42,226 bases of DNA from a virus: positions 1 through 42,226 of the IMG/VR virus record IMGVR_UViG_3300046683_000353; one strand, 5' to 3'. The notes below the pieces were generated by a model. That model had not been told where the DNA came from and searched no databases. It saw only the letters and a list, made by a program, of their open reading frames with translations. Below, in pieces: positions 1 through 42,226 of the stretch (positions are counted from its first letter, which is position 1; each line of letters opens with the position of its first letter). Made by a program: the position numbers and the translations under genes.

Positions 1-55
1 GGCCCTACGAGCTGCCGCACCACGTCAACTGCTGGGGCGCCAACGCCAACGCCGT
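1..55. repeat. Terminal redundancy, left copy
   Basis: Bases 1-55 align without gaps to 42166-42220 with two differences, at positions 5 and 44. Both are third-codon changes that leave the protein unchanged (Pro and Asn codons). After position 55 the two sequences diverge. This is what the ends of a circular or circularly permuted genome look like when two close variants were assembled. A genuine short diverged duplication is the alternative. Confidence 0.8.
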
Positions 56-152
56 TGTTAGGGCCGGGCTGTTGGAAAAGACCGGCTTTATGGTGCCGCC
101 GAAGGGCGTCAAGAGCCACGGCAGGCCGATCTACATCTACCGTCGAACATGA
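1..152 (+). CDS. 3' part of a small phage protein split by the window ends
   Basis: Reading from base 3, the frame is open to a TGA at 150-152 and gives 49 residues beginning PYELPHHVNCWGANANAV and ending SHGRPIYIYRR-T. The same first segment is encoded at the right end of the window (42166-42220), so this is the C-terminal part of the gene that starts at 41988. Joining the two copies gives one 109-residue protein. The ending, a Gly-Leu-Leu-Glu-Lys-Thr-Gly turn followed by a Ser-His-Gly-Arg-Pro and Tyr-rich strand, recalls small winged-helix-like phage proteins, but I do not recognise a named family. Function unknown. Confidence 0.75.
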   Translation, partial: PYELPHHVNCWGANANAVVRAGLLEKTGFMVPPKGVKSHGRPIYIYRRT

Positions 153-155
153 AAC

Positions 156-218
156 GCAGGAGAAACCCCATGAGTGAACGCACCGATCTCGATGGCACCT
201 ATTACTCCGGTGCTGCCC
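156..218 (+). repeat. 63-bp direct repeat, copy 1 (RBS plus first 16 codons)
   Basis: This segment covers the ribosome-binding site and the start of the gene at 170. It matches 1237-1299 at 59 of 63 positions without gaps. The two genes share the start MSERTDLDGTY-SGAA and then have unrelated sequences. Confidence 0.9.
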
Positions 219-355
219 CCGATCCCGACAATGCCGCGCGGGAAAGGCTGAAGGAATATTTCGGTGACGCAGAAGAAGCCGACCATTTTCTGGCCTGGCT
301 CTGGATAGGAGGCCTCAAGGTCGTTCCACTATCGAGTGACGCATGTCCTACATGA
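170..355 (+). CDS. Hypothetical protein with duplicated N-terminus (61 aa)
   Basis: Start chosen at the ATG at 170 because a purine-rich GCAGGAGAAA site lies just upstream and because the same start and leader recur at 1251. The protein begins MSERTDLDGTYYSGAAPD and continues with an acidic, helical segment containing EYFGDAEEADHFLAWLW. I recognise no family. It follows the split gene by 17 bases and overlaps the next gene by 13 bases, so it belongs to the rightward early operon. Only the first 16 to 18 residues resemble the product of the gene at 1251, which suggests a chimeric duplication. Function unknown. Confidence 0.7.
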   Translation: MSERTDLDGTYYSGAAPDPDNAARERLKEYFGDAEEADHFLAWLWIGGLKVVPLSSDACPT

Positions 356-735
356 GCGCCAGATGGCGATGCTCCTCCTGTGGCAACATCAACAGTCTGG
401 AATACGATAACGTTTGTCGCCGCTGCGTTCTGGACGACTATTCCGAGTGTGCCGCGAAAATTTCCGAGGCCTGCATCTGTGCCAAGATGCCTGCGAAAAT
501 GTTTCGCGAACGGTTCGAGCGAAAATACGGTAGGCCGCAGTCATCGACCCAGTGGAAAACTATCGATACAGCGCCGGAGGGTGAGATCGTCGAAACCAAA
601 ATCCACGACGAGAACGGCGCCCGCAACATCGTCAAACTGGCCCGCAAGGGACGCCTGTGGTTCACCAGCCCCGATGGCGTAATGTACGTCTATTACACGC
701 CGACGCACTGGCGATATGCGGAGGGCGAGGAGTGA
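343..735 (+). CDS. RanBP2-like zinc finger plus DUF551-like domain protein (130 aa)
   Basis: The N-terminus carries Trp8, Cys10, Cys13, Asn17, Cys25 and Cys28, spaced almost as in RanBP2-type zinc fingers (W-x-C-x2-C-x3-N-x6/7-C-x2-C). More cysteines follow at 36, 44 and 46. From about residue 70 it reads WKTIDTAPEGEIV and ends with YTPTHWRYAEG. That WK-I-TAP opening with a closing THW is the pattern of small phage/bacterial DUF551-like proteins. The zinc finger suggests nucleic-acid or protein binding; this is inference from family. It overlaps the preceding gene by 13 bases. A second in-frame ATG at 352 is an alternative start. Confidence 0.8.
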   Translation: MSYMSARWRCSSCGNINSLEYDNVCRRCVLDDYSECAAKISEACICAKMPAKMFRERFERKYGRPQSSTQWKTIDTAPEGEIVETKIHDENGARNIVKLARKGRLWFTSPDGVMYVYYTPTHWRYAEGEE

Positions 736-781
736 AAACCCGTGGTGGCAAGCGGTGCGTTTATGGAATTTGGAGGCTGAC

Positions 782-1231
782 ATGACCACACCCACGGCTG
801 ATCTGGCAGACCACATTGAAGATTTGGCCCAATGGGCGGATGCGGCAGTTGGATTTTTCCCGGTTCACGGTGAGAAGTTCAAAGAGATCGCAATAGCACT
901 CCGGTCTGGGCTAAATCCGGGTATGCGCGAAGCTCTGGAGCGCATTCGTGATTTCCCGATAGGAGGGCATACTGCCGCAGGAGCGATGGCGCTGATCGCA
1001 CGACAGGCCCTCGGCTCTCCCCCGCCCGCCGAGCCGGATGAACCGATGTTCGTCATTTTGGCACGCGATCCCTCGGCACCCGAGTTGGTCGAACAATGGG
1101 CCATTCGCCGCGTCAACCTGATTTCGGAAGGCAAGAAGCCCGAGAGCGACTATGCGCTTGTCGAGGGAGCCCGCGAATGCGCCGACAAGATGCGACAATG
1201 GCGTGCAGCCAGGGAGATCGGCAATGGCTAG
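782..1231 (+). CDS. Conserved phage hypothetical protein (149 aa)
   Basis: The ATG at 782 is preceded by a good TTTGGAGGCTGAC ribosome-binding site, which rules out the longer reading that starts at 716. The sequence is helical, with a proline-rich hinge (SPPPAEPDEP) near residue 82. A C-terminal segment then begins PMFVILARDPSAPELVEQWA and continues through residues rich in Ala, Glu and Arg. FV-LARDP followed by an LV-W-A-RR stretch is a pattern I associate with small uncharacterised proteins of alphaproteobacterial phages. No catalytic motif or membrane segment is visible. It lies in the rightward early operon. Function unknown. Confidence 0.75.
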   Translation: MTTPTADLADHIEDLAQWADAAVGFFPVHGEKFKEIAIALRSGLNPGMREALERIRDFPIGGHTAAGAMALIARQALGSPPPAEPDEPMFVILARDPSAPELVEQWAIRRVNLISEGKKPESDYALVEGARECADKMRQWRAAREIGNG

Positions 1232-1236
1232 GTGCC

Positions 1237-1299
1237 GCAGGAGGAACCCCATGAGTGAACGTACCGATCTCGATGGCACCTATCACTCTGGTGCTGCCC
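1237..1299 (+). repeat. 63-bp direct repeat, copy 2
   Basis: Matches 156-218 at 59 of 63 positions. It covers a strong GCAGGAGG ribosome-binding site and the first 16 codons of the gene at 1251. Of the four differences, one is in the leader, two are silent and one changes Tyr to His. Confidence 0.9.
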
Positions 1300-1526
1300 A
1301 AACACCATCACTGTGCAGTTGTAAGGCCAGCCAGCGCGATGGACAGCATATGGCGTGGTGTCCCTCATTGCGCAGTCCTGCCCAAGATGCACCGGGGTCC
1401 AGGGAAGCAACTCTCAAAATGGTAGCCAATCTGTTCGCGGAATCGGTTCACGAAACCTACACCCGCGAAGAAGTCGTGATCGTCGTGGAAGATATGATCC
1501 GAGGGCAAGATGCCGCGCGCCGATAA
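1251..1526 (+). CDS. Hypothetical protein with duplicated N-terminus, Cys-rich (91 aa)
   Basis: Start set at the ATG at 1251 behind GCAGGAGGAACCCC. The first residues, MSERTDLDGTYHSGAA, copy those of the gene at 170. The middle (residues 20 to 40) contains CSC and HMAWC, so three cysteines and a histidine that could hold a metal; this is only a suggestion. The C-terminal half, with FAESVHETYTREEVVIVVED, is acidic and helical. It overlaps the next small gene by 17 bases. I do not recognise a family. Confidence 0.65.
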   Translation: MSERTDLDGTYHSGAAQTPSLCSCKASQRDGQHMAWCPSLRSPAQDAPGSREATLKMVANLFAESVHETYTREEVVIVVEDMIRGQDAARR

Positions 1527-1665
1527 GATCACTGAGCACCTTGAGGCGGCTACGAAGCTGCTCAAAGAGGTTATGCCCCTCCTAGAAGATCAGGGGTATT
1601 TACCCGAAGTGAGGAAAATCCGTGCAGTTCTCAAAGAAATCGAGAGGCAAAATGAGCGTACTTAA
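1510..1665 (+). CDS. Small helical protein (51 aa)
   Basis: A short gene from ATG at 1510 to TAA at 1663-1665. The product is almost wholly helical and charged: it starts [20 protein letters not shown] and ends [16 protein letters not shown]. The heptad-like spacing of Leu and Ile suggests a coiled coil or a small partner-binding helix pair. It overlaps the preceding gene by 17 bases and the zinc-domain gene by 14, a translationally coupled arrangement. Since it is coupled to a ClpX-like zinc domain, joint function is possible but unproven. Confidence 0.6.
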
Positions 1666-1891
1666 ACTGGCCCCAAAAAAGCGTGATCCGCTCTATTGCT
1701 CCTTTTGCGGCAAGGAAAAGGACGAGGTTGTGTACCTCGTCGCCGGTTCGACCACCGTTTTCATCTGCAACGAATGCGTCGAACTTTGCCGTGAGGTCGG
1801 GACCAAAACCGTGCTGGAAAACCTGCCGAACGTCACCGAGGCAGAAGGCCGCGCGATGGCCACTGGCGAAGCCACGCCACGCAAAAAGTGA
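1652..1891 (+). CDS. Stand-alone ClpX-type zinc-binding domain protein (79 aa)
   Basis: The protein contains [13 protein letters not shown] followed by [13 protein letters not shown], the CxxC...CxxC treble-clef zinc site that forms the N-terminal domain of ClpX. No AAA+ ATPase follows: the protein ends about 30 residues after the zinc domain. In bacterial ClpX this domain dimerises and docks adaptors and some substrates. A free copy could compete for adaptors or join ClpX hexamers and so change proteolysis by ClpXP; that role is inference. Start set at ATG 1652, behind GAGAGG. A GTG at 1622, behind GAGGAAAATCC, would add 10 residues. A strong hairpin follows the stop. Confidence 0.85.
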
Positions 1892-1894
1892 AAC

Positions 1895-1935
1895 GCGATC
1901 CTCGCCGGGGCAGGGGGTCTGCAGGCGAGGATCGC
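1895..1935 (+). terminator. Stem-loop after the ClpX-domain gene
   Basis: GCGATCCTCGCC at 1895-1906 pairs perfectly over 12 bp with GGCGAGGATCGC at 1924-1935, around a 17-base loop. It starts three bases after the stop codon. The following bases (GCATCGGCTTTGTT) are only weakly U-rich, so it may be a terminator, an attenuator or an mRNA-stabilising end. Confidence 0.55.
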
Positions 1936-1945
1936 GCATCGGCTT

Positions 1946-1956
1946 TGTTCATCACA
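1946..1956 (+). promoter_or_regulatory. TGTTCATCACA leader element, copy 1
   Basis: The 11-mer TGTTCATCACA occurs here, at 12408-12418 and at 41202-41212, each time on the plus strand upstream of a rightward gene. Here it lies 86 bases before the PEP-CTERM-like gene. TCATCACA recurs at 2033-2040, right before that start codon. It may mark transcription starts or a shared 5' leader. Confidence 0.4.
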
Positions 1957-2041
1957 ACGAAGCAATAATAGACTAGGCGCTTTCCCGAGAAAAGTCTAGG
2001 CTGCGATCGGCGCTATTCCGCGCCGCAGGAGGTCATCACAC

Positions 2042-2836
2042 ATGCGAAGGATACTTTTAGGCTTTACAGCCCTTTTTGCTTTGACAGGCGCGGCCAGCGC
2101 CGACACTTTTGTCACCCTGGGCGGCGTCAGCTGGAACACCACCAACTCCGGCAACGTCTCGCTCGACCCCACCGTCCCCGGCGGCAACCAGCCGCAGAAC
2201 GCGCCGTGCATCATCTGCGGCGCGAACCAGCCAAACCAGCCTGCCGGTTTTGGCTACAACGACTACAGCAACGCCGGCAATACCGTGACTGTTTCGGCGT
2301 TTAGCGACCAAGGCAACGGTGGCCGCAATACGCTGGCGGACGACACCATCGGCCTCGTCAATGCTGGCTACACCATCAACGCCGGCTCGCCGTTCCTGTC
2401 GTTCCTGCTGGCGAACGGCGCGACGCTGGGCAGCCTCGGCTTCTCGATCGGCCTCGACGTCAACGACAACAATACTGCTCAGACGTTGAACAGCTTTTAC
2501 TTCCTCGACCTGACCACGCACACGGTACTGGCGTCCTATACCGGCGGCACCGCCGGCAACCTGACCAACGCCAACAACGGCACGGGTTTCCCCGACTACA
2601 CGTTGAGCGGCTTCTCGCTCAACGGCGTCAATAGTGGCGATCAGATCCTGTTCGTCGCGCGCATGTCGGGCCTCAACGACGGCCCGGACAGCTTCTTTCT
2701 TGAGCCTGGCCCTGCTGCCGTTCCTGCGCCGCTGGTCGGTGCTGGTATCCCCGGCTTGCTTGCGGGGCTCGGCCTCTGGGCCATGAACCGCTGGCGCAAG
2801 TACCGCAGGGAAGATCCCTTTGCTGCGCTGGCTTAA
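2042..2836 (+). CDS. Secreted protein with PEP-CTERM-like sorting tail (264 aa)
   Basis: The N-terminus is a signal peptide (MRRILLGFTALFALTGAASA-D). The mature part is Gly, Asn and Thr rich with beta-type sequence, as in exported PEP-CTERM proteins. The C-terminus begins at VPAPLVGAGIPG, passes through a hydrophobic segment (LLAGLGLWAM) and ends in a basic cluster (NRWRKYRR) plus a short extra tail. This tripartite end is the architecture of exosortase-sorted proteins. The VPAP..GAG..G variant is, from memory, frequent in Bradyrhizobium and relatives. A GCAGGAGG site lies just before the ATG. It is the kind of accessory gene a phage acquires from its host; it may alter the cell surface. Role is inferred only. 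Confidence 0.8.
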   Translation: MRRILLGFTALFALTGAASADTFVTLGGVSWNTTNSGNVSLDPTVPGGNQPQNAPCIICGANQPNQPAGFGYNDYSNAGNTVTVSAFSDQGNGGRNTLADDTIGLVNAGYTINAGSPFLSFLLANGATLGSLGFSIGLDVNDNNTAQTLNSFYFLDLTTHTVLASYTGGTAGNLTNANNGTGFPDYTLSGFSLNGVNSGDQILFVARMSGLNDGPDSFFLEPGPAAVPAPLVGAGIPGLLAGLGLWAMNRWRKYRREDPFAALA

Positions 2837-3062
2837 ACGAAAACTTCGCCCTCCCTTACCGGAGGGCGAACCCTATCGAACCAATCCGACGCCGGGCAAT
2901 CTATATGCGCTGATCAAGAAGCGTTGCCCGGTGTGCGGGCTGGCGCCGCCGGATTGGGTCGAGGGGCTGGCCGACGAGGACGCCGTCTGCGCCCGCTGCG
3001 CCGCGCATTACCATGTCGATCAGGAACGCAAGCTGGCTTCCCGGCTCAATCGGATGCGCTAG
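2820..3062 (+). CDS. Small zinc-ribbon protein (80 aa)
   Basis: The product contains CPVCGLAPPDWVEG and CARCAAHYHVDQE, two CxxC pairs separated by about 20 residues, which fits a zinc ribbon. The N-terminus is basic (RWLKRKLRPP). No ATG is available; the best start is TTG at 2820, which overlaps the end of the PEP-CTERM-like gene by 17 bases and has AGGGAAG upstream. The 3' end overlaps the convergent amidase gene by 17 bases. It is the last gene of the rightward operon. Function unknown. Confidence 0.7.
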   Translation: MLRWLKRKLRPPLPEGEPYRTNPTPGNLYALIKKRCPVCGLAPPDWVEGLADEDAVCARCAAHYHVDQERKLASRLNRMR

Positions 3063-4008
3063 GGTGCGGGAAGATGATCTCGACGTCGTCGTCGGTTTCC
3101 AGTCCGAGATCCGCCAACAGTCCTGGCGACAGGTCCGCCACTCGCCCGGTGGCCTCATTCGGTCCCCAATCGGCGCAGAATGCTGCCATCTCCTGCCCCG
3201 TTGACGGCACGCGCACCAGGGCAATGCCGTCCGCCAGCATTTCCTTGGGCGTGACGTCGTAGTTCCAACGGCAGGCAATGTAGTGGACGTAGGGGTTTAA
3301 TCGACGCGCCAAATTTGACGTGCCTTCCGGCTGGAACGGCAGGAACAGGTGCTGGTTGTCGTCGGTGATGTCCTGGTGCAGCGCCAGCCCCTCGTCGGCA
3401 TCGACGCCAAAATCGTCCGGCCCACCAAAGTAGCTGCACGCGCCAATGGCGTGGAACAGCGGCTCGTTTCCCGGCGGTTCGAAGATGTCCTCGCCGTCGT
3501 CGCCGCCCGCCACATCGGCAAGGCCAATGCAGATGGCGTCGAAGTTGTTGCGATAGGTGGTGGCGTCATACTCGCTGTCGACGAAGCAGACCTCGATCAG
3601 CACGGCGGGCATGGCAGTGTTATTGAGGAAGAACAGATCCGTACGCTTCTTGGCGCCGCGATCGGGAAAGCCACAGTCCGCGATCGCCGCCGAGATCCGC
3701 GCCGACAGCGATTGCTGGGTGACGTAAAGGCACTCCGTTCCCATTGCTTTTTCAGTCTCGACATAGGCGTTGAAGTGCACGCTGATGTCGAGATCCCGCG
3801 AGTGGCCGTTGTGCCAATCCACGATGCGGTTGAGGTTTTCGTTCTGTGAGCTGGAGACCGTGTCGTGATACGTCATCACTTCGTGGCCGCGATCGCGCAG
3901 CTCGATGGCGAGCTGGTCGACGACGCGAGTGGCTTCCTCGACCTCGTTGAGAATGCCGACGGCGCCCTGACAATCGGTGGAGTGGCCGGACGAAATACAG
4001 AAGCGCAT
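3046..4008 (-). CDS. Endolysin: N-acetylmuramoyl-L-alanine amidase with C-terminal DPBB-like domain (320 aa)
   Basis: Residues 1 to about 170 form an Amidase_3-type zinc amidase. The signs are His9 in SSGHSTDCQGA, a Glu in NEVEEA, His in DISVHFNA and the catalytic Glu in VLIEVCFVDS. It would cleave the bond between muramic acid and the stem peptide. The C-terminal third contains a segment from about residue 260 (VPSTGQEMAAFCADWGP, then TGRVADLSPGLLADLG, then DDVEIIFP) that resembles the double-psi beta-barrel of RlpA-like proteins. No signal peptide is seen, so a holin would release it. It follows small membrane-protein genes, as in a lysis cassette, and has a GAGGTGA ribosome-binding site. 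Confidence 0.88.
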   Translation of the reverse strand: MRFCISSGHSTDCQGAVGILNEVEEATRVVDQLAIELRDRGHEVMTYHDTVSSSQNENLNRIVDWHNGHSRDLDISVHFNAYVETEKAMGTECLYVTQQSLSARISAAIADCGFPDRGAKKRTDLFFLNNTAMPAVLIEVCFVDSEYDATTYRNNFDAICIGLADVAGGDDGEDIFEPPGNEPLFHAIGACSYFGGPDDFGVDADEGLALHQDITDDNQHLFLPFQPEGTSNLARRLNPYVHYIACRWNYDVTPKEMLADGIALVRVPSTGQEMAAFCADWGPNEATGRVADLSPGLLADLGLETDDDVEIIFPHPSASD

Positions 4009-4017
4009 GGCATCACC

Positions 4018-4110
4018 TCATTGTGGAAATAGCGCGCTGAACAGCCACAGCAGCAGCACGACGACAAACAGCGCCATCAGAATATAGATCGCATCCTGCT
4101 TGCCGATCAT
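4018..4110 (-). CDS. Single-span membrane peptide of the lysis cassette (30 aa)
   Basis: The gene runs from ATG at 4110 to TGA at 4018-4020. It encodes a short polar start (MIGKQDAIY) followed by one long hydrophobic span (ILMALFVVVLLLWLF) and a SALFPQ end. It starts right after the TGA of the preceding small frame and ends 9 bases before the amidase ATG. Size, topology and position suggest a small holin, pinholin or holin partner, but no family is recognised. Confidence 0.6.
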   Translation of the reverse strand: MIGKQDAIYILMALFVVVLLLWLFSALFPQ

Positions 4111-4230
4111 TCAACAGCCCTTGCAGATACGCGGCTGGCCGGTGTCGAGCGGCTCCATCCGTTCTATCGAGGCGGGTCCGTCCGTGCCCGGCGCGTCAAC
4201 GAATGGGCGATCCGAAATCGTGCAGGCCAA
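4111..4230 (-). CDS. Possible nested lysis-region peptide (39 aa)
   Basis: An open frame with a TTG start at 4230 ends at 4111-4113, directly before the ATG of the 30-residue membrane peptide. It overlaps the end of the 58-residue membrane protein in another frame. The product starts MACTISDRPFVDAPGTDGP and ends RICKGC. A further TTG at 4269 would give 52 residues. There is no convincing lipobox, so an outer spanin lipoprotein is not supported. The frame fills an otherwise empty gap; that is the main argument for it. Confidence 0.35.
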   Translation of the reverse strand: MACTISDRPFVDAPGTDGPASIERMEPLDTGQPRICKGC

Positions 4231-4372
4231 GTATCCCCACGAGGATGAACAGAACGAGCCATCCGCCAAACGGTCCCCATGTATTGTTTGGCGGTGCCCA
4301 AGGGTTCATTCCCCACAAACCAAATACACCAACCAGAACGTAGATCAGCCAAAACCAGATGTTGGCACCCAT
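4196..4372 (-). CDS. Holin-like two-span membrane protein (58 aa)
   Basis: Starts at ATG 4372 behind TAGGAGAG, an excellent ribosome-binding site, and ends with TGA at 4196-4198. Two hydrophobic spans are visible: NIWFWLIYVLVGVFGLWGM and WLVLFILVGILGL. They are separated by a Pro, Asn and Trp-rich turn (NPWAPPNNTWGPFG). Small size, two transmembrane helices and position two genes before the amidase are typical of holins. Family not recognised by sequence. Confidence 0.7.
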   Translation of the reverse strand: MGANIWFWLIYVLVGVFGLWGMNPWAPPNNTWGPFGGWLVLFILVGILGLHDFGSPIR

Positions 4373-4381
4373 GATACTCTC

Positions 4382-4693
4382 CTATGTACAGCTCGGCGGG
4401 TTCCAGCGCAGCATGTCCGCACGAGCGCGGGCGTAGGCATCGATACCGGCGGCCATGCCTACCTTGGCTCTCCTTGGTTGGTCGCTGTTGTCCTTGACCC
4501 AGATCTCGAACAGATGCTGGGTATGCTCCTGAAAGGCTTTCTTGAGGCCCTCGATCGCCAGTTCGCGAATAGCCTCCCGTGTCTTGTCATCCATGCAGGT
4601 CATCGGCTCCGTCGTCGCGCCGCTGATCATCTCGCTGGCCACCAGCATCGTCAGGACCAGAGCAATGACAGACAGCACGAACGACCTGTTCAC
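4382..4693 (-). CDS. Membrane-anchored or secreted helical protein near the lysis genes (103 aa)
   Basis: The N-terminus (MNRSFVLSVIALVLTMLVAS) is a signal peptide or signal anchor. The remainder is helical and charged (DDKTREAIRELAIEGLKKAF) with cysteines near residue 33 and at the end (NPPSCT). The ATG at 4693 overlaps the tail-fibre stop (ATGA), so it is translationally coupled. The topology of one N-terminal span with a periplasmic helix could fit an inner-membrane spanin, but no partner is evident and I do not recognise the family. Confidence 0.65.
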   Translation of the reverse strand: MNRSFVLSVIALVLTMLVASEMISGATTEPMTCMDDKTREAIRELAIEGLKKAFQEHTQHLFEIWVKDNSDQPRRAKVGMAAGIDAYARARADMLRWNPPSCT

Positions 4694-6249
4694 GGCTTGA
4701 GGCCTTCCAACGCCGCGACCCTTGCCCGCAGCGCCTTGATCTCCTGCAGCAGCACCGGCACATATTTGGAATAATCAACACCCCAAAAATCGTTTTCGCC
4801 TTCGGCTGTCTCCACCTGCATGTGCGTCACGGCAAGCGGATAGACATCGATAGCCTGCTGCGCGATCACGCCGTAGGCGCGCTCGTCGGTCGATTTCCAC
4901 TTGAAGTCATAGACATTGGTGGCATCGATGATGTTTCCTGCATCGAAGGATTTCAGATCTTCTTTCAGTTCGCCGCTGGAGGAGGTGTTATAGAAAGTCT
5001 GCGTAGTGCTGCCGGTAATCGAACCCACGGAGTTTGAGATCGCACCTTGAGTGAAGTAATTGTAGATATTGGAAGCGGACGACGACAAAAACAATATGCC
5101 ACGATCTGGAGATGAAACGCCAACAGGCCACGCCCCGGCTACGCTGGTCCCGGTTGTCACTGGCGCATCAACCAAGGCGTTGGCAGTGCCGAAATAGACA
5201 TTGCCACCGACGAAATTATACCGGGTGCCGTCGTTGAGGAGATATTTTCCGGCGGTATTGCCAAAGAAAACAGCGCCTGCCGTAGCCGCACCGGGCCGTG
5301 ACGTCGTGATGTCCCCGGCGTTCAATGGGTTGAAGGTACCGGGACTGCCCAGATTGAGAGCGCCGCCGTTTAAGGTGAAGGTAGAAGTGCCGTCGAAACT
5401 AAGCGACTTGGAGCCGCTATTGCCAAATTGAAAAGTGCCGGTTGTTGCCGTGGCGATAGACCAGATCGCGCCCAAAGAAATTACAATGGCCGCAGTCATG
5501 CTCTGGGCGAAGGTGGCATTGCCGTTGGCGCGCATAATAGTAAAGGGAGAACCAGCATACACTCCGGCATCATTGAAACGATCAATCGAAAAATCACTGC
5601 CTGCGTTGCTGCCGCTTTCAGCGACGGAATTGCCAAGCGTAACCTGCCAGCGGGGGCTGTTGTTGGTATATGCCAACAGCACACCAGCGTGTCCGCTTGT
5701 CGTTTTATTGAGCGCGAAAACGGGATCAAGCGAACTGATGCTTAAATTTCCGCTCATGGTGTCGCCCGTCACGTTGACGTAGGTGGCGTCCGTGTCGAAC
5801 GCGGCACCCGAACTCCATACTCCCCATAGGCCTGCCGCCTTCTGCCGAACATACAGCTTGCCCGTGGTGTTATCGCGCGCCTCGATGTACAGGTTGTTGC
5901 TGGCCGGAAGGGCCGGCGGCGTCACGGCAGGGTCGGACGTGTAGCAATGGCCGGTGAAGGCGTTGCCGGTCGGCGCACTGGTGGCACCGGCTGCGGAATA
6001 GAACGAACCGCTGACGAATGCGAAGCTGTCGTAGTTGGTGACCACCTGATAGGCGAGATCGCCCTGCAACGATGTCATCGCATCGCGGGCGTTGTTGGCG
6101 CCGGTTCCGCCGGCCACGATCGGGCGCGGCGTGTTGAGATCCTGCGCCACGTCGGTGACGTTGCCGTTGTACTTGGCGCTCTCGATCGTGGTGCCCGACA
6201 CCACGCTGGGGTATGGCTGGGCATAGACGCCTGATCCGTCGCGCGGCAT
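4690..6249 (-). CDS. Tail fibre/spike with C-terminal S74 chaperone domain (519 aa)
   Basis: Start set at ATG 6249, which overlaps the upstream stop as TAATG; the longer frame upstream is out-of-phase reading of the preceding gene. The body is beta-rich with Gly, Ser, Thr and Asn repeats (NVTGDTMSGNLSISSLDPV is typical of fibre shafts). The C-terminus has SSSGELKEDLKSFDAGNI and later YGVIAQQAIDVYP, then a terminal coiled coil (LLQEIKALRARVAALEG). These mark the intramolecular chaperone/peptidase S74, where the Ser of SGELKED cuts after trimer folding. It is the likely receptor-binding protein. Its sequence is visibly richer in A and T than its neighbours, consistent with module exchange. Confidence 0.85.
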   Translation of the reverse strand: MPRDGSGVYAQPYPSVVSGTTIESAKYNGNVTDVAQDLNTPRPIVAGGTGANNARDAMTSLQGDLAYQVVTNYDSFAFVSGSFYSAAGATSAPTGNAFTGHCYTSDPAVTPPALPASNNLYIEARDNTTGKLYVRQKAAGLWGVWSSGAAFDTDATYVNVTGDTMSGNLSISSLDPVFALNKTTSGHAGVLLAYTNNSPRWQVTLGNSVAESGSNAGSDFSIDRFNDAGVYAGSPFTIMRANGNATFAQSMTAAIVISLGAIWSIATATTGTFQFGNSGSKSLSFDGTSTFTLNGGALNLGSPGTFNPLNAGDITTSRPGAATAGAVFFGNTAGKYLLNDGTRYNFVGGNVYFGTANALVDAPVTTGTSVAGAWPVGVSSPDRGILFLSSSASNIYNYFTQGAISNSVGSITGSTTQTFYNTSSSGELKEDLKSFDAGNIIDATNVYDFKWKSTDERAYGVIAQQAIDVYPLAVTHMQVETAEGENDFWGVDYSKYVPVLLQEIKALRARVAALEGLKP

Positions 6250-7658
6250 TACGATAACTCCTCTACGGTGCCGTCTGGCAGCACGCGGTACGTCGGCTGC
6301 GGCTGCGATTTCTGTTCTAGTTCGCGGCGACGGGCCTCCATCGCCTCCGAGATCATGGCGCCGCTCGGCGTGCCGACCGGCCTCGCCAGGGGATTGGCGG
6401 TGAAGTTTTTCGGCAACGTGTCGAGGCTCTGCTGCGCCAGTGGCGACTGCATGCGAATGGCGTTGTCGGCTTCCTCGGCAATGGCTCTCGCGCCGCGGTT
6501 GGCGTAAGTGCGCGCCGCGGCGCCAATGGTCGCGGGCACGACGGCAGCCGCCGTCAGCCCCGCGCCAACCGTCGGGTGTCCCATGCCAAACGCCGTCGCC
6601 GCACCACCACCTGCGCCGGCCAGGGATCCCCACACTCCGCCCTTATCGAGCGCCTTGCCGATCGACTGCGCGCGGTCGATCATGGGCGTCGCGCGGTTGG
6701 CGGTGCGCAGGATGTTCTCCTCTACATCGGAGAAGCCGCGGCCCTCGCCCCTGCCGGCAGAGATCTTGTTGACCAGCTTGGCGATGTTGGTGCGCTGCTG
6801 CTCCGCCGTCAGACCCGGCCCTTGTGCCTTGGCGATGTTCAATTCCGACTGCGCCGCGTCCTTGCCGGTGATGGCGTCGGAGTGAAAACCCTGCCGGGCG
6901 TTGCCGACCGCGCTGCGAACGCTCTCAGGCGCATTCGGCGGCAGGTTCTGCTCGACGAAGTTGAACACATCGTTGCGCAGGTTCTGGTTGGCCGCCGCAC
7001 TTGGTCCTTTAAGCCCCGCGCCACTGAGCTGCACGCGGAGCGCATCGACGTCCTGCGACGTCACGAACGGCGCGTTCTTGACCCGGTCCAGTTCCTTTTG
7101 AATGATCCGGTGCTGCAGCGCCCCGCTCTCAGGAACGTCGTGGAAACCCTGCTTGAGCAAATTGTCGGCTGCGTCTGTCAGCATCCCGCGGTACTGAGCA
7201 CCGGAATACATCTGCCCGCTGTCGCGGTAGGCGTTGAAGCCGGCGCTCGAGGCGTCGCCGATCGCCTCGCGCGGGGGCGCCTGGATGCCGCCTTTGCCGA
7301 CACGGCTGGCGACGGCACCAGGACCATAGGTCAGCGCCGTGTTAAGCGCACCACCGATATAGTCAGGGTTGCGCACATCTGCCGGTATCCGCCCCGAGGC
7401 CACATCACCGACAAACCTGACTGGGGCCAACGCCGCACCAAGCAGGCCGGCGTGACTGTCGAACGTGACGTTGCCGGTTTCGTCCTTGCTGAACGGAAAG
7501 AGCTGCCCGGTGTAAGGCTTGGTCGGCTCCCGCGGCGCCGGCGGCGGGCGGTAGTCCGGCGCGCCCGCGAGCGGACTATCCGCGCCGGATACTGGCGGCG
7601 CGGGCGATCGCTCGGCCTCTGCCGCGCGGCGCATCTGTTCGACGGGATCGTCGTCCAT
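6249..7658 (-). CDS. Internal virion (ejection) protein candidate (469 aa)
   Basis: The N-terminus is proline and alanine rich (YRPPPAPREPTKPYTGQLFPF). The middle is helical with charged stretches. Near residue 360 there is a hydrophobic Gly/Ala segment (WGSLAGAGGGAATAFGMG, then VGAGLTAAAVVPATIGAAA) able to insert in a membrane. Proteins of this composition lying between the lytic transglycosylase-bearing internal protein and the tail fibre are usually ejected into the host cell. It shares one base with the tail-fibre start and one with the stop of the upstream gene. Assignment rests on context and composition, not on a recognised family. Confidence 0.65.
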   Translation of the reverse strand: MDDDPVEQMRRAAEAERSPAPPVSGADSPLAGAPDYRPPPAPREPTKPYTGQLFPFSKDETGNVTFDSHAGLLGAALAPVRFVGDVASGRIPADVRNPDYIGGALNTALTYGPGAVASRVGKGGIQAPPREAIGDASSAGFNAYRDSGQMYSGAQYRGMLTDAADNLLKQGFHDVPESGALQHRIIQKELDRVKNAPFVTSQDVDALRVQLSGAGLKGPSAAANQNLRNDVFNFVEQNLPPNAPESVRSAVGNARQGFHSDAITGKDAAQSELNIAKAQGPGLTAEQQRTNIAKLVNKISAGRGEGRGFSDVEENILRTANRATPMIDRAQSIGKALDKGGVWGSLAGAGGGAATAFGMGHPTVGAGLTAAAVVPATIGAAARTYANRGARAIAEEADNAIRMQSPLAQQSLDTLPKNFTANPLARPVGTPSGAMISEAMEARRRELEQKSQPQPTYRVLPDGTVEELS

Positions 7659-10012
7659 CAGTCGTCCTCTCGGCTCATGCGGCGCTTGGCCCGGTTGATC
7701 TCGAGTTTCGCGGCGCCGCTGCCGTGTATGCGGTCAAATTCCTGGATAACGCCCTGGTTGGTCGGGTTCTTGAGCAGGATGTCGCGCGTTCCGGTTCCTT
7801 CCGGGTTGCTCACGCCGGCGTTGGGCACGTCCACCTTGAAGAAGCGATGCTGCGGGTCGCCGCGTAGATACTGCTCGCGCAGGCCTTCGTAATTGTCGAT
7901 CTTGCCGTGGATGTCGGACTGCATGATGTCGATGATCTTGCGCTTGGACGCCTCCTGCATGTCGGGCGTGCCCTGCAGGCCCTTCGCCTGCGCGACGTCG
8001 CCTTCCGAGACGCGCGGATCCTTGCCGTTGACCAGCATGATGCCGTAGGCGATCGTCCGGTCCATCGCCTTCTGGTACTTCTCGCTCTCGTTGGCGATCT
8101 TCTGCGCGTCCTGGCTGCCGATCTTGGCTGCAATTTTCGCCACGTTGAATTTGGCATCGGCACCAAAACCCGAAGTGACGTACCCGCTGTCGAGGGCCTC
8201 CCTGGCGATCTGGGTATCCCGGAGCATGGGGACGACCTTGCTGATCTGCTCCTTGTCGGCGGCGAACTCTTTCAGGAACGGCTCACGCTCGCGGCCCGTG
8301 CGCTGGAAGAACTTATTGGTCAGCACCGCGGTGTCACTCTCGGCCTGCGCCTTGGGCGTCTCGGCCTGGGTCTTGGCCGTGGTGGCGTACTGGCTCTCGG
8401 TTTCGGCGCGCTGCTTCGGCAGCCCCATGCGGTAGCCGAGCGTCTGCTCCTGGCGCTTCTGCCAGTTGGCGATGTCGGCCTTGTACTTGAGCACGTCAGC
8501 CTCATAAGGAATGGCGAGCCGCTGCCGCTCGGCCTCGATCTTCGACGCTGCCGCCGCCTTGAGCCGCGGGTCGACGTCGGCATTCATGATCCGCCGCGTC
8601 AGATCCTGCTCGATCGGCCCCATGCCCGGCTTGGTGGGCGGCTCCGGCTGCGGATCCTTCTCCGGCGGGACATACTCGTCAGGCACGCGCGGCGCGGTGC
8701 GGACAGCCGCGCGCGCATCTGGCGGCGCGGCCTGGATCTGCGGCGCGACCTGCGGGAAGCCTCCGCCGGGCAGGATCGGCTTGACGTCGCTGGCGACCGG
8801 CGGGAACACGTTAGGCGCCGCCTGGGCAACTTGCGTATTGCCACCAGGAGGCGGTACGGGCGGCGCCGGCTGCGCGCCGAAGGTGTCCTGCCGCTGCTGC
8901 ACGGTGTCGCCGACGGACTGTCCCAGCGGCCCCTGGAGGGCGCCCGTGGCGGGTGGCATGTCGGACTGCACGTCGCCGGTGCGCCCCTGCAGCGAGGCGG
9001 TCGGGGCAAACGCGGGCGTTGCCGCCGGCCTGGACATGCCCGTGACGTCGGCCAGGCGCGCCTCCTGCGCGGTGTCCGACGGCGTCGGAGGCGTGTCAGC
9101 GGTCGGCGGTTGCTCGCCGCGGGCGGCCAGGATGGCCGCCGCATTGTTGCGGGCGCCGCCGCCGCCGGGCATGCCGTAGTAAGCCATGATCTTCTGCGCG
9201 GCGGCCTGCCCGCCGAGGCCGCCGGCATTGTTGACCGCCAGATTGTAGCCGGGCGCGTTGCCGGCGCCCGTCAGCATCTTGACCGCGGTTCCGGCGCCCT
9301 GCTGGTGCGCCAGGGCCAGCTCGCCCGGTGACGGCGGGCGACCCAGCCCTTTCTCCAGCACCGCCGCGTTGTCGTCGGTGAGCCGATTGGCGGCGACGAT
9401 CGACTTATCGATGTCAAACCGTGCATTGCCGGGAATGCCATACTGCGCGCCGGTTCCGCGGGTGAACTGGAACGGTCCCCCGGCACCGGTCGATGAGACT
9501 TCGTTCGGCGACTGCGCTTCCTTGCCGGCCAGCTGACCGAGATACCCTCGCCGCTCGGGATCCGCCACCAGCCGATTTAGCGAGGCTTGCAGATAGGTCG
9601 GCGCCGGTCGGTAGCCGGCGGGCGCAGCACTTGCCGAGGCAGTACGCGCCCCTGGCATGGCGGCGTCATCCGCGGTGGCTGTTTCATCGCCCGTCGCCAG
9701 TGGCGCGACGTCGGCGCGCGGGCCGGGCCTGGCTATCGTCGGCGGCGCGCCCGTCGCGGCGCTGTCCAGCTTGCTGATGGCGGCATCGGTCTTGGCGGAT
9801 TGCTCGGCAGTATCCCGCTCGATCGACTTGCCCAGGTAAGCGTCGGCCAGGCTGTCGCCGATCGAGTACAGGCCCTCTCCGAGCGTTTTAGGCGCGGTGG
9901 ACTTTTTCATCAGCATCGCCAGGGCAATCTTCTGGCGCATCTGCTGCGCCGAGGTGCTGTTGGCGTCGTTCTGAAAAAAGATCGTCTTTTGCATATCGTC
10001 AAAGAAACCCAT
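7658..10012 (-). CDS. Large internal virion protein with lytic transglycosylase domain (784 aa)
   Basis: Start set at ATG 10012, which overlaps the upstream TGA as TGATG. From about residue 155 to 250 it has a lysozyme-like transglycosylase fold. Glu165 in QLAGKEAQS is the likely catalytic acid, followed by the signature STGAGGPFQFTRGT and then LAHQQGAG. The rest is Pro/Ala/Gln-rich linkers and long helices, notably the last 300 residues. Such proteins are ejected through the tail and open the peptidoglycan locally. It belongs to a block of internal proteins following the stabilisation gene, as in P22-like and T7-like phages. Confidence 0.82.
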   Translation of the reverse strand: MGFFDDMQKTIFFQNDANSTSAQQMRQKIALAMLMKKSTAPKTLGEGLYSIGDSLADAYLGKSIERDTAEQSAKTDAAISKLDSAATGAPPTIARPGPRADVAPLATGDETATADDAAMPGARTASASAAPAGYRPAPTYLQASLNRLVADPERRGYLGQLAGKEAQSPNEVSSTGAGGPFQFTRGTGAQYGIPGNARFDIDKSIVAANRLTDDNAAVLEKGLGRPPSPGELALAHQQGAGTAVKMLTGAGNAPGYNLAVNNAGGLGGQAAAQKIMAYYGMPGGGGARNNAAAILAARGEQPPTADTPPTPSDTAQEARLADVTGMSRPAATPAFAPTASLQGRTGDVQSDMPPATGALQGPLGQSVGDTVQQRQDTFGAQPAPPVPPPGGNTQVAQAAPNVFPPVASDVKPILPGGGFPQVAPQIQAAPPDARAAVRTAPRVPDEYVPPEKDPQPEPPTKPGMGPIEQDLTRRIMNADVDPRLKAAAASKIEAERQRLAIPYEADVLKYKADIANWQKRQEQTLGYRMGLPKQRAETESQYATTAKTQAETPKAQAESDTAVLTNKFFQRTGREREPFLKEFAADKEQISKVVPMLRDTQIAREALDSGYVTSGFGADAKFNVAKIAAKIGSQDAQKIANESEKYQKAMDRTIAYGIMLVNGKDPRVSEGDVAQAKGLQGTPDMQEASKRKIIDIMQSDIHGKIDNYEGLREQYLRGDPQHRFFKVDVPNAGVSNPEGTGTRDILLKNPTNQGVIQEFDRIHGSGAAKLEINRAKRRMSREDD

Positions 10013-11556
10013 CACGCCGCCCTCAGAATGCCGCCCATGACCCTGCTCGGATTGATGTGCTTGACGCCGCCGATTTCAGTTACGGCGCGCTTGTCGTATT
10101 TTTCAACGTCCTGCGCCATCGGTCCGACGTGCCGTATCGACGCCGGGTCATCCTTGTAGCTGTACTCGTAGATCGGCAGCCTGGCGCGCGGCTCGTCGTG
10201 ATCGACGTCGAACGACGCCAGCTTGCGGCCAGGCTCGTCGTGATCGATGTCGGCGGTGAACACGGTCCCCATCCGCTTGACGTTCTCCTTGACGCGACGG
10301 TCGGACATGATTGCCGCGCCGCCGAGCTTGCCGCCGAGGCCGAGCAGGCCGCCCATCGTCGACTGCCAGTTCTGGTTGGCCGACTGGTAGTTCTGGCTCT
10401 GCTGCGCAAAATTCTGATTGATCAAGCCGCCAATGTCGGTCGTCGCGATCTGGCTCCCCGGCGTGTTGGTCAGGCTCGGGTTGGCGACTTGCGTCTGTCC
10501 GAGCAGGGCGCTGATCTCGTTGATCGGCTGGTTGCGCTGCGCGTACTGTTCCTGCAAATATTGATTACGCGCAGCGTTGGAGGCGTTGAACCCCGACTGC
10601 GCCTGCGCCAGCTGCTGGCCGACGCCAGCGTTGTAGAAACCGGCCTGCGAGGCGTTCTGGGCGTTCTGCTGTTGCTGCGCGGCGTTGGCGAACGAGCCGG
10701 CACCGAGGCCTTGCGCGTAATTCTGCTGCTGTGCGGCGTTGGCGAACTCGCCGCGGCCCTGCGCCTGCTGGTAGGCCTGCATCTGCGCGGCGTTCTGGAA
10801 GCCGGCCTGCTTGGCGGCCATGTCGTTCATGCGGGCCTGCTCGGATCCGGCCTGGCCGATCGCCGCGAAACGCGCGTCGGTCGACTGACGGTTATAATCG
10901 TCCATCGCCGAGGCATAGGCCTGCGAGCCGTACCTGATGCCCTGGTCGGCGAGCCTCTGCTCGATCGCGCTGCGGTCCTTGGTCAGCTGCGGATTGATCC
11001 GCGCCATCAGGCTGTCCTCGACGCGTTGCCGATCGGCGGAGAAATTATCCGCCGGCCCATAGCTGCGCGTGATGTCGCCCGCGTCGCCGAACGTAGACTG
11101 CTGCTGGCCGTAGTCGCCGAGACTGCGCTGGATATTGCCGCCGGCGTCGTATCCCGTTTGCGCGCCGGGCACGTTGGTGATCGAGCTGGCGCTACCGGCG
11201 CCAGGCGCGCCGCTGAGGTCCATCTCGTTCGACAGCAGGCCGGCGATCCGACCCGACTGCGTGTTCGCCATGCTCGCCAGATTGTACTGCGCGCCGAGGT
11301 TCTGATCCTGGATGGCGCGGCCCTGGTCGGTCAGCTGCTGCGTCGCCGTGAAGCGCGGAATGTTGTACGTCGATCCAGTGGATGGGTCAGTCCAACTGTA
11401 GTTGCCGGTGACATCGTAATTGAGATTGCCGGTCGGCGTGACCTGGTTGGTGTTGTTGAGGAACGAGTTGGCGACCGCCGTCGAGACGTTGGTGCCGGTC
11501 TGCGCGGCTGCCGTCGCGTACGGGTTGGGCGGTGTCGGTGCGTCGGGCTTGCTCAT
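10012..11556 (-). CDS. Virion protein with C-terminal S74-type chaperone domain (514 aa)
   Basis: The first 420 residues are rich in Ala, Gln, Asn and Gly with helical repeats such as EFANAAQQQNYAQG and SFANAAQQQQNAQ. The C-terminus starts with MSDRRVKENVKRMGTVF, then YEYSYKDDPASIRHVGPMAQ, and ends INPSRVMGGIL. The SDRR-KEN pattern with a later VG-MAQDV is the S74 intramolecular chaperone; the Ser of SDRR is the predicted nucleophile. A 14-residue tandem repeat (D-DHDEP-R) sits inside the domain. S74 domains usually mature trimeric fibres, so here it may trimerise an internal or tail-tip protein. Confidence 0.75.
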   Translation of the reverse strand: MSKPDAPTPPNPYATAAAQTGTNVSTAVANSFLNNTNQVTPTGNLNYDVTGNYSWTDPSTGSTYNIPRFTATQQLTDQGRAIQDQNLGAQYNLASMANTQSGRIAGLLSNEMDLSGAPGAGSASSITNVPGAQTGYDAGGNIQRSLGDYGQQQSTFGDAGDITRSYGPADNFSADRQRVEDSLMARINPQLTKDRSAIEQRLADQGIRYGSQAYASAMDDYNRQSTDARFAAIGQAGSEQARMNDMAAKQAGFQNAAQMQAYQQAQGRGEFANAAQQQNYAQGLGAGSFANAAQQQQNAQNASQAGFYNAGVGQQLAQAQSGFNASNAARNQYLQEQYAQRNQPINEISALLGQTQVANPSLTNTPGSQIATTDIGGLINQNFAQQSQNYQSANQNWQSTMGGLLGLGGKLGGAAIMSDRRVKENVKRMGTVFTADIDHDEPGRKLASFDVDHDEPRARLPIYEYSYKDDPASIRHVGPMAQDVEKYDKRAVTEIGGVKHINPSRVMGGILRAA

Positions 11557-11557
11557 C

Positions 11558-11905
11558 TCAGTATCCTCGCTGCGGCATTCCCTGCGGCGGCATCTGTGGC
11601 TGTGGCTGCGGCGCTTGCGGCGCCTGCTGTGGCATCAGCCCGCCGAGGGCGCCCGCCATCATCGGCGGGGGCTGCGCGGCGCCAGGCGGCATGCCCTGCG
11701 GCGGCATGCCCTGCTGTGGTGGCATCGGAGACGCCTGCGGCGCGGCGCCGCCTGGGGGCGGCATTCCCCCTGGGGGCGGCATTCCGCCTCCCGGCGGCAT
11801 GCCCTGCTGCGGCATTTGCGGCGGCGGGCTGGCGATGTTCATCAGCGCCTGCGTGATTTGATCGCGCTGGCCGTTCTGGGCGGGGTCGAGGTATGGAGTG
11901 GGCAT
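11558..11905 (-). CDS. Proline-methionine-glutamine repeat protein (115 aa)
   Basis: After a short helical start (MPTPYLDPAQNGQRDQITQA) the protein is almost entirely Pro, Gly, Met and Gln, with repeats like GMPPPGGMPPPGG and QGMPPQGMPPG. It probably is unstructured. It starts at ATG 11905, sharing one base with the upstream stop, and ends one base before the following gene. Its position within the internal-protein block suggests a minor virion component or flexible linker. Function unknown. Confidence 0.7.
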   Translation of the reverse strand: MPTPYLDPAQNGQRDQITQALMNIASPPPQMPQQGMPPGGGMPPPGGMPPPGGAAPQASPMPPQQGMPPQGMPPGAAQPPPMMAGALGGLMPQQAPQAPQPQPQMPPQGMPQRGY

Positions 11906-12390
11906 TATGCGGCCTCATCTAGCTGGTTTGCAGTTTTCGCCGGACGATGCCGGTTGACGTTGTAGCGCGATTGTTCCCAGTCCTCCACCGTCAAAGTGCC
12001 GACGACGCCGTCGCGATTGCGCCCGCCGAGCCGCTTGATGTGGTGCAGGGTGAAACCGACCGCGGCCATGATCCGCAGCACGATCTCGTTGTCGGCCATG
12101 GTGGTCTTGATCACCATCTGGCAGCCAACCTGGTAGAACGGGTAGTCGTACATGATCTGCACTGTCCGCCGCGACAGCCAGTTGGTTCCCGGCAGGGCGG
12201 CGCCGGAGATCTCGATGGTGCCGAGTTCCGGGCACCAGTTGCGGTATACCAGTCCGCCCAGCAGCTTCCCCTCCGCGTCGGCAATGCCGATCGCGCGGCA
12301 CTTGCCGAAGCCGCGTTCCCGGCACTCAGGGATCAGCGAGGCGACAAAATTCGCGACTATTTCATCATGACCGTAGACATACTGGTGCAT
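11905..12390 (-). CDS. GNAT-like acetyltransferase of the virion gene block (161 aa)
   Basis: The protein has the order expected of a GNAT fold: an N-terminal helix (IVANFVASLIPECR), strands AIGIADAEGKLLGGLVYRNW and TIEISGAALPG, then WLSRRTVQIMYDYPFYQVGC and a late MAAVGFTLHHIKRLGGR. Phages often carry such an enzyme near the internal virion proteins; the substrate is unknown. Start is uncertain: ATG 12390 fits relatives I recall, while ATG 12414 and TTG 12429 give longer versions, and none has a good ribosome-binding site. A palindrome at 12389-12404 overlaps the chosen start. Confidence 0.7.
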   Translation of the reverse strand: MHQYVYGHDEIVANFVASLIPECRERGFGKCRAIGIADAEGKLLGGLVYRNWCPELGTIEISGAALPGTNWLSRRTVQIMYDYPFYQVGCQMVIKTTMADNEIVLRIMAAVGFTLHHIKRLGGRNRDGVVGTLTVEDWEQSRYNVNRHRPAKTANQLDEAA

Positions 12391-12402
12391 AGCTTGTAAG
12401 CT
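12374..12402 (+). promoter_or_regulatory. Weak candidate promoter for the antisense secreted-protein gene
   Basis: TAGACA at 12374-12379 and TAAGCT at 12397-12402 are 17 bases apart and precede the gene at 12435. The -10 match is poor. The stronger facts are the palindrome and the TGTTCATCACA element in the same stretch. Confidence 0.3.
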
Positions 12403-12404
12403 AT
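12389..12404. promoter_or_regulatory. Palindrome ATAGC-N6-GCTAT, site A
   Basis: ATAGCTTGTAAGCTAT is a perfect palindrome with 7-bp arms around GT. It lies upstream of the rightward gene at 12435 and over the likely start of the leftward GNAT gene. Related sites are at 31004, 34251 and 41152. Confidence 0.55.
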
Positions 12405-12407
12405 TCC

Positions 12408-12418
12408 TGTTCATCACA
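12408..12418 (+). promoter_or_regulatory. TGTTCATCACA leader element, copy 2
   Basis: Same 11-mer as at 1946 and 41202. Both here and at 41196 it comes 0 to 2 bases after a GCTATT, so the two regions share a longer composite element. Confidence 0.45.
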
Positions 12419-12434
12419 CTAGGAAGCAAAACCC

Positions 12435-12743
12435 ATGAAAACCCCTATCATTGCAGCGATACTGCTTGTCCTGGCGATGCCTGCTCTCGCCTCTCCGCGG
12501 CACTCGACGCCGGCGCAGCAGAAAGACATACACAGGCTCTACGCCGCCTCCTGGAGGTGCCTCGAATATAATCCCGACAACGGCAGCGACCCTAACTATG
12601 CAATCCCGGAGGATGAAAACCAGATGTCTAAAAACGCCTGCAATCTTTCCGCCAGGTTGCAGAAGAAGCTGGGGAAGCAAGGGTTTTGCATTACCAGCCT
12701 GCACCATCCGGTGGTTAGATGCGCTGCGCTGCGTGTTCATTGA
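12435..12743 (+). CDS. Secreted small protein inserted against the structural operon (102 aa)
   Basis: The N-terminus is a clear cleavable signal peptide (MKTPIIAAILLVLAMPALA-S). The mature part of about 83 residues has several cysteines (WRCLEY, KNACNL, GFCIT, VRCAAL) that could form disulfides in the periplasm. An AGGAAG site precedes the ATG. It is the only rightward gene within 26 kb of leftward structural genes, and its 3' end overlaps the end of the 594-residue gene by 7 bases. This is typical of a moron: an added gene with its own promoter expressed independently of the virion genes. Roles such as superinfection exclusion are possible but not shown. Confidence 0.7.
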   Translation: MKTPIIAAILLVLAMPALASPRHSTPAQQKDIHRLYAASWRCLEYNPDNGSDPNYAIPEDENQMSKNACNLSARLQKKLGKQGFCITSLHHPVVRCAALRVH

Positions 12744-14521
12744 GGCTGCCAATTTTGCATCTGTTGGTACCAATCCTGAATTTGTTTAGCGGCGGCGTCG
12801 CCAGTGTCTGTGCCGGGTAGATCCCTGCGGAAGAATTGCTCGTTGGACGGCGACGTCCAGGTAGAGGTGGCGTTCTTGGCCGCGTTCGCCGCGACGTCGC
12901 CACTCGCCCAATCGGTCGCGCCCTGCGACAGGTTAGAACCGCCGATCGCGTTGCCCATTTCACCGTAGATCTGGCTTAGTAGTTGTTCGTTACTTCCCAA
13001 CGTATTCCTGGCGTTGGCGTACTTGGAAAGGTAGTCCTGGGTCTGCGGGAAATAGCTCGGATCCAGCGGGTCGAGGCCGCGCGCGGCGTTTCTGTTAAAC
13101 ATGGCCTCGGCAATGGCCTGGCGGGTGTCGCTGTTGTTCTGATCCTCCAGATACAGCCTCACTGCCATGTCGTACGATCTGGCAGGATCGTTGCTGAGTT
13201 GAGACGCGTAAGGCGCGCGGGAGACTTCCCAGGCGTTTGGCTCGCCCTGGTCGGTGTTGACGATAGCCTGCGCCATAGAATTACGCACGCTGTCCGATAA
13301 CCGGCTGGGGTCGAAATTACTCTGCTGCTGGGGCTGCGCAGGCGCGCTCGCACCCCCGCCACCCTGGCTGTTGAGCCATTGTTGCGCCGCTTGCGGGCCT
13401 ACGGCATTGGTGAAAGTCGCCCAATCCGACATGCTCATGCCGACACGCCCCAGGACGCCGTATAAACCCGCCGAGTTATCGAAGCCGCCCATGCCGGGGG
13501 CCATTCCGGCGCCCTGGCCCATGTTGGTGCCGTCGTTGGCTCCGAAGTAGTTGCCACTCCAGTACATGGGGTCTTGTGACGGCTGCGGCTGTGGCTGCGG
13601 CTGTGGTTGTGGTGCTTGCCCGCCGCCCTGAGCGGCGAGCCAATCCTGCGCCCCTTGTTGCCCGACATTGGCAACGAACGTCGACCACCACGGCTGGCTG
13701 GTATACTGGCCCCCCATACCGGAAAACGGATCAGCAGGATTGTAGCCGCCACCGCCGACGCCGGGCTGGCCGTAGCTGTTGAATGCCTGCGGTTGCGGCG
13801 GCTGATAGGCAGGTGCGTTGCTCCAGCCACCGGCGTTCGCTGAATTGTTGGGGTCATATCCAAGCAGGCGATTGGGATCCGGCATCGGCGCAGGGGCTTG
13901 CGTTCCTGGCCCGCCGCCGCCGCCGTTGCTATTCAGCCAATCCTGTGCTGCCTGCGGTCCTACATTGGCGGCAAACGTCGACCACCACGGCTGGCTGGTG
14001 TACTGACTTGCGCCACCCCCATACAACGAACCGTAGTCGTAAGCTGGTTGTTGTTGTTGTTGTTGAGGAGCCAGGTAGTTCCGTATCGCGTCCGCTGCGG
14101 GAGACATGCTGCCTTCGCCCGGCTGAGGTCCGGCAGGAACTTGGTATTGGCTCAACCAATCGCCCCAGGACTGCGACTGCGGCTGCGGCTGCGGTTGCTG
14201 GTACAGGCTGGTGTAGTCGTAGGCGGGCGCCTGCTGCTGGTTTCCCGTGCTGTACAGGCTGGTGTAGTCGTAGGCTGGAGAGCCACGACTACCTGACCAA
14301 AAATCAAACCCTGGATCGCTATTGCCTCCGCCATAGATATTGCCGCCAGTCGCGCCCGTGTACGCCGCGCCGAGGCCTGCGTAGGCAGCAGTCTGGCCGC
14401 CAAAACCCTGCGGCCCATACAGATTGTTGAACATCGCCTGCGATTGATCGCCGACGCCGCCGGGACCAAAGCCCATCGAGCTATTGATCTGGTCGGCGCT
14501 CATGCTGCCGAAATCGGCCAT
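12737..14521 (-). CDS. Gln/Pro/Gly-rich virion protein with repeats and hydrolase-like C-terminus (594 aa)
   Basis: Two internal repeat families are visible. PAYDYTSLY or PAYDYGSLY occurs three times in the first 170 residues. A block reading QYTSQPWWSTFAANVG followed by AQDWL occurs twice, with a third degenerate copy (SDWATFTNAVGPQAAQQWLN). Linkers are poly-Gln, Pro-Gln and Gly runs. The last 180 residues (RQAIAEAMFNRNAARG, then GATDWASGDVAAN, then FFRRDLPG) resemble cell-wall-hydrolase-like domains seen in phage internal proteins; I hold this tentatively. A GGAGAG site precedes the ATG. It lies directly downstream of the stabilisation protein, so a virion role is likely. Confidence 0.7.
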   Translation of the reverse strand: MADFGSMSADQINSSMGFGPGGVGDQSQAMFNNLYGPQGFGGQTAAYAGLGAAYTGATGGNIYGGGNSDPGFDFWSGSRGSPAYDYTSLYSTGNQQQAPAYDYTSLYQQPQPQPQSQSWGDWLSQYQVPAGPQPGEGSMSPAADAIRNYLAPQQQQQQPAYDYGSLYGGGASQYTSQPWWSTFAANVGPQAAQDWLNSNGGGGGPGTQAPAPMPDPNRLLGYDPNNSANAGGWSNAPAYQPPQPQAFNSYGQPGVGGGGYNPADPFSGMGGQYTSQPWWSTFVANVGQQGAQDWLAAQGGGQAPQPQPQPQPQPSQDPMYWSGNYFGANDGTNMGQGAGMAPGMGGFDNSAGLYGVLGRVGMSMSDWATFTNAVGPQAAQQWLNSQGGGGASAPAQPQQQSNFDPSRLSDSVRNSMAQAIVNTDQGEPNAWEVSRAPYASQLSNDPARSYDMAVRLYLEDQNNSDTRQAIAEAMFNRNAARGLDPLDPSYFPQTQDYLSKYANARNTLGSNEQLLSQIYGEMGNAIGGSNLSQGATDWASGDVAANAAKNATSTWTSPSNEQFFRRDLPGTDTGDAAAKQIQDWYQQMQNWQPQ

Positions 14522-14530
14522 ATCGCTCTC

Positions 14531-16162
14531 CTAGACGTTGACGCCGTCGCGCTCGAACGTCGCGGCGATCGATACAAGATCCACTACCGGCTTGGCCTGC
14601 TGCCCGACCGACACCTGCACGATCGGCGCGTGGCTGTAGCCGGTCAGCCCGATCGACACCCAGCCGGTGTTGCGAACGACCGGCGGGTGCGGGATGCCCT
14701 TGTCCCACTTGGCCGTATCCCATATTCCCTCGTCCCAGAGATCGAGGATGCCGGGGTCGGGTCCGACCAGCGGCGGCTGCGGCAGCGCGACGACGTAGTC
14801 GGTGGTTGCCCATAGCTGCGGCTGGAACGGCTCGCCCGCTTTCGCCAGGAACGAGGCGCGCGACTGCCGCCACGTCACGGTCTGCGACGGCGATTGAAAC
14901 ATCTCCCAGCCGCCTACCAGCGTCGCGACATACGGCTTGCCGTCGTCGTATCCGGTGCGGTCCATTTGCATGATCTTGCCGGCCTGGGTGCCAAAGAAGG
15001 CGTTGCCGTACAGCCGCATGAAGCACATGGCGTCCCAGCCGGTGAAGCGCGCATGCGCGCCGGTGGCGGCGTTGGTGACGAGGCACATCTGGGCGCCGGC
15101 GGCGCCGCCAGGAAACGTCGTGAAAATTCCGCCGTACTCGTCCCACTTGAACATCGTCCACGGATACTGGCGCTTGGCATCGACCTGCTCGCGCCACATT
15201 GGCTTGATGGTGCGGGTAATGGCGGCCAGCTCCAGTTCGGCGCGGTCCTTGGTAATGGCGCCGCTGACAGGGAGTATGCCGTCGACCGTGGCAATCAGGA
15301 GATCGCCGCCGATTGCGATGTGCGCGTTCATGCCGAGCGGCGCCGACATCTCGTAGCGTCCCTCCTGGCGCCAGCTCGTCGCCACCGACGGGTCGCTGCC
15401 GGTGAAAATCAGCAGCTCGCCGAGATCGGTGCAGAACACCAGCTTGTCGTCGATGCCGTCGCCGGCGTCGATCGACCATGTCGCGCAAAACAGCAGCTTG
15501 CCGCCTTTGGTCGTCGCGCCGGATAGCGGGATCAAATTGAGTTGGCCCTGGGTCGCGTTGAGCGGCAGATACCATGCGTTCATGGTGTCGCCCTCAATAA
15601 AGAAAAAACGCCCGCGGTACTTGCAGACGTAAGTGAGATTGTGCCCCGTCGCGCAGGTCGGCGGCGGCGTCACGACCGGATTGGTGGTGATCTGACTTGT
15701 GTTGAATGTCGTCCACGTCGTGCCGTCGAAATGTAAAACATAATCGCCGCCGTCATTGCAGACCAGCATGTGCTCGCCACTGGCGTTCGCCATCTGGCTG
15801 GCAACGTAATTGCCGGAGGTCTGCCCGGTCTTGACCTCGACCGCCGGGACGGTCGTGACATCGTACAATTTGTTTATGTTGCCCGCGTACATGCGCTGGT
15901 TGCCGGCGCTGGCGAACGTGAAAGCGGAGATCACCGAAGTCGTCTCCGGCAGCTGACACCACATCGCGTAACCGCCACGCAGGGAGACGCCTTTCATGGT
16001 CGGCTTCCAGTTGTCGCAGATCACCGCGCCGCCTGGCTGCATGTAGGCTTCGTTCTCGTTCTCAATGATGCCGCGGGTCGGCGCGGGGATGGTGATCGTC
16101 TGCAGTTGCTGCGCGACCTGCTGCGGAACGGCAGTCCTGCGTAAGGCCTGGTGCTGGCTCAT
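14531..16162 (-). CDS. Packaged-DNA stabilisation / tail hub protein, P22 gp10-like (543 aa)
   Basis: Start set at ATG 16162, overlapping the upstream TGA as ATGA. The N-terminus reads ITIPAPTRGIIENENEAYMQPGG, then CDNWKPTMKGVSLRGGY; opening phrases like these are characteristic of podovirus proteins that plug the portal after packaging. The body is a run of beta strands suggestive of a propeller-like fold. The C-terminus includes DLWDEGIWDTAKWDKG, a WD-rich motif also found in the repeat protein at 23431. It lies between the head-tail adaptor and internal proteins, matching P22-like order. Confidence 0.8.
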   Translation of the reverse strand: MSQHQALRRTAVPQQVAQQLQTITIPAPTRGIIENENEAYMQPGGAVICDNWKPTMKGVSLRGGYAMWCQLPETTSVISAFTFASAGNQRMYAGNINKLYDVTTVPAVEVKTGQTSGNYVASQMANASGEHMLVCNDGGDYVLHFDGTTWTTFNTSQITTNPVVTPPPTCATGHNLTYVCKYRGRFFFIEGDTMNAWYLPLNATQGQLNLIPLSGATTKGGKLLFCATWSIDAGDGIDDKLVFCTDLGELLIFTGSDPSVATSWRQEGRYEMSAPLGMNAHIAIGGDLLIATVDGILPVSGAITKDRAELELAAITRTIKPMWREQVDAKRQYPWTMFKWDEYGGIFTTFPGGAAGAQMCLVTNAATGAHARFTGWDAMCFMRLYGNAFFGTQAGKIMQMDRTGYDDGKPYVATLVGGWEMFQSPSQTVTWRQSRASFLAKAGEPFQPQLWATTDYVVALPQPPLVGPDPGILDLWDEGIWDTAKWDKGIPHPPVVRNTGWVSIGLTGYSHAPIVQVSVGQQAKPVVDLVSIAATFERDGVNV

Positions 16163-16863
16163 GTCGGTACCGGCCACGGGTAGGCGATGTTAGTGGCGGA
16201 GGACATCGGCCTGCTGCCCAGGATGATCGGCGCCGGCTGATCGTGACCCATGGCGTAGGTCAACGCATCGCCGTAAGTGCCCATGTCCTCGGCGTAGGCG
16301 GATCCTTTTTGAGCTTTCCATTGCCAGATCATCCCGAGTTTTAAAACGCGTTCGTCGAGCGTGAAACTATCGCCGTCGTTTAAAAACTCATCGCCCCGAC
16401 CGCCGCTGGAAAGGTCAATGCAGTTCTTGTCAATGTAGGCAAACGTCGCGGTCTGACCGACCGGCATGACCGGGAAAATCAGCATCTGGCCGCCCAGCAT
16501 CGTCCACTCGCCGCGCTGATTGTAGCGATTGAGGGCGCGGCGCTGCATCCATTCGTCGATATCGGGGATGAACTCCATCGGCATCAGCGCCGTTTGCGAA
16601 CTCCAGACGTTTGCAGTCAGCACCATCCGCTTGTAGTTGGCGGGCAGCGGGAACGTCTGCGCGACGCCGTCGCCAACAAAAGTCTGCGTGACCTTCAATT
16701 TGGTCCAGTCCCGCGTGTCGTAGGCGATGCGCTGCGCCATCTCGTTGGCGAGCGACAGCATCTCCTGCATGGTGCGATTGCCGGCGAGGTTGGAGAATAC
16801 GCTTTGCGGGATCAACACCCCGACTGCCGCGCAGACATCCTTCACCACCGACAACAGCGTCAT
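16159..16863 (-). CDS. Head-tail adaptor, P22 gp4 / tail tubular A-like (234 aa)
   Basis: The N-terminal helices (LLSVVKDVCAAVGV, then MLSLANEMAQRIAYDTRDWTKL) followed by LPANYKRMV and later a strand-rich middle match the adaptor proteins that extend the portal in podoviruses. The conserved region LDERVLKLGMIWQWKAQKG-AYAEDM is typical of this family. It sits one base after the preceding gene and overlaps the stabilisation gene by four bases. It connects portal to tail hub. Confidence 0.8.
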   Translation of the reverse strand: MTLLSVVKDVCAAVGVLIPQSVFSNLAGNRTMQEMLSLANEMAQRIAYDTRDWTKLKVTQTFVGDGVAQTFPLPANYKRMVLTANVWSSQTALMPMEFIPDIDEWMQRRALNRYNQRGEWTMLGGQMLIFPVMPVGQTATFAYIDKNCIDLSSGGRGDEFLNDGDSFTLDERVLKLGMIWQWKAQKGSAYAEDMGTYGDALTYAMGHDQPAPIILGSRPMSSATNIAYPWPVPT

Positions 16864-16864
16864 G

Positions 16865-17575
16865 TCATGCAGCCCTGTTGGGGCGGCACTCGACCGCCAT
16901 GCGGACCAGGTTCTTCTTGTTCAGGCTGCCCATCGGCGCCTGGCCGGTGTGCGTCGTGATGTACTCGCGGAGCTGAGTTAGATCCATCTCCTCAAACTCG
17001 GCCTCGATGCGTTTCGCAATTTCCTTCCTGGCGATCGCGTCCTCCTCCAGGACAGCGTTGCGGGCGCGGAGCTGTTCCAGCTCGGCCTGCAGCTGCATGT
17101 TCGGGGCGATGTTGGCCTTGGTATCCGCGATATACTCCGCCGCGGCGTTCTTCAGGTCGCGTCCGCCGAGGCCGAGGTTCTTCAGCTCCTGGCCGTCGAT
17201 CGCCGCCAGGGCTTCGATGGTGTAGATGTTCTGCGCCCGCAGCTCGGCACGCTTGCCCTCGCTCAAGAACGGCACGTAATCGAGCGGCGTGCCGCTCTTG
17301 GTCTGCGCCGCGTGGCGCTTGAATTGCTGGTACTGATGCACGAACCGCTCGGCGTAGGTGACTTTTGTCTGCTCGCCGGTGTGCGGATGCGTCTGCCAGT
17401 GCGAGAACGCGTTGGCCGGAAACACCTTGAAGTCGCGCGAGCCTGGCGAACGTATCTCGACCACTTCGATGTCGTCGTAGATCGGCCTGCCTTCTTCGCG
17501 TGATTTGACCTCGTTCAGGGACGCGTGGTTCTTGAACAGCGCGACGAGAACGTCGTCGGGATCTTGCCTTGCCAT
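16865..17575 (-). CDS. Virion-region protein with helical nucleic-acid-binding-like motifs (236 aa)
   Basis: The first 100 residues are globular and contain EIRSPGSRDFKVFPANAFS. Residues 110 to 150 (AELRAQNIYTIEALAAIDGQ then LGLGGRDLKNAA) look like a helix-hairpin-helix fold. A coiled coil follows (LQAELEQLRARNAVLEEDA), and the end (LTQLREYITTHTGQAPMGSL then KKNLVRMA) resembles a SAP-type helix-loop-helix. It comes directly downstream of the capsid gene and its terminator-like hairpin. Proteins like this between capsid and adaptor are common in alphaproteobacterial podoviruses; function unknown. Confidence 0.7.
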   Translation of the reverse strand: MARQDPDDVLVALFKNHASLNEVKSREEGRPIYDDIEVVEIRSPGSRDFKVFPANAFSHWQTHPHTGEQTKVTYAERFVHQYQQFKRHAAQTKSGTPLDYVPFLSEGKRAELRAQNIYTIEALAAIDGQELKNLGLGGRDLKNAAAEYIADTKANIAPNMQLQAELEQLRARNAVLEEDAIARKEIAKRIEAEFEEMDLTQLREYITTHTGQAPMGSLNKKNLVRMAVECRPNRAA

Positions 17576-17603
17576 TTATCTCTCCGTTGCTGATGCCTTG
17601 AAC

Positions 17604-17662
17604 AAATAAAACCGGGCCGCCTTCGCGGAAGGAAGGCATCGACCTACACGTCGGCGACCCGG
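17604..17662 (-). terminator. Terminator-like structure after the capsid gene
   Basis: On the minus strand CCGGGTCGCC (from 17662) pairs with GGCGGCCCGG (to 17612) over 10 bp with one G-U pair. The loop contains a small CCTTC-CGC-GAAGG hairpin, and TTTTATTT follows. It lies between the capsid gene and the next gene, so it probably reduces downstream expression relative to capsid. Confidence 0.65.
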
Positions 17663-17666
17663 CATA

Positions 17667-17685
17667 TTCCTGACTGCGTCAGGAA
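17667..17685 (-). other. Perfect 8-bp hairpin at the capsid stop codon
   Basis: TTCCTGAC and GTCAGGAA pair perfectly around a three-base loop. The capsid stop codon (17679-17681) lies in the stem. It may protect the mRNA 3' end or help the adjacent terminator. Confidence 0.5.
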
Positions 17686-18698
17686 CCCGGAACGCTGTCG
17701 TACATGCGCCAGTTGAAGAACGGGTTGACTTGCGTGAGTTCTCCCATCCACCCGATGAACTGGGCGATGGCATCCTTGTCTATGGGCATCATCCCATCGC
17801 CGTCGAACAATTTGTCGAAGTTACGATTTGGATGATAGCGAAGGCGGAACGTGTCGGTGTTCAAACCAAACGTGGTATTCGCCGGCATATTACTGCCGAT
17901 GCCGCCATCGAGCACGATCTCGGCTCGCTTGCCGCCGCCGATGTACTCCAGTGCGCTAAAGCCGAGCTGGCCGAGCGATGTGGAGTTTTGCTGGCGTTGG
18001 ATCGCGACCGTTGCTGCATCGTAAGCCGCGTAGTGCTCCGGCGACATGATGAGAAGATCCGCATAGTCGCGTCCGCGGCTCTGCTTGGTCATGATGTAGT
18101 TGAGCATCGGCCTGATCGTGGTCGACGAGACTTGCGTGGAGCCTGCCAGAAACGAGTTCGCGTCATAGGTCTTGGTCTGCCACACGGTCGCCTGCGCGCG
18201 ATCGATGCCGCCGTAGACGCCGGTGTTGACGACGATCGGCACCGCGGTGGCAAGGCCAGTGATCTGCTTGCCGCCGTTGGCGGTGCCATCGCCGTACAGG
18301 CCGGCATCCATCGTATCTTCAAGCGCGCGCTCAGCTGCCGAGATGTAGCTGTCGTAGACGTCCATCAGCTGGCTTTCGCCTTCGTTGTTGAGGATCTCCT
18401 GCATCGAGAGGATGACAGGAACGACAACCATCTTCGGCGAGAACACAGCGTCGTTAAATAAATCGAGTGCCGGGTTCAATAGCTGATCGAACCCAGAATA
18501 CCACTGCGCGGTGGTCTTGCCGATTTGCAGCGTCTGGCGAATGGTCGGGCCGGAGTAAGTATTCCACAAGCCCTTCCTCTTCATCACGGCGAGCAGCGCG
18601 TTGTTGTTGCTCACCAAGTCTTGGTAGCCGCTGGAACGATCCTCCAGCGCCATGGATAAGATCTGCTGATAGGCAGCATTGGTAGTTACGTTGGGCAT
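17679..18698 (-). CDS. Major capsid protein (339 aa)
   Basis: The sequence has the features of HK97-fold capsid proteins of podoviruses: an N-terminal helix with MALEDRSSGYQDLVSNNNAL, a segment LQIGKTTAQWYSGFDQLLNP, the helical spine ILSMQEILNNEGESQLMDVY, then a P-domain-like region with ADLLIMSPEHYAAYDAATV. It ends PFFNWRMYDSVPGS. It follows the scaffold gene with a GGAG ribosome-binding site before ATG 18698. A GTG nine bases upstream is too close to that site. A hairpin and terminator-like structure follow, consistent with high expression. Confidence 0.85.
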   Translation of the reverse strand: MPNVTTNAAYQQILSMALEDRSSGYQDLVSNNNALLAVMKRKGLWNTYSGPTIRQTLQIGKTTAQWYSGFDQLLNPALDLFNDAVFSPKMVVVPVILSMQEILNNEGESQLMDVYDSYISAAERALEDTMDAGLYGDGTANGGKQITGLATAVPIVVNTGVYGGIDRAQATVWQTKTYDANSFLAGSTQVSSTTIRPMLNYIMTKQSRGRDYADLLIMSPEHYAAYDAATVAIQRQQNSTSLGQLGFSALEYIGGGKRAEIVLDGGIGSNMPANTTFGLNTDTFRLRYHPNRNFDKLFDGDGMMPIDKDAIAQFIGWMGELTQVNPFFNWRMYDSVPGS

Positions 18699-18726
18699 GG
18701 TTGCCACTCCACATGGGGTTCACAGA

Positions 18727-20016
18727 CTAGCCACCATTGACGCGGCGGATCGCGTTCTGGATGGCCTCGCGACGTCCAACGGGTTTCTGGTTTCGCCGCG
18801 ATGCTCCGTTTGAGGGAGCCACATCGGGGGAGCCTGAAATCGATTGGTCTATGGGTCGGGTCTGAGCCGGCGTGGCGCGGGTCTGAGCCGCTGTGTTGCC
18901 GGGGCGAAGCAGTTCGGCCCGGCGGTATGCTGTCATCAGATCGAACCCGAGCTTCAGCTCGTTCTCGATCAGGTCGCCTAGTTCGTCAAAACGCGGGTGC
19001 TGCTCGGCAAATTGATCGACCGCCGATCGCGTTTGCCTGAATTGAGCCTGAGTATGCATCTGATGCAAGGCCTGTTTCAACCCCGAGATCTCCCGATGCA
19101 GCGCCCCCATCTGGTGCTGGGCGGCCTGCTGGGCGTTGCCCTGCTGGACCTGCTTCAGCTGCTCCGGGGACTGGCTCAGGACGTGGTAGGCGATGTCGCG
19201 CAGGTTGATGCGCTGTCCGGTCTGCGGGTCCGTCATGCCGAGGTTGTAGATGATGGTGTCGAGGCCGGCGATCGGGTCCTGCCGCAGCTTGTTCTCGATG
19301 CCGACGTAGCTCGCCAGGGCCTTGTCGAGCGTGGTGCCCTGCTGCTGCGCCATCTGGTGGTAGGGCGCGATCGGCTGGAAGGCGTCATGGCTCGACTTGT
19401 ACTGCCGGTAGATGCCCTCGGCCTCCTGGTGCAGGCGGTGGTAGTCACCGCGGACGCTCTCCGGGGCGTTGTCCCAGTCCTGCCGGGCGCGCTCCGAGAT
19501 CCGCGGCGGCGGGTCGCGGTACGGCGCCCCCTCAGGCAGCGTACGGAGCCGCTGGGCGGGTTGCTGGGCATTCTGGGCATTCTGGGCATCCTGGGCATGC
19601 CCGGGCGTGCCCGGCTGCCCGGAGGCCGCCTGCTGGCGCGGGGCGAACGTTCCCCGCTCACTCCGGGGCTGGTCGCTGGGGCGCTTCTTGAGATCGATGC
19701 CCTCCCGCGGCGTCTCCTCGGGGGGCTGGTTATGTCCCTTGCGGGCCTCCGCCGCCGGCGGCGCGGGCTTGGGGGCGGGCTTCGCGGCCTTGGGCGGCGG
19801 ACTGTTAGCGCGATCGAACGCCGCCTGGATGGCCTCCCGGCGGCTCTGGGGGCGGCCCTTGCCGCCCTCGAGGTCGCCGACCGGCGCCTGCGGCGCCTGG
19901 GGGCCTACCGGATTGGGCGAGTTCACCGGAAGCGGGTTGATCGGGACTTCGCTTTGATTGGGAGCAGCGGTTTGTGGCGCGCTCGGCGGCGCGGCGGGGG
20001 ATGACGTATCGCTCAT
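18727..20016 (-). CDS. Scaffolding protein (429 aa)
   Basis: Directly upstream of the capsid gene. The first 190 residues are disordered and rich in Pro, Ala and Gln (APPSAPQTAAPNQSEVP). The middle and end are helical (QQAAQHQMGALHREISGLKQ). The motif SRREAIQAAFDRAN near residue 60 is nearly repeated at the C-terminus as GRREAIQNAIRRVN. Scaffold C-termini usually bind capsid, so the repeat is notable. Start set at ATG 20016 with GAAGGAAAG upstream, not at the TTG seven codons earlier. The protein would be expelled or cleaved during head maturation. Confidence 0.78.
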   Translation of the reverse strand: MSDTSSPAAPPSAPQTAAPNQSEVPINPLPVNSPNPVGPQAPQAPVGDLEGGKGRPQSRREAIQAAFDRANSPPPKAAKPAPKPAPPAAEARKGHNQPPEETPREGIDLKKRPSDQPRSERGTFAPRQQAASGQPGTPGHAQDAQNAQNAQQPAQRLRTLPEGAPYRDPPPRISERARQDWDNAPESVRGDYHRLHQEAEGIYRQYKSSHDAFQPIAPYHQMAQQQGTTLDKALASYVGIENKLRQDPIAGLDTIIYNLGMTDPQTGQRINLRDIAYHVLSQSPEQLKQVQQGNAQQAAQHQMGALHREISGLKQALHQMHTQAQFRQTRSAVDQFAEQHPRFDELGDLIENELKLGFDLMTAYRRAELLRPGNTAAQTRATPAQTRPIDQSISGSPDVAPSNGASRRNQKPVGRREAIQNAIRRVNGG

Positions 20017-20037
20017 GATGCTTTCCTTCGCTTGCAA

Positions 20038-20361
20038 CTACGGACTGCGCGTCCGCACGCCGGCTTTGAATTTCTGGATCGACTGGTGGATCGCCTTGCG
20101 TCGGGCGTCCCTGGCTTCGCGGGTGATCGAGGCCCGCGTCTTGGGTTTCATCTTCTCATTGCCAACCTCGACCAGGCCATTGGCGCGACCAACCGCGCGG
20201 AACTGGCGCTTGGACGTGTAGAATTTTCCGTCGACCTGCTCGACCGGATCCATGATGTCGCTGATGATGTACGGCAGCGGCAGATCCGACTGACAGTGTG
20301 GGCACCTGTCCTTCTTGACCCGGAACCTGCCGGGCATGAACTCTTCCAGCTCGACGCTCAC
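20038..20361 (-). CDS. Small zinc-ribbon-like structural-region protein (107 aa)
   Basis: Starts with GTG at 20361, overlapping the upstream TGA as GTGA. The product has a single CPHC pair (VKKDRCPHCQSDL) and a conserved-looking YTSKRQFRAVGRANGLVEVG segment, then basic helices to the end (RASITREARDARRKAIHQSI). Small proteins with this combination are common between the terminase and scaffold genes of tailed phages. Function unknown; a half zinc ribbon that dimerises around one metal is conceivable. Confidence 0.65.
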   Translation of the reverse strand: MSVELEEFMPGRFRVKKDRCPHCQSDLPLPYIISDIMDPVEQVDGKFYTSKRQFRAVGRANGLVEVGNEKMKPKTRASITREARDARRKAIHQSIQKFKAGVRTRSP

Positions 20362-20555
20362 TTCGGGTTGCCTCCCGTTGTCGAGACGACCACGAACGTC
20401 ACCGGCAGCCCGCCAGCGGCGATCTTCGTCACCGCCAGGCCGTACTTGGTCGTGCCGATCGCCTCCGTGACCGGCAGGCCCCGCGTCGGCGCCGTGGCGG
20501 TGACGTCGGTCACCGCCATGCCGCCGCTGGCGACCGTGATGACCGACGTGCTCAC
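20358..20555 (-). CDS. Small beta-repeat structural protein (65 aa)
   Basis: The sequence repeats a Val-Thr-rich unit: GGMAVTDVTATAPTRGLPVT, then GLAVTKI and GGLPVTFVV. ATG at 20555 overlaps the upstream stop (ATGA) and its TGA overlaps the next GTG. Such tiny Gly-x-Pro-Val-Thr proteins recur in phage structural operons, presumably as minor head components. Function inferred only from location. Confidence 0.65.
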   Translation of the reverse strand: MSTSVITVASGGMAVTDVTATAPTRGLPVTEAIGTTKYGLAVTKIAAGGLPVTFVVVSTTGGNPK

Positions 20556-21013
20556 TTCTTCCTCGTCGACGACCGCGCGATCGGCTGGAACTCAAAGTCG
20601 ACCGGGGCGCTCATTTCAGGTCCGTTCCTGATCTGGACCTGAACCGTTACCGGTTCCGCCCACAGGCTCGGCTTGACGCCGGTGGAGAGCGTCTTGGCCG
20701 TCGCGTCGAACGTGGTCGGCTCGTCGTGACCGGCGAAGTGGATCACGCTGTCGGCGAAGAAGTTCTCGCCGCTGACGACCAGCTGAAAGTCGGGATCGCC
20801 AACCATGCAGCTGGCCGGCTCGATGCCGGCAATGGACGGCTTCGGCACCTCGACATTCTCTGGCACCGGCAGGCTGACCGTCTGCGGCTCGTTGATCGAG
20901 GCCGTAAACGGAAAGACTTGAGTACCCGACTTAGGCGCGGCCTTCGTCTTTGCGTCAGAGTTGGCGTCCGCCTGATGCTTCTGGTCGTGCTCGTCGCGCT
21001 TTTTGTCTGTCAT
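20552..21013 (-). CDS. IPT/TIG-like immunoglobulin-fold decoration protein (153 aa)
   Basis: Starts at ATG 21013 (ATGA overlap). The N-terminus is highly charged and disordered (MTDKKRDEHDQKHQADANSD). From about residue 65 it reads PKPSIAGIEPASCMVGDPDF, then LVVSGENFFADSVIHFAG and VTVQVQIRNGPEMSAPVDF. These are the strand pattern and turns of IPT/TIG immunoglobulin-like domains. Such domains occur on phage heads and tails, where they bind surfaces weakly. It is adjacent to another protein with the same type of domain. Confidence 0.7.
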   Translation of the reverse strand: MTDKKRDEHDQKHQADANSDAKTKAAPKSGTQVFPFTASINEPQTVSLPVPENVEVPKPSIAGIEPASCMVGDPDFQLVVSGENFFADSVIHFAGHDEPTTFDATAKTLSTGVKPSLWAEPVTVQVQIRNGPEMSAPVDFEFQPIARSSTRKK

Positions 21014-21822
21014 GAGAAGGTCCAGTTCACGGTTGCCGTCTGCACCACGCCACCGGTGACGACGTAGACCGGCCAGGTGCCGGCGGTCGGTCGCTTGGCG
21101 GTGGTCGCGGTGATGTTGGTCGCCGACACCCATGTCGTCGGATAGCTGACGCCGTTGACCCAGAGCACGCTCTGCCGCGTGAAGTTGGTCCCCGTCGCCG
21201 AGCAAGTGCCAGTGCCGCCGCCAGAGGCGATCGAGGCAATCGAGGTCAGCGTCGGGTTGGTCGCCGGCGACAGGCTCGAGGCGTGCGTCGAGTTGGGGCT
21301 GGCCGGCACGGGCGCCGCCATGGTCGGCGCCGGGATGGTCGGCCCGCACGATGCCGACTGGCTCGTGTTCAGGGTCACGCTGCCGGGATAGGACAACACG
21401 ACGTTGCCGGGCGCGAGCACCGACACCTCGGTGCCGGCGCCCTCATGCGCGACACTGCTTGACGCTGGCACGGCGCCGTACGCCGCCGGATGAGTGGAAT
21501 AGGCGCCCGTGCCGGGATAGGTGTTCTCCGTGCCGCCCGACGTCGCGCCGGTGCCGGAGGCGAGCGCCGCGGTGTTGGTGGCGAACGTCACCAGCGCGCC
21601 TGCCGCGCCGTCGTCGAAGAACGGCGGCGGGTTGGGGTTCTTGCGATCGCCTGGCGCCAGCGACGTGCCGGTCCAGTTGCCGCTGGCATCGAGATCGCCA
21701 TTCGGCTCGGCGTAGTTGACCTTGGTGAAGTTGGGCACGTTGGGCGGCGTCGCCCCCGTGCAGCTCATGTTGGTCGGCGGCGTCGGATTGGGCGCCGTCA
21801 CGGTAGCTGCGTTTTGGGCCAT
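21010..21822 (-). CDS. Structural protein with C-terminal IPT/TIG-like domain (270 aa)
   Basis: The first 170 residues are rich in Pro, Gly, Ala, Ser and Thr. They include NYAEPNGDLDASGNWTGTSL and APGDRKNPNPPPFFDDGAAG. The last 80 residues (SIASGGGTGTCSATGTNFTR, then VLWVNGVSYPTTWVSAT, then GTWPVYVVTGGVV) resemble an IPT/TIG domain. A decoration or head-surface role is likely by composition and position. The gene is 18 bases downstream of the 527-residue gene and overlaps the next gene by four bases. Confidence 0.68.
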   Translation of the reverse strand: MAQNAATVTAPNPTPPTNMSCTGATPPNVPNFTKVNYAEPNGDLDASGNWTGTSLAPGDRKNPNPPPFFDDGAAGALVTFATNTAALASGTGATSGGTENTYPGTGAYSTHPAAYGAVPASSSVAHEGAGTEVSVLAPGNVVLSYPGSVTLNTSQSASCGPTIPAPTMAAPVPASPNSTHASSLSPATNPTLTSIASIASGGGTGTCSATGTNFTRQSVLWVNGVSYPTTWVSATNITATTAKRPTAGTWPVYVVTGGVVQTATVNWTFS

Positions 21823-21840
21823 GCTAGTCTCCTCCTGGGG

Positions 21841-23424
21841 TTAGCCGTACCGGCTCAGGGATGCGAGGCTCCCCATAGCGTTGTCATCTTCTAGTTCAGA
21901 GTGTTGCTCCCCGCGCAAAACCTGATCGCGAAACTCCTGGGGATCGACGCCCAGCTTCTTGGCACGCTCCCACATCTGCTTGGACATCAGCTCCAGCTTG
22001 CCGGCGCCGATCTTGGTCTTGACGCCAGTCTGTGGCCCGTAGGTGCCCCACATCAGCGCCTGCGTCGGCACCGCCTCGATGCCGAGCGGGTTGGCGATCT
22101 TGTTGCGGTACCACGGCCCGATCTGGCGATACTCGGTGCCCTGCATGTATTCGTTGAAGTCGTTCGGGTTCCGGCGGGCATCGGGCAGACCAACCGCGCG
22201 GGTGAAATGCGCGTCAGGCACCGCGCCAGTGGTCTGGAAGCCGGTCTGCGGCACGCCCGAGGCGCCAGAGTATAAATTGATTTTTACGTTGTCGTCACCG
22301 TAGCCATGAGATCCGGTCCTGAAATAGCGTTCAACCGGATTGGCCTGGTTGAGATGCCCCATCATGCCCTTGACGTCACGCAACGCCTCCGGGTAGTCCG
22401 CGCCGCGCTTCGGCACCGCGATGCCACCATATTGCTTGAAGATGTCGTACTCACCGCGCTGGCGCATCATGTTGGCGGCGGTGCCGCGGTTGATCTCAGA
22501 CGGCACGCTTGACCCCGCCGAGAACGGCGTGACGCTCATATTGAAATCCATGTACTCTTTCGCGGCACGTTCAGGCCCAACCAGCTCGACCATGCGCTGA
22601 TACATCGGGTCCATCACGTACCAAGGTACCATGCCCTGCTCCAGGCCAGGATGCTTGCGCGCCTCTGTCAGTGTGTCGAGGATGCGTTGCTCGTTGGCTG
22701 GGTTCATTACTGCCAATGCGGCCTCGTTAGGCGCGCCGGGTCTTTTTGGCTGCCACAGTTCCGTCTCCATGTTGCCCTGGCGCCGACCCTGCTGACTGAT
22801 GTCATAGAGATCCTGCCGCGTGACCCCGAACAGTTCCTTCAGCGCCGGGTGCTCCGGCTCGACCCTGGCGGCGGCCTCGGCGGCGATCACGTCCGGGCGC
22901 TTATAAATGCCGGGATTAGCCACTCGCTGTGGATTGGTGATGTAGGGCGCATTGATTGGGGAGGACGGACCAAGAACAGGCACGTCGATCGTTCCCGTTT
23001 CGTTACCGGGGTTCAGGGTGTCGCCCATCACCTCGGCCTTTGGCTCGGCCTTCGGCTTGGCCTTGCGCACGGCACCGGCGCCGAGTGCCACTTCGCCGCC
23101 CTTTACCGGCACGCCAGCAATAGCGCCGGTTCCCATGGTATTCATCGCCACGCCAGGCGCCCAGTCAGTCGCGGCCTGGGTCTTGAACGCCTCATAGGCG
23201 TCGGCCTCCTCGCTGCCTGGCGGGTACGGGTTCGGTTTCATCAGCGCGCCTGGCGTCTCTACCGTCCGCGCCAGGCCACCCATCACGGCACGCGGCAGCC
23301 GATCGAACAGCCGGTTGGCCCAGCCGACGCCTGGCGAGAATTGGCCGCCGTCGCCGATCAGCGGCGCGCCGGCGTCGGGCAGCTCGTAATCGTCTTGCCT
23401 GGCAGCGTCACCCATGCGCGGCAT
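21841..23424 (-). CDS. Large virion-associated protein of unknown function (527 aa)
   Basis: The protein opens with disordered and amphipathic sequence, with Pro/Lys repeats near residue 125 (AKPKAEPKAE). The later two thirds look globular: YMDFNMSVTPFSAGSSVPSE, then NPVERYFRTGSHGYGDDN. The C-terminal segment (VPTQALMWGTYGPQTG then MSKQMWERAKKLGVDPQEF) resembles a conserved domain I recall from internal virion proteins. No catalytic motif is clear to me. It sits between the repeat protein and the decoration-like protein. A few AT-rich codons around 22270 stand out. Confidence 0.65.
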   Translation of the reverse strand: MPRMGDAARQDDYELPDAGAPLIGDGGQFSPGVGWANRLFDRLPRAVMGGLARTVETPGALMKPNPYPPGSEEADAYEAFKTQAATDWAPGVAMNTMGTGAIAGVPVKGGEVALGAGAVRKAKPKAEPKAEVMGDTLNPGNETGTIDVPVLGPSSPINAPYITNPQRVANPGIYKRPDVIAAEAAARVEPEHPALKELFGVTRQDLYDISQQGRRQGNMETELWQPKRPGAPNEAALAVMNPANEQRILDTLTEARKHPGLEQGMVPWYVMDPMYQRMVELVGPERAAKEYMDFNMSVTPFSAGSSVPSEINRGTAANMMRQRGEYDIFKQYGGIAVPKRGADYPEALRDVKGMMGHLNQANPVERYFRTGSHGYGDDNVKINLYSGASGVPQTGFQTTGAVPDAHFTRAVGLPDARRNPNDFNEYMQGTEYRQIGPWYRNKIANPLGIEAVPTQALMWGTYGPQTGVKTKIGAGKLELMSKQMWERAKKLGVDPQEFRDQVLRGEQHSELEDDNAMGSLASLSRYG

Positions 23425-23430
23425 TGGTCA

Positions 23431-24618
23431 TCACCATCGGTTCGGGATGTAGGCGCGTCGTCCCATGTTCAGGACGCCGGGCTCCACTTCCGTTATTGGC
23501 GGGATCGGCTCGCCGGACCAGTCGAGATCCGCGGGGCTGCCGATCACCATGATCGAGCCGGGTAGCGCCGACATCACGATGTCCTGCGGAGGCGTGGTCG
23601 CGTAGACGATCAGATCGGCGTCGTTGCCGGTCAGAACGATCGCGCCGGGATCCGCGATTAGCTTGTAGCCGGAGGTCAGTATCAGCCCAGCCGGATAGCC
23701 GGTCAGCGTTATCGCGCCGCTGATCGCCGGCATCGTGACCGAACGCAACAATCCTGTTGCGTTGCCGGTCAGATTGACCGCGCCCGCCGTCGCCAGCATC
23801 GGTCGCGCGGCTATGCCACCCGCCGCCGTGCCATTGAGATTGATCGCGCCCGGCGAGGCGATCATCACCCGCGCGCCGAGCGTCAGCAGGCCGACCGGCA
23901 AGCCCGTCAGGACGATGGCGCCGGGCGTCGCCGTTAGCGACAGCTTGACCTTGAGGTTGGTTGTCGCGACCGGCGTGACAATGATCGACCCCGTCACCGC
24001 GGCCATGTTGCGTTGAACCGCCGGCCCGGTCGGATAACCCGTCAGCAGAACGGAGCCGGCGGTCGCCGGCATCACGCGGCCAAGCAGCATCCCAACAGGC
24101 TGGCCGTTGAGCGTGATCGCGCCAGCCGTCGCCGGCATCGAACGCGCGGCGATCGTGTTTGTAATGGTACCATTCAGAACGACCGACCCAGCCGTGGCTG
24201 GCATCATTCGTCCGATTGGCATGCCCGCCGGAGAGCCCGTCAGCGCGATGGCGCCAGCCGTGGCCGGCATCACCTTGCCGTAGTTCAAGCTCGCCGCGCT
24301 GCCCGCCAGGACGATCGCGCCCGCCGTGGCCGGCATCGTGTAGCCGACCCTGAGATTGGTGGTCGCGACCGGCGTGACGACGATCGAACCCGTCGACGCC
24401 AGCAGCGCCTCGCCAACGCTCAGCGAGGCTTGGTAGCCCGTCAGTACGATCGAGCCAGTCGTAGCCGGCAAGTTGCGCTTGACGAGCAGATTGGCTGTCG
24501 TACCCGCGACCACAAACGAGCCGGCGGCGGCCAGCATACCCAGCTGGCCGTCCCAGTGCGCTTCGTCCCACTTGCCTACGTCCCAGCGTTCCGGGACTGG
24601 TGGCGGCACATAAGGCAT
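23431..24618 (-). CDS. Tandem beta-repeat protein (395 aa)
   Basis: After an N-terminal WD-type motif (WDVGKWDEAHWDGQLG) the protein is built of about 16 copies of a 20-residue unit of the type MPATAGAIVLTG, followed by 8 variable residues. Examples are MPATAGAIALTGSPAGMPIG and MPATAGSVVLNGTITN. The regular spacing suggests a beta-solenoid or a chain of short hairpins. The same WD-type motif occurs near the C-terminus of the stabilisation protein at 14531, so the two may share an interface. Likely a virion surface component. An unusually long open frame on the opposite phase is a shadow of these repeats. Confidence 0.72.
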   Translation of the reverse strand: MPYVPPPVPERWDVGKWDEAHWDGQLGMLAAAGSFVVAGTTANLLVKRNLPATTGSIVLTGYQASLSVGEALLASTGSIVVTPVATTNLRVGYTMPATAGAIVLAGSAASLNYGKVMPATAGAIALTGSPAGMPIGRMMPATAGSVVLNGTITNTIAARSMPATAGAITLNGQPVGMLLGRVMPATAGSVLLTGYPTGPAVQRNMAAVTGSIIVTPVATTNLKVKLSLTATPGAIVLTGLPVGLLTLGARVMIASPGAINLNGTAAGGIAARPMLATAGAVNLTGNATGLLRSVTMPAISGAITLTGYPAGLILTSGYKLIADPGAIVLTGNDADLIVYATTPPQDIVMSALPGSIMVIGSPADLDWSGEPIPPITEVEPGVLNMGRRAYIPNRW

Positions 24619-24622
24619 TCAT

Positions 24623-25048
24623 TCAGCTCACCGTGAAGGCGCCATTCGCGGCATCAAAGTCGATCGTGAACGTATCGGTGCTGTTGAGCGTGATGCTCGA
24701 CGCATAGTCGTAGTAGCCCACCAGCTTGTTGGTGGCGCTCGAGTTGTAGAGGATGGCGTAGCGGAACGGTCCGATGCCACCTGCTGTCGCCGTGAATACC
24801 GTGTCGACCAGGATCACTTTCATGACGCCCGCGGTCGTGATCGCGCTCGTCGTCGTGATGGTGTTGCCGCCAGCAGTGTATCCGTTGGCCGCGGCAGGCG
24901 CCGGCGCCACCGTGGTGTTCCAGACCGTGTCAGTCGCCTGCGTCGGCGCCGTATTGGTCAGCGCCACCTTGTAGACGCAGGTCGCGAGGTTGTGGCCTGC
25001 CTTCGACAGCTCATCGATGAACGTGAAGTACTTGTTGAACGCTGCCAT
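24623..25048 (-). CDS. Structural protein, beta-rich (141 aa)
   Basis: The sequence begins MAAFNKYFTFIDELSKAGHN, then continues as Thr/Ala/Asn-rich strands (ALTNTAPTQATDTVW; GYTAGGNTITTTSAIT; RYAILYNSSATNKLVGYYDY) and ends DFDAANGAFTVS. Very similar layouts are found in small phage head decoration or fibre-related proteins. The ATG shares a base with the portal stop (TAATG). Membership of the structural set is well supported by position; the exact role is not. Confidence 0.7.
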   Translation of the reverse strand: MAAFNKYFTFIDELSKAGHNLATCVYKVALTNTAPTQATDTVWNTTVAPAPAAANGYTAGGNTITTTSAITTAGVMKVILVDTVFTATAGGIGPFRYAILYNSSATNKLVGYYDYASSITLNSTDTFTIDFDAANGAFTVS

Positions 25049-27282
25049 TAAATCGGCCTCCCCATTGGTAGCGGTTTCATCGCCGCGGCTTGCGCCTTAA
25101 CGACAGTGTTTTGTATGGCCATCTGTGCCTTCTGGCGATCGAGCGCCATCTTCTGGTCGTTCTCCAGCATCTGCGCCTGGTGCGCCTCGCGGCTCTCCAT
25201 CGCCTTCTGGTTCTGGACCTGCAGCTTGGCTTCGCCGTCGCGCGCCTTGTCCTGCAGCTGCGCCTGCGCGATCAGGCGCTCATTCTCCAGCTCCATCTTC
25301 TTGTGCTCGTCTTTCTGCAGCAGCTCCGAGGCCTTCAGCCGTGCGTCCATTGCGTTCTTGTCGGCGATGGTCTTTTGCTTCATCTGCTCGATCTGCATGT
25401 CAAGCTTGCCCTTGGCGGTGACCGGATCATCGCCTGGGGGCTGGTCGCCCTTCGCCTTCATCTGCTCGATCAGCTCGTCGATCGCACCATCGAGCGAGCG
25501 ACCGGAGCGGAACGGCGCCGTTGCGAATTTCAGAATTTCACCGCAAAATGGCGCTGTTTTCGGCTCGTTCTGGATCATGGTCGATAGTTGCGGCAGCAAC
25601 TGGCCGAGCACGCCAATGAACTCCGTGCGGCGCTGCTTCTCGGCGTTCTCGTCCGCCATGATGGTGCTGTCGGTTTCGATGTCGAGGACGAAACTCTTGG
25701 CGCGGTTGTCCCCTAAGAATTTCAGCACCTGCTCGATCGTCGGCTCCTCCTGCATCTTCTGCAGCTTGGACTGCGCCTGCGTCAGCATGGTCTGCACCTG
25801 CTGCGACTGCGCCGGATCCTGCTGTTGCTGCACCATCTGCTGGCCCTGCGCCATCATCTGCTGCAGCTGCTGCATTTTTTGCTGCTGCATCGCCTGCGTC
25901 GGCAGCTGGGTCTGGCTCATCTCGATGATGGTGACGGGGTCGAAGCGTTCAGTAATAATTTCCGAAGCGATCTCGACCAAATCGCGCGCGAGCCTCACCA
26001 TCTCCTGCTGCTTGTCGCGGATGCGCGTGCTGCCGTATTGCGTCTTGAGCTGCTGCGCGCCGAGCGTTTCGTTGGGGTCAGTGGCACCGCGCATGATGTC
26101 GCTCAGACCCATGATTTGATAAATATCCTCTATGACTTGTTTCCTAAGTGCGACCAGCGCCGTGATCGTGGTCGCGATCATGTCGATCGGCAGCCAAATG
26201 ATGACATCTTTCGTGCCGCCAAAAGCCGCCCAATTACTGATCGGCACCAGCAACCGACCGCTGGTTTTGGTCTGCACCGCGGCCTGCACTGCATCCGCCA
26301 GTTCGGCGCCGCCGGCGGGATAGAAACCCTTGGCCTCGATCGCGTCGGAGAGCGCGTGGATGCGCCCCGTCAGCAGATTGATTTCCTCGAGCTGATCCTT
26401 GTACTGCAGCACGTCCGGCACCGGGATCAGTGAGCCGCGCTGCACCGTGCCGTAGGCCGGCGGCGGGCAGGGAAAGAAGTTTTGCAGATCGAGATGCGGG
26501 TCGGCCTCGTCGAGGATGTCCTCGACGCCCTCCGCGACCCACAGCACGCGCCGGCTCGGCTTGTGCCAGACTTCCCAGAATTTGGCGCGCTCGCGATAGT
26601 CGGCGCCGCCGACCTCGGCGCTCTCCTTGTCGACGCGAAACTCGGCGTCCTGGTACGCATCGCCAGACGTTTTGCGGAAGCGTTTGCGCGCCTCGCCGCG
26701 CGTCAGGTAGCTGGCGGCGGCGACCCAGGTGACTTCGCGCCAGTTACGCGAGATCGAGTGCAGGAAGTCACGCCGGCCCTTGAAATCGATGCAGACGCGC
26801 TCGCTGTCGTAATAGGCGTCGGTATTCTTGCCGCTCTCATAGCGGCACCAGGCGACGCCGCGGCTGGTCATCGACAGGTCATCGCGCACCAGCAACATCA
26901 GGTCGTTGATGCGCGTCAGGTCGAAGGCGACGTTGCAGCAGCGTTCCATCACCTCGCTCGCCGCCTGGTAGACCGGCCTTCTGTCCTTGAATTTCGGCAC
27001 AACCACGGGGATTGGCGGCTTGGCGTAGATGCTCGGCTTCAGCACTTCGCAGTTGGCCCAGAACATCTGAAACTCTTTGTCGCGCGCCATGTTGGATAGG
27101 CGCTTGAGCGAGGCGTACTGCTCGTCGATCTTGTCGCAGTGCGCGTTCCAGTCCTCGAAGGCGTCCTCGCTCTCGACGAGCAGGTTGATCCAGGCTTTGG
27201 CACTCTTCGGCTCGAGCGCCGGGTTGAACTCGAGGTCGTCGTGCCGGACGTCCTCCTCGATCGGCTTATTGGGATCGGCCAC
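25048..27282 (-). CDS. Portal protein, P22-type (744 aa)
   Basis: Long portal of the podovirus type. The N-terminal half has KRLSNMARDKEFQMFWANCE, RNWREVTWVAAASYLTRGEA and FWEVWHKPSRRVLWVAEGVE, then IMRGATDPNETLGAQQLKTQ, a hallmark region of P22-like portals. The last 250 residues are almost continuous helix rich in Gln, Met, Lys and Glu, expected to form a barrel above the ring. Start set at GTG 27282, which has GGAGG six bases upstream; the TTG 21 bases earlier lacks a site. It overlaps the preceding small gene by 17 bases. It forms the dodecameric DNA gate. Confidence 0.88.
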   Translation of the reverse strand: MADPNKPIEEDVRHDDLEFNPALEPKSAKAWINLLVESEDAFEDWNAHCDKIDEQYASLKRLSNMARDKEFQMFWANCEVLKPSIYAKPPIPVVVPKFKDRRPVYQAASEVMERCCNVAFDLTRINDLMLLVRDDLSMTSRGVAWCRYESGKNTDAYYDSERVCIDFKGRRDFLHSISRNWREVTWVAAASYLTRGEARKRFRKTSGDAYQDAEFRVDKESAEVGGADYRERAKFWEVWHKPSRRVLWVAEGVEDILDEADPHLDLQNFFPCPPPAYGTVQRGSLIPVPDVLQYKDQLEEINLLTGRIHALSDAIEAKGFYPAGGAELADAVQAAVQTKTSGRLLVPISNWAAFGGTKDVIIWLPIDMIATTITALVALRKQVIEDIYQIMGLSDIMRGATDPNETLGAQQLKTQYGSTRIRDKQQEMVRLARDLVEIASEIITERFDPVTIIEMSQTQLPTQAMQQQKMQQLQQMMAQGQQMVQQQQDPAQSQQVQTMLTQAQSKLQKMQEEPTIEQVLKFLGDNRAKSFVLDIETDSTIMADENAEKQRRTEFIGVLGQLLPQLSTMIQNEPKTAPFCGEILKFATAPFRSGRSLDGAIDELIEQMKAKGDQPPGDDPVTAKGKLDMQIEQMKQKTIADKNAMDARLKASELLQKDEHKKMELENERLIAQAQLQDKARDGEAKLQVQNQKAMESREAHQAQMLENDQKMALDRQKAQMAIQNTVVKAQAAAMKPLPMGRPI

Positions 27283-27493
27283 GCTTCGCCTCCATTCGAT
27301 CAAGGCGCCAGTTCCAGTACCGCATGACGTGATCGTTCTGCTGCAGGTCCGATGGCGGCAGCAACTTGAGTGGCGCCGCCGGCTCCGGTTGCGTCATCGT
27401 CACGATCATGTCGCTGCCGTCGTACCAGATCGGGGCGAACATCGGGTCGCGATCGGCGCGTCCCCTGGCGACCCTGAGCGCGCGATGGGTCAT
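27266..27493 (-). CDS. Small hypothetical protein between terminase region and portal (75 aa)
   Basis: Starts at ATG 27493 overlapping the upstream stop (ATGA) and overlaps the portal start by 17 bases, so it is translationally coupled on both sides. The product has a globular feel (FAPIWYDGSDMIVTMTQPEP, then LKLLPPSDLQQNDHVMRYWN) and a basic end (LDRMEAKRGRSQ). I recognise no family. Location suggests an accessory packaging or head-assembly factor. Confidence 0.6.
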   Translation of the reverse strand: MTHRALRVARGRADRDPMFAPIWYDGSDMIVTMTQPEPAAPLKLLPPSDLQQNDHVMRYWNWRLDRMEAKRGRSQ

Positions 27494-28080
27494 GGCTTCG
27501 TCCTGTGCTTGGCGATGAACCGCTCGGCCACCGCCTTCATGTTGCGCATCCTGGACTGTCGCTGCTGCTCACGCTCGACGCGGACATCCTCCAGCCACTG
27601 CTGATGCGCCCGCGGCTGCGCCAGATGCAGCTCGGCCAGGTGGACGTGGTGATCGTATTCGTTGGGGTCGAAGTGCACGCCGCACTTGGTGCGCAGCAAC
27701 ACCAGCGCGTTGTGGATGGCGTATTGGTTCACCAGGCCCTTTTCGTTGCCGATCTTGCGCGTGCGGTGCAGCTCCTCGAGATGAAATTCCAGCGTGCTGA
27801 CGACGTGACGCATCGCCTCGAGCATGCGACGCTCGGCGACCAGGCGCTCGTCCTTGGCGGCCTGGTTCCTGGCCCACGATTTCTTGCGGTTGGACTGCGC
27901 CGCCTTGTATTGCGCCAGCTCCCTGGCGTGCAGCGGCATGTTCTCCTGGATCGCCTTCATCCTGGCGCCGTCGGCGCGCGCCATCCGATTGACGTAGCCC
28001 CCGCTGTCGTCCAGCACGGTGTGGTGGCTATCGACGGCACTGGAGCCGAAGCGCGTTCCGTAGTTCATTCGCCTGCTCAT
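27490..28080 (-). CDS. Helical protein downstream of large terminase (196 aa)
   Basis: Residues 30 to 130 are highly helical and charged (HARELAQYKAAQSNRKKSWA; KDERLVAERRMLEAMRHVVS). A histidine-rich patch follows (DPNEYDHHVHLAELHLAQPR), and the end is basic. ATG 28080 overlaps the terminase stop by four bases. It could be a coiled-coil structural or packaging accessory protein. The His cluster might bind metal. No family recognised. Confidence 0.65.
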   Translation of the reverse strand: MSRRMNYGTRFGSSAVDSHHTVLDDSGGYVNRMARADGARMKAIQENMPLHARELAQYKAAQSNRKKSWARNQAAKDERLVAERRMLEAMRHVVSTLEFHLEELHRTRKIGNEKGLVNQYAIHNALVLLRTKCGVHFDPNEYDHHVHLAELHLAQPRAHQQWLEDVRVEREQQRQSRMRNMKAVAERFIAKHRTKP

Positions 28081-29444
28081 AGCGTGATCCCCTTGCGCGT
28101 CTCCGCGGGCGGCGGGATGTGCCAGCCCTTCAGCGGTGGCGCCTTGACGACGCGCGGCGGCGCCGGCTTGTAGCTCATGGCGAGGTATCGAAATGCATCG
28201 GCGGGGTGGCTCGTCCAGTCGTGGACCGCGGAGGCGCGGAAGGCTTTTTTCTCGTCATCCCATTCCCTGCGATACTGCTCTAGCGCACTAATCCCGCCAT
28301 CCTCGCAACGCGTATGAAACACGCATAGAGGCAAAACTCTTCGTACGGCGTTAACCCCATCCTCGATGGTTGCCAGGGGGACAAGAATTGGCTTAAGGCC
28401 GAGGGCAGACATTGTCTCCACTCGGGTTCGTCCTGATCCCCATTCCTTGACCTTGGCGTCGTGCGGGACGTGATCGTTGCCATGCAGCCACCCGTGCTGT
28501 TCGTGCCGGCGGAAGATCTCATCCCTGAACCACTCGACGCCGACGCCGCTCGCGGCGACATGGTCGAGTAGCACGATCTGCGCGCCCTGCGCCTGCCAGA
28601 ACCACACGCTCGTATCGTCCGACACGCCGAGATCCCAGCATCGGTTCACTGGCCGATCGGCGATCGCCTCGACGCTGTCGAGGATGCGCCCCTCGGCGCG
28701 CACCTCGGCCATCTCGGTGCCCCAGATGCTGCCGATCGTCGCGGCGTTCCAGCTGCACTCGTATTCCTGCTCATAGGCCGCGCGCCCCATGTCGGCGCCG
28801 TACAGGGCCTTGTACTCATCGAGTGCATCGACCTGCTGCGCCTCGCTCAACGCGTTGGTGTCACTCACCGCGAGCATCTGGCTGAACCAGTCGGCGCGCT
28901 GCTGCGCGTACTTGAACATATCGAACGCGTGGTTGCGACCGCGCGGCGTCGTGATGAAAACTGCCCAACCATTATTTTCTTCGAGCATCGGGCGCATGTA
29001 GGCCCAGGCGCTCGGATTGCACAGCGCGTACTCACTGAACACCACACCCGCGGCGCTCGAGCCGACCGTGCGATTGTAGGCGTCGCTGCCGATGCACTGC
29101 CAGGTCGAACCGTTCACCAGGCGGATGAACATCTCGCTCTCGTTGGTGCTCTCGCGCAGCTCAGGCGGAAACGCTTCATCGATGCGGCGCACGCCAGTGT
29201 GGGGGTTCACTGCAGTAAACACGGCCTTGCGGGCCTGTGCGTACTCCGGCAGGCAGTGCCAGTAATTTCCGATTTTCCGAAATGCTGAAACCGCGGTATG
29301 ATGCAGGCATATTTCATCCTTGCCAGCGCGTCGGTGCCACACTGCGATCGCGCGCTTGCCGCCGGCGTGCAAATAATCCCACAGCTGCATCTGATGATCG
29401 CGCGGCGACCAATCCTCTTTCGGGATCCGCACGCGCATGTTCAT
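28077..29444 (-). CDS. terL: Terminase large subunit (455 aa)
   Basis: The packaging motor ATPase and nuclease. Walker A is WHRRAGKDE at residues 36-44, and Walker B with the catalytic Glu is VVFSEYA at 134-140. The coupling motif is ITTPRGRNHAF. The RNase H-like nuclease half begins with CWDLGVSDDTSVWFW (metal-binding Asp), and its last acidic motif is in DWTSHPADAFRYLAMSY. Length is normal for this family. The gene overlaps both neighbours by four bases. The enzyme docks on the portal and cuts concatemers. Confidence 0.92.
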   Translation of the reverse strand: MNMRVRIPKEDWSPRDHQMQLWDYLHAGGKRAIAVWHRRAGKDEICLHHTAVSAFRKIGNYWHCLPEYAQARKAVFTAVNPHTGVRRIDEAFPPELRESTNESEMFIRLVNGSTWQCIGSDAYNRTVGSSAAGVVFSEYALCNPSAWAYMRPMLEENNGWAVFITTPRGRNHAFDMFKYAQQRADWFSQMLAVSDTNALSEAQQVDALDEYKALYGADMGRAAYEQEYECSWNAATIGSIWGTEMAEVRAEGRILDSVEAIADRPVNRCWDLGVSDDTSVWFWQAQGAQIVLLDHVAASGVGVEWFRDEIFRRHEQHGWLHGNDHVPHDAKVKEWGSGRTRVETMSALGLKPILVPLATIEDGVNAVRRVLPLCVFHTRCEDGGISALEQYRREWDDEKKAFRASAVHDWTSHPADAFRYLAMSYKPAPPRVVKAPPLKGWHIPPPAETRKGITL

Positions 29445-29695
29445 TTCTTTTTCTCCGCGGCGATGTCACGCAGAATAATTTCGAGGGCGCCCTCGATCTT
29501 TGCTTCGTGCGGTTGATTGGGCTTGCCCCAGCCGCGATCGAGCAGCTCTCGAGCGGCAGCAATGCGAACGTTCGGCTCGGCCTGCTCGCCGACCACGTAG
29601 CCGCCCAGCACACTTATGCTGGCCTCCGTAAACGATCGCGCCAGCGATCGCATGTGAGCGTGAGTGTCTAATGTTTTGCTTTTTGGTTTAGTCAC
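29441..29695 (-). CDS. terS: Probable terminase small subunit (84 aa)
   Basis: The protein contains LARSFTEASISVLGGYVVGE, then RIAAARELLDRGWGKPNQPH, a short helical pattern with the RELLDRGWGKP ending that I associate with small proteins encoded just before large terminases. It is shorter than classic small terminases. The start is GTG at 29695; no ATG with a ribosome-binding site exists. A GGAGG lies about 20 bases upstream, separated from the start by a short GC-rich inverted repeat. DNA recognition for packaging is the expected role; confidence in that is moderate. Confidence 0.65.
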   Translation of the reverse strand: MTKPKSKTLDTHAHMRSLARSFTEASISVLGGYVVGEQAEPNVRIAAARELLDRGWGKPNQPHEAKIEGALEIILRDIAAEKKK

Positions 29696-29700
29696 TTGAC

Positions 29701-29714
29701 GGGGTGGACACCCC
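29701..29714 (-). other. Short inverted repeat in the leader of the small terminase gene
   Basis: GGGGTG and CACCCC arms flank a two-base centre, giving a five-base-pair GC-rich stem with a four-base loop in RNA. It lies between a GGAGG sequence and the GTG start at 29695, so it could shorten the effective spacing or tune initiation. Confidence 0.35.
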
Positions 29715-29719
29715 CCTCC

Positions 29720-29917
29720 TCAATTCGGTTTGCTGTCGGGATGTTCCAGCTTCTCCAGGCGCGCCGTAATCTGCTCGAATTTAAATTCAAGTTGCGCCAC
29801 AACTGCCTCTATTTCCTCATCAATTGCCTCGATCAACGCCTTGATGTCAGCCGCCGCCTTTGCCTCGGCCTGGTGCTCTGCCGCGGCGATGATTGGGATT
29901 ATTTTCATATTTGCCAT
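29720..29917 (-). CDS. Small coiled-coil protein (65 aa)
   Basis: Start set at ATG 29917 because the longer version would read through a terminator hairpin. The protein starts MANMKIIPIIAAAEHQAEAK and continues as an uninterrupted helix with heptads (IDEEIEAVVAQLEFKFEQIT). It ends ARLEKLEHPDSKPN. It is the first gene of the structural block, right after the terminator. A role as an oligomeric small protein in packaging or regulation is possible. No family recognised. Confidence 0.6.
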   Translation of the reverse strand: MANMKIIPIIAAAEHQAEAKAAADIKALIEAIDEEIEAVVAQLEFKFEQITARLEKLEHPDSKPN

Positions 29918-29933
29918 GCGACGTCCAGGCACG

Positions 29934-29961
29934 AAAAAGGGCGCGCAAACCATGCGCGCCC
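29934..29961 (-). terminator. Intrinsic terminator between control operon and structural block
   Basis: On the minus strand GGGCGCGC pairs perfectly with GCGCGCCC over 8 bp, with a 7-base loop, and is followed by TTTTT. This is a textbook Rho-independent terminator. It stands 17 bases before the ATG at 29917, so structural-gene transcription must start downstream or pass it by antitermination. Confidence 0.85.
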
Positions 29962-29998
29962 CCATATTTGGCGTCAAGTGCCCCAACGGGCACCAAAT

Positions 29999-30163
29999 CT
30001 AGCTTCCGTGTATCAGTATCGTCAGCAGGTGCCAGGCCGGCGGCGCCAGCAAAAACAGCCAGAACCACCGCGGGACGACCATGATCAGAAACCAGACGAT
30101 GCCGTAGACGTACATCGACGCCACGAAACCACCGATGGCCCACAGAAAGATCTCGCCACACAT
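29999..30163 (-). CDS. Two-span membrane protein (54 aa)
   Basis: From ATG 30163 to TAG at 29999-30001. Nearly the whole product is hydrophobic: IFLWAIGGFVASMYVYGIVW and FLIMVVPRWFWLFLLAPPAW are visible. It starts three bases after the stop of the HTH gene and is the last gene before the terminator. Size and topology are holin-like, but it lies far from the amidase, so it may instead act at the membrane early in infection. No family recognised. Confidence 0.65.
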   Translation of the reverse strand: MCGEIFLWAIGGFVASMYVYGIVWFLIMVVPRWFWLFLLAPPAWHLLTILIHGS

Positions 30164-30166
30164 GAT

Positions 30167-30418
30167 CTAGCCCCAGTGCTTGTTGCGATCGGCCTGCCAC
30201 GGCGGCGCGATCGGTTCGACTTTCAAATTGATCAAGGCCCTCAACAGTAGAACCTCCGCCGGCGGGATGACCGCCAGGCCGTGGACGTAGCGGTTGGTGG
30301 TGCGCGCCGACCGCCCGAGGTAGCGCCCCGCGGCGGCCTGGCTCAGGCCCAGGGAGTGCAGGATCATCAGGAATTCATCCGGGGTCATCGTACGCTGCAA
30401 TTGCCAGTCGTGCTTCAT
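30167..30418 (-). CDS. Small helix-turn-helix protein (83 aa)
   Basis: ATG at 30418 shares a base with the upstream stop (TGATG). The segment MTPDEFLMILHSLGLSQAAA followed by GRYLGRSARTTNRYVHG reads as a helix-turn-helix of the Cro/C1 type: Leu-Ser-Gln at the first helix, a turn, and RT-NRY in the recognition helix. The end (INLKVEPIAPPWQADRNKHW) is a short tail. It is the only clear DNA-binding protein of the leftward control operon driven from the mirrored promoter pair, so autoregulation of that pair is plausible. Confidence 0.75.
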   Translation of the reverse strand: MKHDWQLQRTMTPDEFLMILHSLGLSQAAAGRYLGRSARTTNRYVHGLAVIPPAEVLLLRALINLKVEPIAPPWQADRNKHWG

Positions 30419-30709
30419 CACTCGGCCTCCCGGATCTGCTGCGCCAGATCCGCGATCGCCTCCAGCTCGGTGTTGCCGAGGCCCCAGATCAGGGCCTGGC
30501 CCTCCTGCGGCTGGTCGGGATCGATCGCCGAGAAGCGACCGCCCGGCATCGCGTTGACGATCGCGCGGTTGTCGCTGTCGGGAAAGTAGATAGTCTTGGG
30601 GTAGGTCATGATGCAGCTCCAGTGTTGCGACATTGTCGCCATTGCAATTAGGGCATCCGTATTTTCCGAGATCCTCGGAAAACCGGATCCCGCAGCAGAG
30701 GTAGCTCAT
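30167..30709 (-). CDS. Zinc-ribbon start reading in frame into the HTH gene (180-aa open frame)
   Basis: ATG at 30709 overlaps the upstream stop (ATGA). The first 35 residues have a clear zinc-ribbon look: MSYLCCGIRFSEDLGKYGCP followed by NCNGDNVA. The frame then has no stop. It passes through the gene at 30418-30609 in another phase (giving an Arg/Pro-rich stretch) and continues in frame into the HTH protein. Either the phage makes a zinc-ribbon/HTH fusion with a nested gene, or the zinc peptide's own stop was lost by mutation or error. In GC-rich DNA open shadow frames are common, so the fusion is uncertain. Confidence 0.4.
   Translation of the reverse strand: MSYLCCGIRFSEDLGKYGCPNCNGDNVATLELHHDLPQDYLLSRQRQPRDRQRDAGRSLLGDRSRPAAGGPGPDLGPRQHRAGGDRGSGAADPGGRVMKHDWQLQRTMTPDEFLMILHSLGLSQAAAGRYLGRSARTTNRYVHGLAVIPPAEVLLLRALINLKVEPIAPPWQADRNKHWG
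30418..30609 (-). CDS. Small acidic protein of the control operon (63 aa)
   Basis: ATG at 30609 is preceded by TGGAGCTGCATC, a good site; an ATG at 30642 has none. The product reads MTYPKTIYFPDSDNRAIVNA, then a PGGRFSAIDPDQPQEG turn and an acidic helix (NTELEAIADLAQQIREAE). It looks like a real globular protein, but I recognise no family. It overlaps the zinc-ribbon frame entirely and shares one base with the HTH start. Confidence 0.65.
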   Translation of the reverse strand: MTYPKTIYFPDSDNRAIVNAMPGGRFSAIDPDQPQEGQALIWGLGNTELEAIADLAQQIREAE

Positions 30710-30936
30710 GCTACCCCCACTATTTTTTCGGCGTTCTTGAGCGCCTTGGCGGCACCCTTCTGAGCTGAAGCCTCGGTCTTGTAGCTGCCCCAGAACACGC
30801 GACGATGGACAGGGTAAGTGAAGTTGCCGTACAGCTCCCAGGGGCGTTGGGCGCCGGTCTTGGGGGCAAAGATCACCTCCACGGTAAGAGTGCTCCAGGC
30901 CGGAATGATCTGATCGTCGGTAAGTTGGAAGGACAT
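30706..30936 (-). CDS. First gene of the leftward control operon, hypothetical (76 aa)
   Basis: ATG at 30936 follows ACAGGAG with good spacing and comes about 30 bases after a strong promoter. The product has strands (TLTVEVIFAPKTGAQRPWEL; FTYPVHRRVFWGSYKTEASA) and a terminal helix (QKGAAKALKNAEKIVGVA). A beta-sandwich with a helix would fit. No family recognised. Being promoter-proximal it is likely made early. Confidence 0.7.
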   Translation of the reverse strand: MSFQLTDDQIIPAWSTLTVEVIFAPKTGAQRPWELYGNFTYPVHRRVFWGSYKTEASAQKGAAKALKNAEKIVGVA

Positions 30937-30963
30937 CTGCTCGCTCCTGTTGTGTGTTCGGTC

Positions 30964-30991
30964 ACTATAGACTGACAGTCTGGGGTGTCAA
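30964..30991 (-). promoter_or_regulatory. Leftward promoter of the mirrored pair
   Basis: On the minus strand TTGACA (30991-30986) and TATAGT (30969-30964) are 16 bases apart, close to the sigma70 consensus. The palindrome AGACTGACAGTCT (30969-30981) fills the spacer and touches the -10 box. It serves the operon starting at 30936. Confidence 0.8.
30969..30981. promoter_or_regulatory. Operator-like palindrome in the leftward promoter
   Basis: AGACTGACAGTCT is a perfect palindrome with 6-bp arms. It lies between -35 and -10 and abuts the -10, where a bound protein would block RNA polymerase. The rightward promoter has a related palindrome at the same relative position. Confidence 0.6.
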
Positions 30992-31036
30992 CAGCAAAAA
31001 AGAATAGCTGCTATGCTATTTTGTTGTTGACACCCC
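30982..31036. repeat. Inverted repeat forming the divergent promoter core
   Basis: GGGGTGTCAACA (30982-30993) is the exact reverse complement of TGTTGACACCCC (31025-31036). Each arm contains a -35 box, and the 31 bases between them are AT-rich, like an UP element. Two back-to-back promoters therefore have almost the same sequence. Confidence 0.8.
31004..31019. promoter_or_regulatory. Palindrome ATAGC-N6-GCTAT, site B
   Basis: ATAGCTGCTATGCTAT lies in the centre of the divergent promoter region; one more base pair on each side (A and T) also matches. Related sites are at 12389, 34251 and 41152. Confidence 0.55.
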
Positions 31037-31054
31037 TGACCAGTGGTCTATAGT
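31027..31054 (+). promoter_or_regulatory. Rightward promoter of the mirrored pair
   Basis: TTGACA at 31027-31032 and TATAGT at 31049-31054 are 16 bases apart. The spacer contains the palindrome GACCAGTGGTC. It serves the gene at 31091, which ends at a strong terminator. Confidence 0.8.
31038..31048. promoter_or_regulatory. Operator-like palindrome in the rightward promoter
   Basis: GACCAGTGGTC, 5-bp arms around a central G, directly abuts the -10 box. Both promoter palindromes fit GAC-YR-N-YR-GTC followed by TATAGT, so one protein could bind both. Confidence 0.55.
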
Positions 31055-31090
31055 CCAACCATCGAAACGACGCACACAACGGAGCAAGTC

Positions 31091-31408
31091 ATGACTAACC
31101 TCAACACCCTGATCGACCAGTACGCCATCCTCAAGACCCAGCTGGGCAAGCTGGAAGCCGAGAAGAAGGCGCTTGAGGCGGCGCTGGCCGACCTCCAGGC
31201 CGGCGCCTACGAGAGCGACAACTACCGCCTCACCATCTCCGACAGCCTCCGCGAGGCGCCCGACGCCATCCTGAAGGCGGAGATCGCCGAGGCCGTCGAG
31301 GCCTACCGCGCCAAGCTCTCGCGCCAGTACCTGACCGCCCACACCGTCGAGAGCACGGTGCGCTCTCACCGCATCGGCCTGCCGACCGGCAAAAACCTCG
31401 CAGCGTAA
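31091..31408 (+). CDS. Conserved coiled-coil phage protein, single-gene transcript (105 aa)
   Basis: Start set at ATG 31091 behind CGGAGCAAG. The N-terminal third is a coiled coil (KTQLGKLEAEKKALEAALAD). A middle strand pair (GAYESDNYRLTISDSLREAP) leads to a second helical part (RAKLSRQYLTAHTVESTVRS). Proteins with this order (coiled coil, YE-D-YR-TIS, SRQYL-AHT) occur in many phage replication regions without known function. It has its own strong promoter and its own terminator, so it is made as a separate, probably abundant, early product. Confidence 0.8.
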   Translation: MTNLNTLIDQYAILKTQLGKLEAEKKALEAALADLQAGAYESDNYRLTISDSLREAPDAILKAEIAEAVEAYRAKLSRQYLTAHTVESTVRSHRIGLPTGKNLAA

Positions 31409-31416
31409 TCTCAACC

Positions 31417-31448
31417 AAGCCCCCGGCGAGCGATCGCCGGGGGCTTTT
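31417..31448 (+). terminator. Intrinsic terminator after the coiled-coil gene
   Basis: AAGCCCCCGGCGA (31417-31429) pairs perfectly with TCGCCGGGGGCTT (31434-31446) over 13 bp around a GCGA tetraloop, with a T-run at the 3' side. This is a very strong Rho-independent terminator. Confidence 0.9.
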
Positions 31449-31472
31449 CATGCATCCGAGGGCGTAAGCCAG

Positions 31473-31658
31473 GTTACCCGTCGTTACCCGTACCGGTAAC
31501 CAAAATTCTCTTTCAATTTCAATTACGTTACCCCAGTTACCCCAGTTACCCCTTACAGGTATAACGGAAAAGACAGACACACTTCGATACGCATCGTAGT
31601 ATAACCTGAATTTTGGAGATCATTGGAAAACCCGTTGTTACCAGTAACTAGGAGTAAC
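31473..31658. repeat. GTTACC iteron region, candidate replication origin
   Basis: Direct copies of GTTACC start at 31473, 31483, 31527, 31536, 31545 and 31637. The central three are tandem with a 9-bp period (GTTACCCCA). Inverted copies (GTAAC) lie near 31496, 31644 and 31654. Between them is an AT-rich stretch, 31501-31526. No gene is visible in 31449-31658. Iterons beside an AT-rich segment and next to a primase/helicase gene are typical of initiator-controlled origins; binding of a regulator is the alternative. Confidence 0.6.
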
Positions 31659-33896
31659 TTAGGTGCGTCGATACCCTTTTATTGTTTTTTCGTCGCGTCT
31701 AAAAACGCAATGCTCCCATCCGAGCCGCCGCATAATGCTCGCGACCGTTTTTGCGTGCCCGTTATTCAGTTGCCCCGCGGCGATGCCCAGAACCCGGTCG
31801 AATATGTCCGCCGTTGCTACCCGCTGCTCGCCGTCGACAACGAGGATGACGTCAGCCCCGCGGTGCCCCCAGCCCCCTGTTGGGTCGTTCTCGGGAACCG
31901 GCACCATGCCGGCCAGCTTGCTCTCCCAGGGGTGCTGCACCCGCCGCTCTTCCTGCGCGGCGCCGGCATCTGCCCAAAGCGTCTCAGGCAGCGTCAGGAT
32001 CTCTCCCTGGCTCTGGTAGTGCGCCGCCTCACCCCAAAGCTGCAGCCGCTCGGCGCGGAGCCGCTTCAGGTCAATCGGGCGCCGCACCGCCACCGGCCAG
32101 AACCGACGGTTGCCGGTCATCGAGAGCAGGTATCGATCGTCGTTCGTGGTGCCGACCTCGATCGAGTGCCTGTCCTGCTTGACCAGGAAGTGCCCATAGG
32201 CCGGCCTGGCGCGGTCGACCTGGCGCGAGGCGAATGCCTTGATCACCTCGACCTCCGACTTGGTGATGCCGGCCAGCTCCGCGTTCTCATGGAACCAGAC
32301 CCCGGCCAGCTGCTCCTGCACCTCCCGGCTCGCCTTCCCCAGGATGCTCTCGTCCGAGAAATTGCCCTCGCCGGCCAGCACCGCCCACGCCGACGACTTG
32401 TTCCAGCCCTCGGGCGCCTCCAGCACCGTGATGGTGTCGAACTTGCACCCCGGCTGCCGCGCCCTGGCGACCGCGGCGATCATGGTCTTGCGAATGCAGG
32501 CCCGGTTCAGCTCGGTATCATCTGCGTTGAAGTGATCGACCGCCATGCGATCGAGCCGCGGCGTGCCGTCCCAGGACGCCTCCGCCTCCGCCAGCATCTC
32601 GACCACCGGGTTGAACGCGTTCTCATGGCACAGCGTATTGACGGCGTCCCTGACGTGCTTCTCGGTGAAGTCCAGCCCGAATGTGTCTGACAGGCAGACC
32701 CGCAGGGCGCCGATCGCGGCGTCGGTTACCAGACCAGCAAACGGCATATTGGGCGCGTTCGGCGAAACCGCGCTGTTGCGCCCAATGTACAGCTCGTTGT
32801 GGAACACGTCCTCCGAGCACACGGCGCCGATCGCCAGGGTCGCCAGGCGGGCGTTGTGCAGCGACGCCTTCGGCCCGCCGTGCGCGTACCGCTCGCGCCA
32901 GTCCGGCGCCGGCCCCCGCGGGGCGACGGCGTCGATCGCCGCCAGCACGTCCGCACCCAGCCGGGCGCCCGGCTCGACATCAGGATCCGGGATATTCCAC
33001 TTGGCCCGCGCGCCTTCGATGAACTTCAGGACGTTGACGTCCTCGTAGGCAAACGGCATCACCCGCGTCAGTATTTCCTCGTCGCCGGCGCCGCGGCCAA
33101 CCAGCGACGCCACCACGTCGCGCACGTTCTCCCACCAATTGCCGCTCCCGTCGCTGTTCTTGTACTGGCTCTTGTCCAGCATGGCGTCGAGGTCGGCGTC
33201 GGAGTAGGCGGGGCTTTCGGTCGAATTGACCGGGCCGACCGATGGTACGTTTAATTCGGCCTGTTTAACCGGACGCCCGATCGCGCCCTCCGCCAGGTCG
33301 GGGCGCAGATCGATGAAATCACCGTCGAGCACCTCGACCCGGTGCTCGGGGTTGTCGTCGATCGAGCCGTAGTAATAAGCTGTGGATAAGTTGAACGACG
33401 TCGGGTCGATGCCACCCCCGAGCACGCCATTGAGCCACGCCACCATTGTCGCCCGTGTATATGGCGCCATCGGCGCTACCGGCATTGGCGCCGACAGCGG
33501 ACACAGCACGCGCCACTTTTCCTTGGCGCCCTTCACATAGCTGGCTGAGGTGTAGACCAGGCTGCGCAGGCCCGCCGCGGTCAGCCGCAGCACGGCCTCG
33601 TCGAACGACGTCTCGCCGCCGTCGTAGTCGATCTCGATGCCTGATATTTCGAGCGTGTTGGCGTTGGTGCGCAGGCAGCCTTTGGCCGATGCCACCTCGC
33701 CAAACAGCGCCAGCTTCAGCCACGGCAGCCGCGTTTTCTTGCTGTCGCTCATCCAGCGGATCTCCTCCGCCAGCTGCGGCAGCGTCAGGCTGTCGCGATA
33801 GGCCACCATCGCGAACTTGTCGTCGAAGAACGTGAGCGGGATCTGGTGGTCGTCGATGGATTGCGGAACCGGCAAGGAAGCGTTACGTTGCTGCAT
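31659..33896 (-). CDS. VapE/VirE-type primase-helicase (745 aa)
   Basis: The N-terminal 200 residues look like a primase-polymerase-type domain (EISGIEIDYDGGETSFDEAV; SYVKGAKEKWRVLCPLSAPM), with acidic metal-binding candidates in EIDYD. Residues 430 to 640 match VirE/VapE helicases: TITVLEAPEGWNKSSAWAVL with a degenerate P-loop, then VWFHENAELAGITKSEVEVI and GTTNDDRYLLSMTGNRRFWP. The P-loop reads GWNKSS at 497-502, lacking the Gly before Lys found in ordinary Walker A motifs. It probably primes and unwinds phage DNA. A consensus DnaA box lies inside the gene. Confidence 0.85.
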   Translation of the reverse strand: MQQRNASLPVPQSIDDHQIPLTFFDDKFAMVAYRDSLTLPQLAEEIRWMSDSKKTRLPWLKLALFGEVASAKGCLRTNANTLEISGIEIDYDGGETSFDEAVLRLTAAGLRSLVYTSASYVKGAKEKWRVLCPLSAPMPVAPMAPYTRATMVAWLNGVLGGGIDPTSFNLSTAYYYGSIDDNPEHRVEVLDGDFIDLRPDLAEGAIGRPVKQAELNVPSVGPVNSTESPAYSDADLDAMLDKSQYKNSDGSGNWWENVRDVVASLVGRGAGDEEILTRVMPFAYEDVNVLKFIEGARAKWNIPDPDVEPGARLGADVLAAIDAVAPRGPAPDWRERYAHGGPKASLHNARLATLAIGAVCSEDVFHNELYIGRNSAVSPNAPNMPFAGLVTDAAIGALRVCLSDTFGLDFTEKHVRDAVNTLCHENAFNPVVEMLAEAEASWDGTPRLDRMAVDHFNADDTELNRACIRKTMIAAVARARQPGCKFDTITVLEAPEGWNKSSAWAVLAGEGNFSDESILGKASREVQEQLAGVWFHENAELAGITKSEVEVIKAFASRQVDRARPAYGHFLVKQDRHSIEVGTTNDDRYLLSMTGNRRFWPVAVRRPIDLKRLRAERLQLWGEAAHYQSQGEILTLPETLWADAGAAQEERRVQHPWESKLAGMVPVPENDPTGGWGHRGADVILVVDGEQRVATADIFDRVLGIAAGQLNNGHAKTVASIMRRLGWEHCVFRRDEKTIKGYRRT
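33381..33389 (-). promoter_or_regulatory. Consensus DnaA box inside the primase gene
   Basis: TTATCCACA, read on the minus strand, is the perfect consensus DnaA box. It encodes Leu170-Ser-Thr and uses TTA, a codon avoided in GC-rich genes. It lies 1.8 kb from the iteron region. Confidence 0.45.
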
Positions 33897-33930
33897 AGAT
33901 CTGTACCTCAGTCAGGATGGGGGACGGATG

Positions 33931-33958
33931 GGGTCGCCGCGTTCCCGCGCGGCGGCCC
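33931..33958 (-). other. GC-rich hairpin before the primase gene
   Basis: CGCCGCG (33935-33941) and CGCGGCG (33948-33954) pair perfectly over 7 bp around a 6-base loop, with GGG/CCC outside. It lies between the nuclease and primase genes. No T-run follows, so it is more likely an mRNA-processing or stabilising structure than a terminator. Confidence 0.45.
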
Positions 33959-34276
33959 TTACTTTTGCCGGAACGACAGAAGGCGATCAATATCTGCCGA
34001 GTTCTTCACGATGGCAACCGCTACGCCTAGCGACCGATAGGCCTTGTGACGCTGGATCTGGTGCATCGAGAACACCCCGCCCCGCGGGCGTTTCACCTCG
34101 CAAAACACCACCATCCCGCCAGGCAGCACCACCAGCCGATCGAAGAACCCGCGCCGGCCAATCACCGTGACTTTCTCGGCGATGCCGCCGCGCGCCTCGA
34201 CCCGCCGCACCAGCTCTGCCTCGACGACGTTTTCTCGCTTGACAACCACGATAGCTCCAGTGCTATGGTGAGACAT
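33959..34276 (-). CDS. VRR-NUC domain nuclease (105 aa)
   Basis: A compact PD-(D/E)XK-fold nuclease. The N-terminal helix is ENVVEAELVRRVEARGG. The catalytic core is GRRGFFDRLVVLPGGM with Asp, and VVFCEVKRPRGG with the Glu-x-Lys pair. A QIQRHKAYRSLG helix follows. VRR-NUC proteins of this size are frequent next to phage replication genes and are thought to resolve branched DNA. It starts 30 bases from the divergent gene at 34307, so the control elements of that gene lie within its 5' end. Confidence 0.85.
   Translation of the reverse strand: MSHHSTGAIVVVKRENVVEAELVRRVEARGGIAEKVTVIGRRGFFDRLVVLPGGMVVFCEVKRPRGGVFSMHQIQRHKAYRSLGVAVAIVKNSADIDRLLSFRQK
34239..34269 (+). promoter_or_regulatory. Candidate promoter for the rightward replication operon
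   Basis: TTGACA at 34239-34244 and TATGGT at 34264-34269, the latter preceded by TGC (extended -10). The spacing of 19 is long. It lies inside the start of the nuclease gene and includes palindrome site C in its spacer. Confidence 0.45.
34251..34266. promoter_or_regulatory. Palindrome ATAGC-N6-GCTAT, site C
   Basis: ATAGCTCCAGTGCTAT lies in the candidate promoter of the replication operon and over the first codons of the divergent nuclease gene. Related sites are at 12389, 31004 and 41152. Confidence 0.55.
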
Positions 34277-34306
34277 TGAAGAAGCAACGTAGCAAGAAAG
34301 CGCGAC

Positions 34307-35554
34307 ATGTCACGCCACTCCTCGATCGTCGGCGGCTCGACCGCCGGTCGCCTGATCGAATGCCCCGGCTCCTACCAGGCCCTGCTCGCGCTCCCTCCGA
34401 GCGCTGACACCCCGTCCGAATACGCCGCCGAGGGCACGGCCATGCACGCCGTGATGGACGCACTTATGCGCGTCCGCATGCAATCGCCGACTTCCAACTT
34501 ACTCTTGCAGGCCCAGTCGTGGGTCGGCCACGACTTTGTCGATCGCGAACTGACGCAAGAGCACCTCGACACCATGGTTCTGCCCGCGTTGCAGTTGCTG
34601 GAGGATCTTGAGATCGAACAAGATTACGGTGGCAACTTCCGCGTCCTCGGCGTCGAGGCGCGCGTCCAATTCCCTGGCATCCCCAGCGCGTTCGGCACCT
34701 GCGATCTGATCCTCGGCAACAACACCCACGTGCTCTGGGTCGATTGGAAATTCGGCGCCGGCGTCGGCGTCCAGGCCAGCACTACCGACGGCGAGAACGA
34801 GAAGCTGAACCCGCAAATGATGTTTTACCTGACCGCGGGAAAGCACAGCCTCAAGAAACTCTACAAGGGCAAGCGCCAGCTGGTGATATCAATCATCCAG
34901 CCCCGCGGCGACGTGCCGCTGTCGCACGCGATCGTCACGCCGCGCGACATCAAGTGGTTCACCGAGGATCTGCAGGACGCCGTCGCCACCGCGCTCGATC
35001 GCGACCCGCCGCGCCACCGCGGCGATCACTGCCGCTTCGCCGGTTGCAAGGTCAATTGCCCGCTATGGACCGGACCCCTGCTGCAGCTGGCCGACATGCA
35101 GCTGATCCCGCGCACCGAAATGGTCACCAGGGAACCCTCGCCCTACGGCGAGTACCTCGCCAGGGCCAAGGCCCTGGTCGACATCGTGGCCGCCTTCAAA
35201 AAGGAAGTCGATGAGCAATTGCACGCTTTTCTGGAGGATGGCGGCAGCGTTCCCGGCTGGAAGCTGAAGGCCAAGGTCAAGCAGCGGCAGTGGATCGACG
35301 AAGCCACCGTGGAGGATGAACTGGTTCTGCTTGGTTTCGAAGAAGAGGAAATTTGGCAGCGCAAGCTGCAGACATTTCAATCGATAGACGCCACTGCCAA
35401 ACGCCGCCGCGTCGAAATCCCCAGCCACTTGCGCGTCGCGCCCCCGACCAACGAGACGACCATCTGCCCCGCCGATGACCCCGCGCCTGCGATCGAGCGT
35501 TCTACTGCGCTCGAACAGTTCCGCGCCTCCATTCCCCTGCTCGCCAGGGGATAA
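34307..35554 (+). CDS. DUF2800 protein, Cas4/RecB-like nuclease (415 aa)
   Basis: The pattern is that of PD-(D/E)XK exonucleases with an iron-sulfur cluster. ECPGS near residue 19 gives an N-terminal Cys. AAEGTAMHAVMD follows, then GTCDLILGNN and VLWVDWKFGAGVGV with the catalytic Asp and Asp-x-Lys. QMMFYLTAG comes next and HCRFAGCKVNCPLW gives three more Cys. These proteins commonly accompany phage family A polymerases and probably act as 5' exonucleases in replication or recombination. It heads a rightward operon with the ssDNA-binding protein, polymerase and helicase. Confidence 0.85.
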   Translation: MSRHSSIVGGSTAGRLIECPGSYQALLALPPSADTPSEYAAEGTAMHAVMDALMRVRMQSPTSNLLLQAQSWVGHDFVDRELTQEHLDTMVLPALQLLEDLEIEQDYGGNFRVLGVEARVQFPGIPSAFGTCDLILGNNTHVLWVDWKFGAGVGVQASTTDGENEKLNPQMMFYLTAGKHSLKKLYKGKRQLVISIIQPRGDVPLSHAIVTPRDIKWFTEDLQDAVATALDRDPPRHRGDHCRFAGCKVNCPLWTGPLLQLADMQLIPRTEMVTREPSPYGEYLARAKALVDIVAAFKKEVDEQLHAFLEDGGSVPGWKLKAKVKQRQWIDEATVEDELVLLGFEEEEIWQRKLQTFQSIDATAKRRRVEIPSHLRVAPPTNETTICPADDPAPAIERSTALEQFRASIPLLARG

Positions 35555-35596
35555 CCCGCCGCAGCCGCGGCATCATGAAGAAGGACGTAACGTAAC

Positions 35597-36307
35597 ATGG
35601 CCGATATCGTAAAAAGGACCGAGCAGCTCCCCGCCGACTTCGGCGACAGCCTCATGAAGGGCATCGAGCAGACCCGCTCGACCATCACCACCGGCGGCGG
35701 CAAGCCGTTCCTGCGCCTGACCCGCGCCGGCGACTACATCTACGGGCCGCAGAATATCGACGTCCAGGACGGCTCGCAGTGGGCGGTCAACCTGGCGGCG
35801 CTGGAGCACGGCTGGGTCTGCTGGGGCGACGGCGAGCTGCTCGGCCAGATCATGGTCGACGTGCGCCTGCCGCAGCCGGCGCGCCCGTTGCCGATCGAGG
35901 GCTACGCCTTCGAGGCGCAGTTCGGCATGGGCCTGGCCTGCATCTCCGGCGAGGATAGCGGCCTCGAGGTGATCTACAAGAACAACTCGCTCGGCTACAA
36001 GAAGGCCTTCGACCAGCTGCTGGCCGACGTCCGCGCCCGCTACGCCGTCGACCAGGCGTTCTTCTGGCCGGTGCTGGAGCTGCTGACGTCGTCCTACCCG
36101 CACAAGAAATACGGCCAGATCTTCGAGCCGGTGTTCAAGATCGTCGGCTGGGCGGACGCCCAGGGCAACCTGCAGTCGGCCAAGCCGCGGGCGGTGGCGC
36201 GCCCAACCGCGGAGGAACCCACGCTGCGGGCCGCTCCGGCGCCCGCTGAGGCGCCCGCCGAGCCGCCGCCCCGCCAGGGCCAGCGCCGTCGCCCCGTCGC
36301 GCGGTAG
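35597..36307 (+). CDS. Probable ssDNA-binding protein of the replication operon (236 aa)
   Basis: The segment KPFLRLTRAGDYIYGPQNID, then GSQWAVNLAALEHGWVCWGD, and later YPHKKYGQIFEPVFKIVGW are landmarks of a phage protein family always found between DUF2800 nucleases and polymerase genes. It is thought to be an OB-fold ssDNA-binding or annealing protein. The last 45 residues are a Pro/Ala/Arg tail ending in a basic cluster (RQGQRRRPVAR), unlike the acidic tips of bacterial SSB. The DNA-binding role is inferred from context and fold expectation. Confidence 0.75.
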   Translation: MADIVKRTEQLPADFGDSLMKGIEQTRSTITTGGGKPFLRLTRAGDYIYGPQNIDVQDGSQWAVNLAALEHGWVCWGDGELLGQIMVDVRLPQPARPLPIEGYAFEAQFGMGLACISGEDSGLEVIYKNNSLGYKKAFDQLLADVRARYAVDQAFFWPVLELLTSSYPHKKYGQIFEPVFKIVGWADAQGNLQSAKPRAVARPTAEEPTLRAAPAPAEAPAEPPPRQGQRRRPVAR

Positions 36308-36327
36308 GCCTTCCCTGCCCCTCTACA

Positions 36328-36369
36328 CATATGCGGGCGCACGAATGTGCGTTTCGCATATGCGCCCGC
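36328..36369 (+). other. Nested hairpin with an alternative pairing, upstream of the polymerase gene
   Basis: CATATGCG (36328-36335) pairs with CGCATATG (36355-36362), and inside it CGCAC (36338-36342) pairs with GTGCG around GAAT. Alternatively GCGGGCGCA (36333-36341) pairs with TGCGCCCGC (36361-36369). The two folds exclude each other. The structure ends about 27 bases before the polymerase start, so it could be a regulatory leader or a protein-binding dyad. Confidence 0.55.
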
Positions 36370-36395
36370 CCCCAGTCCTGACCTGTGGAGCTGAC

Positions 36396-38582
36396 ATGAC
36401 CGACCCCGACCGGGCCACCGGGCCGACCTTTGCCGTCGATGACATCGGCTGGCTCGACTTCGAAACCCGCTCCGATACCGACATCGGCGCCGGATCCACC
36501 CGCTACGCGACCGAAGCCAATGCAATCGTAATGGTTTACGCGATCGGCAGCGGGCCGGTGAATGCGGTCACCGTGTCCGCATTCGACGGTGACATAAATT
36601 GGTATGAGCTGCCCAAGGAAATCGCCTATTTCCATGCCCGTGTGGTCGCCGGCGAGGCGGTCTGGGCGGCCTGGAACGCCGGCTTCGACCGGGCGATCTG
36701 GAACTACGCCACGCCCAATTTCCCCGAGCTGCGCCCGGAACACGTCATCGACGTGATGGCGCAGGCGACCGCAAGCGGACTGCCGCCTGACCTGGCGCAG
36801 GCCTCGGCGGTGATCGGCAAGGCGGTCAAGGTCGGCGACGGCAAGGATCTGATCAAGCTGTTCTGCACGCCGGGCGGCCTGAAGGGCGTCCGCGGCACCC
36901 CGCAAAGCCACCCCGAGGAGTGGCGCCGGTTTTGGGACGTCTACGCCCGCGGCGACGTCGAGGCGATGCGCGACGTGTTCAAGTCGACCCGGCAGCTGAC
37001 CCTGGCGGAGTGGAAAGAATACTGGAGCATGGAGGCGATCAACGACCGCGGGGTCTGCATCGACGTCCGCATGGCCAGGGAGGCCGCCGACCTCGCGGAG
37101 GAGGACCGGCTGCGATCGCGCCACGCCCTGAAGCGCCTGACCGGCGGCATTGTCGAAACCGTCGACCAGGTCGCCAGGATCACCGCCTGGCTGATGGTGC
37201 GACTGCCACCAGATGGCCAGGCCATCCTGACCAAGCGGGTCGAGGAGAAGGACGAAGAGACAGGCGACGTCGTCAAGCCGGCCAAGCACGCCCTGACCCG
37301 CAAGCGGGTCGAGCGGCTGCTGGCCTATCTGGCCGGCCTGGGCGAGCCTGAGCTGAACGGCGTGGTGGAGGTGCTGCAGATCCGGCTCTATGGCGGCTCC
37401 AAAACCCCGGCCAAGTTTGCCAAAATGCTGGCGCAGCAGGTCGATGGCGTGCTGTACGGCCAGTACGTGTTCAACGGCGCCCCGCAAACGGGTCGGGCCT
37501 CCTCCCGCGGCGTCCAGATCCATAACCTGGCGCGCGACACCCTGCTCCACGAACGGGAACTGCTCGACGCGCTAAACGGCGACGGAATTGACTACGACAC
37601 ATTTGCGTCGGTCGGAGACGCCACGCCGGTTGCCCGCAAGCTGTCGCTGTTGATCCGCCCGACCTTTGTTCCACGTGGAACAAACGTGTTCGTCTGGTCG
37701 GACTGGTCCCAGATCGAGGCCCGCATCGTTCCCTGGCTCTGCGACCACTACGAGGGCGCCAGGGCACGGCTGCAGATCTTCCGCGATGTCGATGCGGACC
37801 CGAGCTTGCCCGACCTGTACACTCGCACCGCCGCTACCTTGTCACACGCCCCCGTCGACGAGGTAACCAAGCCCATGCGCCAGCGCGGCAAGGTCGCCGA
37901 GCTGGCGCTCGGCTTCTGTGGCGGCACCGGCGCCCTGCAGTCGATGGCGGCCAATTACGGCATGCACTTTACCGACGCCGAGGCGCAGAACATCGTCAAC
38001 GCATGGCGCACAGCCAACCCCTGGGCGATCGATTACTCCAGGGAGATCTGGGACGCCATGCTGTGGTGCACCCGCTCCGAGAACGCCGGCCAGGCGGCGC
38101 CCGCCGGGCGCGTCTGGCTAAAATATGAAGCTGGCTACCTCGGCGGCTCGCTGCTGGCGCGGCTGCCCTCTGGCCGTGTCCTGACCTACCGCAACATGCA
38201 CTGGCAGGACGTCGACATCCTCGATGCCGACGACAAGCCGACGGGCCTCAGGACGCGCGAGATGATGTTCAGCCGCGGCTACGGGCGCGTTAAACTGTGG
38301 CCGGGTCTGTTCGTGGAGAACTTCACGCAGGCCACCGCGGCGGACTTCCTGCGCGGCACGCTGGTGCGGCTGGAGACACGGGAGCACCAGGAGGCATGGG
38401 TGCGGCTGCACACCCACGACGAGATCCTGCTGGAGACGGATATCGAAGATGCGGAAGATGTCGCTGATGGTTTGCGCTGGTTCATGCGTCGCGGCTTCGA
38501 CTGGTCCGAGGGGCTGCCGCTGATGAGCGAGGAGACGATCGCCTACTACTACACCAAGGACGAGGGGAGCCACGGGCTATGA
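36396..38582 (+). CDS. DNA polymerase, family A with 3'-5' exonuclease domain (728 aa)
   Basis: Start set at ATG 36396, preceded by TGTGGAGCTGAC. The exonuclease domain shows Asp21 and Glu23 in WLDFETRS (Exo I), and AAWNAGFDRAIWN (Exo II). The polymerase motifs are clear: motif A VWSDWSQIEARI with Asp436, motif B QRGKVAELALGFCGGTGAL, and motif C THDEILLET. It replicates the phage genome. Codons 424 to 430, just before motif A, contain a perfect 20-bp palindrome. The gene overlaps the next by four bases. Confidence 0.92.
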   Translation: MTDPDRATGPTFAVDDIGWLDFETRSDTDIGAGSTRYATEANAIVMVYAIGSGPVNAVTVSAFDGDINWYELPKEIAYFHARVVAGEAVWAAWNAGFDRAIWNYATPNFPELRPEHVIDVMAQATASGLPPDLAQASAVIGKAVKVGDGKDLIKLFCTPGGLKGVRGTPQSHPEEWRRFWDVYARGDVEAMRDVFKSTRQLTLAEWKEYWSMEAINDRGVCIDVRMAREAADLAEEDRLRSRHALKRLTGGIVETVDQVARITAWLMVRLPPDGQAILTKRVEEKDEETGDVVKPAKHALTRKRVERLLAYLAGLGEPELNGVVEVLQIRLYGGSKTPAKFAKMLAQQVDGVLYGQYVFNGAPQTGRASSRGVQIHNLARDTLLHERELLDALNGDGIDYDTFASVGDATPVARKLSLLIRPTFVPRGTNVFVWSDWSQIEARIVPWLCDHYEGARARLQIFRDVDADPSLPDLYTRTAATLSHAPVDEVTKPMRQRGKVAELALGFCGGTGALQSMAANYGMHFTDAEAQNIVNAWRTANPWAIDYSREIWDAMLWCTRSENAGQAAPAGRVWLKYEAGYLGGSLLARLPSGRVLTYRNMHWQDVDILDADDKPTGLRTREMMFSRGYGRVKLWPGLFVENFTQATAADFLRGTLVRLETREHQEAWVRLHTHDEILLETDIEDAEDVADGLRWFMRRGFDWSEGLPLMSEETIAYYYTKDEGSHGL
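37665..37684. promoter_or_regulatory. parS-like centromere palindrome inside the polymerase gene
   Basis: TTTGTTCCACGTGGAACAAA is a perfect 20-bp palindrome. Its core TGTTCCACGTGGAACA differs from the bacterial parS consensus TGTTTCACGTGAAACA at two symmetric positions, a variant I believe occurs in alphaproteobacteria. It encodes Phe-Val-Pro-Arg-Gly-Thr with GTT CCA CGT GGA ACA, a row of codons ending in A or T unlike the GC-ending usage around it. Confidence 0.65.
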
Positions 38583-38797
38583 AAGCCGTCGACGCAGGAA
38601 CGTGGAACGTAACCGTTGATTTCGATGACGGCTTGAAGCTGTGCGAGAAGATGAAGCTGGTCGAGTTTATGCAACATGGCGATGCCACGTACACGCGCTT
38701 CACCCAGAAGGGCATCAACGTGCTGGCGACGCTGACCGAGATGATGCACCAGCACGCCGAGGCATCCGCCGAGGGTGAAATCTTGAGGGGGTCGTGA
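38579..38797 (+). CDS. Small protein between polymerase and helicase (72 aa)
   Basis: ATG overlaps the polymerase stop (ATGA), and its TGA overlaps the next ATG (TGATG). The product reads MKAVDAGTWNVTVDFDDGLK, then LVEFMQHGDATYTRFTQKGI and LATLTEMMHQHAEASAEGEI. The FTQKG and preceding helix suggest a small winged-helix-like fold. Tight coupling suggests it works with the polymerase or helicase. No family recognised. Confidence 0.7.
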   Translation: MKAVDAGTWNVTVDFDDGLKLCEKMKLVEFMQHGDATYTRFTQKGINVLATLTEMMHQHAEASAEGEILRGS

Positions 38798-40194
38798 TGC
38801 GCCAGAAGAACGAGCTGCGGCCCTACCAGAACCGCATCGCCACGCATTTGTACGAGAACGACGAGCTGCTGGCCGTGGTACGACCCGGCGGCGGCAAGAC
38901 GATCGCGGCGCTAACCGCGATCGAGGAGCTGTTGCGCGACAAGGTGATCCGGCACGCGCTGGTGATCGCGCCCAAGCGCGTCGCCTGCGTGGTTTGGCCC
39001 GACGAGATCGACAGTTGGTCGCACGCCAACAGCCTGCGCTACGCCATCCTCGACGACGCGCCGCACCACCGCGAGTTCCTGCTGCAGTCGCCGCAGGTCC
39101 GAGCACGCGACGTCACCATCATCGGCATCGACCTGGTGCCCTGGCTGATGAAAGTGCTGGAGACGATCCCCGACGACAACCCGCTGTTCGACCTGCTGGT
39201 GATCGACGAGGCCTCCCGCCTCCGTAACCCGACCGGCAAGCGCGCCCAGGCGCTGGCGAAGCAGGCCAAACGCTGGAAGATGGTCTGGGGCCTGACCGGC
39301 ACGCTGCGCCCCTCCAGCGCGCTGGACCTGTTCATGCCCTCGCGCGTCATCACCCGCGGCAGACTGTGGGGACGGTCATTCTACGCCTGGCGCAAGAAGC
39401 ACTTCTACCCGGCTGACTTCCAGGGCTACCAGTGGGAACCCTTCCCCGGCGCCGAGGACCGGCTCAATGCCGAGATCGCGCCGCTGATCACGACCGTGGC
39501 CGAGGGCGAGCTGGTGCAGCCGGAGCCGACCATCGTGCTCGACCGTGTAACGCTTCCGATCGATGTCCGTAAGCAGTACGACAGCATGCAGCGATTGCTG
39601 TTTGCCAGGATCGCCGAGGGCAGCGTCACGGCGGCCTCCGCCGGCGTCGCCACCGGCAAGCTGGCGCAACTCGCCAATGGTTTCATGTACGACAATGACG
39701 GCGTTCCCGTCCTGGCGCACCACGCCAAGCGGGAGTGGCTTGAGGATCTGATCGAGGACGCGGTCGGCCCGATGCTGCTGATCTATGAGTTCCTCGAAGA
39801 TCTCAAGCTGATGCACGACGTCATTGACGGCGAGCTGCCATACCTCGGAAATGGCGTCAGCGATGCCCACGCGGCCAACCACATCGCGATGTGGAACGAG
39901 GGCAAGCTGCCGTTCCTGGCGCTGCACCCGGCCAGCGGGGGGCATGGCCTGAACCTGCAGCACGGCGGCGCCGACATGGCCTGGATCTCGCCGACCTGGT
40001 CGCCGGAGTACTGGGAGCAGACGATCGCCCGGCTCAATCGATCGGGGCAGAAGCGCCAGGTCGTGGTGCGGGTCTGCGTGGCGACCGATACGGTCGACGA
40101 GCTGAAGCTGGACCGGGTGCACGGAAAGATGACGGCGCAGGAGGCCTTTGAGGCCTACCTGCGCCGATGGCAGACGCGACACAAGACTGCCTAG
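38797..40194 (+). CDS. SNF2-type superfamily 2 helicase (465 aa)
   Basis: Start set at ATG 38797 (TGATG overlap). The motifs are in order: NELRPYQNRIATHLY (Q-like), VVRPGGGKTIAALTA (Walker A), ALVIAPKRVACVVWPDE (Ia), LLVIDEASRLRNP (II, DEAS instead of DEAH), WGLTGTLRP (III), HPASGGHGLNLQHGGADMAW (V) and QTIARLNRSGQKRQVVV (VI). Phage SNF2 proteins of this length accompany family A polymerases and probably move on DNA during replication or recombination. The 3' end overlaps the convergent GcrA gene by four bases. Confidence 0.88.
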   Translation: MRQKNELRPYQNRIATHLYENDELLAVVRPGGGKTIAALTAIEELLRDKVIRHALVIAPKRVACVVWPDEIDSWSHANSLRYAILDDAPHHREFLLQSPQVRARDVTIIGIDLVPWLMKVLETIPDDNPLFDLLVIDEASRLRNPTGKRAQALAKQAKRWKMVWGLTGTLRPSSALDLFMPSRVITRGRLWGRSFYAWRKKHFYPADFQGYQWEPFPGAEDRLNAEIAPLITTVAEGELVQPEPTIVLDRVTLPIDVRKQYDSMQRLLFARIAEGSVTAASAGVATGKLAQLANGFMYDNDGVPVLAHHAKREWLEDLIEDAVGPMLLIYEFLEDLKLMHDVIDGELPYLGNGVSDAHAANHIAMWNEGKLPFLALHPASGGHGLNLQHGGADMAWISPTWSPEYWEQTIARLNRSGQKRQVVVRVCVATDTVDELKLDRVHGKMTAQEAFEAYLRRWQTRHKTA

Positions 40195-40655
40195 GCACGT
40201 ATCCTTGGGCTGTAAACGCTGCCGCGCGCGGCGACAGTGTGCGTATCACAGTAGGGCAGTTCCACATCACACAGACAGCCACAGTAACGGAACGGGGGTC
40301 GGGACGTGATCGACCCCAGCGGCCACCGGCAGGTGGTGCCGGTGAGCTGGTAGATCGAGATCCCCGGCTCCTCCGCCTCTGCGGGTTCCGGCTCCGGCTC
40401 GATCGGGGCGTCGACGCGAACCATCTTGATCTTCTTCTCCCGCTTGGGGTGGCTCGGCTTCCGCGGCCCGGTGCGGTGGCCGCGCTGGGGCAAGCCTAAC
40501 CTGTGCGCCTTGCCGACGCAGGCATTGCGCGTCAGCACGATACCAAACGTCTCTGACATCCGGGTGGCGATCACGTCAAACGACAATTCGGGGGCTTGCC
40601 GGTACAAATCATGAAAGGCCGAAAGCATGTCAGGGGTCCATACGTGTCCGGTCAT
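40191..40655 (-). CDS. gcrA: GcrA family cell-cycle regulator (154 aa)
   Basis: The N-terminus has the GcrA DNA-binding region: HVWTPDMLSAFHDLYRQAPE, then LTRNACVGKAHRLGLPQRG, where TRNA-GKAHRLGL matches the conserved TRNAVIGKVHRLGL. After a Pro/Glu linker the C-terminal sigma-interacting region is recognisable: GISIYQLTGTTCRWPLGS, then RYCGCLCDVELPYCDTH. In Caulobacter, GcrA binds RNA polymerase sigma70 and activates promoters methylated at GANTC by CcrM. A phage copy could steer such promoters. It is the last gene of a three-gene operon with an HTH regulator and a helical protein. Confidence 0.9.
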   Translation of the reverse strand: MTGHVWTPDMLSAFHDLYRQAPELSFDVIATRMSETFGIVLTRNACVGKAHRLGLPQRGHRTGPRKPSHPKREKKIKMVRVDAPIEPEPEPAEAEEPGISIYQLTGTTCRWPLGSITSRPPFRYCGCLCDVELPYCDTHTVAARGSVYSPRIRA

Positions 40656-40909
40656 GGTGACGGGTTCTCATGTTTGCCGCCGTTGATGTACTCCTTGTGT
40701 GCCGTCAGGACGCGTTCGCCGTAGGCCTTGGTGCGCTCGGTGGCGTCCTCGAGCATCTTGACGTGGTCGGTGACGTGCTTTGAGATCTCCTCGACCAGGA
40801 TCTTGACGCTGTCGAGCAGCGCGTTGGCCTCATGGACGTTGTCCTCGGCGCCCTTGATCAGGGACGCGCCGAGCGCCTTGGAAATTTCGACAAACTTGTA
40901 TTCAGTCAT
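40652..40909 (-). CDS. Helical coiled-coil protein (85 aa)
   Basis: ATG 40909 overlaps the HTH stop, and its own stop overlaps the GcrA start (both ATGA). After KFVEISKALGASLIKGAEDN the product is a long amphipathic helix (NALLDSVKILVEEISKHVTD; MLEDATERTKAYGERVLTAH). It may dimerise and could be a partner of either neighbouring regulator. No family recognised. Confidence 0.7.
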   Translation of the reverse strand: MTEYKFVEISKALGASLIKGAEDNVHEANALLDSVKILVEEISKHVTDHVKMLEDATERTKAYGERVLTAHKEYINGGKHENPSP

Positions 40910-41136
40910 CTAGATGCCTTTCTTCGGGGTGGTACGGCCTTGGTGTGGCCGTCGATGAACGCGCGAACGCGATCAATGGTACTCAGGGTCGGTATGGTTC
41001 CCTCCTCCAGCCGGGAAATAAAATTTCCGTTGTTCATGGCCTGCCGGCCAAAGCTGGTTCGATCGATGCCGGATCGCGCGCGATACGCCTCGATCTCGGC
41101 CAGCAGTTCTTGAACCGTTGGGTGCAGTTTTTTCAT
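40906..41136 (-). CDS. Small HTH regulator (76 aa)
   Basis: The segment LLAEIEAYRARSGIDRTSFG, then RQAMNNGNFISRLEEGTIPT and STIDRVRAFI, has the size and spacing of an XRE-type helix-turn-helix (TSFGRQAMNNGNFISRLEEG as helices 2 and 3). The end is basic. It is transcribed leftward from a promoter whose -35 overlaps that of the early rightward operon, and the ATAGC palindrome (41152) lies within its promoter. It is the best candidate for the phage's main repressor or early/late switch. Confidence 0.78.
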   Translation of the reverse strand: MKKLHPTVQELLAEIEAYRARSGIDRTSFGRQAMNNGNFISRLEEGTIPTLSTIDRVRAFIDGHTKAVPPRRKASR

Positions 41137-41143
41137 GAGGTGT

Positions 41144-41173
41144 CTTTTACGATAGGAAGAAAGCTATTGTCAA
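41144..41173 (-). promoter_or_regulatory. Promoter of the HTH/GcrA operon
   Basis: On the minus strand TTGACA (41173-41168) and TAAAAG (41149-41144) are 18 bases apart. The palindrome at 41152-41167 fills the spacer. The -35 box is the complement of the rightward -35 shifted by one base. Confidence 0.6.
41152..41167. promoter_or_regulatory. Palindrome ATAGC-N6-GCTAT, site D (one mismatch)
   Basis: ATAGGAAGAAAGCTAT matches the consensus at 9 of 10 positions and lies between the -35 and -10 boxes of the HTH gene promoter. Related sites are at 12389, 31004 and 34251. Confidence 0.5.
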
Positions 41174-41195
41174 GAAGGTCGAGATGTGATAGGAT
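41167..41195 (+). promoter_or_regulatory. Early rightward promoter
   Basis: TTGTCA at 41167-41172 and TAGGAT at 41190-41195 are 17 bases apart, and the -10 is preceded by TGA (extended -10). It serves the operon starting at 41231. GCTATT and TGTTCATCACA follow directly. Confidence 0.65.
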
Positions 41196-41201
41196 GCTAT
41201 T

Positions 41202-41212
41202 TGTTCATCACA
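41202..41212 (+). promoter_or_regulatory. TGTTCATCACA leader element, copy 3
   Basis: Lies directly after the -10 and a GCTATT, where transcription should start, and 19 bases before the ATG at 41231. Same 11-mer as at 1946 and 12408. Confidence 0.45.
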
Positions 41213-41230
41213 CGACGGAGAAGCAGTTTT

Positions 41231-41467
41231 ATGGGTGCCAATGCAAGTCAAGGCGGACGCAGATCTGCTCTTACCAAACCGGATCTCTGGTACTTCGATC
41301 AACTTCCGCCCACTGCGCGACAGGCGCTTGCTAACGCCAATTTCGCGTGGTCGGCTGGATACTACCTCAACAAATGGAAGCGGGGCGAGAGCGGGTTCAA
41401 GAGCGGGCGGGATATATCTGACCGGGTTAAGGACGCCGATCGAAGCGTCAAAAACATATACAAATAG
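41231..41467 (+). CDS. First gene of the early rightward operon, hypothetical (78 aa)
   Basis: Start set at ATG 41231 behind GACGGAGAAG. The product begins MGANASQGGRRSALTKPDLW, then YFDQLPPTARQALANANFAW and KSGRDISDRVKDADRSVKNI. The YD-LPP-R-AL-NA-F-WSA pattern recalls small uncharacterised alphaproteobacterial proteins (possibly DUF6525-like). Being the first gene behind the early promoter it is likely among the first products made. Function unknown. Confidence 0.72.
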   Translation: MGANASQGGRRSALTKPDLWYFDQLPPTARQALANANFAWSAGYYLNKWKRGESGFKSGRDISDRVKDADRSVKNIYK

Positions 41468-41478
41468 GAGCATCACCA

Positions 41479-41751
41479 GTGACCATCCCGCATACCTACG
41501 TTTCAATTCACGACATCGACCACCTGACGGCGTCGCCGGGGATATCGATCGGCGCCCCGATCGTGCTGCAGATCGACAGCCCGACCGGGCGATTGGCGAT
41601 CACGCTGTTCTTCCGCGGCGGCGACGAGCAATATTCCAAGCGATTGATCGAGGCGATCAACGGCGTGCGAACGCCAACGCCGCGATCGGATCCGGGCGAG
41701 GACGAGGCCTATCTGGCGGTTCACTACATCTACCAAGGGGCCGAGCGATGA
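41479..41751 (+). CDS. Hypothetical early protein (90 aa)
   Basis: GTG start at 41479 with TAGGAG upstream. The product is strand-rich in its first half (TYVSIHDIDHLTASPGISIG; APIVLQIDSPTGRLAITLFF), followed by a short helix (SKRLIEAINGVRT), an acidic loop and a last strand (AYLAVHYIYQG). A small alpha/beta fold is likely. No family recognised. Its stop overlaps the next ATG. Confidence 0.68.
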   Translation: MTIPHTYVSIHDIDHLTASPGISIGAPIVLQIDSPTGRLAITLFFRGGDEQYSKRLIEAINGVRTPTPRSDPGEDEAYLAVHYIYQGAER

Positions 41752-41837
41752 TGGAGATCAATTCAATCCTGGCCGGCGTCGTCACCACCGGCATCCTGCT
41801 GCTGATTTACGTTGCCGTGACGTCGAGCCTGCGATGA
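41748..41837 (+). CDS. Single-span membrane peptide (29 aa)
   Basis: From ATG 41748 (a second ATG follows at once) to TGA 41835-41837. The peptide is one hydrophobic helix (INSILAGVVTTGILLLIYVA) with a short polar end (TSSLR). It overlaps the previous stop and the next start by four bases each, so it is coupled in the early operon. A membrane-acting early peptide is possible; no family recognised. Confidence 0.55.
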   Translation: MMEINSILAGVVTTGILLLIYVAVTSSLR

Positions 41838-42001
41838 CGTACAGCATCTGGAAAAACCACGTCACCGGCGACCACGAAGTGGTGCGCCTGGTCGACGGCG
41901 TTTTCGAGGTGGTGCAGACCAACATCAGAACGTGGCAAAAGGCGCAGGAAGCCCGCAAGACCTGGGAAGCACGGGAGAACGAACACCATGGACGGAAATG
42001 A
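41834..42001 (+). CDS. Small basic early protein (55 aa)
   Basis: ATG 41834 overlaps the previous stop (ATGA). The product reads MTYSIWKNHVTGDHEVVRLV, then DGVFEVVQTNIRTWQKAQEA and a charged end. Strands followed by one helix. It overlaps the next gene by 14 bases. No family recognised. Confidence 0.62.
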   Translation: MTYSIWKNHVTGDHEVVRLVDGVFEVVQTNIRTWQKAQEARKTWEARENEHHGRK

Positions 42002-42226
42002 CGACGATTATGGCGAGTTCAGCCGACGCCGCGCCCGCGCGGCCAAGGAAGCCGGCATGGATCTGGTCCGCAAGAACGCCGCGGAGTTTTCGCTCAAGTA
42101 TTTCAATTTCGTGCTGCGGATCGAGAAGGGATGGGTCGGCACCACCGAGGACATCCGCCGCGCCTGGCCTTACGAGCTGCCGCACCACGTCAACTGCTGG
42201 GGCGCCAATGCCAACGCCGTACATCG
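41988..42226 (+). CDS. 5' part of the small protein split by the window ends
   Basis: Starts at ATG 41988 and remains open to the end of the window. The first part is acidic then basic (MDGNDDDYGEFSRRRARAAK), followed by KNAAEFSLKYFNFVLRIEKG and TTEDIRRAWPYELPHHVNCW. If 41988-42165 is joined to 1-152, the frame closes at 109 residues. The last six bases (ACATCG) differ from the left copy. The layout of helix, TTEDIRRAW helix, then turn and strands fits a small winged-helix DNA-binding protein; this is a guess. Confidence 0.75.
   Translation, partial: MDGNDDDYGEFSRRRARAAKEAGMDLVRKNAAEFSLKYFNFVLRIEKGWVGTTEDIRRAWPYELPHHVNCWGANANAVH
42166..42220. repeat. Terminal redundancy, right copy
   Basis: Pairs with 1-55 at 53 of 55 positions; both differences are silent. 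It lets the early operon be read continuously across the ends. Confidence 0.8.

Follow-up and report, generated by a model that had tools for sequence, protein, structure and literature searches.

A portable gene of environmental phages encodes a predicted exported protein with a candidate exosortase-type sorting tail

Introduction

Can a phage use the protein-sorting machinery of a Gram-negative host to display one of its own proteins on the infected cell? The question is raised by a gene near the start of a 42,226-nt viral contig from IMG/VR (the whole stretch of DNA analysed here, hereafter the window). An initial annotation, made from the sequence, read the gene product as a secreted protein with a Gly/Asn/Thr-rich body and an exosortase-type tail, and proposed that the phage uses the host's exosortase to place it on the envelope or in exopolysaccharide. 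We have followed this proposal through the gene itself, its relatives in other phages, the distribution of its tail and the exosortases of candidate hosts.

Results

One window gene combines a signal peptide with an exosortase-type tail

The features of the locus are collected in Table 1. Among 254 window ORFs of at least 60 amino acids, only the one at 2042-2836 has hydrophobic stretches at both termini together with a basic cluster and a P.P motif. The protein begins with MRRILLGFTALFALTGAASA, followed by D, which by its sequence features and conservation is a textbook signal peptide of the kind that PEP-CTERM proteins carry; N-terminal charge, hydrophobic core and AxA are kept throughout the family alignment. 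The body is rich in Gly (14.8%), Asn (12.8%), Thr (10.3%) and Ser (8.4%) and contains no Lys and 1.0% Arg, the Ser/Thr/Asn-rich, weakly basic composition of PEP-CTERM proteins. Their hydrophobic helix and terminal basic cluster are present as well, with a Kyte-Doolittle value of 1.68 over 17 residues and the cluster RWRKYRR 8 residues from the end; in the predicted structure the tail helix spans residues 235-257. The proline motif is where the protein departs from the type: P228 and P230 are invariant in the family, and the window's VPAP, having no Glu, is not a Pro-Glu-Pro motif.

Table 1. Features in and around the tail-bearing gene, in window coordinates
Feature	Position	Strand	Basis and remarks
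Gene for 264-aa secreted protein with exosortase-type tail	2042..2836	+	Open frame, IMG/VR relatives, body dN/dS; stop codon inside span
Shine-Dalgarno site AGGAGG	2027..2032	+	9 nt before ATG; read from sequence
Signal peptide, residues 1-20	2042..2101	+	Predicted cleavage after AASA; read from sequence and family conservation
Mature body, predicted beta-sandwich	2102..2707	+	Near-invariant CxxC and DGPDSFF in alignments; AF2 model
Candidate sorting tail VPAPLVGAGIPGLLAGLGLWAMNRWRKYRR, residues 227-256	2720..2809	+	Motif, hydrophobic helix, basic cluster; conserved prolines, tail exchange, exosortase neighbours
C-terminal extension EDPFAALA	2810..2833	+	Varies among relatives (alignment)
Endolysin gene	3046..4008	-	phrog_435, E 4.9e-50; convergent with tail-bearing gene; context, not partner
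Perfect 13-nt inverted repeat, 17-nt loop	1894..1936	.	Upstream of gene; possible transcription boundary; no T run
Terminator-like hairpin for leftward (late) transcripts	2845..2870	-	Just beyond gene 3' end; 10-pair stem, T-rich tail

The architecture first described for this gene is borne out, and purifying selection on the body and the C-terminal placement of such tails in viral contigs, both reported below, set it above chance. The extension behind the basic cluster had been counted as six residues and called unusual. Eight residues in fact follow the cluster's final Arg, and such a terminus is not out of the ordinary: it varies among relatives, and fewer than 10 extra residues follow the tail in 87% of PEP-CTERM proteins (PMC1569441). 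Direct family assignment of the window protein with Pfam, NCBIfam and PHROGs yielded nothing usable, and an apparent link to XDP1 proved confined to the tail in the relatives checked.

Overlapping the end of the gene is an 80-aa ORF with a TTG start (window 2820-3062, plus strand) whose two CxxC pairs give it a zinc-ribbon-like appearance. It is conserved in L003 at 2111-2353 and is probably translated together with the tail-bearing gene.

The body defines a family of environmental phage proteins

Searches of IMG/VR recovered about 190 or more loci with relatives of the window protein, and a repeat search with a divergent member added more. None were found among 50,697 GenBank phage records or in PLSDB plasmids. 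The same holds for cellular genomes, where a motif scan of 84,980 species genomes and a profile search, run without a positive control, of 392 genomes from the family of a Bradyrhizobium metagenome-assembled genome (MAG), the likely host family, detected no relative of the body. The close host homologues that the initial annotation suggested looking for therefore did not turn up, and its view that the architecture is rare in phages does not hold, as hundreds of environmental contigs carry it, though relatives of the body are missing from GenBank phage records.

The body is under strong purifying selection, with dN/dS of 0.03-0.2 for most close pairs. DGPDSFF is invariant and the CxxC pair nearly so in the family alignment. 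One relative (L008, 9953-10717) has lost both cysteines, with PAIISG in place of PCIICG, so the pair is not an absolute requirement.

An AF2 model of the body alone is a beta-sandwich (pLDDT 86.6, pTM 0.88). Its best structural match, a weak one, is the C-terminal domain of an Akkermansia glycosidase (8pxu_B; Z 7.6, rmsd 3.2, 117 residues aligned), followed by a scatter of carbohydrate-binding modules and lectins (Z 4.3-5.3), in the noise range of the structure search. Foldseek returned no match with E below 0.001. Assigning a fold through either the whole protein or the body alone was abandoned, since both gave beta-sandwich matches at noise level only.

The gene occupies varied genomic contexts in phages

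Window genes typed by PHROG include those for endolysin, tail fibre, capsid, portal, terminase, helicase, exonuclease and polymerase. The portal is nearest to that of Rhizobium phage RHph_I3_18 (52% over 73%), followed by Microcystis phage Mwe-JY13 and Bradyrhizobium phage ppBjS10J-1, and the host of the window phage is likely a member of the Rhizobiales. In window-type phages the gene converges with those for endolysin and tail fibre. Elsewhere it lies in a late operon, about 24 nt behind terL and ahead of the head genes in three contigs with HK97-like head genes (L037, L040 and L051), or near an integrase. It has no fixed partner: the commonest neighbour family appears in 10 of 68 loci, and we therefore propose that the gene acts alone or with parts supplied by the host.

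Several smaller observations concern these surroundings. Directly downstream of the gene, five phages encode a family of small secreted proteins of about 80-124 aa (L111 7159-7419, L114 10854-11189, L119 10800-11075, L128 5280-5522 and L129 10748-11122), of which the L129 member has no PHROG match. In the window, a near-duplicated MSERTDLDGTY[YH]SGAA, noticed by eye, starts two different small ORFs at about 149-235 and 1231-1317. Support for the terminator-like hairpin in Table 1 is weak, because the window holds 3 such hairpins and shuffled sequences lead one to expect 1.8.

Tail classes are exchanged on a constant body

The 91 distinct members of the family do not share one tail. The VPGPxxGAGLPGL kind is found on 46 of them, TPLPAS.. 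on 29, VPEPGSL.. on 11, VPELSTWxMMILGF.. on three, and other kinds on the remaining two. On a tree built from the body, tail type changes at least seven times, with the PEPxxWA kind arising three times, compared with a mean of 38.8 changes after shuffling. The proline motifs are present in all members and are exchanged solely for other classes of sorting signal.

The alternative tails are recognizable with curated models. Between them, relatives of the TPLPAS, VPEPGSL and VPELSTW types match PF07589/TIGR02595, TIGR03370 and NF035944. L021 exceeds the cut-offs of both PF07589 (23.8 bits; cut-off 20.7) and TIGR02595 (22.5; cut-off 16), L047 passes PF07589 at 21.4, and L016 passes TIGR02595. Scores against the other two models stay below cut-off (VPLPA 18.5 of 25.35, PEPxxWA 24.5 of 35). 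The window protein itself matches neither the PEP-CTERM models (TIGR02595, PF07589) nor a VPxxP model. The initial annotation had named such a profile search as its check and a missing match, together with a lack of export, as grounds for giving up the sorting-tail reading; the window protein goes against it in this respect, and the relatives that pass PEP-CTERM cut-offs speak for it. Taken at face value the test would mislead, because this tail class has no model while relatives with other tails pass theirs; the absent match is a gap in the library rather than a refutation. The window protein is thus outside the strict PEP-CTERM family, by model and by motif, yet judging from its sequence it would work like a member, and several of its relatives are inside.

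Exchange also runs in the other direction. L078 and L068 are 98-100% identical in nucleotide sequence over most of what lies outside the body (flanks, signal peptide and tail), with an L080-like body in between. In this mosaic the mature domain has been swapped as a cassette, while the sorting signals on either side of it stayed in place.

The same tail class is carried by unrelated phage proteins

Scanning viral contigs for the tail pattern VP[GA]P..GAG.PG gave at least 120 matches, and a scan for PEPxxWA gave 32. Among the viral-contig matches listed, none of the 165 tails of the VPGP and PEPxxWA types is more than 60 residues from the C-terminus, and a signal-peptide-like start is present in 148 of the 149 complete tail-bearing ORFs. 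The bodies in front of these tails fall into at least six unrelated sets, with at least 44, 35, 11, 10, 7 and 6 distinct sequences, the first set being the window family. The strict tail pattern occurs 8 times in species genomes and in at least 42 of the viral loci that were retrieved; its cellular carriers are limited to Bradyrhizobium and alphaproteobacterial MAGs, and all have an exported-looking body with the tail at the C-terminus.

Among the matches listed, unrelated bodies that share a tail also occur close together, as pairs or trios, in about a dozen contigs. L193, L207, L231, L232, L256, L271, L281 and L301 are contigs in which such neighbouring genes all end in the VPGP..GAGLPGL tail.

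A divergent exosortase lies beside the tail class in some alphaproteobacteria

A search with PF09721 found no exosortase in 41 phage contigs and none in four MAGs with VPGP tails; this model misses the divergent enzyme described here. Both Bradyrhizobium MAGs among the four contain a protein over the cut-off of the exosortase/archaeosortase signature TIGR04178 (25.0 and 27.4; cut-off 23). These homologous proteins have a Cys in PCSSL/PACSSL, an Arg in NVTRI and a His further on. Behind each gene come a small ORF resembling EpsI and a gene resembling chain-length determinants, as identified by eye. NCBIfam has a named subfamily neither for this enzyme nor for the window's tail class.

Of 199 genomes in the Bradyrhizobium MAG's family, 10 contain the divergent exosortase according to BLAST, and 13 match a profile of the tail. 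Six genomes have both (hypergeometric P 4e-6, for related genomes that are not independent); several of the single tail-profile matches are weak alone (E 2e-4 to 9e-3). In G130, G142, G145, G179 and G204 a small, mostly Gly-rich protein with a signal peptide and an [A]PxP..xAGLP-like tail adjoins the exosortase gene. G003 and G001 have 9 tail matches each, which resembles the distribution of PEP-CTERM proteins, found several per genome if at all (PMC1569441). No exosortase was found in the tail-rich MAGs G001 and G004. The exact VPGP..GAGLPGL tail is uncommon in the family, present in 4 of 199 genomes, and exact-pattern tails coincided with the exosortase in 1 genome, an association we had found unconvincing; the adjacent gene pairs revealed by the profile search changed this view.

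Loci of the divergent exosortase, recognized by the TIGR04178 signature only, include L168 (G003 C491), L169 (G002 C60) and L174-L180. Often the gene next to that of this alphaproteobacterial enzyme encodes a small, Gly-rich secreted protein ending in the same tail.

Discussion

Because tails are swapped on one body, a body is swapped between fixed ends, unrelated families share the tail, and the tail class is encoded beside an exosortase, the window's tail class is very probably a host-matched exosortase sorting signal. We propose that the signal peptide would send the phage protein via Sec to the periplasm, where the C-terminal tail would anchor it in the inner membrane, leaving the VPxP..GAGxPGL motif on the outer side of that membrane. 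An exosortase supplied by the host would cut at the motif and pass the beta-sandwich body on to the infected cell's outer surface or exopolysaccharide, with the phage keeping its tail matched to the host enzyme. Anchoring and cleavage by the host exosortase are likely, going by the sequence relationships. The gene would then be portable cargo, its tail class swapped on transfer between phages and its body swappable between fixed ends. Such a portable gene, with Sec export and handover to a host exosortase, is in our view the best explanation of the data and a reasonably probable one. Counting against it are the window tail's failure to match a curated model, the two tail-rich MAGs in which no exosortase turned up, the weakness of several single tail matches and the varied position of the gene. 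The initial proposal of host exosortase use is partly supported: the predicted export and the exosortase-type tail hold up, given the swapping among sorting classes and the exosortase neighbourhood in related bacteria; a strict model match does not. As to what the displayed body does, our first choice, offered tentatively and by analogy, is that it shields glycans or receptors at the cell surface, or occupies them, which would keep additional phages, and the progeny of the phage itself, from binding the infected or lysed cell; altered host aggregation or exopolysaccharide ranks next.

In that next-ranked account, which we regard as unlikely without dismissing it, the same displayed protein would alter the surface in a way that favours the infected cell or lysogen, binding exopolysaccharide or neighbours and changing aggregation or biofilm. 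A predicted beta-sandwich body suits this role, and Zoogloea needs PEP-CTERM proteins to form flocs, according to work cited in PMC9012009 and PMC12642866. An integrase over cut-off is present in 13 of 38 IMG/VR records searched and in the reference phage RHph_I3_18, and in four phages (L007, L008, L013 and L101) it lies within 1 kb of the gene, a usual place for lysogenic conversion genes. Against this, the terL-head operon position in other phages points to lytic expression, and a tyrosine integrase was sought in the window phage and not found. It is improbable that the tail is a mere stop-transfer anchor, holding a periplasm-facing protein in the inner membrane to block DNA entry or act there with no exosortase involved. 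A hydrophobic helix and an Arg cluster would suffice for that, and the window tail has no model match, but an anchor does not account for prolines kept in all members, for replacement by sorting-signal classes alone, some of them over curated cut-offs, or for the same tail class beside exosortase genes. We prefer Sec export with exosortase handling because tails are exchanged only for sorting tails and exosortase genes are adjacent.

A spanin-like protein or a protein of lysis timing is suggested by the adjacent, convergent endolysin gene in the window and in L003, L007, L008 and L013. The endolysin is on the opposite strand, however; phages have no lysis partner of the gene in common, its neighbours in many of them are terL, portal and capsid genes, and a large exported G/N/T-rich body is unlike spanins, all of which makes a lysis function very unlikely. 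Even less credible is a host gene or flank mistaken for a phage gene. PEP-CTERM-type proteins are typically bacterial and IMG/VR contigs may include host flanks, but many unrelated phages have the gene in the midst of their endolysin, terL, portal and capsid genes, and it has no relative in the cellular genomes searched by motif or, lacking a positive control, by profile. Taken beyond this family, the reading of the tail as a host-matched sorting signal would make display a general strategy of environmental Gram-negative phages, with at least six unrelated bodies on exchangeable tails that fit the host exosortase, and we lean towards this wider view.

Searches of a literature collection for phage PEP-CTERM proteins or phage-encoded exosortase substrates found none. 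If the proposal is true, phages exploit an additional route of surface display in Gram-negatives. Interchangeable tails would then provide a sequence handle on the host type of uncultured soil phages, as tail identity would report the host's sorting type and hence host range, and the natural swaps on a constant body would amount to a ready-made experiment on exosortase specificity. VPxPxxGAGLPGL and the divergent alphaproteobacterial exosortase would form a pair with neither a curated tail model nor a named subfamily, and the enzyme with its adjacent, apparently dedicated substrate is compact enough for bench testing.

SasX of staphylococci is reportedly a prophage-encoded LPXTG surface protein in Gram-positives. 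SasX-type proteins offer an analogy, as phage gene products displayed by a host's transpeptidase sorting; they depend on sortase and LPXTG in Gram-positives, whereas the phages described here infect Gram-negatives and carry exosortase-type tails.

The closest known system is PEP-CTERM/exosortase (EpsH; TIGR02595 and PF07589; Haft et al, 2006, PMC1569441), whose substrates, like the window protein, combine a signal peptide with a motif, a helix and a basic cluster, and whose cargo is likewise a Ser/Thr/Asn-rich body low in basic residues and without other homology (PMC1569441). Unlike them, the window protein is phage-encoded, its tail reads VPAP..GAGIPGL rather than PEP, and one body carries several tail classes. 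Of the related sorting classes, VPLPA-CTERM (TIGR03370) and PEPxxWA-CTERM (NF035944) align at the right place with the tails of many relatives, at scores below cut-off. On the enzyme side, the divergent exosortase passes TIGR04178 with its Cys, Arg and His in place and matches no named subfamily. For the proposed effect, the analogy is with Llp, the superinfection-exclusion lipoprotein of T5, also a small protein that a phage sends to the host envelope (PMC9586334). Llp plugs FhuA as a lipoprotein, and the window protein would be displayed by way of exosortase; the outcome common to Llp and the proposed shielding would be lost adsorption to infected or lysed cells (PMC9586334).
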